NCBI RefSeq assembly: GCF_943733665.1
Contig: NZ_OX030782.1
Span: forward strand, 3,396,501 to 3,460,500
From: Aquimarina sp. Aq107
Lineage (GTDB): Bacteria > Bacteroidota > Bacteroidia > Flavobacteriales > Flavobacteriaceae
Length of the DNA stretch: 64,000 bases
Direction of reading: 5' to 3'
Under the pieces are notes generated by a model that searched no databases, was not told the origin of the DNA, and worked only from the letters and a program-made list of their open reading frames with translations. Position 1 is the stretch's first letter. Every line of letters starts with the position of its first letter. The position numbers and the translations under genes were made by a program. Below are positions 1 through 64,000 of this stretch, in pieces.

Positions 1-330
1 GATAGAAATGCAAGAGCCGAAGAAGTATTAACAGATGTAGGCTTAGCAGATCGTATGGATCACAAACCAAATCAACTTTCTGGTGGTCAACGACAACGTG
101 TTGCGGTTGGTCGTGCATTGGTTAACAAACCTTCCATTATATTAGCAGATGAACCTACTGGAAATTTAGATTCCAAAACTTCATTAGAAATCATGCAGTT
201 ATTTGATGATATTCACGGAGCTGGTAACACTGTAATTTTGGTAACTCATGAAGAAGAAGTAGCTGCTCATGCGCATCGTGTAATACGATTACGTGATGGT
301 GTCATTGAGAGTGATACCAGAAACAGATAA
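1..330 (+). CDS. ABC transporter ATP-binding protein, 3' part (MacB/LolD-like)
   Basis: The reading frame is open from the first base, so this is the C-terminal part of a gene that starts outside the window. It contains an ABC signature ([15 protein letters not shown]), a Walker B with D-loop ([12 protein letters not shown]) and an H-loop (VILVTHEEE). The '[10 protein letters not shown]' form and the short tail after the H-loop are typical of the MacB/LolD/FtsE group, which energises lipoprotein release or efflux across the inner membrane. The Walker A lies upstream and is not visible. The partner permease is not downstream, because the next gene is a symporter after a 71-bp gap. The family is certain; the substrate is unknown. 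Confidence 0.9.
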
Positions 331-401
331 CTTATAATTTCAGGTTAGTATCGTAAAAATATTAATTCGTATTTTGGTGTTTTACTAATTCGAATTTTTA
401 T

Positions 402-1859
402 ATGCAACCCATACATATTCTACTTTTAATCGCCGCTTACTTTGGTGTATTACTTTTAATTTCATATTTCACAGGAAAAAGTTCGGGAAACGAAGCCTTT
501 TTTAAAGCGAATAAACAATCTCCTTGGTACGTAGTTGCTTTTGGTATGATCGGCGCTTCATTAAGTGGAGTTACATTTATTTCTGTTCCTGGATGGGTTG
601 AAGGGGCACAGTTTAGCTATATGCAGATAGTTTTTGGATATCTGGTTGGTAATTTTGTTATTGCATATATCTTAATGCCAATTTACTATAAGTTAAACGT
701 CACCTCTATTTATCAATATCTAGAAGAAAGATTTGGAGTAGTAAGTTATAAAACAGGAGCTTTCTTCTTCTTTATATCTAGAGTTTTAGGTGCTTCTTTC
801 AGACTCTATCTTGTGGCAATTGTATTACAACAATATATTTTTGACGAATGGAATGTACCTTTCGAAATTACCGTTATACTTTCTATACTATTAATCTGGA
901 TATATACCTTTAGAGGAGGGATAAAAACAATCGTTTGGACTGATACGTTACAGACATTATTTATGTTAATCGCCTTAGGAACCGCAATCTATTATATTAA
1001 TAATCAAATAGGATGGTCTTTTTCAGAATTTCTCTCTTCGGAAGAATTAAAAAATTATGATAAAATATTTTTCTTCGATAGCTTTTTAGAAAAGAATCAT
1101 TTTTTCAAGTCATTTATTGGTGGTATGTTTATCGCCATCTGTATGACTGGATTAGACCAAGATATGATGCAAAAAAATCTAACCTGTCGTAACTTAAAAG
1201 AGGCACAGAAAAACATGGTTTCTTTTAGTTTTGTATTGATTGTGGTCAACTTTATTTTTCTTTTACTAGGCGCTTTATTATTCATATATGCTGATCAATT
1301 TAATATTGCCACCCCAGTTGTAGATGGAAATGTAAAAACGGATTTGTTGTTTCCAGAAATCGCAATTAATGGCGGATTAGGCATCGTATTAGCTGTTGCA
1401 TTTATACTTGGATTAATTGCTGCTGCATACAGTAGCGCAGATAGTGCTCTAACATCACTAACAACTTCTTTCTGTGTAGACTTTTTAGGTATCGAGAAAA
1501 AAGAAAAGCAAGATCAAGTAGCGATTCGAAAAAAAACTCATATTGCCATGAGTGCCTTGTTAATCATCGTGATTATAGTTTTTAAGCATGTATTAACGGA
1601 AAATGTAATCAGTAATTTACTAACCGTAGCTACTTTTACTTATGGTCCACTTCTAGGTTTATTCGCATTCGGAATTTTTACTAATTATAAAATCAAAGAT
1701 AAATACACGTGGATTGTAGCTTTAATATCTGTTCTAATTATTATTGGAGTATGGAAAATACCTTCTGAATTCATTGGTGGTTATAAAATCGGTTATGAAT
1801 TACTTCCACTCAATGGATTACTAACATTTCTAGGCCTAATACTGATTCGTAGAAAGTAA
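402..1859 (+). CDS. Sodium:solute symporter family protein
   Basis: The 485-residue protein is built of about 13 hydrophobic segments and has the layout of the SSS (solute:sodium symporter) family of the inner membrane. It begins [19 protein letters not shown] and carries the glycine/serine-rich early segment ([15 protein letters not shown]) and a later [14 protein letters not shown] segment, where this family places its sodium-site Ser/Thr residues. Members import sugars, organic acids, amino acids or other solutes with Na+. No specific substrate can be assigned. The gene end overlaps the 3' end of the convergent CoA-binding gene by 24 bp. Confidence 0.9.
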
Positions 1860-2204
1860 CACCAAAGTACAAGCTACTTCTATATCTATATTCGCTTGTC
1901 TTAAAACCTTATAAAGCTCTGGGTTTTCAGTTCCTGGATTAAAAATGACTCTTTTTGGATTAAGGCCTACTATATATTTGTAGTATTGTTCTTGACGGGT
2001 AGGATTTAAATATAAAGTAACTGTATCGACATTTTTGAAATCCATTAAATCTGTTTCAATTTGAACTCCTGATACTTCCCCTTTACGCAATCCAATGGCT
2101 ACAACATCATGATTAAAACGAACCAGTTTATTTATTGCCAAATTAGAATATCGATTGGATTTTAAAGAAGCACCTAATACTAAAGTTTTTTTTTTGGATG
2201 TCAT
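1836..2204 (-). CDS. CoA-binding domain protein (YccU-like)
   Basis: This 122-residue protein is a single small Rossmann-type domain. It starts with a lysine-rich tail and the nucleotide-binding strand-loop [18 protein letters not shown], followed by [17 protein letters not shown] and a C-terminal [14 protein letters not shown] segment, all characteristic of the CoA_binding_2 family. The function of free-standing members is not well defined. The last codons overlap the convergent symporter gene, so the two 3' ends share sequence and no terminator separates them. Confidence 0.85.
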
Positions 2205-2365
2205 ACGTATTAATTTGATTGCAAAATAAAGTTAATCTATCCATTAAAAGTTAAAAATAAAGGCTAAAATGTTAAAAACAAAAAACAGGTGTAACATAAG
2301 TCTTACCACTCACGTCTTATAGGTAAAGAAATATGATTTTTCATAAATTTAGTTAGTTAGTTACT

Positions 2366-2452
2366 TAATAATCAAATTTTATTCATAGTTGATGGTTAGT
2401 GTTACTATTTGATTATTATAAGAAGACCGCCCCTAATTAAGGGGCGGTTTTT
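2366..2452 (+). ncRNA. Candidate small RNA ending in a rho-independent terminator
   Basis: A 12-bp perfect inverted repeat (arms 2366-2377 and 2407-2418, 29-nt loop) is followed 7 bases later by a GC-rich hairpin with a T-run. No coding gene reads into this terminator on the plus strand, because the upstream gene is on the minus strand. The layout of stem-loop plus terminator resembles a small RNA. The 5' end is not determined and no clear TAnnTTTG box was found, so the call is tentative. Confidence 0.3.
2426..2452 (+). terminator. Rho-independent terminator upstream of the TonB receptor gene
   Basis: The stem ACCGCCCC/GGGGCGGT has a 7-nt loop and is followed by a run of five T. It lies about 175 bp before the receptor start codon and would end a transcript that is not otherwise annotated. 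Confidence 0.8.
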
Positions 2453-2564
2453 GGTTATATAATTTATTGTTAAAAAAAATTATTAGTGTAACAGATTTTA
2501 TAATGAATCGTCATATATCAAACACACGATTAATCAACGTGTTTAAAACAGGGAAAACAAATGC

Positions 2565-2586
2565 CTTTGTATTATGTAATACAAAG
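2565..2586. promoter_or_regulatory. 22-bp dyad upstream of the TonB receptor gene
   Basis: Two perfect 10-bp arms (CTTTGTATTA and TAATACAAAG) are separated by 2 bases, 41 bp before the receptor ATG. It could be an operator for a dimeric regulator or a hairpin in the mRNA leader. No regulator is identified. Confidence 0.4.
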
Positions 2587-2627
2587 TACAATGCTTAGCA
2601 TAATTATCAATCAAATAAACGTTCGAA

Positions 2628-5048
2628 ATGAAAACAATCAATCTACCTAGCCAACAGGCAGGCCAAAAAGCAATCTTATTATTTTTATTATTTTGCTTTT
2701 CTCTTGTCATAGCGCAACCCAGTAATAATGTAATACTAGGAACAATCTCAGGAAAAGTAATTGACAAAAACCTTAACCAACCTATACCGTACGCAACTAT
2801 TATAATTAATGATGGCGCTGACAAATTAATCAGCGGAGGTATCACTACAGAAGATGGCACATTTTCAATTACAGATATCCCCAACGGAAATTACATTTTA
2901 AAAATACAGTTCATAGGATATAAAAGTCATAGTCAACCTATCGAAATTTCTAAAAAAAGTAAAGACATTAATGTTGGCACTGTTTCATTAGAAGAAGAGG
3001 CACAAGCTTTAGATGACGTAACTATCATAGCTGAACGTACAACCATTGAACAAAAAATAGATCGAAAAGTAATTAACATCGGAAAAGATCTAACTACTAC
3101 TGGTGGTACAGCAGCAGAAATAATGCAAAACATCCCATCTGTAAACGTGGATCAAGATGGTAATATAGCACTACGTGGTAACCCAAATGTTCAAGTTTTA
3201 ATTGATGGCAAGCCAACAAATATCTCGCCAACTCAATTATTGAAACAAATACCTTCAACCTCTATTAAATCAGTTGAACTTATAACGAATCCATCTGCTA
3301 AATATAACCCAGAAGGTATGAGTGGAATCATTAACATTGTATTGCGTAAAAACGCTAATATTGGATTTAATGGAAACATAAATCTTGGAGTAAACTGGGA
3401 TGAGAATGCTAGATTTAACAGTTCTATAGACCTAAATTACAGAAGTGGAAAAATAAACGTCTATGGAAATTATGGCGCAAATATTACAAAAAATTTAAAT
3501 CAAGGGTTTGTATTTAGAGGCGACCAAAATTATAGAACCGATTTCCGTTTTCAGGATAATAATAAATCACATTTATTCAAAGTAGGTTTTGATTATTATA
3601 TAAATGAAAAAAACACCATATCATTATACACCAATCAAAACATATTTGATGGAAAAACTATTGGAACTACCGACATTTTGTTTTTTGACAACCCAGAAAA
3701 TAACATTTTTCAGGATCTAATCAATAAAAGTGACAATTTAGGATCTACTTATAATTTTGATTATAAACATGATTTTAAAAAAGAAGGGCATAATATAGAA
3801 TTAGAAGTTGATTATAATGTTTTTGAAGGTGACAGCAATGATGATTTTAATTTTGTAGGAGGATTAACTCCCAATTATGATGATATATTGGACAACGAAA
3901 GAACGAATACAACAATCAATCTTGACTATGTAAATCCATTATCAGAAAAAGCCAAATTAGAACTAGGATATGAGGGACGATTAAGACGTACAGATAATGA
4001 ATATCGCTCTACACTTTTTGATGATTCTAAATATCGTTATGACAGAGATATTCATGCTATATATGCTACTTACGGTAAAAACTATGAAAAATGGTCATAT
4101 CAAGTGGGAGCTAGATTAGAAAACTATCAAGTAGAAGCTATTTTTAATAATGAAAAAGTATTTGAAGATGATATTTTCACAATCTATCCTTCTGCATATT
4201 TGACATATACACCTGGAGAAAAAAATAGTTACCAGTTAAGCTATAGTAGACGAGTGGATCGTCCTGGTCTTAACCAAGTAAACCCTATAAGAGAATGGAG
4301 TACACCACGGATTACCTCTAGAGGAAACCCCGAATTAGATCCACAATTCACAAATTCGGTCGAATTAAATTATACACGTAAGTTGACTGGAGGTTCAATT
4401 ACTGCAGGTACATTTTATCGTTTAATTAATGATGAAATTAATCAAACCTTACTAGCCGATCCAACGGTAGAAGAAGGACAGATACTTACTTTTGAAAATT
4501 TTGACAATAACTCTGCATATGGAATAGAAATTTCAAGTAATTATCGCCCTACCAAATGGTGGAATTTTAATGCTAGTTTTGATTTATACGCACAAACACA
4601 AAAAGGAATTGTAGAAGATATTGTAGAAGTAAATGGAATGGACGAAATAGTTCAGGTCGCTAGTGAAGTTGATGCCGTTGTCTATAATTTTAGAATGAAC
4701 AACAATTTTAAAGCTACTAAAAATCTTACTTTTCAAATATTTGGATTTTATCGCGGAGAACAAGAAGGTATTCAATTTAAGACAAAACCTTTCTATTTTA
4801 TTAATACTGGTGCTAGATACAATTTCTTACAAGGAAAAGGAACTGCAAGTATTAACTTTAATGATATTTTTAATACCATGCGTTTTAGATTCTCAGGTGA
4901 TTTTCCTTTTGAACAAAACGGACAATTTCAAGGAGAGACGCAGACAATATTCCTTGGATTATCATATCGTTTTGGTAGCGGAAAGAATAGAAAAGTTTCA
5001 AGGAAGAGAAGAGACAAAAATGAAAAAAGTGGCGGCGGAATACTCTAA
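2628..5048 (+). CDS. TonB-dependent receptor, outer membrane beta-barrel family
   Basis: The 806-residue protein has an N-terminal signal peptide whose hydrophobic core (AILLFLLFCFSLVIA) precedes AQP. A carboxypeptidase-regulatory-like domain follows at about 40-120 (GTISGKVIDKNLNQPIPYAT), then a TonB plug at about 150-240 (IPSVNVDQDGNIALRGNPNV) and a long barrel to the end. The barrel matches the OMP beta-barrel family of Bacteroidota rather than a SusC, because there is no SusD gene next to it. It should sit in the outer membrane; the ligand is unknown. The n-region is longer than usual because a GGCAGG-containing imperfect palindrome lies within codons 7-12. The gene is monocistronic and ends at a bidirectional terminator. 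Confidence 0.9.
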   Translation: MKTINLPSQQAGQKAILLFLLFCFSLVIAQPSNNVILGTISGKVIDKNLNQPIPYATIIINDGADKLISGGITTEDGTFSITDIPNGNYILKIQFIGYKSHSQPIEISKKSKDINVGTVSLEEEAQALDDVTIIAERTTIEQKIDRKVINIGKDLTTTGGTAAEIMQNIPSVNVDQDGNIALRGNPNVQVLIDGKPTNISPTQLLKQIPSTSIKSVELITNPSAKYNPEGMSGIINIVLRKNANIGFNGNINLGVNWDENARFNSSIDLNYRSGKINVYGNYGANITKNLNQGFVFRGDQNYRTDFRFQDNNKSHLFKVGFDYYINEKNTISLYTNQNIFDGKTIGTTDILFFDNPENNIFQDLINKSDNLGSTYNFDYKHDFKKEGHNIELEVDYNVFEGDSNDDFNFVGGLTPNYDDILDNERTNTTINLDYVNPLSEKAKLELGYEGRLRRTDNEYRSTLFDDSKYRYDRDIHAIYATYGKNYEKWSYQVGARLENYQVEAIFNNEKVFEDDIFTIYPSAYLTYTPGEKNSYQLSYSRRVDRPGLNQVNPIREWSTPRITSRGNPELDPQFTNSVELNYTRKLTGGSITAGTFYRLINDEINQTLLADPTVEEGQILTFENFDNNSAYGIEISSNYRPTKWWNFNASFDLYAQTQKGIVEDIVEVNGMDEIVQVASEVDAVVYNFRMNNNFKATKNLTFQIFGFYRGEQEGIQFKTKPFYFINTGARYNFLQGKGTASINFNDIFNTMRFRFSGDFPFEQNGQFQGETQTIFLGLSYRFGSGKNRKVSRKRRDKNEKSGGGIL

Positions 5049-5256
5049 ATCAATCAATTAATATGTTAAATTCATAAAATATCTCTATAATATTTGTTAA
5101 ATTTAAGTATTAATTAAAAAAAAGATTAGTTAGTTAAATATTCGTAAAAAACACACTGTTTTTGTAACACTATCCGATTTGTTACGTCTATTATAGTACC
5201 ATTTGGTTATAATTTATTTGAATTAGCCTTTAAAAAAAATAACCCAAGTGCATATA

Positions 5257-5287
5257 AAAAATCGCGAAACATTGTTTCGCGATTTTT
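5257..5287. terminator. Bidirectional terminator between TonB receptor and fabH
   Basis: A 14-bp perfect stem (AAAAATCGCGAAAC with its complement) has a 3-nt loop and A/T tails on both sides. It serves the receptor on the plus strand and fabH on the minus strand. Confidence 0.85.
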
Positions 5288-5310
5288 ATTTTATTTATTT
5301 CCTTATAATA

Positions 5311-6321
5311 CTACCATTTGATAATAGCACTTCCCCAAGTAAATCCGCTTCCAAAAGCTGCTAACACTACAAGATCACCTTCTTTAATTTTTCCTTCTTC
5401 CCAAGCTTCGGTTAAAGCTATTGGAATTGAAGCAGCAGTAGTATTTCCATATCGTTGAATATTATTATAAACCTTATCATCAGACAATTTAAATTGTTTC
5501 TGAACAAACTGAGATATTCTAAGATTTGCCTGATGCGGAATTAACATGTTAATATCCAAAGGAGTAAGATTATTTTTCTGTAATCCTTCATTAATAACTT
5601 CAGAAAAACGAACTACTGCATTTTTAAACACAAATTGTCCATTCATATATGGATAATAAGGAATATTTTCTTGATCATTCTCTGCAATGATTTCTGGCAC
5701 CCAATGATCTGTACTAGGACCTTCTAATGAAAGTTCTTTAGCATGTGCTCCTTCGCTATGTAAGTGAGTAGATAATACGCCACTCCCATCTTCTTTTTCA
5801 TTTCTAGATAGAACCATTGCTCCTGCTCCATCTCCAAAAATAACAGAAACTCCTCTACCTCTAGTAGTCATATCCAATCCCCCACTATGATTCTCACTTC
5901 CAATAATCAAAACATTTTTATACATACCCGTTTTGATAAATTGATCAGCCACAGATAATGCGTACACAAATCCACTACACTGATTACGAACATCTAAGGC
6001 TGGCACAGTTCCCATATCCATCATATCCTGAACTCTTACACCACCACCAGGAAAGTACATATCCGGACTAAGTGTCGCAAAAATAATTAGATCAATATCA
6101 TCTTTTGTCAGCTCAGCCCTTTCTAAAGCTATTTTTGCTGCTTTTACTCCCATTACAGAAGTACTATTTCCATCTCCTTTCTTGATATGTCGTCTTTCTT
6201 TTATTCCAGTTCGTTCTTGAATCCAAGCATCATTGGTATCCATTACCTTAGAAAGATCGTCATTAGTTACAACATTCTCAGGAACATAGCTCCCTAATCC
6301 TGTTACTTTTGAAGTATACAT
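5311..6321 (-). CDS. fabH: 3-oxoacyl-ACP synthase III family protein
   Basis: This 336-residue thiolase-fold enzyme condenses an acyl-CoA with malonyl-ACP to start fatty acid synthesis. The full catalytic triad is visible: Cys115 (RNQCSGF), His263 (IPHQANLR) and Asn293 (RYGNTTAAS). The N-terminal GLGSYVPENVVTN and C-terminal FGSGFTWGSAIIKW segments are also standard. The length matches the family. It stands alone here and not beside acetyl-CoA carboxylase genes, so it may be a second, specialised FabH rather than the main housekeeping copy. The start ATG at 6321 gives the expected N-terminus. Confidence 0.9.
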   Translation of the reverse strand: MYTSKVTGLGSYVPENVVTNDDLSKVMDTNDAWIQERTGIKERRHIKKGDGNSTSVMGVKAAKIALERAELTKDDIDLIIFATLSPDMYFPGGGVRVQDMMDMGTVPALDVRNQCSGFVYALSVADQFIKTGMYKNVLIIGSENHSGGLDMTTRGRGVSVIFGDGAGAMVLSRNEKEDGSGVLSTHLHSEGAHAKELSLEGPSTDHWVPEIIAENDQENIPYYPYMNGQFVFKNAVVRFSEVINEGLQKNNLTPLDINMLIPHQANLRISQFVQKQFKLSDDKVYNNIQRYGNTTAASIPIALTEAWEEGKIKEGDLVVLAAFGSGFTWGSAIIKW

Positions 6322-6541
6322 ATATTTTTAATATTGAGTGTGTATTGTGTGCAATAATAGCTAAATACTAAAGTTGCTAAAAAACTGCAGAGCAAGATAT
6401 GTATTCTTATGTTTTTGATAAAAGAAACCGCAATCTTATTGTATGCACGCATAATAAAATCCCCATATTCTTTATTTGTATGCTAAATATAGTCCAAGAA
6501 AATAATATGTTTATTGGAAAAACTAAAACAAAAAGGCACAG

Positions 6542-6823
6542 TTAAAACTTTAATATTTCTTTTGATATTTTATTTACATTATCAGTAACTTCAACCTTAT
6601 ACATCCCAGAAGGAAAAGGATTTAGAGACAATTTATTTCTTATAGATAAATTATTTTTTGATTTTATAATTTGCCCTTCTTTATTATATAAGACATAAGA
6701 AACGTTAGCATCTTCTTCATCTAAATCAATATAAATAGCATTTGAAGATTGAATTAAATATACCGAAAATGTATACTCTAAAGTTTCCTTTAAATCATTT
6801 TGAAATATAGAATGTGTATTCAT
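6542..6823 (-). CDS. Small protein resembling an orphan T9SS type A sorting domain
   Basis: The 93-residue product has no signal peptide. Its C-terminal 60 residues follow the pattern of the Por secretion system type A C-terminal domain: a YVLYNKEGQIIKS strand, then LSLNPFPSGMYKVEVTDN and a final KISKEILKF with a basic residue near the end. In that family the domain ends a secreted passenger protein, whereas here there is no passenger upstream. It may be the remnant of a lost cargo protein or a genuine small protein. No TAnnTTTG box was found in front of it. Coding status is moderate. Confidence 0.5.
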   Translation of the reverse strand: MNTHSIFQNDLKETLEYTFSVYLIQSSNAIYIDLDEEDANVSYVLYNKEGQIIKSKNNLSIRNKLSLNPFPSGMYKVEVTDNVNKISKEILKF

Positions 6824-6959
6824 ATTAAACTATTTTATTTTTTAAAACAATAACGCTTAGTACTTTAGACAGAACTAATATTAATAATCATGGTGACTAA
6901 AACTACTGATTTAAAATATCTGAGTAGAGCGAAAATTTTTTATAAAAATCACTTTTTTC

Positions 6960-6980
6960 GACTAATGACTAATGACTAAT
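6960..6980. repeat. Short tandem repeat, 3 x GACTAAT
   Basis: Three perfect copies of the 7-mer GACTAAT stand in tandem in intergenic DNA. No function is apparent. Confidence 0.7.
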
Positions 6981-7395
6981 AAAATCTACAAACGTATGTC
7001 AATAATAATTTTGAATTATCTTTTTCTAAAAAAAACAGGAAAACGAATTAAATGATTTTTAGTTTCTAATAGAATAACTAATAAAACGATTAGTGTTACG
7101 ATACCAACATTGGAAAAATCCCTTGTTCAAAATTCGAAATAAAGTTTATGCTTATGATATAACACAAAACTACTTTCTATCAAATAGTACGGTATATCGA
7201 CAAAAGAGTTTACAAAATGTTAAAATACCCGTTTGAACATACAATAACATTTGTTAAATTAAATATAAAATATCGTTAATTTAACATATTAAACACCTTA
7301 ATTAAAGATAATTAAAAAAATTTAAAAACATAAACATGCGTTAAAACCATATTTTAATTCTTGTTAAACCATATTTAATATCGAAGTGTAATTCC

Positions 7396-7403
7396 TACAT
7401 TTG
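7396..7403 (+). promoter_or_regulatory. Candidate -7 box (TACATTTG)
   Basis: The octamer matches the Bacteroidota consensus TAnnTTTG and lies about 60 bp before the first of two tiny ORFs. No well-spaced -33 TTG was found, so this is a candidate only. Confidence 0.35.
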
Positions 7404-7463
7404 ACCCGAGGCTGTTATCATAGTAAAAATTCAAAAAGAGCAACCAACTCTAAATCGTAAACT

Positions 7464-7547
7464 ATGAAAACTATATTAAAGTTTTACCATCTTTATTTAG
7501 ACAAATCCTATTCCGTTTTAATCAGGAATCAGCGGGTTCAATGCTAA
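7464..7547 (+). CDS. Possible 27-residue peptide ORF
   Basis: An ATG at 7464 opens a 27-codon frame beginning MKTILKFYHLYLDKSYSVLI and ending in VQC. It ends 10 bp before the next tiny ORF and follows a TACATTTG box. Codons are unremarkable and no homologue is recognised. It could be a leader peptide for the next ORF or chance. Confidence 0.2.
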   Translation: MKTILKFYHLYLDKSYSVLIRNQRVQC

Positions 7548-7557
7548 GGAATGTATC

Positions 7558-7665
7558 ATGAATAAATTTGATAGATTCCATCGTGTATTAACCAAAACCT
7601 CTCTATTCCTAATTGCTTTAATAATCACCTTACTTATTGTCTACATAATTCTTCGAGTTTTTTAA
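7558..7665 (+). CDS. Possible 35-residue single-span membrane peptide
   Basis: The ATG at 7558 is preceded by AAGGA at a workable distance. The peptide starts MNKFDRFHRVLTKTS and then has one strongly hydrophobic stretch (LFLIALIITLLIVYIILRVF), the shape of a small inner-membrane protein with a basic N-terminus. It is followed after 137 bp by a strong terminator (7803-7831). It is too short for most gene finders. The function is unknown and coding status is uncertain. Confidence 0.35.
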   Translation: MNKFDRFHRVLTKTSLFLIALIITLLIVYIILRVF

Positions 7666-7802
7666 GGATAAACATGTAGAAGATTAAAAACACATATAAT
7701 GATTCATTAACCTATAAAATACAGAAAAACCAATCTAGTAAACCCTGAAAATCTGTTAGTTAAGATAGCAGCCTCAATTTTCAATATTTCACAGAATTGG
7801 TT

Positions 7803-7831
7803 CCGGGAACTATTATTTAGTTCCCGGTTTT
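7803..7831 (+). terminator. Rho-independent terminator, gene-poor region (1)
   Basis: The stem CCGGGAACT/AGTTCCCGG has a 7-nt loop and is followed by four T. It is well placed to end a transcript carrying the two tiny ORFs. Confidence 0.7.
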
Positions 7832-7905
7832 AAAAAAACCATAAACGCAATACTTTATTTTGGTGTTTTAAAGTGCACAGCGGGTTATTTAGTATTGTCG
7901 TTTTA

Positions 7906-7934
7906 CCGGAGGTTTTGTATTAATGAGCCTCCGG
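7906..7934 (+). terminator. Terminator-like hairpin, gene-poor region (2)
   Basis: The stem CCGGAGG/CCTCCGG has a 15-nt loop and is followed by ATTTAATTT. It is a weaker terminator because the T-run is interrupted. Confidence 0.4.
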
Positions 7935-8016
7935 ATTTAATTTGTCCCCAACCAAAAAAATATCTTTGAATTAAACTTAACGCACAATCATCAAATTTAA
8001 TTTTAAAAGGTGTTTT

Positions 8017-8052
8017 CCGGGAGCTAACCCCATAGCTTCCGGTTTTTTTTTA
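8017..8052 (+). terminator. Rho-independent terminator, gene-poor region (3)
   Basis: The 10-bp stem CCGGGAGCTA/TAGCTTCCGG (one G:T pair) has a 6-nt loop and is followed by ten T. No plus-strand gene is recognised in front of it. Confidence 0.8.
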
Positions 8053-8081
8053 AGGAATGTTTCTTTATATAATTAAAGCTT

Positions 8082-8119
8082 AAAAAAGCGAAAGGCACGC
8101 CAACCACAGCATGCCTTTC
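8082..8119 (-). terminator. Terminator of the TetR-ABC1 kinase operon
   Basis: Read on the minus strand, an 11-bp stem (GAAAGGCATGC with GCGTGCCTTTC, one wobble) with an 8-nt loop is followed by GCTTTTTT. It lies about 50 bp after the kinase stop codon. Confidence 0.7.
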
Positions 8120-8168
8120 TAACAACCTAACCAATAAATAAACAAACCATAGTCAGTCGATTGACCGA

Positions 8169-9476
8169 CTAAAGGTAATTTTCAAAATTTTTAACACGAA
8201 TCGTTGATTTCAGATCGTGTAATAAATTGTATAAACCGAAAAATGTTCTATTGATATACAGGAAATGCTTACTTCCTCTATTACCATTCATCTTTCTTAA
8301 CTCTGTATCTTTAGAATACTTTTCACTTAAATCTGTTATTTTATTCCAAAAATCTTCATCGGCAAAATCAAAAACCTCTTCATTAAAAGGTTTAGTGAAT
8401 AGACTAAGCATTTCATAGAACAACTCCGAGAAAAATGCTTTCTCTTCTGCCGAGTCATCTTCTCGGAGTATTTCCAGTTCGAACATCTTTAGAGCAAAAA
8501 AATCGGGATTCTCGATATTTTCTTTATCAGCTAACTCAAAATATGGAGTATAAAACTCTAAAGGAACTTTTTTGACGCAACCGAAATCGATTGCTATTAA
8601 ATTATCGTCTTTATCTACAAGAAAATTCCCTGGATGAGGATCGGCGTGCACGGCTTTCAGTACATGCATTTGATACATATAAAAGTCCCAAAGTGCTTGC
8701 CCAATTCTATCAGCTTTTTCTTGATCAGTATTTTCTTTTGCAAATTCGCTTAAGTGAACACCATCCATCCAATCCATAGTGATGATCCGTTTACTGGATA
8801 AATTTTCATAATAATTCGGGAATCTTAAATTAGGAATCCGCGAACAAGAACCAGTAATATCTTTGCTTTGCTGTACTTCTAAAACATAATCGGTTTCTTC
8901 TAGTAGCTTACCTTCTAATTCCTGAAAATATTTATCAGAATCTTTCCCTTTTAAATTAAACATTCTGATGGCGATGGGCTTTACCATCGCCAGATCAGAA
9001 CTTATACTGTCTGCAACTCCAGGATATTGAATTTTCACAGCAAGTTTTTTCCCGTCTTTAGATGCCTTATGTACCTGTCCGATACTGGCAGCATTAACAG
9101 ATTGAGTTGCAAACGTATCATATAATTCTTCCGGATATTTTCCGTGATATTTCTTAAATGTTTTTCTTACCAGTGGTGCAGATAATGGAGGAACGCTAAA
9201 CTGTGCTAACGAAAATTTCTCCACATACGCGCTTGGTAAAATATTTTTTTCCATTGAAAGCATTTGCGCAACTTTCAACGCGCTACCTTTTAAATTTTTT
9301 AACCCATCATAGATATCAGCGGCATTACTCTCATTTAATTGATCTCTTGTAATATTAGGGTTTACTGCTTTTTTACTATAATATTTTAGATAATTACCAC
9401 CTACTTTAACTCCTGTCTTTACAAGTTCGGTAGTTCGTCCAATTTTTGATGTAGGTATTTTATCAATTGTCTTCAT
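8169..9476 (-). CDS. ABC1/UbiB (AarF) family atypical kinase
   Basis: The 435-residue protein has the family's ordered motifs: a KxGQ-like segment (ALKVAQML, with Ala in place of the usual Gly) near residue 65, the Ala-rich loop with VNAASIGQVHKA, the nucleotide-site Lys (LAVKIQYPGV), the catalytic loop HADPHPGNF and the metal-binding IDFGCVKK. UbiB/ADCK proteins act as ATPases in ubiquinone or isoprenoid-lipid biology; Bacteroidota use menaquinone, so the exact role here is open. It sits 35 bp downstream of a TetR-type gene in the same direction, so the two are probably co-transcribed and may be co-regulated. Confidence 0.88.
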   Translation of the reverse strand: MKTIDKIPTSKIGRTTELVKTGVKVGGNYLKYYSKKAVNPNITRDQLNESNAADIYDGLKNLKGSALKVAQMLSMEKNILPSAYVEKFSLAQFSVPPLSAPLVRKTFKKYHGKYPEELYDTFATQSVNAASIGQVHKASKDGKKLAVKIQYPGVADSISSDLAMVKPIAIRMFNLKGKDSDKYFQELEGKLLEETDYVLEVQQSKDITGSCSRIPNLRFPNYYENLSSKRIITMDWMDGVHLSEFAKENTDQEKADRIGQALWDFYMYQMHVLKAVHADPHPGNFLVDKDDNLIAIDFGCVKKVPLEFYTPYFELADKENIENPDFFALKMFELEILREDDSAEEKAFFSELFYEMLSLFTKPFNEEVFDFADEDFWNKITDLSEKYSKDTELRKMNGNRGSKHFLYINRTFFGLYNLLHDLKSTIRVKNFENYL

Positions 9477-9511
9477 ATTCCTTTTCTATTCTTTAATTTT
9501 CTATAAAATAT

Positions 9512-10186
9512 CTAGTTCCACATCGTTTTTTCTTTCCATAGAAACTTTCCAAAATCCAACACACTACTTAAAGGTGTATTGTCGAATAAATCGAAAATTG
9601 TATGTACTGATTTTTCTATAGCAACATCTGTTTTTTCGAATCCTGGAGATTCATCTTGCATCCAGAATTTTAAAAGAAATAGAAACTGTAACCAAGCTCC
9701 TTCTGAATATATAGACACCGGATTTTTAGCTATCCTAAACATTTTATCATCATTATCAACCTCAATTAATTCCTTAGCAAAATCCTTAATATGATTTCGT
9801 AAACTTTTTAATTGTCCTAAATTTTTAAGTGGCATTTCATGATATTTCAAAACTAAAAGAATATAACTCCTATTTAGTGTTAGTAATTCAAAAAAAGTGA
9901 AGAAAAATGTTAGCATTTTATCCTTACTTGATAAAGAATCATATTCTTTATTCCCATTCATTGCATCTATAGTAGTACTAAAAAAAGTGTTCCAAATTCC
10001 TTTATTTACACTGTCCAAACTACCAAAAAACTCATAGAACTCTTCCTCCTTAATTTTTGACTCTTTACAAAATTTGTATACCGATTTAGGGTACTTATCA
10101 TGTTCGAGTACATAGTTCATATACTTCGTTATAATGTACTGACTATCTACAGTTTGTTTCTTATTAGATGCTGCCATAATTCTCAT
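9512..10186 (-). CDS. TetR-type transcriptional regulator
   Basis: The 224-residue protein has a short N-terminal helix-turn-helix of TetR type (about residues 15-60, YIITKYMNYVLEHDKYPKSV then FCKESKIKEEEFYEFFGSLD) and an all-helical ligand or dimerisation domain. An ATG three codons further in (MAASNKK) is an alternative start. It is first in a two-gene unit with the ABC1 kinase and divergent from htpG across a 248-bp gap that holds a 7-bp inverted repeat. Control of its own operon is a reasonable inference. The DNA-binding part is less canonical than in classical TetR proteins. Confidence 0.75.
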   Translation of the reverse strand: MRIMAASNKKQTVDSQYIITKYMNYVLEHDKYPKSVYKFCKESKIKEEEFYEFFGSLDSVNKGIWNTFFSTTIDAMNGNKEYDSLSSKDKMLTFFFTFFELLTLNRSYILLVLKYHEMPLKNLGQLKSLRNHIKDFAKELIEVDNDDKMFRIAKNPVSIYSEGAWLQFLFLLKFWMQDESPGFEKTDVAIEKSVHTIFDLFDNTPLSSVLDFGKFLWKEKTMWN

Positions 10187-10255
10187 TTTACAGAGTAAAG
10201 ATAATAATTGTTTAACTTTTTGTAAAAAAACTTGAACAAAAAAATTGTTAAAGTT

Positions 10256-10274
10256 GTTTCATAAAAAATGAAAC
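10256..10274. promoter_or_regulatory. Inverted repeat between the TetR gene and htpG
   Basis: GTTTCAT and ATGAAAC flank a 5-nt A-rich spacer in the divergent intergenic region. This is a candidate operator for the adjacent TetR-type regulator; the assignment rests only on position and symmetry. Confidence 0.3.
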
Positions 10275-10434
10275 TTAATTTCTCTTCTTTCTAATAGACG
10301 AAATTGTATTAATATACTTACGTTTTTGTATTCACAATTTTATTTCAATGTCAGTTTGTCAGCAAAATATAATTGGTATTTTTTTTGACTATAGAGAATC
10401 ACAATAGTGATAATTAAAACTAAAACATAAAAAA

Positions 10435-12321
10435 ATGGCAACAGGAAGTATTAATGTGTCGGTAGAAAACATTTTTCCTTTGATTAAAAAATTCTTGTAT
10501 TCGGATCATGAGATCTTTTTAAGAGAATTAATATCTAATGCAACAGATGCTACGTTAAAATTAAAGCACTTAACTAATATCGGAGAAGCTAAAGTAGAAT
10601 ATGGTAATCCTAGAATTGAAGTTAAAGTAGATAAAGAGAATAAACGATTACATATTATCGATCAAGGAATCGGTATGACAGCCGAAGAGGTTGAAAAATA
10701 TATCAATCAAGTCGCTTTTTCTGGCGCTGAAGAATTTTTAGAAAAGTATAAAGACAGTGCTAAAGATTCTGGTATAATAGGACATTTTGGGCTTGGTTTT
10801 TACTCTGCGTTTATGGTTGCAGAAAAAGTAGAGATCATTACCAAATCTTTTAAAGATGAACCAGCTGCCCATTGGACTTGTGATGGTTCTCCTACTTACA
10901 CTATAGAAGCTCATGATAAAACCGAAAGAGGTACCGAAATTATACTTCATATTGGAGAAGAAGAAACTGAATTTCTTGAAGAAAATAGAATCAGTGAGTT
11001 ATTAGTAAAATATAACAAGTTTATGCCTGTTCCAATTAAATTTGGAACTAAGACAGAAACATTACCAAAACCTGAAGGAGCAAAAGAAGAAGATCCTGCA
11101 CCTACAGAAGAGGTTGACAATATTATTAACAATCCAAGTCCAGCCTGGACAAAACAACCTTCTGAACTAAAAGATGAGGATTATAAAGGATTCTATAGAG
11201 AATTGTATCCAATGCAGTTTGAGGAACCTTTATTTAATATTCACCTTAACGTCGATTATCCATTTAACCTTACTGGGATTTTATATTTCCCTAAGCTTGG
11301 TCAGGATATGAATATGCAGAAGGATAGAATTCAATTATATCAAAATCAGGTATTTGTAACGGATAATGTAGAAGGTATTGTTCCTGAATTCCTTACGATG
11401 CTTCGTGGTGTTATTGATTCTCCTGATATTCCTCTAAACGTTTCTAGATCATATCTACAAGCTGATGGCGCTGTAAAAAAGATTTCTAGTTACATTACTC
11501 GTAAGGTAGCAGACAAATTAAATTCTTTATTCAAAAATGATAGAGAAGATTTTGAAAAGAAATGGAATGACATCAAGGTAGTTATTGAATACGGGATGCT
11601 TTCTGAAGACAAATTCTTTGAAAAAGCAGACAAATTTGCATTATATCCTACTGTTGATGATACTTTTTTCACTTTTGATGAATTACAAGAGAAAATTAAA
11701 GATAGTCAAACAGACAAGGATAATAAGTTAGTAGTCTTATATGCATCTGACAAAGATGAGCAACATGCGTACATATCAGCTGCAAAAGATAAAGGATATG
11801 AGGTATTATTACTAGACTCTCCTATCGTTTCTCATTTGATCCAAAAATTAGAAACTAGCAAAGAGAATATTTCTTTTGTTCGTGTAGATGGTGATCATAT
11901 TGATAATTTGATCAAAAAAGATGAAGAAACTATCTCTAAATTATCTGATGAAGAAAAAGATAGCCTGAAGGCTGATTTGGAAAAGGTTATTCCTGCTGAA
12001 AAGTATACAGTACAGCTAGAAGCTATGGATAGTAATGCTTCGCCGTTTATGATTACACAACCAGAATTTATGCGTCGTATGAAAGAGATGCAACAAACTG
12101 GAGGTGGTGGAATGAACATGTTTGGTAATATGCCGGAGATGTACAACCTTATAGTAAATACTAATCATGATTTAATTAGTGAAATAAAGGACACTAAAAC
12201 TGATAAAAAGAAAGAACGCCTAATCAAGCAATCTCTTGACCTAGCAAGACTTTCTCAAAATTTACTAAAGGGTGAAGAATTAACTGAATTCATCAAACGT
12301 AGTTTTGAAATGATTAAATAA
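10435..12321 (+). CDS. htpG: Molecular chaperone HtpG (Hsp90)
   Basis: This 628-residue cytosolic chaperone is the bacterial Hsp90, an ATP-driven dimer that helps client proteins fold. The GHKL ATPase motifs are present: ELISNATDATLKLKHL, DQGIGMT and the lid/GHFGLGFYSAFMVA segment. The middle domain includes the SRSYLQ region with the catalytic Arg, and the C-terminal dimerisation domain has a Gly/Met-rich loop (QQTGGGGMNMFGNMPEMYNL). Length matches the family. The gene stands alone and ends with a strong terminator. Confidence 0.97.
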   Translation: MATGSINVSVENIFPLIKKFLYSDHEIFLRELISNATDATLKLKHLTNIGEAKVEYGNPRIEVKVDKENKRLHIIDQGIGMTAEEVEKYINQVAFSGAEEFLEKYKDSAKDSGIIGHFGLGFYSAFMVAEKVEIITKSFKDEPAAHWTCDGSPTYTIEAHDKTERGTEIILHIGEEETEFLEENRISELLVKYNKFMPVPIKFGTKTETLPKPEGAKEEDPAPTEEVDNIINNPSPAWTKQPSELKDEDYKGFYRELYPMQFEEPLFNIHLNVDYPFNLTGILYFPKLGQDMNMQKDRIQLYQNQVFVTDNVEGIVPEFLTMLRGVIDSPDIPLNVSRSYLQADGAVKKISSYITRKVADKLNSLFKNDREDFEKKWNDIKVVIEYGMLSEDKFFEKADKFALYPTVDDTFFTFDELQEKIKDSQTDKDNKLVVLYASDKDEQHAYISAAKDKGYEVLLLDSPIVSHLIQKLETSKENISFVRVDGDHIDNLIKKDEETISKLSDEEKDSLKADLEKVIPAEKYTVQLEAMDSNASPFMITQPEFMRRMKEMQQTGGGGMNMFGNMPEMYNLIVNTNHDLISEIKDTKTDKKKERLIKQSLDLARLSQNLLKGEELTEFIKRSFEMIK

Positions 12322-12400
12322 TTAAAGAAAAGCGTGTACTTTTTCTTCTTTTAAGATTTTTAAATTAGAAGAATTAAGCTTTTTGGATATAAATTATAAG

Positions 12401-12435
12401 ACCGCTTCACTGTCTAACAGTAGAAGCGGTTTTTA
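12401..12435 (+). terminator. Terminator after htpG
   Basis: The stem ACCGCTTC/GAAGCGGT is extended by an inner ACTGT/ACAGT pair with one bulge and followed by a T-run. Confidence 0.85.
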
Positions 12436-12511
12436 TTTCTGATCTATACATGTATTACATATTTTATTATTTTTACAACATCACTCCTTTCTATTAAGAT
12501 AATAAGACAAA

Positions 12512-13492
12512 ATGAGAACTAAAATTTATCTTTTCATATTAATACTCTGCATTGGTTTTAATACGAATGGACAAGAAATCGTGTCAGGCTATTTACATAT
12601 AGAAAACCCAAAAGATTGGGAACAAGAAGTACATCTAAGTAAGGTAGAATTAAATGAAAGTAATAACAGCTATACATATACTCCAATAGCGTCATCGGAT
12701 ATTTCTGAAAAGGGATACTTCGCTTTTGATCAAAAATGGTTTAATACTACTGATCATATATACAAAATCCACCTCAACCCTATATCAGAATCAAAAAATA
12801 AAGAATTAGTTAAAAATTCTAAGTTATTCATTTTATCAAAAAATGATTCTATTCATTTCGAAAAAGGAGAAACATTATTTGCAAATTATTCTACCAATAA
12901 CCAAGCTGATAAAGAATGGCAACAGTTAAAGAAATTTGAATCTAAATTTGAAAGTTTACACGATAACTTTGATACTGAAGAATACTTGCTAAGGACAAAA
13001 GGATATATAAAAGACTCTTTACAAATACTATTGGTAAAATTAATCAGTATTAAAAAACTTGATGATAAAAAATTACTAGAAAAGGACATTAAAGAAAATA
13101 CCGCATATTATAACAGCTTATTAAAAGAATTAAAATCTAGCGAAATTGATCCTTCTTTATTTATATATCTTGAGAACAAGCTTTCTTTAGTTGATAAAAG
13201 AATTACTGAAAAAAAATATTCTTTAAGTATGTTCTTAAATGGGATTGCTGGGTTTATTATATTAACGCTTGTCTTTTTAATTATAAGAAAACGAAAAAAA
13301 GGAAATAGTGCGCCCATAAGTGCATTAAGCAATCAAGAAAACACTATCAAAGAGTTAATTATTTCTGGAAAGAGTAACAAGGAAATTGCTAATGAGTTAT
13401 TTATTAGTATCAATACAGTAAAAACTCATATCTCCAACATTTACAGCAAGTTAAACATAAGTAGTAGAAAAGAATTATTAGTTAAAAAGTAA
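12512..13492 (+). CDS. Membrane-anchored LuxR-type (GerE) transcriptional regulator
   Basis: The 326-residue protein begins with a signal peptide (residues 1-20, ending NTNGQ). A predicted periplasmic region of about 215 residues without a recognised fold follows, partly charged and helical. Next comes one transmembrane segment at about 240-258 (GIAGFIILTLVFLIIRKRKK). The C-terminus is a GerE/LuxR helix-turn-helix (about 271-326; SNKEIANELFISINTVKTHI). The topology places the DNA-binding domain in the cytoplasm, so it looks like a one-component sensor reading an envelope signal. There is no receiver domain and no kinase partner nearby. The gene lies 99 bp before the GT117 gene on the same strand. 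Confidence 0.82.
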   Translation: MRTKIYLFILILCIGFNTNGQEIVSGYLHIENPKDWEQEVHLSKVELNESNNSYTYTPIASSDISEKGYFAFDQKWFNTTDHIYKIHLNPISESKNKELVKNSKLFILSKNDSIHFEKGETLFANYSTNNQADKEWQQLKKFESKFESLHDNFDTEEYLLRTKGYIKDSLQILLVKLISIKKLDDKKLLEKDIKENTAYYNSLLKELKSSEIDPSLFIYLENKLSLVDKRITEKKYSLSMFLNGIAGFIILTLVFLIIRKRKKGNSAPISALSNQENTIKELIISGKSNKEIANELFISINTVKTHISNIYSKLNISSRKELLVKK

Positions 13493-13591
13493 AATCATAC
13501 CCGTACTAGTACTTTATTACGACTTCTAAAATCACATTTTTTTTAATATATACGCTTCTTTTGATTACCAAAACAAAGGCTATCAAAACGA

Positions 13592-16500
13592 ATGAATATT
13601 TCTCTTTTTAAAAAATGGAATTTATTACTTGGCTGGACCGTATTTACTATTTCTTTGGTAGTCTATGTAATAACTGCTGAACCTACAAATAGTTTTTGGG
13701 ATGTAGGAGAATACATTTCTGCTTCTTCTAAATTGCAAATTGGACATCCTCCAGGTGCTCCTTTATTTCAGATGATCGGTGCATTTGCTTCTCTTTTCGC
13801 TACTGCTCCAGAGCAAATAGCATATACCTTAAACATTACCTCTGGAATTGCAAGCGCATTTACCATATTATTCATGTTTTGGTCGATTACCTTGCTTCTT
13901 AAAAATCTAGCAATTTCTAGATCAAGTTTTACAACTAGCTCAGCCATAACAATACTAGGTAGCGGCTTTACTGGTTCCTTAGCATTTGCTTTTACAGATA
14001 GTTTTTGGTTCAATGCAGTAGAAGCCGAAGTATACGCAATGGCTACTCTTATATTATCGGTTATGTTCTATTTAGGGCTTTTATGGCAGCGAGATATGTA
14101 TACCCGTAACGGAAATAAGTGGATCATTCTAATTTCATTTATTATTGGGCTGTCTTTTGGTGTTCATTTTATGGGATTGCTTTCTATCCCAGCAATAGGT
14201 TTGTTATATTATTTCAAAAATTATAAAACTGTAACGTTCAAAAATTTTATTGTTGCTAATAGTATTGTTGTGGCTGCATTACTTTTCATTTTCAAAATGT
14301 TACTCCCCTACACATTAGCATTTTTTGGAACTTCGGAAATATTCTTTGTAAATTCTATTGGATTGCCTTTTCACTCAGGAACAATAATAGCAGGTACAAT
14401 CTTGATCATTTGTTTTTATGTAGGTCTACGATATACTAGAAAAAAAGGGTATCCTTTGGCTAACACTTCTCTACTCTGCATTCTTTTTATTCTAATAGGA
14501 TTTTCTAGTTGGTTAATGATTCCGGTTAGAGCAAATGCAGGTACAGTTATCAATGAAAACAATCCAAATAACGCTCGAGAATTATTAGCTTATTATAATC
14601 TAGAACAATATCCAAAAACTCATCTGTTTTACGGGCCTCAATTCTCTGAAATCTACGGAAACTTAGATGAGCAAGAACCCTATTTAGACGATAAACCTAA
14701 ATATGAAAAAGATTTAAACACAAACAAATATGTGATTGTTAATGATTGGAAAAATGCCCGACAAAACTTGGATAATGCTCATAAAACTTTATTACCAAGA
14801 ATGTGGAGCACTGAACATATTAGCAATTATATGTTATTCAGTGGACCTTTAGAATTCTCTGTTAAAAATGAATATCAAGATCAACAAGAACTGATTGAAA
14901 CAGTCATTGATTTTAGAAAAAAGTATGCGTCTGGCGCATTAGATTATGATGATTATCACAAGTTCTTAGAATCATTTGGTCAGTTTTTAGATATAAAACC
15001 ACCTTCTTTCTTTGATAATGTATCCTATTTATTTCAATACCAAATCAACTATATGTATTGGAGATATTTTATGTGGAACTTCGTTGGAAGACAAGATGAT
15101 GTCCAAGGCAAGTTATCTTCTTTGCATGGAAACTGGCTCAGTGGAATCCCTATTATCGACGAATCCCGTTTGGGTTCTCAAAATAATTTACCAACAGATA
15201 CATTAAAAAATAAAGCAAGAAACACCTATTACTTTCTTCCTTTAATTTTAGGATTAATTGGATTTATTTTTCACTTCCAAATTGATAGAAAAAATTTCTG
15301 GGTATTGCTAGTATTCTTTTTATTTACAGGATTGTCATTAAAAGTATATCTTAATGAAAGACCTTTTGAGCCAAGAGAAAGAGATTACGCCTTGGTGGGT
15401 TCTTTTTATGTGTTTGCTATTTGGATTGCATTTGGAGTCTATGCCCTTTTTGATATCTTAAAGAATCAGATTAATACTAGAAAAGCTGCATATTTAACTC
15501 TTGCAATTTCATTACTTGCCGCACCTTCATTATTAATTTCTCAAAACTGGGATGATCACGATCGATCTAATCGATATACTGCTCAATCCTCTGCAAAAAC
15601 GTATCTATCTTCTTGTCAGAAAGATGCTATTTTATTTTCTATTGGAGATAATGATAGTTTTCCATTGTGGTATACACAAGAAATAGAAGGCTATCGAACA
15701 GATATACGGATTTTAATTACGAATTTATTGGCTACAGATTGGTATGTTGATCAAATGAAGAAAGCAGCCTATGAAGGTAAACCTGTTCTTTCGGGATTAG
15801 AGCATTCATTTTATGCCTATGGAAACAACGATGCTATTTTCTTTAAAGAGGTAACAAAAGATACCATGCATATTAAAAACTGGATGAGATGGATAACCTC
15901 TAATGATCCAAGAACGAAGGGTGAACTTATGAATGGAAAAACAGTATCTACCTTTCCTACTAAAAACATTAGGATTCCGGTTGATAAAGAGACGGTGTTA
16001 AAAAATGGAATTGTATCAGAAAAAGATGCCGATAAGATTGTACCCTATATAGATATTCATTTAAAAGGAAATTACATCCCAAAACATAGATTAGTCATGT
16101 TAGATATCATTGCGAATAACAACTGGGAACGTCCTATTTATTTCACAGGAGGTAGTTTTGGTGATGACGATTACATCTGGATGAAAGATTATTTACAGCT
16201 AGATGGAATGACCTATAAACTTGTCCCTATTAAAACAAAAGTAAATCCAAACAATCCTTATCAATTAGGCAGAGTGAATACGGATATTATGTATCAAAAC
16301 GTAAAAGCTTGGGACTGGGGAAATGGAGATAGTACAGAAATTTATCACGATCCCGAAACTAGAAAAAATGGGATATCATACAGGACCAATTTAGGCAGAC
16401 TCGCAAATCAATTAATAAAAGAAAATCAGTTGATTAAAGCAGAAGAAATTCTAGATTTAGGAATAGAAAAAATGCCTTTGGAATTCTACGAATATTATAC

Positions 16501-16855
16501 TCCTTTACACGATTTTATAAATAGTTATTATCAGATAAGTAAACATGAAAAAGCAAGATCTCTTTGGAAACAAGTAGCTAAGAAATATCAGGAACAATTA
16601 CAATATTTTGCAAATCTATCCTATGAAAATCAACAAGAACATTTTGAAAGTATTATGGATAATATAGCATATTATAGAGATCTTATAGACACACTTGTTG
16701 AAAATAAAGACACTGACTTAATCGATACAGAAATAGATTTATTTAACAGGTACATAGGCTTATTTCCGAGATTTTTCACAAAACAGGAAAGACCTACATT
16801 AGAAGATGAAGAAAACTTACTAAAGGAATTAAAATCAGAACAAGAAATTGAATGA
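13592..16855 (+). CDS. Glycosyltransferase family 117 / DUF2723 membrane protein
   Basis: This is a 1,087-residue protein with a multi-span N-terminal half and a soluble C-terminal half. The DUF2723 signature appears at the N-terminus: TNSFWDVGEYISASSKLQIG followed by HPPGAPLF, where acidic and His residues sit in the first extracytoplasmic loop as in GT-C enzymes. The family is related to TMEM260, a protein O-mannosyltransferase, and is common in Bacteroidota, where protein O-glycosylation of exported proteins is known. The donor and acceptor are inferred, not shown. A TlpA-like gene follows closely and may be co-transcribed. Confidence 0.85.
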   Translation: MNISLFKKWNLLLGWTVFTISLVVYVITAEPTNSFWDVGEYISASSKLQIGHPPGAPLFQMIGAFASLFATAPEQIAYTLNITSGIASAFTILFMFWSITLLLKNLAISRSSFTTSSAITILGSGFTGSLAFAFTDSFWFNAVEAEVYAMATLILSVMFYLGLLWQRDMYTRNGNKWIILISFIIGLSFGVHFMGLLSIPAIGLLYYFKNYKTVTFKNFIVANSIVVAALLFIFKMLLPYTLAFFGTSEIFFVNSIGLPFHSGTIIAGTILIICFYVGLRYTRKKGYPLANTSLLCILFILIGFSSWLMIPVRANAGTVINENNPNNARELLAYYNLEQYPKTHLFYGPQFSEIYGNLDEQEPYLDDKPKYEKDLNTNKYVIVNDWKNARQNLDNAHKTLLPRMWSTEHISNYMLFSGPLEFSVKNEYQDQQELIETVIDFRKKYASGALDYDDYHKFLESFGQFLDIKPPSFFDNVSYLFQYQINYMYWRYFMWNFVGRQDDVQGKLSSLHGNWLSGIPIIDESRLGSQNNLPTDTLKNKARNTYYFLPLILGLIGFIFHFQIDRKNFWVLLVFFLFTGLSLKVYLNERPFEPRERDYALVGSFYVFAIWIAFGVYALFDILKNQINTRKAAYLTLAISLLAAPSLLISQNWDDHDRSNRYTAQSSAKTYLSSCQKDAILFSIGDNDSFPLWYTQEIEGYRTDIRILITNLLATDWYVDQMKKAAYEGKPVLSGLEHSFYAYGNNDAIFFKEVTKDTMHIKNWMRWITSNDPRTKGELMNGKTVSTFPTKNIRIPVDKETVLKNGIVSEKDADKIVPYIDIHLKGNYIPKHRLVMLDIIANNNWERPIYFTGGSFGDDDYIWMKDYLQLDGMTYKLVPIKTKVNPNNPYQLGRVNTDIMYQNVKAWDWGNGDSTEIYHDPETRKNGISYRTNLGRLANQLIKENQLIKAEEILDLGIEKMPLEFYEYYTPLHDFINSYYQISKHEKARSLWKQVAKKYQEQLQYFANLSYENQQEHFESIMDNIAYYRDLIDTLVENKDTDLIDTEIDLFNRYIGLFPRFFTKQERPTLEDEENLLKELKSEQEIE

Positions 16856-16863
16856 AAAAAATA

Positions 16864-16906
16864 ATATCTTGTATGCTTTTAATTGATTAAAAAACATACA
16901 AGATAT
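16864..16906 (+). promoter_or_regulatory. Long hairpin abutting the start codon of the TlpA-like gene
   Basis: Perfect 12-bp arms (16864-16875 and 16895-16906) enclose a second, 6-7-bp AT stem, giving a nearly continuous hairpin of 43 nt. It starts 9 bases after the GT117 stop codon and ends on the base before ATG 16907. There is no T-run, so it is not a terminator. It may control translation or mark an mRNA processing site between the two genes. Confidence 0.5.
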
Positions 16907-17431
16907 ATGAGACTGGCTTTATTTTTTCTTTTTGTAAGTTATATTTCTGTAAATGCGCAGCGCAAGGATATTGAGGTAGATATTGGTGATTCTTTTCCAG
17001 CTTTCGAATTGAAAAACTTAAACAATAAAACGGTTACTCTTGAAGATTTAAAAGGAAAAGTTATTTTCTTAAATACATGGTTTAATGGATGTAAACCATG
17101 TGTTGAAGAAATGCCAGAACTTAACAAACTTAGTAATAAATATAAAGATCGAGTACTATTCTTATCAATGACTTTAGATAATAAAGAGGAAACCAAAGAA
17201 TTTTTGAAAACACATCCTTATAATTTTGAACATTTAGTAGATGCAGAGCCTTTTTTAAAGGATGTACTAGGTAGTAAAGCATATCCAAGAAATATTATCA
17301 TAGACAGGAATGGAAAAATTCAGTTTATCACCTATGGATTGCCTCATATCAAACGTCCAGAAGATAAAGAACCAATAATGTCAGATTTTACTTTTTTTGA
17401 GAAACCACTTTTAAAAGTATTGTCTCTATAG
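16907..17431 (+). CDS. TlpA-like periplasmic thioredoxin family protein
   Basis: The product has a signal peptide (LALFFLFVSYISVNA, cut before Q) and a thioredoxin-fold domain of the AhpC/TlpA type with the redox motif NGCKPCVEEMPEL and a cis-Pro-like KAYPRNIIID segment. It should act in the periplasm in disulfide reduction or exchange. The ATG at 16907 directly follows a long hairpin. A TTG at 16883 would add eight residues (MIKKHTRY), giving a more typical basic n-region, but would place the start codon in the hairpin loop. The start is therefore unsettled. It is probably the second gene of a unit with the GT117 gene and ends at a bidirectional terminator. Confidence 0.82.
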   Translation: MRLALFFLFVSYISVNAQRKDIEVDIGDSFPAFELKNLNNKTVTLEDLKGKVIFLNTWFNGCKPCVEEMPELNKLSNKYKDRVLFLSMTLDNKEETKEFLKTHPYNFEHLVDAEPFLKDVLGSKAYPRNIIIDRNGKIQFITYGLPHIKRPEDKEPIMSDFTFFEKPLLKVLSL

Positions 17432-17463
17432 TTTTCTTATCATATTCTTCTTTAAAGACATAA

Positions 17464-17498
17464 AAAAACCTCCTGACCCAAGTTTTCAGGAGGTTTTT
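17464..17498. terminator. Bidirectional terminator between the TlpA-like and S9 peptidase genes
   Basis: The 13-bp stem AAAAACCTCCTGA with its complement has a 9-nt loop, with A- and T-runs on both sides. Confidence 0.9.
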
Positions 17499-17519
17499 AC
17501 TACATAATCAAGTTAAAAA

Positions 17520-19832
17520 TTATCCTTTAACAGGTTTTGTAGTTGTCTTTTTCCCAATGTGTTTTGCATAGAATCCCATCATTGCCTTATACATTGCTAC
17601 AGAGTTTTCTTCTTTTGCAAAACCATGACCTTCATCATATTTTACCATATAAGGAACATCAAACCCTTTTTCTCTTAGCGCTTTTACGATTTGATCAGAT
17701 TCATCAATATTAACACGAGGATCATTTGCCCCTTGTACTACAAATAATGGTTTCTTAATCTTATCTATTTGATATACTGGTGAAACTTCTTCCATAATAG
17801 CTTTTTCTTCAGCTACGTCTTCATCATACCAGATTTCTTTGATTATTTTTAAGTACGGTTTCCAATATGGAGGAATAGTTCTCATAAAAGTAAATAAATT
17901 AGATACTCCTACATAATCAACTCCGCAAGCATATAAATCTGGTGTTTTTGTTAACCCGCGTAGTACAGCATAACCCCCATGACTACCACCATAAATTGCT
18001 ACTTTATCCTTATCGACCCAACCTTGATCAATTACATATTGTAATCCATCCTCTACATCATCCATAGCTTTTCTTCCAATTTGTTTGAATCCGGTTTCTA
18101 AGAATTCTCTACCATACCCTCCAGAAATTCTAAAATTTACCTGTAATGTAGCGTATCCTCTGCTTGCAAACAACTGTGACTCTGGATTGAATCCCCAAGA
18201 ATCTCTTATTCCCTGTGGTCCGCCATGTGGATTTACAATTAAAGGTACTTTTTTACCTTGTATTGCTTCTTTAGGTAATGTAATATATCCGTGTATCGTT
18301 AATCCATCTCTACTCTTAAAAGTAATAGGACGCATCTCTGCCATATCATTTTCCTTAAGTTGAGGCATTAAGTTATACAGCAACTTAAACTCATCTTTTT
18401 TAACATCATATGAGTAATACACTCCGTACAATTTATCACTTTGGAAAAAGATCAAATATTTATCTTCATCATCAGTTTTTCCTGCTATAGAATATTGGTG
18501 ATCAGGAAATTCTTTAGAAATTCTTTCGTGTAATTTCTTATAATAATCACTAACAGGAATGATTACTCTTTTTTCTCCTTGGTATGAGAAATAATCTAAT
18601 TCATATCCTCTTTTTCTGGATAAAGAAAGATTAGAGACATCATACTTATCATTAGAGAATAACTTCTTAATTACTTTATCTTTTTTCAAGTCATACAAGT
18701 AGATTTGTGACTTGTCTGTATCTAAGTTAGATACCACATACGCATCATGAGGGTTATCTGTGGAATAATCATAGTTTAGGATAGAAAAAGTGTCTTTCCA
18801 ATTCATTTGCTTAAGGACGTCATATTTTCCATCTTCTTTAGCGTAATAGAAATCTACATTTACTCCATCTCTTATCTTTCCATATCCTCGTAGATTACCA
18901 TCCTTATCAAAATTATAGCCTGCTATTGGATTTGCAGCATCTTCATTGTTAAATAATTGCTTAATCTCTCCTGTAACAATATTGATTTTATAAGGTTCGA
19001 AGATTTGTTTATTATTCTTATTCATAGAGATGATCATATGATCTTTATCCTCTTTTAGGCCTTCTAATATATTTACCTGAACACCTTCATACGGAGTTAA
19101 TTCTTTCTGATCGGTTCCATCTATGTTTGCTGCAAAAAGATGGTAGTCTTCATCTCCTCCTTTATCCATTACGTACACAAGTCGTTCATTATTAGCCCAA
19201 CCATATCCACGAATTAATTCTTCTTTTTCTTCGATTACCCTAGTTACTTTATCCGAAGCTATTTCCTTAACATATACGTGATTTTTACTATTCTCATCCT
19301 TCTCTCGATAAGAAAGGTATTTTCCGTTTGGAGAAAACTGAAAACTTCTTGCTTTTGGTCTTGCAAAGTAATCTTCTACTGAATACTTATAATTACCTTG
19401 ATCCAAACTTGCAATTTTATCTAATTCGACATCAGAAGAAACCAATGTTGGATTTCCAGGTATTGTTTTTTCTGATTTTTCCATTTCTAATGGTAGTTCC
19501 ATTCCGCCTTGGTAAAAAGTTCCTGTTAACTTATTATTTCCCAGAGCTGCCACATATTTGATCCCTGCTTGTTTAAAAGTCAAAGTTAATTGATTGTTTT
19601 CAAAAACCGTAGTATCCATAGGAATTCCACTTGCGCCTTGAGATGGACTATCCATTTTAGAAGATAAAGCTCCTTCTTTTCCTTCTATATGGAATATTAA
19701 AGGCATTTCTGTACCCTGCACAGATAGTTTCCCTTTCCAAGTTCCTAGGACTTCTTGTCCATGTATTTGAGTAAATGACGCACATAATAATATTATGAAC
19801 ACCCCCATAAATGATTTTAATAAATGTTTCAT
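17520..19832 (-). CDS. S9 family peptidase (prolyl oligopeptidase / dipeptidyl peptidase type)
   Basis: This 770-residue exported serine peptidase begins with a signal peptide (MKHLLKSFMGVFIILLCASF, then cleavage near HGQ). An extra N-terminal beta domain of about 100 residues (LGTWKGKLSVQGTEMPLIFH) precedes a WD40-like beta-propeller (about 140-500) and the alpha/beta-hydrolase catalytic domain. The triad is visible as Ser617 (GGSHGGYA), Asp704 (NDPRVN) and His736 (EGHGF). Such enzymes cleave short peptides, often after proline or alanine, in the periplasm. The gene appears monocistronic. Confidence 0.92.
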   Translation of the reverse strand: MKHLLKSFMGVFIILLCASFTQIHGQEVLGTWKGKLSVQGTEMPLIFHIEGKEGALSSKMDSPSQGASGIPMDTTVFENNQLTLTFKQAGIKYVAALGNNKLTGTFYQGGMELPLEMEKSEKTIPGNPTLVSSDVELDKIASLDQGNYKYSVEDYFARPKARSFQFSPNGKYLSYREKDENSKNHVYVKEIASDKVTRVIEEKEELIRGYGWANNERLVYVMDKGGDEDYHLFAANIDGTDQKELTPYEGVQVNILEGLKEDKDHMIISMNKNNKQIFEPYKINIVTGEIKQLFNNEDAANPIAGYNFDKDGNLRGYGKIRDGVNVDFYYAKEDGKYDVLKQMNWKDTFSILNYDYSTDNPHDAYVVSNLDTDKSQIYLYDLKKDKVIKKLFSNDKYDVSNLSLSRKRGYELDYFSYQGEKRVIIPVSDYYKKLHERISKEFPDHQYSIAGKTDDEDKYLIFFQSDKLYGVYYSYDVKKDEFKLLYNLMPQLKENDMAEMRPITFKSRDGLTIHGYITLPKEAIQGKKVPLIVNPHGGPQGIRDSWGFNPESQLFASRGYATLQVNFRISGGYGREFLETGFKQIGRKAMDDVEDGLQYVIDQGWVDKDKVAIYGGSHGGYAVLRGLTKTPDLYACGVDYVGVSNLFTFMRTIPPYWKPYLKIIKEIWYDEDVAEEKAIMEEVSPVYQIDKIKKPLFVVQGANDPRVNIDESDQIVKALREKGFDVPYMVKYDEGHGFAKEENSVAMYKAMMGFYAKHIGKKTTTKPVKG

Positions 19833-20042
19833 TTGATTTTATTTAGATTGATGTAAATTATGTAGATATCTATCGAATTAGTAAACGTTATATGGTTTTT
19901 GTTACAATATTTATATCATTTAGCAAATATGGTTTCACAATTTTAGCTTAATTAAATCATCAATCTGTTACAATTTTCATAAAGATTATATCACTAATTA
20001 TGCTTTTAGTACTTTAGTTTATGAACACAAATGACCCTCATT

Positions 20043-20891
20043 ATGAAAAGAATTTTAGTAGTATTATTAACGATCTCTATTATAGGTTGTAATCAAAAGA
20101 AAAAAGAAAAAAAAACTGCTCCTGAAGTTACTGAGACTAAAGATGCTATTCCTTTGGAGCCTAATGGTGGAATCGGGGATGGAGCTTTATCAATCTCAGA
20201 TCACTTTATTAAAAGCATAGAAAAGGCACATAAAAAGGATAAGTTTTTAGATCACAAGGCAGTTAGTTTTTACATTAAAATTATTTTCAACGGAAAAGAA
20301 CACTTAGAGGGTAAAGTTACCATGCTCACTAATTCATCAAAAATTAGAATTGATAAAAAAGATGAAAGTAAACTTATTTATGATGGAGAGAAGGTATATC
20401 TCTGTCCTGCTGATGCTAATGATAAAGGAGCTCGTTTCGATATGTTTACTTGGACTTATTTCTTTGGGTTACCATACAAGTTAAGTGATCCTGGTACGAA
20501 ATGGGAAATGCAAGATGATAGAACTCTTAATAATACTATACACAGTACCGCTAAACTTACTTTTGAAGCCGGAACAGGAGATGCGCCTGATGATTGGTAT
20601 GTGATTTATGCTGATCCAGTTGCTAAATCACTACAAGCTGCTGCTTATATTGTTACTTTCGGAAGTGATGGTGATACTTCTAAAGCTGAGGCAGATCCTC
20701 ACGCCATACACTATAAAGACTTTACCTCTATAGATTCTATTCCTTTTGCAACAAAATGGGAATTTTACGGTTGGACTTCAGAAAAAGGAATGACTGATAA
20801 GTTAGGGGAAGCTACTATTAGTGATATTACATTTCTAGAAAATGAAGGTAAATTATTTGATGATCCCGAAAACTCTAAAATCATTGACTAA
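20043..20891 (+). CDS. DUF6503-like lipoprotein
   Basis: The protein starts MKRILVVLLTISIIGC, a lipoprotein signal peptide with the lipobox IIGC, then a Lys/Glu-rich linker. An ATG four codons earlier (20031) also fits the frame, but the later start gives the cleaner signal. The mature region of about 260 residues is rich in beta structure (KAVSFYIKIIFNGKEHLEGK; ESKLIYDGEKVYLC; FGLPYKLSDPGTKWE). It resembles lipoproteins annotated as DUF6503 in Flavobacteriia, distantly like LolA/LolB-type folds. That family assignment is from memory of the pattern and is tentative. The function is unknown. Confidence 0.7.
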   Translation: MKRILVVLLTISIIGCNQKKKEKKTAPEVTETKDAIPLEPNGGIGDGALSISDHFIKSIEKAHKKDKFLDHKAVSFYIKIIFNGKEHLEGKVTMLTNSSKIRIDKKDESKLIYDGEKVYLCPADANDKGARFDMFTWTYFFGLPYKLSDPGTKWEMQDDRTLNNTIHSTAKLTFEAGTGDAPDDWYVIYADPVAKSLQAAAYIVTFGSDGDTSKAEADPHAIHYKDFTSIDSIPFATKWEFYGWTSEKGMTDKLGEATISDITFLENEGKLFDDPENSKIID

Positions 20892-20906
20892 AAATATTAG
20901 TTAAAC

Positions 20907-20939
20907 AAAAAACACCGCTTTTAAAGCGGTGTTTTTTTT
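20907..20939. terminator. Bidirectional terminator between the lipoprotein and astacin genes
   Basis: The stem CACCGCTT/AAGCGGTG is flanked by six A on the left and eight T on the right, so it works in both directions for the convergent genes. Confidence 0.9.
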
Positions 20940-20959
20940 ATTCACAACTTCAGTAAAGT

Positions 20960-22180
20960 TTACAATCCCAAAATTACGAATTCCTCCCAGTTTCCTATTG
21001 ATATTCTATTACAAGTCATTGATTGACCGCCATTTTCTGAACTAATATACTTATCATTATTTCCTTTTAACGCGTATTTGTTTCCTCCTCTATCTACTAA
21101 TGTAAATTGTTCCCAAGAACCTATTTGTGATCTATTACAAGTGATAGGCTTAGTACCATCCTCGCTACTTACATATTTTCCGTTATTCCCTTTAAGTGCT
21201 ATTTTTCCACCACCTAATGTTATTACTTCAAATTTCTCCCATACTTGTGGACTTGTTCGATTGCAATTCATGGGTCCGCTGCCATTTTCGCTGCTCACAT
21301 ATTTACCATTACTCCCTTTTAGTTCAATTATATTGTTAGAAACCTGCGCCGGATACATCTTATTAATTCCGATAACATCACTATCAGACAAACCATTACG
21401 TTGAGCATTGTACGTATTCCCATTAATACGAGTTATGGTTGGCTGACCATTTTTAGAAAAAGCATATGATCCATACATCATAATACTTCCTAGATCTAGA
21501 TTAGAAGTGTATTCATTACCGTCCTGGCCTTGTTCTATATAAGTTTTAAAGTTAAATTCTCTACCATTTTGAATATTTTCGAATACTACCTTAATATATT
21601 GATCTCGATCTTTTCTACTTTGTTCATGCCATAATCCAATAGCATGCCCAATTTCATGAATTGTATTACCAGTCGAACATCCATTTGCCAAGGTGATATC
21701 TTGGCGTCCTCCAATACGCCCAACGTATGAAAAACATCCTGATCCATTTTTAAAATACACATAATTGGATTGATTTGTGCGAGATTCGAATCTTAACGCT
21801 GTTTTAGATTCCCAATGAGCTATTGCATTTGTTATTCGAGCTTGATTAGGCATTCCACTCTGGATTGCATAATACACAATGTTATTAGGCCATCTCCCAC
21901 CAGTTCTACCTACTCCTTTGTTTGTATCAGATAATTCTATTTTTATATCACCTTCTAAAATGTAATATTTATTAATGCTCTCAACATCTATCTCTTCTCC
22001 ATTTAAAGTGATTTGTAACAACTCTCCTGTTTCATTTGGATATGCCTGCTCTAAACTAAAATCATCATATATAATTTGTTGATCATCGGATTGTAGTTCT
22101 TTTGATTCGCATGAAATTAACAATATGCTTATTATCAATCCTATCCATAAGGGTTTTAGAATTCTAAAAAAATCCTTCAT
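20960..22180 (-). CDS. Astacin (M12A) metalloprotease lipoprotein with fascin-like beta-trefoil
   Basis: The 406-residue protein has a lipoprotein signal with lipobox Cys24 (LLISC). The astacin domain (about 95-280) shows the zinc motif HExxHxxGxxHE with His175, Glu176, His179 and His185, and the Met-turn SIMMYGSY at 232-239. The C-terminus has three tandem repeats of about 40 residues (285-322, 326-363, 368-406), each with LKGxNxKYxSSExG, TCNR and WExF. This is a small beta-trefoil of fascin or actin-crosslinking type, which in secreted enzymes usually binds carbohydrate or surface polymers. Location is probably the outer membrane or cell surface. Astacin activation normally needs removal of the N-terminal stretch. 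Confidence 0.9.
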   Translation of the reverse strand: MKDFFRILKPLWIGLIISILLISCESKELQSDDQQIIYDDFSLEQAYPNETGELLQITLNGEEIDVESINKYYILEGDIKIELSDTNKGVGRTGGRWPNNIVYYAIQSGMPNQARITNAIAHWESKTALRFESRTNQSNYVYFKNGSGCFSYVGRIGGRQDITLANGCSTGNTIHEIGHAIGLWHEQSRKDRDQYIKVVFENIQNGREFNFKTYIEQGQDGNEYTSNLDLGSIMMYGSYAFSKNGQPTITRINGNTYNAQRNGLSDSDVIGINKMYPAQVSNNIIELKGSNGKYVSSENGSGPMNCNRTSPQVWEKFEVITLGGGKIALKGNNGKYVSSEDGTKPITCNRSQIGSWEQFTLVDRGGNKYALKGNNDKYISSENGGQSMTCNRISIGNWEEFVILGL

Positions 22181-22398
22181 AATATGAGTTTGTGTGGCTT
22201 TAAAAACAATGCTATATTAACTATAACTTTTCTTTTTATTTTATGGAAAATACTAAGTGCCGTAAAACTTTTAAAAAACGATGTATATAAAAAAGTATTC
22301 GTTTACACGATGCAAAAGGACTTAATAATTGTATTATACTTTCTCTATTTTTTGTATCTTGTAGTAAACACAGGATATCCAAACTTAAATTCAAACTC

Positions 22399-22860
22399 AT
22401 GACTCCATTATTCAAAAAATTACAACTACCTCCATCACTTGATGAGATATTAATACTGAATGAACCAGAAGGATTTTGCAAAGAACTAGATTGCCTAAAG
22501 GATGTTATAGTAAAAGAATCTTTAATACAAGTATCTGAAGTTGATTTTGCACTAGTCTTTGTTATGGAACAAAAACAAATCGAAAACCGAATCGAAACTA
22601 TTTTTCCTAAATTAGTTGGTGATGCTATTCTTTGGTTTGCTTATCCTAAGAAAAGTTCTAAAAAATACAAGTCTGAAATCACAAGAGATAACGGATGGGG
22701 AGTTTTAGGTGACTATAACTTAGAACCTGTAAGACAAGTAGCTATTGATGAAGATTGGAGTGCATTACGTTTTAGAAAAGTAAGTTTCATAAAGCATATG
22801 AAAAGAAGTAAAGATTTTGCACTTAGCAGTGCTGGTAAGGCAAAAACAACTGGAGTTTAA
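22399..22860 (+). CDS. Conserved protein, DUF3052-like
   Basis: This is a 153-residue soluble protein. Recognisable segments are LILNEPEGFCKEL near the N-terminus, VDFALVFVMEQKQIE, the central GDAILWFAYPKKSSKKYKSE and VAIDEDWSALRFRKV near the C-terminus. These match a small family widespread in Bacteroidota and related to DUF3052; no biochemical role is established. It overlaps the following DoxX gene by one base (TAATG), which indicates translational coupling. Confidence 0.75.
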   Translation: MTPLFKKLQLPPSLDEILILNEPEGFCKELDCLKDVIVKESLIQVSEVDFALVFVMEQKQIENRIETIFPKLVGDAILWFAYPKKSSKKYKSEITRDNGWGVLGDYNLEPVRQVAIDEDWSALRFRKVSFIKHMKRSKDFALSSAGKAKTTGV

Positions 22861-23207
22861 TGAGTTGGCATTTATATATTTTATCCGGTATTTTTATAAT
22901 TGCCGGTATTTTTCACTTTATTAAACCAAAGGCATTTATGAGAATTATGCCGCTATATATTCCATATCATAAGCAACTAGTATACCTAAGTGGTATTACT
23001 GAGATCATTGCTGGTATAGGTCTTTTATTTTCCCAGACACGGTTTTTTTCTATTTGGTCTATTATATGCATGTTAATTCTATTTTTTCCTGTTCATATAC
23101 ATATGCTTATGAATAAAAAAGCAGGTTTAAATTTACCAAAATCAATTCTCATTTTCAGGTTATTACTTCAATTTGGCTTGATTTATTGGGCACAATCATA
23201 TCTTTAA
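22860..23207 (+). CDS. DoxX family membrane protein
   Basis: The 115-residue protein has four predicted transmembrane helices and the typical start HLYILSGIFIIAGIFHFIKP, followed by LVYLSGITEIIAGIGLLF. These fit the DoxX/DUF4870-like inner membrane family. The function in this context is unknown. Its ATG shares a base with the stop codon of the preceding gene, and the alkB-like gene follows after 12 bp, so the three form one transcription unit. Confidence 0.82.
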   Translation: MSWHLYILSGIFIIAGIFHFIKPKAFMRIMPLYIPYHKQLVYLSGITEIIAGIGLLFSQTRFFSIWSIICMLILFFPVHIHMLMNKKAGLNLPKSILIFRLLLQFGLIYWAQSYL

Positions 23208-23219
23208 AAAACAAAATCA

Positions 23220-23822
23220 TTGAATCTATTTAGTTCTCAAAACGAACATATTCAGCTAAAAATGGCAGATGGAGATGTACATTATTATCCATTTCTTTTT
23301 AAAAAAACCGAAGCCGATCATTTTTTTGAAATATTAAAAGAGTCCATTCAATGGCAACAAGATAACATAAAGGTATTTGGGAAAACCCATAAGCAACCTC
23401 GCCTTACTGCCCTTTATGCAAATAATGAAAATACCTATTCATATTCTAACATCACCATGCAACCTCATCTATTTACAGATCATTTATTAAAGATTAAAAA
23501 AAAGGTAGAAGATGTAAGTTCTGAGATTTTCACAACTTGTTTACTAAATCTATATCGTAATGGTCAAGATAGTAATGGTTGGCATTCTGATAATGAAAAA
23601 GAACTTGGTCCAGAACCAATAATCGCATCTGTAAGTTTTGGCGAAGAAAGATGGTTTCATTTTAAACATAAAACTAAAGAACTAAAGCAAAAACTATTAT
23701 TACAACACGGCAGTCTACTTCTAATGCGCGGAAAAACTCAAGAGAATTGGTTACATCAATTACCAAAATCTAAGAAAATTACAAATCCACGAATTAATCT
23801 TACCTTCAGGATTATTAATTAG
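23220..23822 (+). CDS. alkB: AlkB-like alpha-ketoglutarate-dependent dioxygenase (DNA repair)
   Basis: The 200-residue enzyme has the 2OG-Fe(II) oxygenase core: the iron ligands HxD in GWHSDNEKELG, a later His in NWLHQLPK, and the 2-oxoglutarate-binding RINLTFR at the C-terminus. NLYRNGQDSNGW is the nucleotide-recognition loop of AlkB homologues, which remove alkyl groups from nucleic acid bases. The start is TTG at 23220: the frame upstream is closed by the DoxX stop, and NLFSSQNEH fits the N-terminus common in this family, while the first ATG (codon 15) would trim it. Confidence 0.88.
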   Translation: MNLFSSQNEHIQLKMADGDVHYYPFLFKKTEADHFFEILKESIQWQQDNIKVFGKTHKQPRLTALYANNENTYSYSNITMQPHLFTDHLLKIKKKVEDVSSEIFTTCLLNLYRNGQDSNGWHSDNEKELGPEPIIASVSFGEERWFHFKHKTKELKQKLLLQHGSLLLMRGKTQENWLHQLPKSKKITNPRINLTFRIIN

Positions 23823-23857
23823 TTTTTAATTATCTAAAGTGAGATTAGAGATATCTA

Positions 23858-24271
23858 TTATATCATTAGATACATATCTCGAGAATAATCCATAGATTTT
23901 AAATTGTAATTATCTTTTTTCCATAATATTAAGGTGAGTATAAAAAATCCTAAATGTAATATCGATAGTTCTATTGAATTTGCATCTAATAAAAAGAATG
24001 ATAAAAATAAAAACAAAATCGATGCACTTATTAGCGTATTTCTAGTAAAATAACCAAGAATCAGAAACATTCCCAAGACAAATTCTTCAAAAGGGACTAA
24101 TGGGGCTAATGCTTCAACCAAGTCATATTTAAAAATTGTTATTCTTGTAAAATACGTATCAATTTCATTCAGAAATTCTGAATAAACAATCACATTATAA
24201 GTACTGTGCACAGTTAAAAAAGCCCCGAACAGTATCCGTACTACTGTATATAAATAAACTCTAAACCTCAT
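23858..24271 (-). CDS. DoxX-like membrane protein
   Basis: The 137-residue protein has about four hydrophobic helices. It starts MRFRVYLYTVVRILFGAFLT and has FEEFVLGMFLILGYFTR followed by ASILFLFLSFFLL. This fits the DoxX or MauE-like group of small quinone-related or redox-associated membrane proteins, without a specific function. It is divergent from the AraC-type regulator, which may control it. Confidence 0.65.
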   Translation of the reverse strand: MRFRVYLYTVVRILFGAFLTVHSTYNVIVYSEFLNEIDTYFTRITIFKYDLVEALAPLVPFEEFVLGMFLILGYFTRNTLISASILFLFLSFFLLDANSIELSILHLGFFILTLILWKKDNYNLKSMDYSRDMYLMI

Positions 24272-24442
24272 TGCTGATTTGTGTGAAAAATTCGCAGGAC
24301 AAAAATATCTAGTGCCATCAATTACCTACTTGTAGAATTATAGGAACTACCTGTACTTTTAAAACATAAATAGTTAATTATCAGTTAAATAAAGTAAAAA
24401 TATTCAAAAACACTTGTACAAAACAGTTATTAGGTTTGATTT

Positions 24443-24450
24443 TATTTTTG
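24443..24450 (+). promoter_or_regulatory. Candidate -7 box for the AraC-type gene (TATTTTTG)
   Basis: The octamer matches TAnnTTTG and lies 28 bp before the ATG. The nearest upstream TTG (24414-24416) leaves 26 bp, longer than the usual 19-21, so the promoter is only likely. Confidence 0.4.
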
Positions 24451-24478
24451 TAACTTTAAAACAAAAGAAAAATTGATT

Positions 24479-25339
24479 ATGAATCGTTATACCTTACACG
24501 AGACCTTTGTTGTACATCAATATTCATTCGATAAATGGGAAGCGGAACCTCATAATCACAATTATTTTGAGATCATTTTTGTCGAAAAAGGAAGCGGTTA
24601 TCACACCATTAATGGTATCCGATTTCGATATAAAAAAAATGACATTTTTCTACTTGCTCCAGAAGACACCCATCATTTTGAAATAGAAAAACATTCTGGT
24701 TTTACTCACTTTAAATTTACCGAACTTTTATTTTCTAGTAAAGTCAACTTACCCGATAGGAAATATTGGTTACAACGAATTGAACAACTACTACATCATC
24801 CTAATATCATTCCAGGAGATGTAATTTCTCATGAAGAAGACAGAAGTATTATCTGGGATATTCATAATGTAGTTATGGAAGAGTTTAAAAATGAAAAGAT
24901 TTATTATCAAGAGATAATTTCGAATGCAATCAGTACTATACTAAGTATTATTGTACGTAATATTTCTGACAAATACAGTTCTCATGATAGAAATGTTTCA
25001 ATAAACGATTCGAGAATAGATCAAATACTTGGTCATATTAGACAAAATGTATATGACAATGATCTTACCAAAATTAGTTATATGGCTAATAAGTTTAATA
25101 TGTCACAAAGCTCAATAAGTACTTATTTTAAAAAGGCAACTGGAGAATCCATACATCAATATGTAACTAAGTACAAAATGAAACTTGTAGAATATAGATT
25201 ACAAAATACAGAGTTTACTATTGCAGAAATTGCCTATCAATTAGGATATACTGATGAGAGTCATCTTACTAAGACTTTCAAAAAGTATTTCTCTATGTCT
25301 CCTAAACAGTACCGAAAAGATCTTACAGTAAGTAAATAA
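24479..25339 (+). CDS. AraC family transcriptional regulator
   Basis: The protein has an N-terminal cupin sensor (PHNHNYFEIIFVEKGSGYHT at about 25-45, then FLLAPEDTHHFE) and a C-terminal pair of helix-turn-helix motifs (about 185-285; TKISYMANKFNMSQSSISTY and FTIAEIAYQLGYTDESHLTK). The final MSPKQYRKD is the standard AraC signature end. ATG 24479 is preferred over an in-frame TTG two codons upstream. The ligand is unknown. It is divergent from a DoxX-like gene that may be its target. Confidence 0.9.
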   Translation: MNRYTLHETFVVHQYSFDKWEAEPHNHNYFEIIFVEKGSGYHTINGIRFRYKKNDIFLLAPEDTHHFEIEKHSGFTHFKFTELLFSSKVNLPDRKYWLQRIEQLLHHPNIIPGDVISHEEDRSIIWDIHNVVMEEFKNEKIYYQEIISNAISTILSIIVRNISDKYSSHDRNVSINDSRIDQILGHIRQNVYDNDLTKISYMANKFNMSQSSISTYFKKATGESIHQYVTKYKMKLVEYRLQNTEFTIAEIAYQLGYTDESHLTKTFKKYFSMSPKQYRKDLTVSK

Positions 25340-25352
25340 ATTATAGTTTTAT

Positions 25353-26135
25353 TTAACCAAAAATATCATTCAATATTTTAGCTAAACGTATTCCTCCCTT
25401 TTGTAATTGGGCTCTTACAATTGGAAAATTATTATACATATACTTATAGCCTAACTTTTCTCCAATATTTGCAGAAGCATATACTTTCTTTGCAAGACTC
25501 TGTGATTCATATATCCAGTCTAATACTTCGCCTTTTTTTATTGCTTCTACTTCTAATGTGGATAATTCATCTGCATTATCAGCTAATTCGGTATAACTCA
25601 TGCCATAATAATCTAGCATTTCGCTATCCCAAACTCTATGTAAATTAGACCCGTCTCTAAACCAACGTACCTGGATATCGTTTCCTCCTTTATCCTCTCC
25701 TCTTCCCACATGTAATGGTTGATGTAAATCACCAATAAAATGCACTAACATTTTAAGATAAAACTCTTTATCTTCTTCAGAAGAGTCCGCACTTTTCAAA
25801 ACTTCTACACATTTTTGAATTCCTTGAACCAAATCTCCATGTTTACTCGGAGTTTCTTCTCCATATTTTTTGTCAAAAGAAAAATTCACATAATGCCAGG
25901 GGCTATAGCCTCTATAGCGATCATCGCTTTTTATTTCATCAGCATAAATTGATACAAACGCTAATCCTTTGCCCTTTAAAATGTTAGAAATATTTCTTTT
26001 TGCCTTTTCTGTAAGATAGCTATTTGCTATCTCTCCTGTAACTCTATGACCGGTTTTACCCCAATCATCATTAAATGAGAATGCGCTAAAGGAAATAGTA
26101 AACAATAATAAAAAGGTAATGTATCGGGTAATCAT
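25353..26135 (-). CDS. S1/P1 nuclease family protein
   Basis: This 260-residue exported enzyme starts with a signal peptide (MITRYITFLLLFTISFSAFS). The mature protein carries the zinc ligands of S1/P1 nucleases: Trp and His in DDWGKTGHRV, SPWHYVNF, and the cluster HFIGDLHQPLHVGRGEDKGG with ND. A DSEMLD segment follows. These enzymes degrade single-stranded DNA and RNA and cleave 3' nucleotides, so a role in periplasmic nucleic acid scavenging is likely. It converges with the AraC gene with only 13 bp between stops. Confidence 0.9.
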   Translation of the reverse strand: MITRYITFLLLFTISFSAFSFNDDWGKTGHRVTGEIANSYLTEKAKRNISNILKGKGLAFVSIYADEIKSDDRYRGYSPWHYVNFSFDKKYGEETPSKHGDLVQGIQKCVEVLKSADSSEEDKEFYLKMLVHFIGDLHQPLHVGRGEDKGGNDIQVRWFRDGSNLHRVWDSEMLDYYGMSYTELADNADELSTLEVEAIKKGEVLDWIYESQSLAKKVYASANIGEKLGYKYMYNNFPIVRAQLQKGGIRLAKILNDIFG

Positions 26136-26290
26136 TGGTATATATTTTGAAGCAAAGATAAAAAAGGGTATGTTAGTGAATCGTTAAATATTATTTTTAA
26201 CAAAGATATTTTACCAAAAGAATTTTAGATCAAAAATATGGTAGCATATTTATCGTTTCATAAAGACATATCCTATAAACCCCAATATAT

Positions 26291-27226
26291 ATGAAAATAA
26301 GATTTTCATTATTTCTGATTGCTTTTACAACATTTTGTTTCGCTCAAGAGAAAGAAGAAAAGGAATATAATTCTGCGACCGTTAGAGTTAATCGTCTTAT
26401 CGAAGGTACATTAACAACTCCATACTCCGACGATAGCGTTCCTCTTGTTATTTTTATTATGGATGCTGGAGCTATCAACAGAGAAGGAAATGACAGAATG
26501 TCTAAAAATGATGCTTTTAAATTATTGTCCATAGCATTAGCAAAGAAAGGTGTAGCATCTTATCGTTATGACAAAAGATTGTTTAAAATTGATGCTTATG
26601 GAATTAGAGAGCATGAAATTTTATTAGAACATTTTATTCAAGATGCACAAGCAATAGTTAAATATTTCAAGGAAAACGGCAATTACACGAAGGTAGTTTT
26701 GGCTGGTCACGGACAAGGTTCTTTAATCGGGATTGTAGCTGCCAAGGAACATGTTGATGGTTTTATATCAATTGCAGGAAATGCACAATCGGTAGATCAA
26801 ATTGTAATACAACAATTAGAAAAACAGGCACCAGGTTTGGATAAAAGTGCCGCAGTAGCTTTTACTGAGTTAAAAGAAAAAGGAAGAGCTACAGATTACG
26901 ATCCAGCTTTAGAATCTATATTTGGTTATCAATTACAGCCTTTTATGAAATCTTGGATTAAGTATACTCCTTCAGAAGAGATACAGAACTTAGAAATACC
27001 AATTCTAATATTACAAGGTGATAAAGATTTACAAGTAGAAGTCTCTGAAGCAGAAAAATTAAAAGAGGCCGCTCCTAATGCCGAGTATGTAATTATAGAA
27101 AATATGAATCACATACTTAGAGAAATAAAAGGTAGTAGACTAGAAAACCATAAATCTTATAACGAATACTGGCTTAAAATTATGCCAGAAGTTATCTCTA
27201 GTATTGCTAACTTCGTAAAAGACTAA
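26291..27226 (+). CDS. Secreted alpha/beta hydrolase
   Basis: The 311-residue protein has a signal peptide (MKIRFSLFLIAFTTFCFAQ). The hydrolase fold shows the nucleophile elbow GHGQGS, the acid residue region ILQGDKDLQVEVSEA and the catalytic His in NMNHILRE. The early KGVASYRYDKRL segment matches peptidase- or esterase-like members related to BAAT/dienelactone hydrolases. The substrate is unknown. It leads a run of plus-strand genes with the HAD phosphatase and M61 peptidase. Confidence 0.85.
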   Translation: MKIRFSLFLIAFTTFCFAQEKEEKEYNSATVRVNRLIEGTLTTPYSDDSVPLVIFIMDAGAINREGNDRMSKNDAFKLLSIALAKKGVASYRYDKRLFKIDAYGIREHEILLEHFIQDAQAIVKYFKENGNYTKVVLAGHGQGSLIGIVAAKEHVDGFISIAGNAQSVDQIVIQQLEKQAPGLDKSAAVAFTELKEKGRATDYDPALESIFGYQLQPFMKSWIKYTPSEEIQNLEIPILILQGDKDLQVEVSEAEKLKEAAPNAEYVIIENMNHILREIKGSRLENHKSYNEYWLKIMPEVISSIANFVKD

Positions 27227-27262
27227 CCAATTAGAAGAATCACTAACCCTAAGCTAATTTAA

Positions 27263-28069
27263 TTGAATTCACATCGTATTGTATTTTCTGATATTGACGG
27301 AACACTTCTTAACGCAGAAAGAGAACTTTCTGAATTTACTATTTCAGAAATAAAACGAATAAAAGATACTATTCCTGTTATATTAATTTCTTCTCGTATG
27401 CCAAGTGCTATGATACATTTACAAGAAGAATTAGATATCACTCACCTACCACTAATTTGTTATAATGGAGGTTTAGTTCTAGTAGATAAAAAACCTATTC
27501 ATTCTACCTTTATACATCCAGATATAATACAGGAACTCGACAACTTTAATAATAAGAGCTCATTTCATATAAGCTTGTATCATAATGATGATTGGTTTGT
27601 TCCCGAAATGGATTTTTGGGCAAATAGAGAATCACAAAACACTAAAGTAACTCCAGTTGTCAAGTCAACAAAAAAAGTTATAGAAGAATGGAAAGCGGAA
27701 AAAAAAGGAGCTCATAAGATTATGTGTATGGGGGACGAAAAATATATTGAAGAAGCTTTTATTTTTTTAAAAACACATTTTAGCGAAACATTACACTTAT
27801 ATAGATCAAAGCCTACATATATTGAAATTGCTCATAAAAGTATTTCAAAATTAACTGCGATTGAATTACTGCTTAATGAGCATTATAACATTTCTCTTTC
27901 TGAAGCAGTAGCTTTTGGCGATAATTATAACGATATTGCTATGATAAAAGCTGTTGGTACCGGAGTAGCTGTTGCCAATGCGAAACCTGAAACATTAAAA
28001 ATTGCTGATGTAATAACACTACCCGGAAAAGAAGATGGTGTTGCTACATATATAAAAAACAATATCTAA
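27263..28069 (+). CDS. Cof-type HAD-IIB family hydrolase
   Basis: The 268-residue phosphatase has HAD motif I (FSDIDGTLL), motif II (ILISSRMPS) and the C-terminal motif IV (AFGDNYNDIAMIKAVGTGVA), with a type IIB cap between them. Members dephosphorylate sugar phosphates, flavin precursors or pyridoxal phosphate. The start is TTG at 27263: an in-frame TAA lies directly before it and the next ATG is after motif I. It lies 36 bp after the alpha/beta hydrolase and 5 bp before the M61 peptidase. Confidence 0.9.
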   Translation: MNSHRIVFSDIDGTLLNAERELSEFTISEIKRIKDTIPVILISSRMPSAMIHLQEELDITHLPLICYNGGLVLVDKKPIHSTFIHPDIIQELDNFNNKSSFHISLYHNDDWFVPEMDFWANRESQNTKVTPVVKSTKKVIEEWKAEKKGAHKIMCMGDEKYIEEAFIFLKTHFSETLHLYRSKPTYIEIAHKSISKLTAIELLLNEHYNISLSEAVAFGDNYNDIAMIKAVGTGVAVANAKPETLKIADVITLPGKEDGVATYIKNNI

Positions 28070-28074
28070 TACTT

Positions 28075-29970
28075 GTGCTAAAAAAAATTACTCTGATTAG
28101 AATTCTAATATTTTACATTTTTACTATCTACTCTTTTACAGGTTGCAAACCAACAAAATCTGCAATAAAAGTAGATACTACACCAATTATTGCATCCTTA
28201 GATTTGGTAAATATTATAGATGATAAAGTGAAGGTAGAATTAAAAATCAATAGCATAAACTCAGACACAATCAGTTATTACCTGCCTAAAATTGTTCCGG
28301 GAACATACCAAAACAATAATTACGGAAAATACATCGAAGATTTTAAAGCTTTCGATAATGAAGGCAACGAATTGTATGTAAAAAAACAAGGAGATAATCG
28401 CTGGAAAATAAACAGTGCAAAACAATTAAGTTCCATAACTTATTTAGTAAACGATACTTTTGATACAGAAAACAATCATCAAATATTCTCTCCTACAGGA
28501 ACAAATATTCTACAAAGCAAAAACTTTGTTCTTAATTTATATGCTTTTGTGGGGTATTTTGATAACAAAAAAGAAAATAAGTACAACCTTTTTATTAAAC
28601 ATCCCATAGATATGGAAGCTTCAACTTCTTTATCTGAATATTTACCAAAAGAGCCACAAGAAGGAGCTTTATATGATACAGATGTTTTTATTTTTAAGAG
28701 ATATGCTGATTTAGCTGATTCTCCAATAATGTATTCCATTCCGGATAAAATAACTTTTAACATCAATGAAATTGAGGTTTTATTAAGTGTTTATTCTCCT
28801 ACTAAACTACATCGTGCCGCGCAATTAATACCGCAAATTGAACGAATGATAAGAGCACAAAAGAATTTTTTAGGATATATTAATACCACAAAAAAATATA
28901 GTATTCTACTGTATCTCTCTTCTTCTAAAAGCGATGATGCAAAAGGTTTTGGAGCTCTGGAACACAATACCTCCACCGTTGTTGTACTGCCTGAATCAAT
29001 ACCGTTAAAAAAACTAAATGAATCATTAATAGATGTTGTTTCTCACGAGTTCTTTCATATTGTAACCCCATTAAGTATACACTCTGAAGAGATTCATGAT
29101 TTTGATTATAATAACCCAAAAATGTCAAAGCATTTATGGCTATATGAAGGTACTACTGAATATTTCTCTTTATTATTTCAGATTAATCAAGCACTTATCG
29201 AAAAAGAAGATTTCTTTGAAAGAATTTTAGAAAAAATAAATAATTCTAAAAATTTTGATCAAAGCTTTTCTTTTGCAGAAATGAGTAAAAACATATTGCA
29301 AGATCCATATTTAGAAAATTATCGTAATGTCTATGAAAAGGGTGCTCTAATTTCCATGTGTATCGATATTATAATGCGAGAAAAAAGTAGTGGAGTTTAT
29401 GGTATTGTTGATCTTATAAAAGGATTATCAGGAAGATTTGGAAGTGAAACTCCTTTTAAAGATGAAGAGTTGATTGATGTAATAAAAGAAGTTTCTTATC
29501 CAGAAGTAGCAGATTTTCTAAAATCTCATGTTATGAATAGTACGCCAATTGATTATGGATATTATTTAGAAAAAGCTGGTTTGATTTACAATACTATAGA
29601 AATTCCTTCCGAATATTTTATTCATGAACAAGAACCTTTTATTAAAGGTTCTGAAACTACTAAAAAGGTAGTTTTTACTGCTGGTGCAGAACGTAATAAC
29701 TTTCTAAAAAAAGTAGGAATAAAAAGAGGAGATATTCTATTAGGCATCGATAATAAAACATATACCATAAAAAACATTTATGACCTTTTTAGTGATTCTA
29801 ATAAATGGAATATCGGTGATGATGTTGTTTTTACGATCGAACGAAATCAAAATATTTTAAAACTTACTTCTAAAGTAATTACTCCTGCTGTAGAAAAAAT
29901 AATTCTTAAACAGAATCCTGACGCTACTGAAGCACAAATAGCTATTCTAAAGAGCTGGATTAATGATTAA
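28075..29970 (+). CDS. M61 family metallopeptidase with PDZ domain, lipoprotein
   Basis: The 631-residue protein starts at GTG 28075 and has a lipoprotein signal with lipobox FTGC. An N-terminal beta domain precedes the catalytic domain, where the zinc motif HEFFH and the downstream Glu (LYEGTTEYF) are visible. A PDZ domain follows near the C-terminus (about 535-605; IKRGDILLGIDNKTYTIKN). M61 enzymes are aminopeptidases that favour glycine or alanine. It is likely anchored in the envelope. The GTG start lies 5 bp after the HAD stop, so coupling is probable. Confidence 0.9.
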   Translation: MLKKITLIRILIFYIFTIYSFTGCKPTKSAIKVDTTPIIASLDLVNIIDDKVKVELKINSINSDTISYYLPKIVPGTYQNNNYGKYIEDFKAFDNEGNELYVKKQGDNRWKINSAKQLSSITYLVNDTFDTENNHQIFSPTGTNILQSKNFVLNLYAFVGYFDNKKENKYNLFIKHPIDMEASTSLSEYLPKEPQEGALYDTDVFIFKRYADLADSPIMYSIPDKITFNINEIEVLLSVYSPTKLHRAAQLIPQIERMIRAQKNFLGYINTTKKYSILLYLSSSKSDDAKGFGALEHNTSTVVVLPESIPLKKLNESLIDVVSHEFFHIVTPLSIHSEEIHDFDYNNPKMSKHLWLYEGTTEYFSLLFQINQALIEKEDFFERILEKINNSKNFDQSFSFAEMSKNILQDPYLENYRNVYEKGALISMCIDIIMREKSSGVYGIVDLIKGLSGRFGSETPFKDEELIDVIKEVSYPEVADFLKSHVMNSTPIDYGYYLEKAGLIYNTIEIPSEYFIHEQEPFIKGSETTKKVVFTAGAERNNFLKKVGIKRGDILLGIDNKTYTIKNIYDLFSDSNKWNIGDDVVFTIERNQNILKLTSKVITPAVEKIILKQNPDATEAQIAILKSWIND

Positions 29971-30049
29971 CTCAACTTAGGAAGTTAATTTAATTTTAAT
30001 CCAAAAATTGTATTTTGCAACGCATCTCACAATATAATGAACTCACACT

Positions 30050-31354
30050 ATGGAAAATGTTCCTTTTTTTACCAATGACGCCATTGTTTTTGGAATTCTA
30101 ATGCTATGCTTAGGTCTTGTTTTTTACACTTCATCGATTAAAACAAGTTTTTGGGAAGGGTTTTATAAATTTGTCCCAGCATTATTACTGTGCTATTTAC
30201 TCCCTGCTATATTTAACTCCTTAGGAATTATATCTCCTGAATGGAAAGAACTAGATACTAATGGAGAGATTATCAAAAAATCTTCTAATGTATATTACAT
30301 AGCAAGTAGATACTTATTACCTGCTTCCTTAGTATTGATGACACTTAGTATAGATTTAAAAGCAATCTTTAATTTAGGGCCAAAAGCATTAATTATGTTC
30401 GCTACAGGAACTATCGGTATCATAATTGGGGGGCCTATCGCTATTTTATTAATCTCTTTAATTTCTCCAGAAACTGTTGGAGGTGCTGATTTTGATGCGG
30501 TCTGGAGAGGTTTATCTACACTTGCTGGTAGCTGGATTGGTGGAGGAGCTAATCAAGCTGCTATGTTAGAAATTTACGAATATAATCCTGATAAATACGG
30601 AGGTATGGTACTCGTAGATATTGTAGTGGCAAACCTTTGGATGGCTATTTTACTAATTGGTATTGGAAAAAGTAAAAAAATTGACAAATGGCTAAAAGCG
30701 GATAGTAGTGCCATTGAATCACTAAAAGAAAAGGTGTCCTCTTATGCAGAAAGCGTAAATAGAAATCCTACTTTAACGGATTATATAATTATGTTATCTA
30801 TCGCTTTTACGACCGTGGGCTTAGCACATTGGGGAGCAAATGGAATGTCTGGATTTTTATCCAATAACTTCGAAGTATTTAATGATAAAAGTTCTGCCTT
30901 ATCATCCTTTACTTCTCAATTCTTTTGGATGATCACTATAGCAACCGCTATTGGAATTCTACTGTCCTACACCAAAGCGAAAAAATATGAAGGAGCAGGA
31001 GCTAGTAAAATCGGTAGCATTTTTATTTATATTCTAGTTGCAACAATTGGGATGAAAATGGATTTAAAAATGATATTAGAAAATCCTGGATTAATTGGAA
31101 TTGGGTTGGTTTGGATGACCATACATGCACTTCTTTTAATTGGAGTTGCTAAATTGATAAAGGCACCCTACTTTTTCCTAGCTGTGGGTAGTCAGGCTAA
31201 TGTAGGAGGAGCAGCATCAGCTCCAGTAGTAGCAGCAGCATTTCATCCATCCCTAGCAACAGTTGGCGTACTCTTAGCAGTGTTTGGTTATGTGGTAGGA
31301 ACCTATGGTGCAATTCTATGTACAATATTAATGCAAATTGCTTCTGGAAGTTAG
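30050..31354 (+). CDS. DUF819 family membrane protein
   Basis: The 434-residue protein has about 12 hydrophobic segments with small-residue-rich motifs: STLAGSWIGGGANQAAMLEI in the middle and GSQANVGGAASAPVVAAAFH near the C-terminus. These two pseudo-symmetric GGxxN segments are the hallmark of DUF819 (YjcL-like) proteins, which resemble ion or solute transporters of the CPA/aspartate-permease type. No substrate is known. The gene has its own 79-bp upstream gap. Confidence 0.88.
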   Translation: MENVPFFTNDAIVFGILMLCLGLVFYTSSIKTSFWEGFYKFVPALLLCYLLPAIFNSLGIISPEWKELDTNGEIIKKSSNVYYIASRYLLPASLVLMTLSIDLKAIFNLGPKALIMFATGTIGIIIGGPIAILLISLISPETVGGADFDAVWRGLSTLAGSWIGGGANQAAMLEIYEYNPDKYGGMVLVDIVVANLWMAILLIGIGKSKKIDKWLKADSSAIESLKEKVSSYAESVNRNPTLTDYIIMLSIAFTTVGLAHWGANGMSGFLSNNFEVFNDKSSALSSFTSQFFWMITIATAIGILLSYTKAKKYEGAGASKIGSIFIYILVATIGMKMDLKMILENPGLIGIGLVWMTIHALLLIGVAKLIKAPYFFLAVGSQANVGGAASAPVVAAAFHPSLATVGVLLAVFGYVVGTYGAILCTILMQIASGS

Positions 31355-31414
31355 TTTTTCAATCTAATTTATAGCATCTTTGTATTCGATTTTTTCAAAA
31401 TTAAAAACCCATCA

Positions 31415-32149
31415 ATGCGACAATTTTTTACCATATTATTGTTATCTACTCTCATCCTAAGTTGTAGTTCTCCTAAAAAAGAAGGAAATGTTTCTATAAA
31501 CGGAACAGTAAAAGGACTTAAAAAAGGAACATTATATCTTCAAAAAATTAAAGATACTATCTTAATAAACTTAGATTCTTTAGTTATCGATGGAGATCCT
31601 CAGTTTACATTTCAAACTACTGTTCAAGAACCTGAAATTCATTATTTATTTTTAGATAAACATGATGGAACTCAATTTAATGATCGTATTGATTTTTTTG
31701 CAGAGCCAGGAGTAATTACGATCAACACTTCTTTGAATGGTTTTGAAAAGGAGGCAATTATTGCCGGAGGCAAAAATCAAACTAAATTGATTGAGTACAA
31801 CAAAATGAATAAAAGATTCAAAGAAAGAAATCTAAGAATTATAAAAGAAGATTATGAGGCGAAGAAACAGAATGATGATGAAAAATTAGCTGAAAACGAT
31901 ATCGCTTACAAAAATCTACTTCGACAAAAATATTTGTACACTATCAATTTTGCCATCACCAATAGAAAACTAGAAGTAGCTCCATACATAACTCTTCACG
32001 AAGTTTTTGATGCCAATATTAAATATCTAGATACTGTAGCAAAATCATTATCTCCAAAAGTTAAAAAATCAATATATGGCAAACAACTAACTGATTACTT
32101 AAAAGAGAGAAAAACAAAAGAAGCTGAAAGAGTAGAAAAAGATCAGTAA
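31415..32149 (+). CDS. DUF4369 domain lipoprotein
   Basis: The 244-residue protein has a lipoprotein signal (MRQFFTILLLSTLILSCSS) with the acylated Cys in LSC. The DUF4369 domain follows (about 25-125; NGTVKGLKKGTLYLQKIKD, then DFFAEPGVITIN), a beta domain often found before thioredoxin domains in Bacteroidota. Here the thioredoxin part is absent and the C-terminus is a charged helical tail ending KERKTKEAERVEKDQ. The function is unknown. It precedes the Cys-rich peptide gene on the same strand, separated by 125 bp. Confidence 0.85.
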   Translation: MRQFFTILLLSTLILSCSSPKKEGNVSINGTVKGLKKGTLYLQKIKDTILINLDSLVIDGDPQFTFQTTVQEPEIHYLFLDKHDGTQFNDRIDFFAEPGVITINTSLNGFEKEAIIAGGKNQTKLIEYNKMNKRFKERNLRIIKEDYEAKKQNDDEKLAENDIAYKNLLRQKYLYTINFAITNRKLEVAPYITLHEVFDANIKYLDTVAKSLSPKVKKSIYGKQLTDYLKERKTKEAERVEKDQ

Positions 32150-32274
32150 ATATATTTTTCTAAAAACAATGACATCGTAATTTAACCATAAAATATTGAT
32201 AGAAATACCGCAGGCTACTTAAAACAATTTTCATTAACTTAATTGACTCACAATTAACTCTTTAAACTACAATT

Positions 32275-32520
32275 ATGTTAAAAAAAATTTTAAACTTACA
32301 AGGGGCTCAACAATTAAATAGAAAAGAACAAAAAGGTATTTCTGGAGGAGGACGTCCTGGTGCTGGAGGCGGTGGATGCTGTAATCCTTCATTGTCTTGT
32401 TGTACAACTACTGACTTAGTTAATAATCCAGCATGCGGAGCGACTTACATTCCTGGATGTTACTTTCATCCCGCTAATCCAAATACACCAAGTTATCCTT
32501 ACTATAACTGCTGTATCTAA
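32275..32520 (+). CDS. Cys-rich precursor peptide with double-glycine leader (RiPP/bacteriocin-like)
   Basis: The 81-residue peptide has a leader typical of Bacteroidota natural-product precursors (LKKILNLQGAQQL, then KEQKGISGG). Counting back from Gly25 gives Leu at -12, Glu at -8, Ile at -4 and Gly-Gly at -2/-1, exactly the double-glycine leader consensus cut by C39-peptidase ABC transporters. The predicted core of 56 residues (26-81) starts Gly-rich and holds eight cysteines, at 35, 36, 42, 43, 54, 62, 79 and 80, six of them as CC pairs, plus many Pro, Asn and Tyr. Disulfides or thioether rings are possible. No maturase, transporter or immunity gene lies within the window, so it is an orphan. 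The product is unknown. Confidence 0.8.
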   Translation: MLKKILNLQGAQQLNRKEQKGISGGGRPGAGGGGCCNPSLSCCTTTDLVNNPACGATYIPGCYFHPANPNTPSYPYYNCCI

Positions 32521-32566
32521 AAAGTTATCTTACATTTTTTTTGGTAAAAACGTTATTAAAAAATAG

Positions 32567-32582
32567 TAAGTGATATCACTTA
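32567..32582. promoter_or_regulatory. 16-bp perfect palindrome after the precursor peptide gene
   Basis: TAAGTGATATCACTTA is a perfect palindrome between the peptide stop codon and its terminator. It could be a protein-binding site or part of the 3' UTR structure; position alone does not decide. Confidence 0.35.
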
Positions 32583-32594
32583 AGACATTAATAG

Positions 32595-32630
32595 CCCTAA
32601 ACTTCTAAAGAAGATTAGGGTTGTTTATTT
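32595..32630 (+). terminator. Terminator of the precursor peptide gene
   Basis: The stem CCCTAA/TTAGGG continues after one mismatch into CTTC/GAAG with a 4-nt loop and is followed by TTGTTTATTT. Confidence 0.7.
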
Positions 32631-32698
32631 AATAGAATGTATTAAGAAGGATATTTAACTCGAAATAATTTTCTATTCTTATTAGAAATATATCCAAT

Positions 32699-32730
32699 AA
32701 AAAAAATCCCAACTCCTTTAGGAATTGGGA
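32699..32730 (-). terminator. Terminator of the tRNA-Thr gene
   Basis: On the minus strand the 10-bp stem TCCCAATTCC/GGAGTTGGGA (one G:T) with loop TAAA is followed by eight T, 15 bp after the tRNA 3' end. Confidence 0.85.
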
Positions 32731-32744
32731 CTTACACTATTAAG

Positions 32745-32818
32745 AGCCGATGGAGGGACTCGAACCCACGACCTGCTGATTACAAATCAGCTGCTCTAGC
32801 CAGCTGAGCTACATCGGC
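32745..32818 (-). tRNA. tRNA-Thr (anticodon TGT)
   Basis: The 74-nt gene folds as a cloverleaf. The acceptor pairs GCCGATG with CATCGGC, the D-arm has AGCTCAGCTGG, and the T-arm has GGTTCGAGTCC. The anticodon stem GCTGA/TCAGC encloses the loop TTTGTAA, so the anticodon is TGT, reading ACA threonine codons. The discriminator base is T. CCA is not encoded. A canonical promoter lies directly upstream and a terminator directly downstream, so it is a single-gene unit. Confidence 0.97.
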
Positions 32819-32828
32819 AAAGCGGTTG

Positions 32829-32859
32829 CAAATATAATTTCTGAAATCATATTTGCAAA
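32829..32859 (-). promoter_or_regulatory. Canonical Bacteroidota promoter of tRNA-Thr
   Basis: On the minus strand, TTTG (32859-32856) is followed after exactly 19 bp by TATATTTG (32836-32829). This matches the -33/-7 consensus (TTG, N19-21, TAnnTTTG) of the phylum's primary sigma factor. The -7 box ends 10 bp before the tRNA 5' end. Confidence 0.85.
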
Positions 32860-32875
32860 TACTTTTTTAAAAAAA

Positions 32876-33142
32876 TTATAATGAATTTACTTTTTCAGCT
32901 AAAGACTTCGCTGTTTTTTCTAAATCTTCTTTGATAGATTTAAAGTGTTTTGCCGCATTTTCTACATTACGATCACTAACTCTTGCCATAAAAGCATCAA
33001 AAGAGTTGATTGCCTCATCTATAATAACTTCTCCTGCCTTTTTATCTTTATCTGGATTATTCTCTTCCCAGATGTATACTTCTTCTATGATATCCCCTAA
33101 TACGTAGTTAATATCTTTCTTAAGATTTCTTTTATTTGCCAT
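32876..33142 (-). CDS. Small conserved protein of unknown function
   Basis: The 88-residue protein is soluble, charged and predicted all-helical (MANKRNLKKDINYVLGDIIE, later KHFKSIKEDLEKTAKSLAEK). It has no signal peptide or known motif. Similar short proteins occur throughout Flavobacteriia. It lies 59 bp after manA in the same direction and is probably the last gene of the idi-queD-bcp-manA unit. Confidence 0.7.
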   Translation of the reverse strand: MANKRNLKKDINYVLGDIIEEVYIWEENNPDKDKKAGEVIIDEAINSFDAFMARVSDRNVENAAKHFKSIKEDLEKTAKSLAEKVNSL

Positions 33143-33201
33143 TTTCTAAAATATTTTATGCAAAATTAGTCTTTTAAACCATTTATCAAACGGTTTTACT
33201 T

Positions 33202-34179
33202 TTAAATATAGACTTGTAGTAGTTTTGCCCCTTCAGAAATCAAGTTAATTTCTTTTATCGAAGCGGGAACTAAAATTGTCTCTCCAACAGCAATAGTAAC
33301 TTTTTGAGACCCATTTATCAACTGAGCTTTACCTTTTACACACATATATATTACAAAAGAATCTAATTTAGTATGTGACATAGAAATTTCTTTATCCACT
33401 TCTACAAGATTCGTAATAAAGTGTGGACATTGAACTAAATCAGTTATTTGATTATTTTTTGAAGTATACTCTACTTTATAATCAGAATTATTATTAAAAT
33501 CAATTGCCTCTAAAGCATCTTGTTGATGTAATTCTCTGTAGTTACCATCAGAATCTTTACGATCCCAATCATAAACTCGATAAGTAATATCAGATGTTTG
33601 CTGTATTTCTGCTAACAGCACTCCTTTTCCTATTGCGTGTATCAACCCTGAATACACAAAAAATGTATCTCCTTCGGTAACCGACTCATAATGCAAAATA
33701 TCTTTGATGGTCTTATCGGCAACATGTTTTTGATATAATTCAGAATTTACTTTTTGATTAAAGCCAATTATAATATTAGCTCCTTCATCTGCTTGAGTAA
33801 TATACCACATCTCCGTTTTACCTAATGAATTATGCTTCGCTTTAGCGATTTCGTCACCGGGATGCAACTGCACAGAAAGATCCTGTTTAGCATCTATAAA
33901 TTTTATTAGCAAAGGAAATTTTGCTCCAAATCTATCAAAGTTCTTTTGTCCTATCAATTCTTCTTGATAATTAACCAAAAGTTCTTTTAGTGTTTTTCCT
34001 TCAAATTCACCATTAATAACAACCGAACAATCTCCTTCTACATCACTTATCTCCCAACTTTCTCCAACAAAAGAACCCTCAGGTTTCTTTCCTAAAAGAT
34101 TATTTAATTTGGTGCCTCCCCATATTTTTTCCTTTAAAATGGGCTGAAACTTAAGCATGTAAAGTGAATCGTTACTCAT
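33202..34179 (-). CDS. manA: Mannose-6-phosphate isomerase, class I type
   Basis: The 325-residue cupin enzyme interconverts mannose 6-phosphate and fructose 6-phosphate, feeding GDP-mannose and glycan synthesis. Motifs seen are LKEKIWGGTKLNNLLGKK, GESWEISD, the zinc-site segment SVQLHPGDEIAKAKH, GKTEMWYI, and IHAIGKGVLLAEIQQTSDIT with YRVYDWDR. The length fits the short Bacteroidota/Firmicutes form. Its start overlaps the end of the peroxiredoxin gene by 8 bp, so the genes are co-transcribed. Confidence 0.93.
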   Translation of the reverse strand: MSNDSLYMLKFQPILKEKIWGGTKLNNLLGKKPEGSFVGESWEISDVEGDCSVVINGEFEGKTLKELLVNYQEELIGQKNFDRFGAKFPLLIKFIDAKQDLSVQLHPGDEIAKAKHNSLGKTEMWYITQADEGANIIIGFNQKVNSELYQKHVADKTIKDILHYESVTEGDTFFVYSGLIHAIGKGVLLAEIQQTSDITYRVYDWDRKDSDGNYRELHQQDALEAIDFNNNSDYKVEYTSKNNQITDLVQCPHFITNLVEVDKEISMSHTKLDSFVIYMCVKGKAQLINGSQKVTIAVGETILVPASIKEINLISEGAKLLQVYI

Positions 34180-34633
34180 TCATTATTTTTTTGACAGTTC
34201 TAATGGCTTGTTTTAAATGTTTCGAAGCGTTAATGCTATTAAATTTTAACCTAATTACGCCTTCTTTATCTATAACATATGTTTCTCTTCCCGGTAATAC
34301 TCCAAACAAACCTGACTTAACACCAAAAAGCTTTCTTAAACTACCGTCGGCATCTGATAAAAAAATAAAAGGTAAATTATATTTATTTTTAAATCTTTCG
34401 TGAGATTTTACATTATCGGCACTTATTCCTATTACTTCTACCCCTTCTTTTTTAAAATCTTCGTAACTATCTCTAAAATCACAAGCTTCTTTTATGCAAC
34501 CAGGAGTAAAATTTTTAGGATAAAAATAAATTACCAATGGGGTTTGACCAATATAATCTACGCTATGAAAATCACCCCCATCATCTTTGATTGCAGTAAA
34601 TTGGGGAATTTTGCTTCCTAATTCTAAGGCCAT
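34172..34633 (-). CDS. bcp: Thioredoxin-dependent peroxiredoxin (BCP type)
   Basis: The 153-residue enzyme reduces peroxides. It has the peroxidatic site YFYPKNFTPGCIKEACDFRD, with the first Cys as peroxidatic residue and a second Cys five residues later, as in atypical 2-Cys BCP proteins. The conserved Arg lies in LFGVLPGRETYVIDKEG. Length matches the family. It is located in the cytoplasm. It sits between queD (8-bp gap) and manA (8-bp overlap). Confidence 0.93.
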   Translation of the reverse strand: MALELGSKIPQFTAIKDDGGDFHSVDYIGQTPLVIYFYPKNFTPGCIKEACDFRDSYEDFKKEGVEVIGISADNVKSHERFKNKYNLPFIFLSDADGSLRKLFGVKSGLFGVLPGRETYVIDKEGVIRLKFNSINASKHLKQAIRTVKKIMNE

Positions 34634-34641
34634 AAATAATT

Positions 34642-35052
34642 TTATTTACCGTCGTATATTACATAATTCCGTGGAGTTTCGAATAATGTAACTTCGATAT
34701 CATACCTTAAATCTAGCTTTTTACGAAGTCTATTCCAAATTACAAAGGCGATATTTTCCGCAGTTGGATTTAATTTTTTAAATTCTTCTACCTCTTCATT
34801 AAGGTTTTTATGATCCATATAATCTTCGACTTCAGACTTAATATAATCTTTTAAAATCTTTAAATCTATTAAGAAACCTGTTTCTGGATCCACATCTCCT
34901 ATGACGGCTACTACTAATTCATAGTTATGCCCGTGATATCTAGGATTACTGCATTTTCCGAAAATTTGAGTATTCTTTTCATCTGTCCAATCTTTTCTAT
35001 ACAATCTATGTGCAGCATTAAAATGCGCTTTTCTACAAGCTTTTATTCTCAT
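34642..35052 (-). CDS. queD: 6-carboxytetrahydropterin synthase / 6-pyruvoyl-tetrahydropterin synthase family
   Basis: The 136-residue enzyme has the zinc-binding His residues in FNAAHRLY and YHGHNYEL, the catalytic Cys in GKCSNPRYHGH, and the C-terminal Glu in VTLFETPRNYV. QueD makes 6-carboxy-5,6,7,8-tetrahydropterin from dihydroneopterin triphosphate in queuosine (preQ0) synthesis; a biopterin-type role cannot be fully excluded. Its ATG overlaps the idi stop codon as ATGA, which shows translational coupling. Confidence 0.9.
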   Translation of the reverse strand: MRIKACRKAHFNAAHRLYRKDWTDEKNTQIFGKCSNPRYHGHNYELVVAVIGDVDPETGFLIDLKILKDYIKSEVEDYMDHKNLNEEVEEFKKLNPTAENIAFVIWNRLRKKLDLRYDIEVTLFETPRNYVIYDGK

Positions 35053-35567
35053 ATTACTATATGTTCATAAAATTTATCAAAAATGATCTTAAACCAAGCC
35101 GTATAATCATTAGGATTCTCAATAATATCCTTCTTTACATCTTCTATAGGCATCCATTTCCAATCCGACACTTCATCTGGATTGATAATAGGATCCTCTT
35201 CATACTGACCAACTAACACATGATCCAACTCATGTTCTGTAAGTCCATTATCAAAAGGTGCTTTATATATAAATGATATTGTTTCTTTAAGAGGCGTAGT
35301 AAATCCCATTTCTTCCTCTAATCTTCTTGTTCCAGCCTGAATATTACTTTCTCCTTCTCGTTGATGACTACAACAAGTGTTCGTCCATAAACTTGGTGAA
35401 TGGTACTTGTGATGAGCTCTTTGTTGCAACATTAATTCTTTTTTGTTATTAAGAATAAATACTGAAAATGCTCTATGTAATATAGCTTTCTCGTGTGCTT
35501 CAAGCTTAGGCATTAAACCAATTTGCTCATCATTTTCGTTAACTAAAATGACTTTTTCTTCTTTCAT
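35049..35567 (-). CDS. idi: Isopentenyl-diphosphate delta-isomerase (type I)
   Basis: This Nudix-fold enzyme interconverts IPP and DMAPP for isoprenoid synthesis. It shows the active-site Cys in LWTNTCCSHQREGE, the Nudix-like RRLEEEMGF and the Glu pair in GLTEHELDHVLVG. The ATG at 35567 gives the standard N-terminus MKEEKVILVNENDEQIGLMPK without its last residue counted. An ATG at 35612 would add 15 residues not typical of the family. It is the first gene of the idi-queD-bcp-manA unit. Confidence 0.9.
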   Translation of the reverse strand: MKEEKVILVNENDEQIGLMPKLEAHEKAILHRAFSVFILNNKKELMLQQRAHHKYHSPSLWTNTCCSHQREGESNIQAGTRRLEEEMGFTTPLKETISFIYKAPFDNGLTEHELDHVLVGQYEEDPIINPDEVSDWKWMPIEDVKKDIIENPNDYTAWFKIIFDKFYEHIVI

Positions 35568-35661
35568 TGCTTTGTATTGGCTCAAAGCTACGAAATCGTA
35601 ATAGCAATTCATAATCTATGCATTTTTTGACATAAAATAAAGAATTGTTTACCCATATAAT

Positions 35662-35696
35662 AAAAAAACACCTTAACTATATAAGGTGTTTTTTTT
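35662..35696 (-). terminator. Terminator of the adhesin-PorP-PorE unit
   Basis: The stem AACACCTTA/TAAGGTGTT with a 6-nt loop has a T-run on each strand. Read on the minus strand it lies 45 bp after the PorE-like stop codon. Confidence 0.85.
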
Positions 35697-35741
35697 AAAA
35701 TTAATACGGTTTTTTCTATTAAACCATAGTAAGCATATCTA

Positions 35742-37700
35742 TTACTTAACGATTATAAATTCGCTTCGTCTATTTAACTGATATTCTGATTTTTTACAGT
35801 TAGAATCATTTCCACAATCGTTAACTGGTTGTGTTTCTCCATATCCTTTACTAGTCAATCTGTCTGCCGCGATTCCCTTAGCTACCATATATTTTACGGT
35901 AGATTTAGCTCTTTCGTCAGATAACCAAAGGTTATAATCATCATTTCCATGACTATCGGTATGAGACCTTACATCAATTTTCATATTTGGATATTGATTC
36001 ATTACTTCGATAACTTTCGCTAATTCTATAGCAGCATCAGGACGAATATAATGTTGATCAAAATCAAAGTAAATAGGATTTAACGATAACACTTTAGCAA
36101 GATCATCCCCTACATCAGCAGTTTTGATCTTTTTCTCTAACAATAATGGTACATCTAAAGTTTCTGTCTTTCCTGGAGTACTCACTAACTTTTCTAATGT
36201 CAAATACTCTTCTTTTTCTGCACGTACGAAGTACTTAGAACTACATTTAACTACATGGCTATAAGATGCATCATCTCCGACAATAAAGCTTTCTAATAAA
36301 TTATTACTACTATCATAGATTGAAACTTTCGCTCCAGAAAGTAATTCTTGAGTATCCTTATCCTTAACAACACCCGTAATAGTGATCTCACAGAAACTTT
36401 TAAGATCTTCTAACTGCAGAAAGCTATAAATATCATCTTTCCCTCTTCCGCCTTCTCTATTTGAAGAAAAATATCCTCTTTTAGACTCATCATCTACAAT
36501 AAAAGCAAAATCGTCATCAGGGCTATTCACAGGTTTACCTATGTTAACAACTAACTTTTCTTCATCTGTTTGAGGGTTTAATCGAGTTACATAAACATCT
36601 AAACCACCAAGTCCAATATGACCATCTGAAGCAAAGTATAAATCATTATTAATACTAACGAAAGGAAAAGTTTCTTTTCCTTCTGTATTAATTCTGTTTC
36701 CTAAGTTTTTAGGTTCTCCGAAACTCCCATCAGAATTAATTGCTATTTCATAAATATCTGACTGACCTTCTCCTCCAGGCATATCCGAAGAGAAATACAG
36801 TGTTTTCTCATCTAGACTTAACGTTGGATGTGCAGTGGAGTATTGATCACTATTAAACGGTAAATTTTGTGGAGTCGTCCAACTACCTTGAGTATTTTTA
36901 TAAGATCGATAAATTTTTAATCGATTAGTTCCTTTCTTATCGCTACCGTATTTTCTACCGTCATAGTTATTTCTTGTAAAATAAACTGTATTACCATCTT
37001 TAGAAAAAATAGGTGTAGACTCGTGAAACTTACTATTTATCTTGCTGTCAAATTTTTCAATTTCAGAAAGTTCCCCATTAGTAGGATTATATTCTGCTCT
37101 ATACAGGTCTAAAAATGGTTCTTCATTCCATTGGTGAAGCGTTTTCTTAAATAGAAGAGTATCTCTCGAGGAACTAAAAACTATAAATCTTCCGAAAAAA
37201 GCCGAACCAAAATCAGTATATGAAGAATTAATAGAAGAATTCTCTATCTCAAATCTTCCTGATTGGAAATCTATTCTTTTAAGGTAGTTAGGTTCTTCTT
37301 CAAACAATTGCGCTCTTTGGTCATCGGAACTAGCTTCTACAAACTTATTCATAAACACATCAGCATCATCATACCTTCCTACAGATTTTAAGGTTTGAGC
37401 GTATCTGAAATAATATTCAGGTTCTACTTCATTTGGATAGGAATTTACCAATTCTTCGTACCACTTAGAAGCTTCTTCGAATTGACTATTAAAATAGTAG
37501 CTATTTCCTAGATTCTTATAAAGATCTGCACTTTTATACCCTTTCTTAACTACTTTAAGATATGTCTCTTGAGCATTAATATATTCATATTTATCATATT
37601 GACTTTGAGCAGTCTTCAATTTTCTTTCTTGAGAAAATGTAGCACCTACAAAGAAAAACACAACAAAAACAAATACTAATTTGTGTAATAATCCCTTCAT
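35742..37700 (-). CDS. OmpA family protein, PorE-like (TPR, PD40, CarboxypepD-reg, OmpA)
   Basis: The 652-residue exported protein has four parts in order: a signal peptide (LVFVFVVFFFVGATFSQ), TPR-like helices (about 25-140), PD40/WD40-like propeller repeats (about 155-420; YFTRNNYDGRKYG, LYFSSDMPGGEGQSDIYEI, GYFSSNREGGRGKDDIY), a carboxypeptidase-regulatory-like domain (about 435-510) and a C-terminal OmpA peptidoglycan-binding domain (about 541-652; IDVRSHTDSHGNDDYN). This is the PorE architecture of the type IX secretion system. As a partner of a PorP/SprF gene and an adhesin it is more likely a dedicated paralogue than the core PorE. Confidence 0.9.
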   Translation of the reverse strand: MKGLLHKLVFVFVVFFFVGATFSQERKLKTAQSQYDKYEYINAQETYLKVVKKGYKSADLYKNLGNSYYFNSQFEEASKWYEELVNSYPNEVEPEYYFRYAQTLKSVGRYDDADVFMNKFVEASSDDQRAQLFEEEPNYLKRIDFQSGRFEIENSSINSSYTDFGSAFFGRFIVFSSSRDTLLFKKTLHQWNEEPFLDLYRAEYNPTNGELSEIEKFDSKINSKFHESTPIFSKDGNTVYFTRNNYDGRKYGSDKKGTNRLKIYRSYKNTQGSWTTPQNLPFNSDQYSTAHPTLSLDEKTLYFSSDMPGGEGQSDIYEIAINSDGSFGEPKNLGNRINTEGKETFPFVSINNDLYFASDGHIGLGGLDVYVTRLNPQTDEEKLVVNIGKPVNSPDDDFAFIVDDESKRGYFSSNREGGRGKDDIYSFLQLEDLKSFCEITITGVVKDKDTQELLSGAKVSIYDSSNNLLESFIVGDDASYSHVVKCSSKYFVRAEKEEYLTLEKLVSTPGKTETLDVPLLLEKKIKTADVGDDLAKVLSLNPIYFDFDQHYIRPDAAIELAKVIEVMNQYPNMKIDVRSHTDSHGNDDYNLWLSDERAKSTVKYMVAKGIAADRLTSKGYGETQPVNDCGNDSNCKKSEYQLNRRSEFIIVK

Positions 37701-37780
37701 TTTATTTTGGCTATATATTGTATATTATAAAAATAACTAATCTAAACTCTATAATTAATCAGAAAAACGATGTATTCTAA

Positions 37781-38740
37781 TTAAAAGAAACGAGGAGTTA
37801 GCATTCTGTTATACTTTCTGAATAATTCAAAACGTAACATAACTTCATAACTTCCATCATTAAACTGTGTTCTACCCAATTCTGTAGATTCCTTATCATA
37901 TGCAAATCCGATCATTAAAGAATCTGATACCTGGAACCCAGCCATCGCACTAAATGCTGCACTCCATCTATATCCTACTCCAAGAGTAAGTTTATCATAC
38001 AACAAGAAGTTAGCTGATAAATCTACTTGCAGCGGAGCTCCAAAAACTAACTTACTTAAAATCGCTGGTTTAAACTTTACGGTATCACTTAGATCAAAAA
38101 CATGACCTGCTATTAAATAATAATTAATTCGTTCTTCTGCTATAAATGAGGAATTCCCATTACTATCTATCGCTGCACTTTCATCAAAATGATCTGTTTC
38201 TAATAAATTAGGAGCACTTAATCCTAAATAGAACTTATCAGTATGATAATAAATACCTGCACCTACATTAGGGCTAAATTTGTTATCTATATTTCCATTA
38301 TTAAAAAGAGGATCTCCAGTATCAAACTGTGACAAACGATCAAAATCTACATTTAATAAATGTCCACCTGCTTTTATTCCAAAACTTAATTTTCCAGTAT
38401 CCGAAGTAGGAATCGTATAAGAAAAATCAATATCAAAATATGTTTCATCAGTTGGTCCAATCTCGTCATTTACAATTGACAAACCTAACCCAACTCGATT
38501 ATTATCTCCTATAGGTGTATTTAGAGTTAATGTTTGAGTACGTGGAGCTCCATCAAGTCCTACCCATTGACTACGATGTAAACCCATTATACTCATAACT
38601 CCTCGACTACCCGCATAAGCAGGATTTACACTAATAGTATTATACATATACTGAGTATACTGAGCGTCTTGTTGGGCAACAGCATAATTGGAAATTAAGC
38701 TACACACAATCAGCATAAATATTGTTAATAGTCTATTCAT
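37781..38740 (-). CDS. PorP/SprF family type IX secretion system membrane protein
   Basis: The 319-residue outer membrane protein has a signal peptide (FMLIVCSLISNYAVAQQ) and the family's start QDAQYTQYMYNTISVNPAYA, followed by GVMSIMGLHRSQWVGLDGAP. Regular beta strands of a 14-stranded type barrel follow, ending KYNRMLTPRFF. PorP/SprF proteins are needed for secretion and surface attachment of proteins with a type B CTD, and are usually encoded beside their cargo. Here the cargo is the giant adhesin 55 bp upstream, and a PorE-like gene follows 80 bp downstream. Confidence 0.93.
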   Translation of the reverse strand: MNRLLTIFMLIVCSLISNYAVAQQDAQYTQYMYNTISVNPAYAGSRGVMSIMGLHRSQWVGLDGAPRTQTLTLNTPIGDNNRVGLGLSIVNDEIGPTDETYFDIDFSYTIPTSDTGKLSFGIKAGGHLLNVDFDRLSQFDTGDPLFNNGNIDNKFSPNVGAGIYYHTDKFYLGLSAPNLLETDHFDESAAIDSNGNSSFIAEERINYYLIAGHVFDLSDTVKFKPAILSKLVFGAPLQVDLSANFLLYDKLTLGVGYRWSAAFSAMAGFQVSDSLMIGFAYDKESTELGRTQFNDGSYEVMLRFELFRKYNRMLTPRFF

Positions 38741-38768
38741 AAGTATTATAATTTGATTTAGGGAATAA

Positions 38769-38792
38769 CAAATATATACTATTCCAAATATA
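38769..38792 (-). promoter_or_regulatory. Two TATATTTG boxes in front of the PorP/SprF gene
   Basis: On the minus strand, TATATTTG occurs twice in the 55-bp adhesin-porP gap (38792-38785 and 38776-38769). Both match TAnnTTTG. They suggest that porP and porE can be transcribed independently of the 18.6-kb adhesin gene. The -33 elements would lie inside the adhesin 3' end and were not identified. Confidence 0.5.
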
Positions 38793-38795
38793 AAT

Positions 38796-41700
38796 TTATC
38801 TGTTAATATATAAGTAACCTGCTTTATATGTATTTACTCCTCTCGCATTTATGTATTCTAAGACATAGTAATAGGTACCTACAGGTAATTTATTATTCTG
38901 CGAAATAGTAACTCTACCATTACTTATTCCTGTAAATAATTCTACACCTGGTTGTTCATAACCATCTTCTTCAAATACCTGAACTCCCCATCTGTTATAG
39001 ATTCTTAATGTATTATCTGGGAAGTTTCTTAAACCTACAATCCTGAAATCATCATTGATTCCATCTCCATTAGGAGTTATACCTGTATAGATTATGATTG
39101 GATCATCAGGATCTGTAAATACTCCTTCGATAATTGTTACCGTTTCATCTTCTGCATCTCCGTCATTATCAAGATCTACATCTGTTGTATCTGTAGGATC
39201 ATCAGAAAGATCAATAACATCATCTCCATTTGGATCCTGACCAGTCACTGTAGCTTGGTTTATAACTTCTCCTAAAAGAACATCCTCTGCCGTTAATACA
39301 TAAGTAGCAGTAAATGTGGTCATATCTATCTCGCCAACTGCTAAATCTATTGGACCTCCAGTAACAACAATACCCTCCAATGGATCAGTAAGAACAATAT
39401 TAGTAACATCAACATTACCTGTGTTCTCTACCGTAAAGGTGTACTGAATCTCATCGCCTACATTTGGAAGATCATCACCATTAACATCAACATAAAAACC
39501 TGTCTTAGTTAAAGCTAAATTAGGTAGCTGTTCTATATCCGTAATCGTCTCATCATTGGTAGGATCACCATCTCCATTATCATCAACAGTCTCATCTCCA
39601 TTATCAGATATATCAATAACATCATTGTCATCAGGATCATCTCCAATTACAGTTGCACTATTGATCACTTCACCATTATTAATATCGGTCTGTGTAATCA
39701 CATACTCTACTGTAGCAATACCTTCTTCACCTGGAGCTAATATTGATGGACTAACAGCAAGATTTGTACTTCCTGTAAGAATATCATCTATAAAGATATT
39801 ATCAATAGTTACATCTCCTGTATTAGTAACTGTAAAAGTGTATGTAATAACATCTCCTACATTAGAACCGCTAGCTACACCTGTTTTAACTAATGTTAAT
39901 TCTGGATCTTGACTTAAATCAGTCACCGTGGTATCATTAGTAGGATCTGAATCTGTACTACCATCTCCATCTGGTGTCTCAACAGTCTCATCACCAGCAT
40001 CAGATACATCACTAACATCATCTGGACCTCCTAATGGACTATCTCCTGTTGCTGTAGCACTGTTCTCTATATAACCTGCATCAATATCAGCCTGAGTAAT
40101 TGTTTGATTCGCCGTTACTGTTACACTAACTCCTGGTGCTAAACTAACTATTGGACTACCTACAATACTTCCTGCATCTGCATTATCATCAGTGATCTCA
40201 ATATTTGTCAAAGTAACATTACCTGTATTGGTAACCACAATATCATATTCGATTACATCATTCAATACAGATCCAGCAACTCTAACTGTCTTGATAACAC
40301 TTAGACTTGGTGATGGTGTAAAGGTAGTCACCGTTGTATCATTAGTAGGATCTGAATCTGTACTACCATCTCCATCTGGTGTCTCAACAGTCTCATCACC
40401 GGCATCAGATACATCACTAACATCATCTGGACCTCCTAATGGACTATCTCCTGTTGCTGTAGCACTGTTCTCTATATAACCTGCATCAATATCAGCCTGA
40501 GTAATTGTTTGATTCGCCGTTACTGTTACACTAACTCCTGGTGCTAGACTAACTATTGGGCTACCTACAATACTTCCTGCATCTGCATTATCATCAGTGA
40601 TCTCAATATCTGTCAAAGTAACATTACCTGTATTGGTAACCACAATATCATATTCGATTACATCATTTAATACAGATCCTGCAACTCTAACTGTCTTGAT
40701 AACACTTAGATTTGGTGATGGTGTAAAGGTAGTCACCGTTGTATCATTAGTAGGATCTGAATCTGTACTACCATCTCCATCTGGTGTCTCAACAGTCTCA
40801 TCACCAGCATCGGATACATCACTAACATCATCTGGACCTCCTAATGGACTATCTCCTGTTGCTGTAGCACTGTTCTCTATATAACCTGCATCAATATCAG
40901 CCTGAGTAATTGTTTGATTCGCCGTTACTGTTACACTAACTCCTGGTGCTAAACTAACTATTGGACTACCTACAATACTTCCTGCATCTGCATTATCATC
41001 AGTGATCTCAATATTTGTCAAAGTAACATTACCTGTATTGGTAACCACAATATCATATTCGATTACATCATTCAATACAGATCCAGCAACTCTAACTGTC
41101 TTGATAACACTTAGACTTGGTGATGGTGTAAAGGTAGTCACCGTTGTATCATTAGTAGGATCTGAATCTGTACTACCATCTCCATCTGGTGTCTCAACAG
41201 TCTCATCACCGGCATCAGATACATCACTAACATCATCTGGACCTCCTAATGGACTATCTCCTGTTGCTGTAGCACTGTTCTCTATATAACCTGCATCAAT
41301 ATCAGCCTGAGTAATTGTTTGATTCGCCGTTACTGTTACACTAACTCCTGGTGCTAGACTAACTATTGGGCTACCTACAATACTTCCTGCATCTGCATTA
41401 TCATCAGTGATCTCAATATCTGTCAAAGTAACATTACCTGTATTGGTAACCACAATATCATATTCGATTACATCATTTAATACAGATCCTGCAACTCTAA
41501 CTGTCTTGATAACACTTAGATTTGGTGATGGTGTAAAGGTAGTCACCGTTGTATCATTAGTAGGATCTGAATCTGTACTACCATCTCCATCTGGTGTCTC
41601 AACAGTCTCATCACCAGCATCGGATACATCACTAACATCATCTGGACCTCCTAATGGACTATCTCCTGTTGCTGTAGCACTGTTCTCTATATAACCTGCA

Positions 41701-44700
41701 TCAATATCAGCCTGAGTAATTGTTTGATTCGCCGTTACTGTTACACTAACTCCTGGTGCTAAACTAACTATTGGGCTACCTACAATACTTCCTGCATCTG
41801 CATTATCATCAGTGATCTCAATATTTGTAAGCGTCACATTACCTGTATTGGTAACCACAATATCGTACTCAATTACATCATTTAATACAGATCCTGTAAC
41901 TCTAACTGTCTTGATAACACTTAGATTTGGAACGTCAGGCGTAGCACTCGTCTCATCATCCTCAACAGGTGCATCTGTATCTGGAGTAGCATCTGGACTA
42001 CTGTCTAGATCAAAATTATCACTCGCCGTAATCTCTGCAAAGTTTGTATAGTTTCCAGTAGCTGTAACTACTGCAGTATAGGTCAATACTAAACTCATTC
42101 CTGAGTTAATCGATAACCCACTCCAACTAATCAATCCACCACTCTCACTTCCACTATCACTAATACTACTAATAGTCGTATATCCATCTGGAACCGTATC
42201 TCCTACGCCAACACCCGTAGCATTGTTAGGACCTGCATTGGTTACTGTAACACTAAAAGTAACTGTATCTCCAACACTAATCACTGTATCAGTATCTGCA
42301 TCGGTAGTTAATACTACACTCTTAGCAATACTTAAATCACTTACTGGAGCAACTCCTGGGTCTGCATCATCTTGGTCATCCTCCGCCAATACATCATTGT
42401 TCGGTGTACTGTCTGGATCAAAATTATCACTAGCCGTTACTTCAGCTACATTCACATAAGTACCCGTAGCATTTACCGTAGCTATTATCGTTAAGGTAGC
42501 ATTACCACTCGTATTTATAGTACCAACATCCCAAACTCCGGTACCTACTGTATAGGTACCTTGACTTACCGTTGGGGTACCTACAATCGTATAACCAGTT
42601 GGAACCTGATCGGTTACTTCAACTCCAGTTGCATTTGCAGAACCGCCATTGCTTACGGTTACTGTAAAGGTAACGGTATCTCCTGCAGTAGCAGTCGTAC
42701 TACCATCTGCATCCGTTGTTAACACAACACCTTTGGTAAGCGATACATCACTTACTGGAGCAACTCCTGGGTCTGCATCATCTTGGTCATCCTCCGCCAA
42801 TACATCATTATTCGGTGTACTGTCTGGATCAAAATTATCACTAGCCGTTACTTCAGCTACATTCACATAAGTACCCGTAGCATTTACCGTAGCTATTATC
42901 GTTAAGGTAGCATTACCACTCGTATTTATCGTGCCAACATCCCAAACTCCGGTACCTACTGTATAAGTACCTTGACTTACCGTTGGGGTACCTACAATCG
43001 TATAACCAGTTGGAACCTGATCGGTTACTTCAACTCCAGTTGCATTTGCAGAACCGCCATTGCTTACGGTTACTGTAAAGGTAACGGTATCTCCTGCAGT
43101 AGCAGTCGTACTACCATCTACATCCGTTGTTAACACAACACCTTTGGTAAGCGATACATCACTTACTGGAGCAACTCCTGGGTCTGCATCATCTTGGTCA
43201 TCCTCCGCCAATACATCATTATTCGGTGTACTGTCTGGATCAAAATTATCACTAGCCGTTACTTCAGCTACATTCACATAAGTACCCGTAGCATTTACCG
43301 TAGCTATTATCGTTAAGGTAGCATTACCACTCGTATTTATAGTACCAACATCCCAAACTCCGGTACCTACTGTATAGGTACCTTGACTTACCGTTGGGGT
43401 ACCTACAATCGTATAACCAGTTGGAACCTGATCGGTTACTTCAACTCCAGTTGCATTTGCAGAACCGCCATTGCTTACGGTTACTGTAAAGGTAACGGTA
43501 TCTCCTGCAGTAGCAGTCGTACTACCATCTGCATCCGTTGTTAAAACAACACCTTTGGTAAGCGATACATCACTTACTGGAGCAACTCCTGGGTCTGCAT
43601 CATCTTGGTCATCCTCCGCCAATACATCATTATTCGGTGTACTGTCTGGATCAAAATTATCACTAGCCGTTACTTCAGCTACATTCACATAAGTACCCGT
43701 AGCATTTACCGTAGCTATTATCGTTAAGGTAGCATTACCACTCGTATTTATCGTGCCAACATCCCAAACTCCGGTACCTACTGTATAGGTACCTTGACTT
43801 ACCGTTGGGGTACCTACAATCGTATAACCAGTTGGAACCTGATCGGTTACTTCAACTCCAGTTGCATTTGCAGAACCGCCATTGCTTACGGTTACTGTAA
43901 AGGTAACGGTATCTCCTGCAGTAGCAGTCGTACTACCATCTGCATCCGTTGTTAAAACAACACCTTTGGTAAGCGATACATCACTTACTGGAGCAACTCC
44001 TGGGTCTGCATCATCTTGGTCATCCTCCGCCAATACATCATTATTCGGTGTACTGTCTGGATCAAAATTATCACTAGCCGTTACTTCAGCTACATTCACA
44101 TAAGTACCCGTAGCATTTACCGTAGCTATTATCGTTAAGGTAGCATTACCACTCGTATTTATCGTGCCAACATCCCAAACTCCGGTACCTACTGTATAGG
44201 TACCTTGACTTACCGTTGGGGTACCTACAATCGTATAACCAGTTGGAACCTGATCGGTTACTTCAACTCCAGTTGCATTTGCAGAACCGCCATTGCTTAC
44301 GGTTACTGTAAAGGTAACGGTATCTCCTGCAGTAGCAGTCGTACTACCATCTGCATCCGTTGTTAACACAACACCTTTGGTAAGCGATACATCACTTACT
44401 GGAGCAACTCCTGGGTCTGCATCATCTTGGTCATCCTCCGCCAATACATCATTATTCGGTGTACTGTCTGGATCAAAATTATCACTAGCCGTTACTTCAG
44501 CTACATTCACATAAGTACCCGTAGCATTTACCGTAGCTATTATCGTTAAGGTAGCATTACCACTCGTATTTATAGTACCAACATCCCAAACTCCGGTACC
44601 TACTGTATAGGTACCTTGACTTACCGTTGGGGTACCTACAATCGTATAACCAGTTGGAACCTGATCGGTTACTTCAACTCCAGTTGCATTTGCAGAACCG

Positions 44701-47700
44701 CCATTGCTTACGGTTACTGTAAAGGTAACGGTATCTCCTGCAGTAGCAGTTGTACTACCATCTGCATCCGTTGTTAACACAACACCTTTGGTAAGCGATA
44801 CATCACTTACTGGAGCAACTCCTGGGTCTGCATCATCTTGGTCATCCTCCGCCAATACATCATTATTCGGTGTACTGTCTGGATCAAAATTATCACTAGC
44901 CGTTACTTCAGCTACATTCACATAAGTACCCGTAGCATTTACCGTAGCTATTATCGTTAAGGTAGCATTACCACTCGTATTTATAGTACCAACATCCCAA
45001 ACTCCGGTACCTACTGTATAGGTACCTTGACTTACCGTTGGGGTACCTACAATCGTATAACCAGTTGGAACCTGATCGGTTACTTCAACTCCAGTTGCAT
45101 TTGCAGAACCGCCATTGCTTACGGTTACTGTAAAGGTAACGGTATCTCCTGCAGTAGCAGTTGTACTACCATCTGCATCCGTTGTTAACACAACACCTTT
45201 GGTAAGCGATACATCACTTACTAAACCAACTCCTGGGTCTGCATCATCTTGGTCATCCTCCGCCAATACATCATTATTCGGTGTACTGTCTGGATCAAAA
45301 TTATCACTAGCCGTTACTTCAGCTACATTCACATAAGTACCCGTAGCATTTACCGTAGCTATTATCGTTAAGGTAGCATTACCACTCGTATTTATAGTAC
45401 CAACATCCCAAACTCCGGTACCTACTGTATAGGTACCTTGACTTACCGTTGGGGTACCTACAATCGTATAACCAGTTGGAACCTGATCGGTTACTTCAAC
45501 TCCAGTTGCATTTGCAGAACCGCCATTGCTTACGGTTACTGTAAAGGTAACGGTATCTCCTGCAGTAGCAGTCGTACTACCATCTGCATCCGTTGTTAAA
45601 ACAACACCTTTGGTAAGCGATACATCACTTACTGGAGCAACTCCTGGGTCTGCATCATCTTGGTCATCCTCCGCCAATACATCATTATTCGGTGTACTGT
45701 CTGGATCAAAATTATCACTAGCCGTTACTTCAGCTACATTCACATAAGTACCCGTAGCATTTACCGTAGCTATTATCGTTAAGGTAGCATTACCACTCGT
45801 ATTTATAGTACCAACATCCCAAACTCCGGTACCTACTGTATAGGTACCTTGACTTACCGTTGGGGTACCTACAATCGTATAACCAGTTGGAACCTGATCG
45901 GTTACTTCAACTCCAGTTGCATTTGCAGAACCGCCATTGCTTACGGTTACTGTAAAGGTAACGGTATCTCCTGCAGTAGCAGTTGTACTACCATCTGCAT
46001 CCGTTGTTAACACAACACCTTTGGTAAGCGATACATCACTTACTGGAGCAACTCCTGGGTCTGCATCATCTTGGTCATCCTCCGCCAATACATCATTATT
46101 CGGTGTACTGTCTGGATCAAAATTATCACTAGCCGTTACTTCAGCTACATTCACATAAGTACCCGTAGCATTTACCGTAGCTATTATCGTTAAGGTAGCA
46201 TTACCACTCGTATTTATAGTACCAACATCCCAAACTCCGGTACCTACTGTATAAGTACCTTGACTTACCGTTGGGGTACCTACAATCGTATAACCAGTTG
46301 GAACCTGATCGGTTACTTCAACTCCAGTTGCATTTGCAGAACCGCCATTGCTTACGGTTACTGTAAAGGTAACGGTATCTCCTGCAGTAGCAGTCGTACT
46401 ACCATCTGCATCCGTTGTTAAAACAACACCTTTGGTAAGCGATACATCACTTACTGGAGCAACTCCTGGGTCTGCATCATCTTGGTCATCCTCCGCCAAT
46501 ACATCATTATTCGGTGTACTGTCTGGATCAAAATTATCACTAGCCGTTACTTCAGCTACATTCACATAAGTACCCGTAGCATTTACCGTAGCTATTATCG
46601 TTAAGGTAGCATTACCACTCGTATTTATAGTACCAACATCCCAAACTCCGGTACCTACTGTATAGGTACCTTGACTTACCGTTGGGGTACCTACAATCGT
46701 ATAACCAGTTGGAACCTGATCGGTTACTTCAACTCCAGTTGCATTTGCAGAACCGCCATTGCTTACGGTTACTGTAAAGGTAACGGTATCTCCTGCAGTA
46801 GCAGTCGTACTACCATCTGCATCCGTTGTTAACACAACACCTTTGGTAAGCGATACATCACTTACTAAACCAACTCCTGGGTCTGCATCATCTTGGTCAT
46901 CCTCCGCCAATACATCATTATTCGGTGTACTGTCTGGATCAAAATTATCACTAGCCGTTACTTCAGCTACATTCACATAAGTACCCGTAGCATTTACCGT
47001 AGCTATTATCGTTAAGGTAGCATTACCACTCGTATTTATCGTGCCAACATCCCAAACTCCGGTACCTACTGTATAGGTACCTTGACTTACCGTTGGGGTA
47101 CCTACAATCGTATAACCAGTTGGAACCTGATCGGTTACTTCAACTCCAGTTGCATTTGCAGAACCGCCATTGCTTACGGTTACTGTAAAGGTAACGGTAT
47201 CTCCTGCAGTAGCAGTCGTACTACCATCTGCATCCGTTGTTAAAACAACACCTTTGGTAAGCGATACATCACTTACTGGAGCAACTCCTGGGTCTGCATC
47301 ATCTTGGTCATCCTCCGCCAATACATCATTATTCGGTGTACTGTCTGGATCAAAATTATCACTAGCCGTTACTTCAGCTACATTCACATAAGTACCCGTA
47401 GCATTTACCGTAGCTATTATCGTTAAGGTAGCATTACCACTCGTATTTATCGTGCCAACATCCCAAACTCCGGTACCTACTGTATAAGTACCTTGACTTA
47501 CCGTTGGGGTACCTACAATCGTATAACCAGTTGGAACCTGATCGGTTACTTCAACTCCAGTTGCATTTGCAGAACCGCCATTGCTTACGGTTACTGTAAA
47601 GGTAACGGTATCTCCTGCAGTAGCAGTTGTACTACCATCTGCATCCGTTGTTAACACAACACCTTTGGTAAGCGATACATCACTTACTGGAGCAACTCCT

Positions 47701-49829
47701 GGGTCTGCATCATCTTGGTCATCCTCCGCCAATACATCATTATTCGGTGTACTGTCTGGATCAAAATTATCACTAGCCGTTACTTCAGCTACATTCACAT
47801 AAGTACCCGTAGCATTTACCGTAGCTATTATCGTTAAGGTAGCATTACCACTCGTATTTATAGTACCAACATCCCAAACTCCGGTACCTACTGTATAGGT
47901 ACCTTGACTTACCGTTGGGGTACCTACAATCGTATAACCAGTTGGAACCTGATCGGTTACTTCAACTCCAGTTGCATTTGCAGAACCGCCATTGCTTACG
48001 GTTACTGTAAAGGTAACGGTATCTCCTGCAGTAGCAGTCGTACTACCATCTGCATCCGTTGTTAACACAACACCTTTGGTAAGCGATACATCACTTACTG
48101 GAGCAACTCCTGGGTCTGCATCATCTTGGTCATCCTCCGCCAATACATCATTATTCGGTGTACTGTCTGGATCAAAATTATCACTAGCCGTTACTTCAGC
48201 TACATTCACATAAGTACCCGTAGCATTTACCGTAGCTATTATCGTTAAGGTAGCATTACCACTCGTATTTATAGTACCAACATCCCAAACTCCGGTACCT
48301 ACTGTATAGGTACCTTGACTTACCGTTGGGGTACCTACAATCGTATAACCAGTTGGAACCTGATCGGTTACTTCAACTCCAGTTGCATTTGCAGAACCGC
48401 CATTGCTTACGGTTACTGTAAAGGTAACGGTATCTCCTGCAGTAGCAGTTGTACTACCATCTGCATCCGTTGTTAACACAACACCTTTGGTAAGCGATAC
48501 ATCACTTACTGGAGCAACTCCTGGGTCTGCATCATCTTGGTCATCCTCCGCCAATACATCATTATTCGGTGTACTGTCTGGATCAAAATTATCACTAGCC
48601 GTTACTTCAGCTACATTCACATAAGTACCCGTAGCATTTACCGTAGCTATTATCGTTAAGGTAGCATTACCACTCGTATTTATAGTACCAACATCCCAAA
48701 CTCCGGTACCTACTGTATAGGTACCTTGACTTACCGTTGGGGTACCTACAATCGTATAACCAGTTGGAACCTGATCGGTTACTTCAACTCCAGTTGCATT
48801 TGCAGAACCGCCATTGCTTACGGTTACTGTAAAGGTAACGGTATCTCCTGCAGTAGCAGTTGTACTACCATCTGCATCCGTTGTTAACACAACACCTTTG
48901 GTAAGCGATACATCACTTACTGGAGCAACTCCTGGATCTGCATCATCTTGGTCATCCTCCGCCAATACATCATTATTCGGTGTACTGTCTGGATCAAAAT
49001 TATCACTAGCCGTTACTTCAGCTACATTCACATAAGTACCCGTAGCATTTACCGTAGCTATTATCGTTAAGGTAGCATTACCACTCGTATTTATAGTACC
49101 AACATCCCAAACTCCGGTACCTACTGTATAGGTACCTTGACTTACCGTTGGGGTACCTACAATCGTATAACCAGTTGGAACCTGATCGGTTACTTCAACT
49201 CCAGTTGCATTTGCAGAACCGCCATTGCTTACGGTTACTGTAAAGGTAACGGTATCTCCTGCAGTAGCAGTCGTACTACCATCTGCATCCGTTGTTAACA
49301 CAACACCTTTGGTAAGCGATACATCACTTACTGGAGCAACTCCTGGGTCTGCATCATCTTGGTCATCCTCCGCCAATACATCATTATTCGGTGTACTGTC
49401 TGGATCAAAATTATCACTAGCCGTTACTTCAGCTACATTCACATAAGTACCCGTAGCATTTACCGTAGCTATTATCGTTAAGGTAGCATTACCACTCGTA
49501 TTTATAGTACCAACATCCCAAACTCCGGTACCTACTGTATAGGTACCTTGACTTACCGTTGGGGTACCTACAATCGTATAACCAGTTGGAACCTGATCGG
49601 TTACTTCAACTCCAGTTGCATTTGCAGAACCGCCATTGCTTACGGTTACTGTAAAGGTAACGGTATCTCCTGCAGTAGCAGTCGTACTACCATCTGCATC
49701 CGTTGTTAACACAACACCTTTGGTAAGCGATACATCACTTACTGAAACCAACTCCTGGGTCTGCATCATCTTGGTCATCCTCCGCCAATACATCATTATT
49801 CGGTGTACTGTCTGGATCAAAATTATCAC
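38796..49829 (-). CDS. Giant DUF11-repeat adhesin, C-terminal part, type B T9SS cargo
   Basis: This 3,677-codon frame is the C-terminal part of the locus continuing from 49735-57375. Its first ~33 residues, before DVSLTKGVV, are out-of-frame translation, so the ATG at 49829 is not a true start. In order it has 18 near-identical 137-residue DUF11 repeats, one diverged DUF11 repeat (DLSIAKSVVLTTDADTDT), five 135-residue repeats (LSVIKTVRVAG..., with DDNADAGS and SDAGDETVETPDGDGS), and two further DUF11-like domains (LTLVKTGVASG, LALTKTGFYVD). It ends with a gliding motility-associated type B CTD of about 95 residues (ITPNGDGINDDF; LRIYNRWGVQVFEE; LPVGTYYYVLEY; YKAGYLYINR). DUF11 domains are Ig-like stalk modules of surface proteins. 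The protein should be exported by T9SS with the help of the adjacent PorP/SprF. Confidence 0.9.
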   Translation of the reverse strand: MIILIQTVHRIMMYWRRMTKMMQTQELVSVSDVSLTKGVVLTTDADGSTTATAGDTVTFTVTVSNGGSANATGVEVTDQVPTGYTIVGTPTVSQGTYTVGTGVWDVGTINTSGNATLTIIATVNATGTYVNVAEVTASDNFDPDSTPNNDVLAEDDQDDADPGVAPVSDVSLTKGVVLTTDADGSTTATAGDTVTFTVTVSNGGSANATGVEVTDQVPTGYTIVGTPTVSQGTYTVGTGVWDVGTINTSGNATLTIIATVNATGTYVNVAEVTASDNFDPDSTPNNDVLAEDDQDDADPGVAPVSDVSLTKGVVLTTDADGSTTATAGDTVTFTVTVSNGGSANATGVEVTDQVPTGYTIVGTPTVSQGTYTVGTGVWDVGTINTSGNATLTIIATVNATGTYVNVAEVTASDNFDPDSTPNNDVLAEDDQDDADPGVAPVSDVSLTKGVVLTTDADGSTTATAGDTVTFTVTVSNGGSANATGVEVTDQVPTGYTIVGTPTVSQGTYTVGTGVWDVGTINTSGNATLTIIATVNATGTYVNVAEVTASDNFDPDSTPNNDVLAEDDQDDADPGVAPVSDVSLTKGVVLTTDADGSTTATAGDTVTFTVTVSNGGSANATGVEVTDQVPTGYTIVGTPTVSQGTYTVGTGVWDVGTINTSGNATLTIIATVNATGTYVNVAEVTASDNFDPDSTPNNDVLAEDDQDDADPGVAPVSDVSLTKGVVLTTDADGSTTATAGDTVTFTVTVSNGGSANATGVEVTDQVPTGYTIVGTPTVSQGTYTVGTGVWDVGTINTSGNATLTIIATVNATGTYVNVAEVTASDNFDPDSTPNNDVLAEDDQDDADPGVAPVSDVSLTKGVVLTTDADGSTTATAGDTVTFTVTVSNGGSANATGVEVTDQVPTGYTIVGTPTVSQGTYTVGTGVWDVGTINTSGNATLTIIATVNATGTYVNVAEVTASDNFDPDSTPNNDVLAEDDQDDADPGVGLVSDVSLTKGVVLTTDADGSTTATAGDTVTFTVTVSNGGSANATGVEVTDQVPTGYTIVGTPTVSQGTYTVGTGVWDVGTINTSGNATLTIIATVNATGTYVNVAEVTASDNFDPDSTPNNDVLAEDDQDDADPGVAPVSDVSLTKGVVLTTDADGSTTATAGDTVTFTVTVSNGGSANATGVEVTDQVPTGYTIVGTPTVSQGTYTVGTGVWDVGTINTSGNATLTIIATVNATGTYVNVAEVTASDNFDPDSTPNNDVLAEDDQDDADPGVAPVSDVSLTKGVVLTTDADGSTTATAGDTVTFTVTVSNGGSANATGVEVTDQVPTGYTIVGTPTVSQGTYTVGTGVWDVGTINTSGNATLTIIATVNATGTYVNVAEVTASDNFDPDSTPNNDVLAEDDQDDADPGVAPVSDVSLTKGVVLTTDADGSTTATAGDTVTFTVTVSNGGSANATGVEVTDQVPTGYTIVGTPTVSQGTYTVGTGVWDVGTINTSGNATLTIIATVNATGTYVNVAEVTASDNFDPDSTPNNDVLAEDDQDDADPGVGLVSDVSLTKGVVLTTDADGSTTATAGDTVTFTVTVSNGGSANATGVEVTDQVPTGYTIVGTPTVSQGTYTVGTGVWDVGTINTSGNATLTIIATVNATGTYVNVAEVTASDNFDPDSTPNNDVLAEDDQDDADPGVAPVSDVSLTKGVVLTTDADGSTTATAGDTVTFTVTVSNGGSANATGVEVTDQVPTGYTIVGTPTVSQGTYTVGTGVWDVGTINTSGNATLTIIATVNATGTYVNVAEVTASDNFDPDSTPNNDVLAEDDQDDADPGVAPVSDVSLTKGVVLTTDADGSTTATAGDTVTFTVTVSNGGSANATGVEVTDQVPTGYTIVGTPTVSQGTYTVGTGVWDVGTINTSGNATLTIIATVNATGTYVNVAEVTASDNFDPDSTPNNDVLAEDDQDDADPGVAPVSDVSLTKGVVLTTDADGSTTATAGDTVTFTVTVSNGGSANATGVEVTDQVPTGYTIVGTPTVSQGTYTVGTGVWDVGTINTSGNATLTIIATVNATGTYVNVAEVTASDNFDPDSTPNNDVLAEDDQDDADPGVAPVSDVSLTKGVVLTTDADGSTTATAGDTVTFTVTVSNGGSANATGVEVTDQVPTGYTIVGTPTVSQGTYTVGTGVWDVGTINTSGNATLTIIATVNATGTYVNVAEVTASDNFDPDSTPNNDVLAEDDQDDADPGVAPVSDVSLTKGVVLTTDVDGSTTATAGDTVTFTVTVSNGGSANATGVEVTDQVPTGYTIVGTPTVSQGTYTVGTGVWDVGTINTSGNATLTIIATVNATGTYVNVAEVTASDNFDPDSTPNNDVLAEDDQDDADPGVAPVSDVSLTKGVVLTTDADGSTTATAGDTVTFTVTVSNGGSANATGVEVTDQVPTGYTIVGTPTVSQGTYTVGTGVWDVGTINTSGNATLTIIATVNATGTYVNVAEVTASDNFDPDSTPNNDVLAEDDQDDADPGVAPVSDLSIAKSVVLTTDADTDTVISVGDTVTFSVTVTNAGPNNATGVGVGDTVPDGYTTISSISDSGSESGGLISWSGLSINSGMSLVLTYTAVVTATGNYTNFAEITASDNFDLDSSPDATPDTDAPVEDDETSATPDVPNLSVIKTVRVTGSVLNDVIEYDIVVTNTGNVTLTNIEITDDNADAGSIVGSPIVSLAPGVSVTVTANQTITQADIDAGYIENSATATGDSPLGGPDDVSDVSDAGDETVETPDGDGSTDSDPTNDTTVTTFTPSPNLSVIKTVRVAGSVLNDVIEYDIVVTNTGNVTLTDIEITDDNADAGSIVGSPIVSLAPGVSVTVTANQTITQADIDAGYIENSATATGDSPLGGPDDVSDVSDAGDETVETPDGDGSTDSDPTNDTTVTTFTPSPSLSVIKTVRVAGSVLNDVIEYDIVVTNTGNVTLTNIEITDDNADAGSIVGSPIVSLAPGVSVTVTANQTITQADIDAGYIENSATATGDSPLGGPDDVSDVSDAGDETVETPDGDGSTDSDPTNDTTVTTFTPSPNLSVIKTVRVAGSVLNDVIEYDIVVTNTGNVTLTDIEITDDNADAGSIVGSPIVSLAPGVSVTVTANQTITQADIDAGYIENSATATGDSPLGGPDDVSDVSDAGDETVETPDGDGSTDSDPTNDTTVTTFTPSPSLSVIKTVRVAGSVLNDVIEYDIVVTNTGNVTLTNIEITDDNADAGSIVGSPIVSLAPGVSVTVTANQTITQADIDAGYIENSATATGDSPLGGPDDVSDVSDAGDETVETPDGDGSTDSDPTNDTTVTDLSQDPELTLVKTGVASGSNVGDVITYTFTVTNTGDVTIDNIFIDDILTGSTNLAVSPSILAPGEEGIATVEYVITQTDINNGEVINSATVIGDDPDDNDVIDISDNGDETVDDNGDGDPTNDETITDIEQLPNLALTKTGFYVDVNGDDLPNVGDEIQYTFTVENTGNVDVTNIVLTDPLEGIVVTGGPIDLAVGEIDMTTFTATYVLTAEDVLLGEVINQATVTGQDPNGDDVIDLSDDPTDTTDVDLDNDGDAEDETVTIIEGVFTDPDDPIIIYTGITPNGDGINDDFRIVGLRNFPDNTLRIYNRWGVQVFEEDGYEQPGVELFTGISNGRVTISQNNKLPVGTYYYVLEYINARGVNTYKAGYLYINR
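39906..41930 (-). repeat. Five tandem 405-bp repeats (135 residues each)
   Basis: Five units run from P(N/S)LSVIKTVRV to the next. Units alternate between two subtypes (PNL... and PSL..., NVTLTN and NVTLTD), so the array also repeats with a higher-order period of 810 bp: 40192-41001 and 41002-41811 look the same at base level. The first unit in reading direction has RVTG instead of RVAG and more base changes, and the last one is joined to a different domain. Confidence 0.9.
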
Positions 49830-52800
49830 TAGCCGTTACTTCAGCTACATTCACATAAGTACCCGTAGCATTTACCGTAGCTATTATCGTTAAGGTAGCA
49901 TTACCACTCGTATTTATAGTACCAACATCCCAAACTCCGGTACCTACTGTATAGGTACCTTGACTTACCGTTGGGGTACCTACAATCGTATAACCAGTTG
50001 GAACCTGATCGGTTACTTCAACTCCAGTTGCATTTGCAGAACCGCCATTGCTTACGGTTACTGTAAAGGTAACGGTATCTCCTGCAGTAGCAGTTGTACT
50101 ACCATCTGCATCCGTTGTTAACACAACACCTTTGGTAAGCGATACATCACTTACTGGAGCAACTCCTGGATCTGCATCATCTTGGTCATCCTCCGCCAAT
50201 ACATCATTATTCGGTGTACTGTCTGGATCAAAATTATCACTAGCCGTTACTTCAGCTACATTCACATAAGTACCCGTAGCATTTACCGTAGCTATTATCG
50301 TTAAGGTAGCATTACCACTCGTATTTATAGTACCAACATCCCAAACTCCGGTACCTACTGTATAGGTACCTTGACTTACCGTTGGGGTACCTACAATCGT
50401 ATAACCAGTTGGAACCTGATCGGTTACTTCAACTCCAGTTGCATTTGCAGAACCGCCATTGCTTACGGTTACTGTAAAGGTAACGGTATCTCCTGCAGTA
50501 GCAGTCGTACTACCATCTGCATCCGTTGTTAAAACAACACCTTTGGTAAGCGATACATCACTTACTGGAGCAACTCCTGGGTCTGCATCATCTTGGTCAT
50601 CCTCCGCCAATACATCATTATTCGGTGTACTGTCTGGATCAAAATTATCACTAGCCGTTACTTCAGCTACATTCACATAAGTACCCGTAGCATTTACCGT
50701 AGCTATTATCGTTAAGGTAGCATTACCACTCGTATTTATAGTACCAACATCCCAAACTCCGGTACCTACTGTATAGGTACCTTGACTTACCGTTGGGGTA
50801 CCTACAATCGTATAACCAGTTGGAACCTGATCGGTTACTTCAACTCCAGTTGCATTTGCAGAACCGCCATTGCTTACGGTTACTGTAAAGGTAACGGTAT
50901 CTCCTGCAGTAGCAGTCGTACTACCATCTGCATCCGTTGTTAACACAACACCTTTGGTAAGCGATACATCACTTACTGGAGCAACTCCTGGGTCTGCATC
51001 ATCTTGGTCATCCTCCGCCAATACATCATTATTCGGTGTACTGTCTGGATCAAAATTATCACTAGCCGTTACTTCAGCTACATTCACATAAGTACCCGTA
51101 GCATTTACCGTAGCTATTATCGTTAAGGTAGCATTACCACTCGTATTTATCGTGCCAACATCCCAAACTCCGGTACCTACTGTATAGGTACCTTGACTTA
51201 CCGTTGGGGTACCTACAATCGTATAACCAGTTGGAACCTGATCGGTTACTTCAACTCCAGTTGCATTTGCAGAACCGCCATTGCTTACGGTTACTGTAAA
51301 GGTAACGGTATCTCCTGCAGTAGCAGTCGTACTACCATCTGCATCCGTTGTTAACACAACACCTTTGGTAAGCGATACATCACTTACTGGAGCAACTCCT
51401 GGGTCTGCATCATCTTGGTCATCCTCCGCCAATACATCATTATTCGGTGTACTGTCTGGATCAAAATTATCACTAGCCGTTACTTCAGCTACATTCACAT
51501 AAGTACCCGTAGCATTTACCGTAGCTATTATCGTTAAGGTAGCATTACCACTCGTATTTATAGTACCAACATCCCAAACTCCGGTACCTACTGTATAAGT
51601 ACCTTGACTTACCGTTGGGGTACCTACAATCGTATAACCAGTTGGAACCTGATCGGTTACTTCAACTCCAGTTGCATTTGCAGAACCGCCATTGCTTACG
51701 GTTACTGTAAAGGTAACGGTATCTCCTGCAGTAGCAGTCGTACTACCATCTGCATCCGTTGTTAACACAACACCTTTGGTAAGCGATACATCACTTACTG
51801 GAGCAACTCCTGGGTCTGCATCATCTTGGTCATCCTCCGCCAATACATCATTATTCGGTGTACTGTCTGGATCAAAATTATCACTAGCCGTTACTTCAGC
51901 TACATTCACATAAGTACCCGTAGCATTTACCGTAGCTATTATCGTTAAGGTAGCATTACCACTCGTATTTATAGTACCAACATCCCAAACTCCGGTACCT
52001 ACTGTATAGGTACCTTGACTTACCGTTGGGGTACCTACAATCGTATAACCAGTTGGAACCTGATCGGTTACTTCAACTCCAGTTGCATTTGCAGAACCGC
52101 CATTGCTTACGGTTACTGTAAAGGTAACGGTATCTCCTGCAGTAGCAGTTGTACTACCATCTGCATCCGTTGTTAACACAACACCTTTGGTAAGCGATAC
52201 ATCACTTACTAAACCAACTCCTGGGTCTGCATCATCTTGGTCATCCTCCGCCAATACATCATTATTCGGTGTACTGTCTGGATCAAAATTATCACTAGCC
52301 GTTACTTCAGCTACATTCACATAAGTACCCGTAGCATTTACCGTAGCTATTATCGTTAAGGTAGCATTACCACTCGTATTTATAGTACCAACATCCCAAA
52401 CTCCGGTACCTACTGTATAGGTACCTTGACTTACCGTTGGGGTACCTACAATCGTATAACCAGTTGGAACCTGATCGGTTACTTCAACTCCAGTTGCATT
52501 TGCAGAACCGCCATTGCTTACGGTTACTGTAAAGGTAACGGTATCTCCTGCAGTAGCAGTCGTACTACCATCTGCATCCGTTGTTAAAACAACACCTTTG
52601 GTAAGCGATACATCACTTACTGGAGCAACTCCTGGGTCTGCATCATCTTGGTCATCCTCCGCCAATACATCATTGTTCGGTGTACTGTCTGGATCAAAAT
52701 TATCACTAGCCGTTACTTCAGCTACATTCACATAAGTACCCGTAGCATTTACCGTAGCTATTATCGTTAAGGTAGCATTACCACTCGTATTTATAGTACC

Positions 52801-53847
52801 AACATCCCAAACTCCGGTACCTACTGTATAGGTACCTTGACTTACCGTTGGGGTACCTACAATCGTATAACCAGTTGGAACCTGATCGGTTACTTCAACT
52901 CCAGTTGCATTTGCAGAACCGCCATTGCTTACGGTTACTGTAAAGGTAACGGTATCTCCTGCAGTAGCAGTCGTACTACCATCTGCATCCGTTGTTAAAA
53001 CAACACCTTTGGTAAGCGATAAATCACTTACTGGAGCAACTCCTGGATCTGCATCATCTTGGTCATCCTCCGCCAATACATCATTATTCGGTGTACTGTC
53101 TGGATCAAAATTATCACTAGCCGTTACTTCAGCTACATTCACATAAGTACCCGTAGCATTTACCGTAGCTATTATCGTTAAGGTAGCATTACCACTCGTA
53201 TTTATAGTACCAACATCCCAAACTCCGGTACCTACTGTATAGGTACCTTGACTTACCGTTGGGGTACCTACAATCGTATAACCAGTTGGAACCTGATCGG
53301 TTACTTCAACTCCAGTTGCATTTGCAGAACCGCCATTGCTTACGGTTACTGTAAAGGTAACGGTATCTCCTGCAGTAGCAGTCGTACTACCATCTGCATC
53401 CGTTGTTAACACAACACCTTTGGTAAGCGATACATCACTTACTAAACCAACTCCTGGGTCTGCATCATCTTGGTCATCCTCCGCCAATACATCATTGTTC
53501 GGTGTACTGTCTGGATCAAAATTATCACTAGCCGTTACTTCAGCTACATTCACATAAGTACCCGTAGCATTTACCGTAGCTATTATCGTTAAGGTAGCAT
53601 TACCACTCGTATTTATCGTGCCAACATCCCAAACTCCGGTACCTACTGTATAGGTACCTTGACTTACCGTTGGGGTACCTACAATCGTATAACCAGTTGG
53701 AACCTGATCGGTTACTTCAACTCCAGTTGCATTATTAGGACCCGCATTATCTACCGTTACTGTAAAGGTAACGGTATCTCCTGCAGTAGCAGTCGTACTA
53801 CCATCTGCATCCGTTGTTAACACAACACCTTTGGTAAGCGATAAATC
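42339..53847 (-). repeat. 28 tandem 411-bp repeats (137-residue DUF11 units) with one extra base
   Basis: Twenty-eight units follow one another with a constant 411-bp period, except for one 412-bp step (49636 to 50048 for a fixed point), which is the frameshift base. The copies are nearly identical, including at synonymous positions. The few variants are GT/AC or TATCGTGCC/TATAGTACC changes, GTTAAAACA versus GTTAACACA, a GL instead of AP junction after units 1, 4, 10, 17 and 21, NAGPNN in unit 1 and one Ala-to-Val change in unit 27. Each unit contains DxDGSTT and DPDSTPNN acidic loops that may bind calcium. Confidence 0.95.
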
Positions 53848-56800
53848 ACCTGATGGCGGTATCACCGTACAAAAATCAAATCCTCCTATTGCAGAACCGT
53901 GTTGAACTGAAGGATTACAAGTAGTACAATTTTGCCACACAATAGTTATACTAGCTATTCCATCAAGGTCTTCAAAATTAACACCTATTTGGTCATCTTG
54001 ATTATTTACTGAATTCGCATTAGCATCAATAACTCCTGTCCCACTGTTAGAAGTGTAAGAAGGTGTCACAGAATTAGTAAATGTTGGAAAAATTGTATTT
54101 CCTAAGCCATCAGTCGCAGTTACCGTAAACAAATCTCCATTTCCAGAACCATTAGCATTAATATGATAAAGATCAAATCCTACAGAATATATATCTGTAC
54201 TAAATGTTATTGTTTGTGTAATTCCAGTTGCTCCGAAACCAGTTGTAAAATATTCCAATACTTCGTCACCTAAGTTTGCTGTTGCATTAGAATCTACACT
54301 AGGACTTACAGTAGAACCTGTTGTAGGCCAAGTACCTAAAGTCCCCGTTTCTCCAGAAAAAGTATGAGTTATATTTATTCCCGATCCATCCACATCAGAA
54401 AACGTATTGGTAAGAGCTCCATCAGGAGTCCAATCGAATTGATCTACACCATTAGGTACGAACCCATCCCATACTAAATTATAAACAGTACCACTACAAT
54501 CAGGATTCTGATGTAATATTACCGGTGCAGGAGCTGTACATATATTTGCTCCACTAGCAGTAACATTAGCATTTGTTCCTAAAGTATAATCTACTCCTGT
54601 TTCTGTAACTAAACCTGAACCATCTACTGTTGCAGGATCTATCGAACCAAACTGTCCGCCATCACCTCCATCTGCATTACTATCATTATAGGCTTCATTA
54701 GCATCACTACAACCATCATCATCACTATCTGTATCAAATTGATTCGCAATTCCATCTCCATCGGCATCACATAATCTTTGTGTAATCAAAATATCGTCGA
54801 TTGCAAGATCATTGCCACCGCCTCCAGGTGCATTATTTATTAACACAAATTCTATCGGAGTATTTGCTGAAGGAACAAAGTTTCCAGTAAATTCAAGCCA
54901 ATCTGATGTTCTTGGTAAATCACCTGTAGAAAAAGTAAAAACAACAGAGCCACCTTGTTCTATATTACAAGTAATATTAGGTAAAACCCTAGTGTTGGTA
55001 GAAGGAGGATTTTCAAAATCAAGATTTAAACCCCAAAATGAAATATCAATAGTTTGTCCTTCTTGCACATCAGGAATTGTACGTCTGTAAAATTCTAAAC
55101 CTGCTGTACTATTTGCATTATAAATTGCCATCCTACCTGTAAAATCAGATGGACCTGTGGTATGATCACCAATAGTTTTCCACACTACCGGGGCAAAATT
55201 TGCTGTAGCCTGAATATCCTCAAAAACGGTATATTCTCCATCTTGTAAATCTTCAGGAATACCAGCTCCACTTCCAGAACCAGTACCATCTTCATAACTA
55301 TAATTTGTAAAATCGGTAGAAACTCTGTTTCCAGTTCCCAAACCAAAATCCTCATCCAACAAAGTAAAGTTTACGAAATCACCTACAGTTCCGCAAGAAT
55401 TTTCAACTGTATCTAAAATACCATCATTATCATCATCGAGATCATCAATATCTGCTACCCCATCATTATCTGTATCCGCATTTACAGTAACAAATACAGT
55501 ACCTATATCTGTTTCTGCAGTAAATAAACAGGTACCATTATCTCTAATTGTATATGTAAACGAAGTAGTTCCTGAAAAACCTGGATTAGGAGTAAATGTT
55601 ATTGTTCCATCTCCATTTAAAATAGCAGAACCATTAGTCGGCTGAGTAATTACTGTTGTTACAATTGACTCTCCTTCTGGATCAAAATCAGCACCATTTC
55701 CATTATTCACAAACGGGTCAAATGTTACTGCATCTCCTTCATCAGTCCTAATAAAATCATCTTGAGCAACCGGAGGCTGATTAATCGAAGTTGTAAGTGC
55801 CGTTAGTATATTTATAGAACCATTATTAAAATCAGAAGGTACTAATTGCTGTCTTACAACCACCCGACCAGTTGTAGTCCTAGGAAATGCTACTTCAACA
55901 ACAATAGGAGTATCAGGTCCTCCAGGTAAGCCAAAGTGAACTACTCCGGGTTCCTGTGTACCATGTCCATATCCTCCATTTACTTCTCTTATCCCTGAAA
56001 TCACATTACCATCACAATCTAAAATTTGTAAGGTAGCACCAACTCCAAATCTTCTTTCCAAATTAAGCAATCCAAATTCATCACGATCTTCTATCACATC
56101 TATAAAAAGATGATCCCCTCTAGCCGAAGCTCCTAATTGATTTATATACAATGAATTATTCCCATTTCTATTCATATAAAGATCTAAATCTCCATCTTCA
56201 TCTAAATCAATAAAAGAACACCCTTCTCCAGAAGTGTTAAAAGTTAAACCAGAGTCAATAAAAGTCATAGCAGGACTTCCATTATTAATCTGATTAAGAT
56301 ATAAGGCACTAGAATTATTACCTGTTAGAAAAATATCTATATCTCCGTCATTATCAACATCTCCACAAGCTAAGCCTTCTATAGCACCTGGGAAATTGAT
56401 TGGAATACCCGTTCCTGCACCCAATCCTGTCCAGGTTCCATCACCATTATTCCTATGTATTTGGTTATCACCATTTTCAGTCCAAAACAAATCAAAATCT
56501 CCATCATTATCAAAATCATAAAACCCTACAGCACCCTTATTACCATTTTGAGCATCATCGATATCAACACCATCTTGAAAAGTTCCACCTAAATTTGTAA
56601 AAAGATCTACTTGTCCTCTTTTTCTAGCTACAATATCTACCCACCCATCATTATTAAAGTCTGTTGCGGATCCATAATCACCATCTGTAGCATCCTGAAC
56701 TAAACCTAAAGGCCAAGTAGTTGGGTCGTTCTGATCGTATGGCGGATTTGGGCTATCTACTCTTCTGGTTACATGTGTAAAAAAACCATTCCCATCGTTC

Positions 56801-57375
56801 TGAAGAATATCTATACCAAAATTATGATTATCTATAAAAATATCTAAATCTCCATCTCCATCATAATCCAAGGCTCCAGCACCTTCAGAATTAAATTCAT
56901 TCCCAAAATTACCATCATTAAAAACTTGATTTGGTGTAGTTCCACCAGTACCATTACCAAAACGATTGGTATTAGGATCTTGTAGATAAATATTTGCTTG
57001 ATTAGAATCATTTCGAAACAAATCTGGATAACCATCATTATTAAAATCCAGAAAAAGAACTTGTCTCTCTAAGGTATTAGAATTAAGATCAGGTGCAAGA
57101 GCTGTAGTTTGATCGGAAAATGTTCCCCCATCATTTCTCAGTAAATAACCTTGACCGTTAGTATTGATAACAATATCAAAATCTCCATCAAGATCATAAT
57201 CGGCCCATCCATGACCTCCATCTTTGTTACCTCCAATATTAAGGTTATAAGAAGCCGAACTTTCTACAAAAGTAGTTTGAGCTTTTAGTTCAGAATTAAG
57301 AAACACAATAAAACTAAAGGTCAAAAGACACGTAAACGTACTTTGACCCAACAAGATTTGGGTAATTTTTTTCAT
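49735..57375 (-). CDS. Giant DUF11-repeat adhesin, N-terminal part
   Basis: This 2,546-codon frame starts with a signal peptide (ILLGQSTFTCLLTFSFIVFL, then ELKAQ). In order it has FG-GAP/VCBS repeats forming a beta-propeller (about 35-420; DxDxDGxxD loops such as DYDLDGDFDIV and DFNNDGYPDLF), an ASPIC/UnbV domain (about 435-540), a cadherin-like Ig domain (about 555-650; PVAQDDFIRTDEGDAVTFDP), Asp-rich thrombospondin-type-3-like segments (DTDNDGVADIDDLDDDNDG), a region with a probable carbohydrate-binding jelly-roll shape (about 690-1170), and ten DUF11 repeats. It ends in DDADPGVGFSK because of one extra base at 49744. Without that base the frame continues to 38796 and encodes about 6,192 residues. 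Confidence 0.9.
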   Translation of the reverse strand: MKKITQILLGQSTFTCLLTFSFIVFLNSELKAQTTFVESSASYNLNIGGNKDGGHGWADYDLDGDFDIVINTNGQGYLLRNDGGTFSDQTTALAPDLNSNTLERQVLFLDFNNDGYPDLFRNDSNQANIYLQDPNTNRFGNGTGGTTPNQVFNDGNFGNEFNSEGAGALDYDGDGDLDIFIDNHNFGIDILQNDGNGFFTHVTRRVDSPNPPYDQNDPTTWPLGLVQDATDGDYGSATDFNNDGWVDIVARKRGQVDLFTNLGGTFQDGVDIDDAQNGNKGAVGFYDFDNDGDFDLFWTENGDNQIHRNNGDGTWTGLGAGTGIPINFPGAIEGLACGDVDNDGDIDIFLTGNNSSALYLNQINNGSPAMTFIDSGLTFNTSGEGCSFIDLDEDGDLDLYMNRNGNNSLYINQLGASARGDHLFIDVIEDRDEFGLLNLERRFGVGATLQILDCDGNVISGIREVNGGYGHGTQEPGVVHFGLPGGPDTPIVVEVAFPRTTTGRVVVRQQLVPSDFNNGSINILTALTTSINQPPVAQDDFIRTDEGDAVTFDPFVNNGNGADFDPEGESIVTTVITQPTNGSAILNGDGTITFTPNPGFSGTTSFTYTIRDNGTCLFTAETDIGTVFVTVNADTDNDGVADIDDLDDDNDGILDTVENSCGTVGDFVNFTLLDEDFGLGTGNRVSTDFTNYSYEDGTGSGSGAGIPEDLQDGEYTVFEDIQATANFAPVVWKTIGDHTTGPSDFTGRMAIYNANSTAGLEFYRRTIPDVQEGQTIDISFWGLNLDFENPPSTNTRVLPNITCNIEQGGSVVFTFSTGDLPRTSDWLEFTGNFVPSANTPIEFVLINNAPGGGGNDLAIDDILITQRLCDADGDGIANQFDTDSDDDGCSDANEAYNDSNADGGDGGQFGSIDPATVDGSGLVTETGVDYTLGTNANVTASGANICTAPAPVILHQNPDCSGTVYNLVWDGFVPNGVDQFDWTPDGALTNTFSDVDGSGINITHTFSGETGTLGTWPTTGSTVSPSVDSNATANLGDEVLEYFTTGFGATGITQTITFSTDIYSVGFDLYHINANGSGNGDLFTVTATDGLGNTIFPTFTNSVTPSYTSNSGTGVIDANANSVNNQDDQIGVNFEDLDGIASITIVWQNCTTCNPSVQHGSAIGGFDFCTVIPPSGDLSLTKGVVLTTDADGSTTATAGDTVTFTVTVDNAGPNNATGVEVTDQVPTGYTIVGTPTVSQGTYTVGTGVWDVGTINTSGNATLTIIATVNATGTYVNVAEVTASDNFDPDSTPNNDVLAEDDQDDADPGVGLVSDVSLTKGVVLTTDADGSTTATAGDTVTFTVTVSNGGSANATGVEVTDQVPTGYTIVGTPTVSQGTYTVGTGVWDVGTINTSGNATLTIIATVNATGTYVNVAEVTASDNFDPDSTPNNDVLAEDDQDDADPGVAPVSDLSLTKGVVLTTDADGSTTATAGDTVTFTVTVSNGGSANATGVEVTDQVPTGYTIVGTPTVSQGTYTVGTGVWDVGTINTSGNATLTIIATVNATGTYVNVAEVTASDNFDPDSTPNNDVLAEDDQDDADPGVAPVSDVSLTKGVVLTTDADGSTTATAGDTVTFTVTVSNGGSANATGVEVTDQVPTGYTIVGTPTVSQGTYTVGTGVWDVGTINTSGNATLTIIATVNATGTYVNVAEVTASDNFDPDSTPNNDVLAEDDQDDADPGVGLVSDVSLTKGVVLTTDADGSTTATAGDTVTFTVTVSNGGSANATGVEVTDQVPTGYTIVGTPTVSQGTYTVGTGVWDVGTINTSGNATLTIIATVNATGTYVNVAEVTASDNFDPDSTPNNDVLAEDDQDDADPGVAPVSDVSLTKGVVLTTDADGSTTATAGDTVTFTVTVSNGGSANATGVEVTDQVPTGYTIVGTPTVSQGTYTVGTGVWDVGTINTSGNATLTIIATVNATGTYVNVAEVTASDNFDPDSTPNNDVLAEDDQDDADPGVAPVSDVSLTKGVVLTTDADGSTTATAGDTVTFTVTVSNGGSANATGVEVTDQVPTGYTIVGTPTVSQGTYTVGTGVWDVGTINTSGNATLTIIATVNATGTYVNVAEVTASDNFDPDSTPNNDVLAEDDQDDADPGVAPVSDVSLTKGVVLTTDADGSTTATAGDTVTFTVTVSNGGSANATGVEVTDQVPTGYTIVGTPTVSQGTYTVGTGVWDVGTINTSGNATLTIIATVNATGTYVNVAEVTASDNFDPDSTPNNDVLAEDDQDDADPGVAPVSDVSLTKGVVLTTDADGSTTATAGDTVTFTVTVSNGGSANATGVEVTDQVPTGYTIVGTPTVSQGTYTVGTGVWDVGTINTSGNATLTIIATVNATGTYVNVAEVTASDNFDPDSTPNNDVLAEDDQDDADPGVAPVSDVSLTKGVVLTTDADGSTTATAGDTVTFTVTVSNGGSANATGVEVTDQVPTGYTIVGTPTVSQGTYTVGTGVWDVGTINTSGNATLTIIATVNATGTYVNVAEVTASDNFDPDSTPNNDVLAEDDQDDADPGVGFSK

Positions 57376-57473
57376 ATGACGATGGTTTACAACAGTATAT
57401 AAAAGCTTGGGTATAACCTTTATTTACTATTTATAAATATCTAAATAATATTTATATTTTTTTTAAAATATTA

Positions 57474-57481
57474 CAAATATA
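57474..57481 (-). promoter_or_regulatory. Candidate -7 box of the adhesin gene (TATATTTG)
   Basis: The minus-strand octamer TATATTTG matches the consensus and lies 98 bp before the adhesin ATG. A dyad ACGGT-AAA-ACCGT begins on its upstream edge (57481-57493) and could be an operator. A well-spaced -33 box was not found. Confidence 0.45.
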
Positions 57482-57669
57482 CGGTAAAACCGTAATTCAT
57501 TATATATACAAATATGGCATACATTAGAACAATTAACACTTAATTCCCCAAATTTTTTTCTTTTTTTCGACGAAATACACTTTTCGAACGGCGAAAAACG
57601 ACTGAAATTTATAACATTTCAAAATAACGTAGTTTTTAAGTCTCTTATCTTCATTGTACATTTATATAG

Positions 57670-57677
57670 TATATTTG
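57670..57677 (+). promoter_or_regulatory. Candidate -7 box of prfC (TATATTTG)
   Basis: TATATTTG matches TAnnTTTG and ends 23 bp before the prfC ATG. The only nearby TTG (57654-57656) is 13 bp upstream, closer than usual. Confidence 0.5.
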
Positions 57678-57700
57678 CAAACTTTAGCAATAGAACTACA

Positions 57701-59287
57701 ATGAAATTCTCAGAAGAAATAAAGCGACGAAGAACCTTTGGTATCATTTCTCACCCTGATGCAGGTAAAACAACATTAACGGAAAAATTACTTCTATTTG
57801 GTGGTGCAATTCAAGAAGCAGGGGCTGTTAAATCAAATAAGATTAAAAAAGGTGCTACTAGTGACTTTATGGAAATCGAACGTCAAAGAGGAATTTCTGT
57901 AGCTACTTCTGTTCTAGCATTTGAATACCAAGGAGTTAAAATAAATATATTAGATACACCAGGGCATAAAGATTTTGCAGAAGATACTTTTAGAACTTTA
58001 ACCGCTGTTGATAGCGTTATAGTTGTTATTGATGTTGCCAAAGGTGTAGAGGAACAAACCGAAAAACTAGTTTCGGTATGTAGAATGAGAAATATTCCAA
58101 TGATTGTTTTTATTAACAAACTGGATAGAGAAGGGAAAGATGCTTTCGAGCTTTTGGATGAAGTAGAACAAAAACTTGGATTAAAAGTAACCCCTTTAAG
58201 CTTTCCAATTGGTATGGGATATGATTTTAAAGGTATCTATAATATTTGGGAAAAGAACATCAACCTTTTTAGTGGAGATAGCAGAAAAAATATTGAAGAA
58301 ACTATTGAAGTATCCGATTTATCATCTCCTGAACTTACAACTTTAATCGGAGATACTGCTGCAGATACCTTGCGAGAAGAAATTGAATTAGTAGAAGGTA
58401 TTTACCCATCTTTTGATAAAGAATTATATCAAAAAGGAGATTTACAACCTGTTTTTTTTGGTTCTGCTTTAAACAATTTTGGTGTTCGAGAATTACTAGA
58501 TTGCTTTATATCTATAGCTCCAACTCCAAGAGCTAAAGAAAGTGATATAAGAGTCGTACAACCTGACGAAAAAGATTTCACAGGGTTTGTATTTAAGATC
58601 CATGCAAATATGGATCCTAAACATAGAGATAGATTAGCTTTTATTAAAATAGTATCAGGAACTTTTGAACGTAACGTACCCTATTTACATACACGACATA
58701 ACAAAAAACTTAAATTCTCTAGTCCAAATGCATTTTTTGCAGAGAAAAAAGAAATTGTCGACATCTCATACCCAGGAGATATCGTGGGATTACATGATAC
58801 TGGTAATTTTAAAATTGGTGACACATTAACAACAGGTGAAAAGTTAAACTATAAAGGTATTCCTAGTTTTTCTCCAGAACATTTTAGGTACATCAACAAT
58901 GCAGACCCTCTAAAATCAAAGCAGTTAGCAAAAGGAATTGATCAATTGATGGATGAAGGTGTAGCCCAATTGTTTACATTAGAACTAAATGGAAGAAAGG
59001 TAATCGGAACGGTTGGTGCCCTACAGTATGAGGTAATACAATATAGATTAGAACATGAATATGGTGCAAAATGTACTTATGAAAATCTAAATGTACATAA
59101 AGCTTGCTGGGTAGAAGTTGAAGATGAAAACAATGATGAATTTAAGGATTTCAAAAGAGTAAAAAGTAAATTCCTTGCCAAGGATAAACAAGGACAATTA
59201 GTATTTTTAGCAGACTCTTCTTTTAGTTTGCAAATGACACAACAAAAATATCCTTCTATCATTTTTCATTTTACATCTGAATTCTAA
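57701..59287 (+). CDS. prfC: Peptide chain release factor 3
   Basis: This 528-residue translational GTPase recycles release factors 1 and 2 from the ribosome after termination. G1 (SHPDAGKTTL), switch I with RQRGISVATS, G3 (DTPGHKDF), G4 (INKLDREG) and G5-like segments are present. The RF3-specific middle and C-terminal domains follow (FTGFVFKIHANMDPKHRDRL; GTVGALQYEVIQYRLEHEYG). Length matches E. coli RF3. The gene is divergent from the adhesin and ends at a strong terminator. Confidence 0.97.
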   Translation: MKFSEEIKRRRTFGIISHPDAGKTTLTEKLLLFGGAIQEAGAVKSNKIKKGATSDFMEIERQRGISVATSVLAFEYQGVKINILDTPGHKDFAEDTFRTLTAVDSVIVVIDVAKGVEEQTEKLVSVCRMRNIPMIVFINKLDREGKDAFELLDEVEQKLGLKVTPLSFPIGMGYDFKGIYNIWEKNINLFSGDSRKNIEETIEVSDLSSPELTTLIGDTAADTLREEIELVEGIYPSFDKELYQKGDLQPVFFGSALNNFGVRELLDCFISIAPTPRAKESDIRVVQPDEKDFTGFVFKIHANMDPKHRDRLAFIKIVSGTFERNVPYLHTRHNKKLKFSSPNAFFAEKKEIVDISYPGDIVGLHDTGNFKIGDTLTTGEKLNYKGIPSFSPEHFRYINNADPLKSKQLAKGIDQLMDEGVAQLFTLELNGRKVIGTVGALQYEVIQYRLEHEYGAKCTYENLNVHKACWVEVEDENNDEFKDFKRVKSKFLAKDKQGQLVFLADSSFSLQMTQQKYPSIIFHFTSEF

Positions 59288-59348
59288 AATCATTTTAAAT
59301 AGCTTTTTAGCGTGATTTATAGAACAAACTACAGTACATTATGTTTTT

Positions 59349-59395
59349 AAATTAAAAATGGATCAAATAAAAAACATTTGATCCATTTTTAATTT
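59349..59395. terminator. Bidirectional terminator between prfC and the Mpo1-like gene
   Basis: A perfect 20-bp stem (arms 59349-59368 and 59376-59395, core ATGGATCAAAT) encloses a 7-nt loop, with AT-rich ends on both sides. Confidence 0.85.
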
Positions 59396-59447
59396 ATATA
59401 TCATTAATTTTTATGGTAAATACTTTATTTATAATCAAAAACTATTT

Positions 59448-59768
59448 TTAATCTTTCGAACTATCAAACGCTCGTTTTCCCAAAAGAATCTCAAAAAACA
59501 ATTTAAAATCTGAAATCAAACTCCAAAAAGGATATTTAAAAGTTGCAGGTTTATTCTTTTCAAAAAAAGCATGACCAACCCATGCAAATCCATAACCAAC
59601 TAAAGGAACCAAAAACCACTTCCAACCCCATCCATTATATATAGCAATACCTATAATAATAAAAACCAAAAAGGTCCCTACAAAATGTAAAGTCCTACTC
59701 GTTTTATTTTGATGTTCAGTAAGATAAAATCTATAAAATTCTGAATATGTTTTAATTCTGTCGGACAT
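59448..59768 (-). CDS. DUF962 / Mpo1-like membrane protein
   Basis: The product starts MSDRIKTYSEFYRFYLTEHQ, the usual start for this family. An in-frame ATG at 59825 would add 19 hydrophobic residues not typical for it. The family's conserved His residues are in YLTEHQN, TLHFVGT and WVGHAFFEKNKPATF, and three or four membrane segments lie between them. The yeast member Mpo1 is an Fe(II) dioxygenase acting on 2-hydroxy fatty acids; the bacterial role is inferred from this. It is downstream of DUF3467 but separated by a terminator. Confidence 0.85.
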   Translation of the reverse strand: MSDRIKTYSEFYRFYLTEHQNKTSRTLHFVGTFLVFIIIGIAIYNGWGWKWFLVPLVGYGFAWVGHAFFEKNKPATFKYPFWSLISDFKLFFEILLGKRAFDSSKD

Positions 59769-59841
59769 ATCTGTTATATTAAATAAAAGAAAGTTTAAGA
59801 TACTAAAAATATATTTCCTTATCAAACTCTATAGTATTCAT

Positions 59842-59871
59842 AAAAAAACCCATTGTTAAAAAAACAATGGG
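59842..59871 (-). terminator. Terminator of the DUF3467 gene
   Basis: On the minus strand the stem CCCATTGTT/AACAATGGG is followed by seven T, 26 bp after the DUF3467 stop codon. Confidence 0.85.
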
Positions 59872-59897
59872 CAAATATATTTTATAACAATATGTTG

Positions 59898-60212
59898 TTA
59901 TGCCTGTCCTGTAGGTCCAAAATTTAAAGGGATTGGTGGTTGATCATAATCCTTTATTTCGCCATGAGCAGCTTCAAACCTTGACACATTATCACCTAAA
60001 GCTTTTAATAATCTTTTAGCATGTTGAGGAGTTAAGATAATTCTACTCTTTACTTTGCTTTTAGGCCGTCCCGGCATAATATTAACGAAGTCTACCACAA
60101 ACTCGGATACCGAGTGATTAATAATTGCCAAGTTACTATATACTCCATCAGCTATTGCATCATCCAACTCTATATTTAACTGATTTTGTTTTTGTTTCTT
60201 TTCCTCTGCCAT
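59898..60212 (-). CDS. DUF3467 domain protein
   Basis: The 104-residue protein begins with a charged tail (MAEEKKQKQNQLNIELDD) and has the DUF3467 core: GVYSNLAIINHSVSEFVVDF, IMPGRPKSKVKSRIILTPQH and AKRLLKALGDNVSRFE. It is soluble and of unknown function. It lies just after rpoC, an arrangement common in Bacteroidota. The rpoC terminator lies in the 70-bp gap, so it may be expressed by read-through or from its own promoter. Confidence 0.9.
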   Translation of the reverse strand: MAEEKKQKQNQLNIELDDAIADGVYSNLAIINHSVSEFVVDFVNIMPGRPKSKVKSRIILTPQHAKRLLKALGDNVSRFEAAHGEIKDYDQPPIPLNFGPTGQA

Positions 60213-60246
60213 TTTATATTATTTTACAAAAGCCAATAGCTTTCTA

Positions 60247-60276
60247 AAAACAGAAAGCCTGCCAATTGGCAGGCTT
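60247..60276 (-). terminator. Terminator after rpoC
   Basis: The perfect 22-bp palindrome AAGCCTGCC-AATT-GGCAGGCTT (60255-60276) is followed on the minus strand by TTCTGTTTTT. The GCCTGCC/GGCAGGC stem resembles the element inside the TonB receptor start at 2646. Confidence 0.8.
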
Positions 60277-60282
60277 AACTGA

Positions 60283-63200
60283 TTAATTATAATTTACTTC
60301 TTGTCTTTGTTCCATTCGATCTTCGAATTCTTCTTTAGAACCAACTATGATACTTTCGTAGTCTCTCATACCCGTTCCTGCAGGAATTCTATGTCCAACG
60401 ATTACATTCTCTTTTAATCCTTCTAAATCATCAACTTTACCACTTACAGCAGCTTCGTTTAATACTTTAGTAGTTTCCTGGAATGAAGCTGCAGAAATAA
60501 ATGACTTAGTTTGAAGTGACGCTCTTGTAATACCCTGAAGGATTGGAGTCGCCGTCGCAGGAGTAACATCTCTTGCTTCTACTAAGTTTTTATCTTCTCT
60601 TCTTAATATAGAATTCTCATCTCTAAGATCTCTTGGAGAAATAATTTGACCTGCTTTTAGGTTTTCACTATCTCCAGCTTCTTCTACCACCTTCATTCCG
60701 AAGATAGCATCGTTTTCTTGGATGAAATCTGATTTATGAACTAATTGATTCTCTAAGAAAATAGTATCACCTGGATCTTGAATTCTTACTTTACGCATCA
60801 TCTGACGTACTACTACCTCAAAATGCTTATCATTAATCTTCACACCTTGTAATCGATATACTTCCTGTACTTCATTAACTAAGTACTGTTGCACAGCTGA
60901 AGGTCCTTTGATCTTAAGAATATCTTCTGGAGTTACAGAACCATCAGATAATGGCATACCAGCACGAACAAAGTCATTCTCCTGAACAAGAATCTGATTA
61001 GACAACTTCACAAGATACTTCTTGATCTCACCTATCCTAGATTCTACGATAATCTCACGATTACCACGTTTAATTTTTCCAAAAGAAACTACACCATCAA
61101 TTTCACTAACTACAGCAGGATTAGATGGATTACGTGCTTCAAATAATTCCGTTACACGTGGAAGACCTCCTGTAATATCACCAGCTTTTGCTGACTTACG
61201 AGGAATTTTTACTAAAATCTTACCAACATTAATCTTATCATTGTCATCAACCATTAAGTGGGCTCCAACCGGAAGGTTGTAAGAACGAAGAACTTCGTCA
61301 TCTTTACCCATAATTAATAGCGTTGGTATTTTTTTCTTATCACGAGATTCTGAGATTACTTTTTCCTGGAATCCAGTTTGTTCATCTATTTCTACTTGAT
61401 AAGTAATACCTTGTTCAACATTTTCATAACTTACTTTTCCTGCAAATTCTGAAATGATCACACCGTTATATGGATCCCATTGACAGATACTTTGATCTTT
61501 CTTAACGGTATCTCCACTGTTAATAAATAACTGCGAACCGTAAGGGATTAAGTTTGTACTAAGTACGATCTTAGTTTTAGGATCTACAACCTTAACTTCA
61601 GAAGTACGAGAGATTACCACATCAATTTCATTTCCGTCAGAATCTTGACCTTTTACAGTTTTCAATTCATCTATCTCTGCCTTACCAGCAAATTTAGACT
61701 TCAATTGATTTTCTTCAGAAATGTTACTTGCAATACCTCCTACGTGGAATGTACGCAATGTAAGCTGAGTTCCAGGCTCTCCAATCGATTGAGCTGCCAC
61801 AACACCAACTGCCTCACCACGCTGAACTGTTTTACCAGTTGCTAGGTTACGACCATAACATTTTACACAAATACCTTTTTTAGCCTCACAAGTTAATGCT
61901 GAACGAACTTCAACAGATTCTACTGGAGAATTCTCAATGTTTTTAGCAGTTACATCATCAATCTCAACTCCTGCTTCTACAAGCACTTCCTGAGTTAGAG
62001 GGTTTATAACATCTACTAATGAAGTCCTACCGGTAATTCTAGCAGCAAGACCTTCAATAATTTCTTCATTTTTCTTCAAAGGAGTAACCTCTACCCCACG
62101 TAATGTTCCACAATCTTCGATATTAACAATAACATCTTGTGCAACATCAACTAAACGACGTGTAAGGTATCCAGCATCGGCAGTTTTAAGTGCAGTATCC
62201 GCAAGACCTTTACGAGCACCGTGTGTTGAGATAAAGTACTCAAGAATCGAAAGACCTTCTTTAAAGTTAGAAAGAATTGGATTCTCAATAATCTCTCCAC
62301 CAGCTGAATTCGATTTCTTTGGTTTTGCCATTAATCCACGCATACCTGTAAGCTGACGAATCTGTTCTTTAGATCCCCTGGCTCCAGAATCAAGCATCAT
62401 ATATACTGAGTTAAACCCTTGCTGATCCTCTCTAATACGTTTCATTGACAATTCTGTCAATTCCGCATTGGTCGATGTCCATATATCAATTACCTGGTTA
62501 TAACGCTCATTATTAGTAATAAGACCCATGTTATAATTAGCAACTATATTGTCTACCTGACCATTAGCATCAGCGATCATTTTATGCTTCTCTGCAGGAA
62601 TAATAATATCACCTAAACTAAAGGATAATCCTCCTCTAAATGCGAAGTTATATCCTAACGTTTTAATTTCATCTAAGAAAGCAGCAGTTTCTGGTACACT
62701 AGTTACTTTTAAAATACCCCCAATAATATCTCTAAGAGATTTTTTGGTTAATACTTCATTAATATAACCAGCTTTTTCAGGAACTTTTTCATTAAATAAA
62801 ACTCTACCTGTAGTAGTTTCTATAATTTTAGTTACCACTTCTCCATCTTCGATATCTTTTGTTCTAACCTTAATATTAGCGTTAATATCAAGACGTTTTT
62901 CGTTATAAGCAATAACTACTTCTTCTGGAGAATAGAACGTTAAATCCTCACCTTTAATAACTAATTCAGGTGTTGATCTACGAGATTTAGTCATATAGTA
63001 CAGACCCAATACCATATCCTGAGAAGGTACAGTAACCGGCGAACCATTAGCAGGATTCAAAATGTTATGAGAAGCTAACATTAATAATTGTGCTTCCAAT
63101 ATTGCTTCTGGTCCTAATGGTAAATGCACCGCCATCTGATCACCATCAAAATCGGCATTAAATGCTGTACACACTAATGGGTGTAACTGTATTGCTTTAC

Positions 63201-64000
63201 CTTCAATAAGTTTTGGCTGGAATGCCTGAATACCTAATCGGTGAAGCGTAGGAGCACGGTTTAGTAATACTGGATGTCCTTTAAGAACATTCTCCAAGAT
63301 ATCCCAAACTACAGGCTCTTTTCTATCTATAATTTTCTTGGCAGACTTTACTGTTTTTACTATACCACGCTCAATCAATTTTCTGATTACAAATGGCTTG
63401 TATAATTCAGCTGCCATATTTTTTGGAAGACCACATTCGAATAATTTCAATTCTGGCCCTACAACAATTACGGAACGAGCAGAATAATCCACACGTTTAC
63501 CTAACAAGTTCTGACGGAAACGTCCTTGTTTTCCTTTTAAAGAATCTGAAAGCGATTTTAAAGGTCTGTTAGAGTCAGTCTTAACCGCAGAAGCTTTACG
63601 AGTATTATCAAACAAAGAATCTACAGATTCTTGTAACATACGTTTTTCATTACGTAAAATTACTTCTGGAGCTTTGATTTCCATCAAACGCTTCAAACGA
63701 TTGTTACGAATAATTACACGACGATATAAATCATTTAAATCAGATGTAGCAAAACGACCACCATCTAACGGTACTAATGGACGTAATTCTGGTGGAATCA
63801 CCGGAACCACTTTAAGAATCATCCACTCTGGACGATTTTCTCTATTCTTATTAGCATCACGTAAAGATTCTACAACCTGAAGACGTTTTAAGGCCTCAGT
63901 TTTACGCTGCTTAGAAGTTTCATTATTTGCCTTATGTCTTAACTCGTAAGATAACTCATCAAGATCAATTCTTTTTAGAATTTCGATAAGACATTCCGCA
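60283..64000 (-). CDS. rpoC: DNA-directed RNA polymerase subunit beta', 5' truncated by the window
   Basis: The frame is open to the window end, so the N-terminal part with the first zinc site lies outside. About 1,239 residues are present. The catalytic magnesium motif [12 protein letters not shown], the clamp/rudder region ([20 protein letters not shown]), the bridge helix and trigger loop region ([28 protein letters not shown]), the second zinc site ([18 protein letters not shown]) and the C-terminal [12 protein letters not shown] are visible. It forms the catalytic core of RNA polymerase with the beta subunit, whose gene (rpoB) is expected just upstream outside the window. Confidence 0.98.

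What the first reader, a model, noticed from the sequence alone, without database searches (positions are those of the whole stretch)
32275..32520. Orphan Cys-rich precursor peptide with an exact double-glycine leader
Seen: Leu(-12), Glu(-8), Ile(-4), Gly-Gly(-2/-1) relative to residue 25, and a 56-residue core with eight Cys, mostly as CC pairs. Known: such leaders direct cleavage and export by C39-peptidase ABC transporters, and Bacteroidota encode many natural-product precursors of this kind. No maturation or transport gene lies nearby, so it must use enzymes encoded elsewhere or be matured by disulfide formation alone. The core does not match a peptide family I recognise.
Basis: partly seen in the sequence, partly recalled or inferred. 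Interest (0 to 1): 0.75.

Follow-up and report, generated by a model that had tools for sequence, protein, structure and literature searches.

The report
Secreted cysteine-rich peptide, matured in trans
The window holds a real, conserved gene for a small cysteine-rich peptide that a marine bacterium probably exports and staples together with disulfide bonds using a shared machine encoded far away, one of about thirty such peptides in this genome.

Summary
ORF 32275-32520 encodes an 81-aa precursor with a 25-residue double-glycine leader and an eight-Cys core. It is a real gene: 16 genomes of the genus (Aquimarina) carry it, between the same two neighbours in all 15 others, with all eight Cys invariant and dN/dS 0.04-0.18 in the nine of 12 chosen pairs that gave a value. 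The nearest C39 or VKOR gene is about 0.8 Mb away, but the genome holds one complete C39-peptidase ABC exporter and two unusual fusions: a C39-like domain without catalytic Cys, a VKOR and a thioredoxin. These go with this leader type. Of 50 other loci found by leader similarity, 44 carry the fusion and 40 the exporter; all 58 of 140 genomes with the leader have a VKOR (a correlation resting on about two evolutionary changes). Core Cys counts are even in 79 of 85 clusters, a disulfide signature. Best reading: a secreted, disulfide-stapled miniprotein, cleaved and exported in trans by the shared exporter and oxidised by the fusions. Its target is unknown; the closest characterised system is bacteroidetocin. 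Bonus: 16 of this genome's small precursors (not this one) follow a covarying hairpin RNA, possibly a pseudoknot, without Rfam match.

The parts
32275..32520 (+). Precursor gene, 81 aa, 8 Cys
   Evidence: ORF; 16 genomes, 8 Cys invariant; same neighbours 15/15; dN/dS 0.04-0.18 in nine of 12 chosen pairs
32275..32349 (+). Double-glycine leader, residues 1-25
   Evidence: Leader profile hit 47.9 bits, E 1.2e-11 (this leader is one of the 51 rows of the profile); Gly24 invariant, Gln19 and Gly25 nearly so over 51 leaders
32350..32517 (+). Predicted mature core, 56 residues, 3 CC pairs plus 2 single Cys
   Evidence: Alignment of 16; cleavage site inferred, not shown
32234..32274 (+). 5' stretch directly before the ATG, alike in the nearest orthologues and in L019 (function unknown)
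   Evidence: Eye comparison of 8 upstream sequences printed
32590..32625 (+). Terminator-like hairpin after the gene, T-rich downstream
   Evidence: Fold -16.9 kcal/mol, z -4.58; several orthologues have other inverted repeats there (by eye)
32744..32818 (-). tRNA-Thr (TGT), downstream neighbour
   Evidence: ARAGORN, Rfam tRNA
31415..32149 (+). Upstream neighbour, 244-aa putative lipoprotein; marks the conserved locus, no role in maturation proposed
   Evidence: tblastn in 15 of 15 other loci; lipoprotein reading by eye
32876..33142 (-). Downstream neighbour, 88 aa; marks the conserved locus, not a dedicated immunity gene
   Evidence: tblastn in 15 of 15 other loci; present in 72 of 140 genomes, 56 of them without this peptide

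Best explanation
The gene makes a secreted, disulfide-stapled miniprotein. The 25-residue double-glycine leader is recognised and cut after Gly25 by the C39 domain of the genome's only complete C39-ABC exporter (G000 1152531-1154735, with a HlyD partner), which passes the 56-residue core out of the cytoplasm. Its eight Cys are paired into four disulfides by one or both C39-like-VKOR-thioredoxin membrane fusions (G000 4240318-4241913 and 1111226-1112827). One shared machine thus serves about thirty precursors spread over the chromosome. Shown by computation: gene, orthology, selection, presence and domains of the machine, association of this leader type with it, even Cys counts. Inferred: that this precursor uses it, the cleavage, the disulfides, and the C39-like domain as a leader-docking module. 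The mature target is unknown. Because the gene is vertically kept under purifying selection, with no other ORF of 50 aa or more between its conserved neighbours in 7 of 15 orthologous loci, I lean to a conserved secreted role (inhibitor, signal or broad antagonist) over a fast-evolving bacteriocin.
For: Exporter: PF03412 2.1e-32, ABC domains, intact DCG motif. Fusions: VKOR 5.9e-14 and 4.2e-13, thioredoxin, weak C39; the only two VKORs of the genome at E<=1; four VKOR Cys, thioredoxin CxxC and Thr-Pro invariant in 24 of 24 aligned. Machine and leader travel together: of 50 loci found by similarity to this peptide but lacking its core, 44 carry a fusion over at least 450 aligned residues and 40 an exporter hit, 36 of them full length at 65.8-68.9 % identity to this genome's. 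Of 47 fetched fusion genes (of 101 VKOR matches), 23 have a Cys-rich leader peptide within 1 kb, 13 an exporter within 4 kb, 33 either, while the 15 orthologous neighbourhoods of this gene (208.8 kb) give no leader-HMM hit besides it. All 58 leader-positive genomes of 140 have VKOR. Even Cys: 79 of 85 clusters; with 3-8 Cys 72 of 78, against 186 of 414 and 249 of 672 control ORFs. The peptide beside one of this genome's fusions shares the leader and a CxPALxCC segment (hhalign 97.8 % over 40 columns).
Against: Nothing links this very gene to the machine by position. The genome-level co-occurrence needs only two changes on a gyrB tree of 26 genomes, so it is not 58 independent cases. 14 of 47 fusions have neither a detected Cys-rich peptide nor an exporter in range, and 6 of the 50 leader-found loci lack a full fusion. 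Core similarity to the fusion-linked peptide is short (11 columns, 78.6 %). Four of the 15 orthologous loci have beside this gene a second small precursor with a different, lanthipeptide-like KGG leader (L212, L214-L216). The peptide model is poor (mean pLDDT 50), so no disulfide pattern can be read. Six of 85 clusters have odd Cys counts.
Confidence: 0.7

Rival explanations
1. Exported and cut by the C39-ABC transporter, but disulfides form spontaneously or by general thioredoxin-fold oxidases; the VKOR fusions serve other peptides.
For: Peptides beside the fusions have other cores, and this gene lies far from both fusions. 14 of 47 fusions show no peptide or exporter in range.
Against: Same leader type at fusion loci; both VKORs of the genome are of this fusion kind; leader-positive genomes are a subset of VKOR-positive ones.
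Confidence: 0.18
2. A lanthipeptide or otherwise enzyme-modified RiPP whose Cys react with Ser/Thr or cofactors rather than with each other.
For: Two LanC-like genes exist in the genome, one about 52 kb from this gene, between Cys-rich leader peptides and behind a KGG-type precursor. In 4 of 15 orthologous loci a small precursor with a lanthipeptide-like leader sits beside the gene.
Against: Lanthionine needs no even Cys number, yet counts are even in 79 of 85 clusters; only two Thr and no Ser are invariant in the core; in 7 of 15 orthologous loci nothing of 50 aa or more lies between the conserved neighbours but this gene. Dehydratases and radical SAM enzymes were not searched for.
Confidence: 0.07
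3. A narrow-spectrum bacteriocin of the bacteroidetocin sort, with immunity encoded elsewhere. This concerns the target and is compatible with the maturation route above.
For: Bacteroidetocins: Bacteroidetes, GG leader, four Cys, C39-ABC, thiol oxidoreductase, killing reported (PMC6671954, abstract start and passages).
Against: The only constant neighbours are general genes; vertical inheritance and purifying selection over 16 genomes. A systematic search for immunity genes was not made.
Confidence: 0.3
4. A relic or spurious ORF.
For: None found beyond short length and lack of a database family.
Against: dN/dS 0.04-0.18 in nine of 12 chosen pairs, invariant Cys, conserved locus.
Confidence: 0.02

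Closest known systems
Bacteroidetocins (Bacteroidales peptide toxins, PMC6671954)
   Same: GG leader, four Cys thought to be disulfide-bonded, C39-ABC exporter, a thiol oxidoreductase and a five-TM protein in the locus (passages)
   Different: Leader 15 aa against 25; four Cys against eight; precursor and machine in one locus there; here the precursor stands apart, and VKOR, thioredoxin and a C39-like domain are one protein. Sequence comparison with bacteroidetocins was not run.
Flavobacterium-type clusters: fusion + leader peptides + C39-ABC + HlyD (found here, L061-L104 and others)
   Same: Same leader, homologous exporter (65.8-68.9 % where full length) and fusion (26-32 %, and 65 % in L080, an Aquimarina)
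   Different: Precursors sit inside the cluster; cores unrelated. The paper searches gave no listing that describes it; only titles and abstract starts were seen, apart from PMC6671954.
NCBIfam NF047798 leader_Chryseo / TIGR04149 / TIGR01847 leader models
   Same: Short Bacteroidota or general double-glycine leader models
   Different: No hit for this peptide at E<=10. Of 10 relatives scanned, two touch NF047798, one TIGR04149 and one the pinensin leader NF038180, all below cut-off; one (L070) passes TIGR01847 and TIGR03949.
VKOR-thioredoxin proteins of known structure (4nv6, 3kp9)
   Same: VKOR and thioredoxin in one chain (names and matches); catalytic Cys conserved in the fusions
   Different: Extra N-terminal C39-like domain without the catalytic Cys.

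Membership tests
Double-glycine (C39-processed) precursor | Leader ending GG with hydrophobic -4 and -12 and Glu -8 (recalled rule) | tested here: met
   Sequence; 51-leader alignment; leader profile E 1.2e-11
Double-glycine (C39-processed) precursor | C39-ABC exporter in the genome | tested here: met
Double-glycine (C39-processed) precursor | Cleavage after GG | not testable with these tools
   Needs mass spectrometry
Bacteroidetocin | 15-aa leader and four Cys (the two founding members; the paper says at least two Cys for the rest) | tested here: not met
   25-aa leader, 8 Cys against the paper's passages
Bacteroidetocin | Locus with TM protein, thiol oxidoreductase and C39-ABC | tested here: not met
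   No C39 or VKOR in the window; they lie elsewhere in the genome
Bacteroidetocin | Sequence similarity of the mature peptide | not tested
   Bacteroidetocin sequences were not fetched
NCBIfam leader_Chryseo NF047798 | Score over 23.5 bits | tested here: not met
   No hit for this peptide
Class I lanthipeptide | Cyclase (LanC) beside the precursor | tested here: not met
   No LanC in the window; two elsewhere in the genome
Class I lanthipeptide | Dehydratase (LanB) | not tested
   LanB was not searched
C39 peptidase (for the fusion's N-terminal domain) | Fold | tested here: met
   hhalign to exporter C39 domains 95.3 %, E 2.4e-8; Pfam C39 18.5 and 21.1 bits against a cut-off of 22, 21.4 and 25.1 in the genome search; Foldseek rank 42 PCAT1 over a long loose alignment
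C39 peptidase (for the fusion's N-terminal domain) | Catalytic Cys | tested here: not met
   No conserved Cys; at most 3 of 47 with Cys in any column of that domain

The most novel reading that the evidence does not exclude
The fusion is a leader-guided oxidative foldase: its dead C39-like domain docks the double-glycine leader and hands unrelated Cys-rich cores to the attached VKOR-thioredoxin relay, so one kind of enzyme staples about thirty scattered precursors, this one included, in trans. That would make disulfide formation a leader-directed modification like those of other RiPPs.
Probability: 0.35. Interest if true: 0.82.

Novelty: new variant of a known kind. Interest (0 to 1): 0.6.

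Why it matters
It turns an apparently orphan precursor into a testable case of maturation in trans and points to a large pool of probably disulfide-rich secreted peptides in Flavobacteriales (up to 51 leader hits in one relative), with a named candidate exporter and oxidase. If the leader guides oxidation, a compact enzyme for folding many different Cys-rich peptides would be at hand.

Tried and rejected
Family look-ups of the peptide gave nothing, and the only structure-sequence match was a collagen chain at E 0.014, taken as glycine composition. The peptide's own model is too weak to search. The fold search of the fusion is dominated by its thioredoxin domain; PCAT1 first appears at rank 42. 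I first took the genome co-occurrence as very strong and lowered it after the gyrB tree. I rejected a pure C39 co-occurrence: 18 of 140 genomes have C39 hits but no VKOR and no leader at E<=0.01, so the exporter family alone does not predict these peptides. A first Cys-parity test against 50 % was too generous, since counts from 2 to 9 are even in 64 and 66 % of control ORFs; one search repeats it for 3-8 Cys. The RNA model found no convincing element before the window gene: best window hit 22.2 bits, E 0.063, inside an unrelated ORF. The 88-aa neighbour was considered as an immunity gene and rejected: it is in 72 of 140 genomes, 56 of them without this peptide. One search read minus-strand loci in the wrong orientation; one search corrected it. 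One search crashed and was redone.

Rows dropped: leader HMM from 97 of 101 peptides, 4 lacked a recognisable GG. RNA alignment from 40 of 55 distinct instances, chosen by hand: 12 near copies and 3 with ill-fitting stems left out, which flatters the pairing percentage. The gyrB tree used 26 of the 30 genomes asked for. A3 holds 24 of 47 fusions. dN/dS pairs were 12 chosen of 120.

Full report
Observation. The window lies at G000:C1:3396501-3460500 of a 5.50-Mb genome; named matches of 98 and 95 % are Aquimarina latercula and A. amphilecti, so the genus is Aquimarina.

Is it a gene. Of 140 genomes (own included), 57 have some match at E<=0.1; 16, all of this genus, match at E<=3.4e-16 and keep all eight Cys. 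Eighteen further columns are invariant. In all 15 others the 31415 gene lies on one side and the 88-aa 32876 gene on the other; the gene at 33202 is found in 5 of the 15, and some loci have extra DNA between the neighbours. So it is one vertically inherited locus. Of 12 pairs chosen, nine give dN/dS of 0.04-0.18; three give no value (no synonymous change, or saturation), and several others are near saturation; over the 119 pairs with pS above 0.05, mean pS is 0.58 and mean pN 0.17. A stable hairpin follows the gene, and the 40 bases before the ATG are alike in near orthologues (by eye).

Relatives by leader. A scan of the species-genome collection returned 54 loci: 4 Aquimarina orthologues, and 50 that share the leader but not the core, mostly Flavobacterium, with Dokdonia, Salegentibacter, Kordia, two further Aquimarina and one Saprospiraceae MAG among the rest. 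In this genome a 51-leader profile finds 25 places at E<=0.01 and 38 at E<=10, the weakest probably chance. Of the 30 fetched, 25 have cores with 4 or 6 Cys. RNA hits add a few more precursors, hence 'about thirty'.

The machine. The genome has one complete C39-ABC exporter, with HlyD, another 67-aa GG peptide and a DUF6734 gene beside it. Its other C39 hits at E<=0.001 are a 162-aa soluble protein and two fusions. Each fusion runs C39-like, VKOR, thioredoxin; these are the only VKORs at E<=1. In 24 aligned fusions the six redox Cys and Thr-Pro are invariant, while the C39-like part has an invariant His33 and Asn53 but no conserved Cys. Profile comparison ties it to the exporters' C39 domains, aligning only beyond the segment with the exporters' catalytic Cys. 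AlphaFold gives 82.8 mean pLDDT, and sequence profiles find solved VKOR and DsbA-like proteins.

Association. Nine of 45 fetched foreign VKOR regions have fusion, exporter and HlyD as neighbours on one strand: L171-L173, L175, L178, L199, L205-L207, the exporter 65-97 % identical to this genome's. Of 47 fusion genes examined (101 VKOR matches), 23 have a Cys-rich leader peptide within 1 kb and 33 have that or an exporter. From the other side, of the 50 leader-found loci 44 have a fusion over at least 450 residues and 40 an exporter hit, 4 of these partial; L070, L071, L105, L106 and L108 have neither and L060 a fragment. Over 140 genomes 58 have the leader (E<=0.01), 61 VKOR (E<=0.001), and the 58 lie within the 61 (Fisher 3e-36). 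That P value ignores kinship: on a gyrB tree of 26 genomes the VKOR pattern needs two changes.

Disulfide signature. 258 leader peptides in the fetched DNA form 86 core clusters; 85 have Cys, 79 an even number. For 3-8 Cys, 72 of 78 are even, against 45 % and 37 % in two sets of control ORFs. Odd counts would be no bar to thioethers or metal ligands, so this speaks for Cys-Cys pairing. It does not fix which Cys pair.

Peptides beside the fusions. Ten genomes, this one included, have within about 1 kb of the fusion a peptide with the segment CxPxxSCCYHNG. It shares the leader and a short CxPALxCC stretch with the window peptide; the core match alone is weak.

Surroundings of the orthologues. 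In 7 of 15 loci (L209-L211, L217, L218, L221, L223) this gene is the only ORF of 50 aa or more between the conserved neighbours; in 4 (L212, L214-L216) a second small precursor lies opposite, with a KKKNLKSLKLNKKSISKL...KGG leader that looks lanthipeptide-like (by eye). The 88-aa neighbour is in 72 of 140 genomes, 56 of them without the peptide, so it is no dedicated immunity gene.

Novelty. Double-glycine Cys-containing peptides with a C39 exporter and an oxidoreductase are known in this phylum (bacteroidetocins, PMC6671954, passages). What differs is the three-domain fusion, the trans use inferred here, the number of precursors and this core family. Paper searches joining vitamin K epoxide reductase or VKOR with C39, bacteriocins or Bacteroidetes gave 0, 0, 0 and 1 unrelated listing; most subscription papers are not in that library.

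Noticed on the way. Upstream of many of these precursors, but not of this one, lies GACA, a stem, UGUC in the loop, and the stem's other side, with the ATG 17-26 bases past the 39-position model (in L293 by an inner Met). A simple pattern occurs 77 times in 2.20 Mb of fetched DNA, 60 of them before a loosely defined double-glycine small ORF; that DNA was fetched around such genes. In the whole genome the covariance model lists 20 hits at E<=10; 16, including all 15 below E 0.005, precede small precursors, 14 with a plain leader, one KGG lanthipeptide-like (L293) and one ending NGQSGG (L294). Ten of the model's rows come from this genome, so part of this is by construction. All 7 stem pairs show changes on both sides, 67 cells against 21.7 in shuffles (40 chosen rows). 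GACA and UGUC never vary there, because the search pattern required them, so the pseudoknot pairing is untested; one genome hit outside the rows, L303, reads GGCA with UGUC, a compatible G-U change. Rfam has no relevant match in 16 loci at E<=1.

Noticed in passing
G000 loci L289-L304; e.g. L111:11525-11562, L117:9837-9875; Flavobacterium L061, L069: A short covarying hairpin with constant GACA before it and UGUC in its loop (possible H-type pseudoknot) shortly before the ATG of double-glycine Cys-rich precursors; 16 of 20 genome hits precede a small precursor, 7 of 7 stem pairs covary on 40 chosen rows, no relevant Rfam match in 16 loci. Possibly a new cis-regulatory RNA class. The window gene lacks it.
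   Followed up: partly
L112, L117, L125 (G000 near 1.11, 3.59 and 3.37 Mb); L060, L180, L195, L227: TPR-CHAT (caspase-like) protein genes with a sigma-factor-like gene (by eye) and a further gene beside double-glycine peptides: 3 of 20 own-genome regions, 3 of 45 fusion regions, 1 of 49 leader loci, 0 of 15 orphan loci (CHAT shown by Pfam for L112 only).
   Followed up: partly
L125:10358-11947 (G000 about 3375357-3376946): A KGG-type, lanthipeptide-like precursor preceded by the same RNA element and followed by a LanC-like gene, between two Cys-rich leader peptides.
   Followed up: no
L212, L214, L215, L216 (between the conserved neighbours of the orphan's orthologues): A second small precursor of 50-52 aa with a K-rich leader ending KGG, on the opposite strand.
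   Followed up: no
window 38796-49829 (-): A 3677-aa ORF made largely of near-identical repeats (SDVSLTKGVVLTTDADGSTTATAGDTV...), ending in what looks like a type IX secretion sorting domain (by eye and recalled).
   Followed up: no
L208:8408-9212: Four tandem, similar small GG-leader ORFs without Cys in the core (VDPLTNEPVVDLDISQEAL...) beside a VKOR fusion.
   Followed up: no
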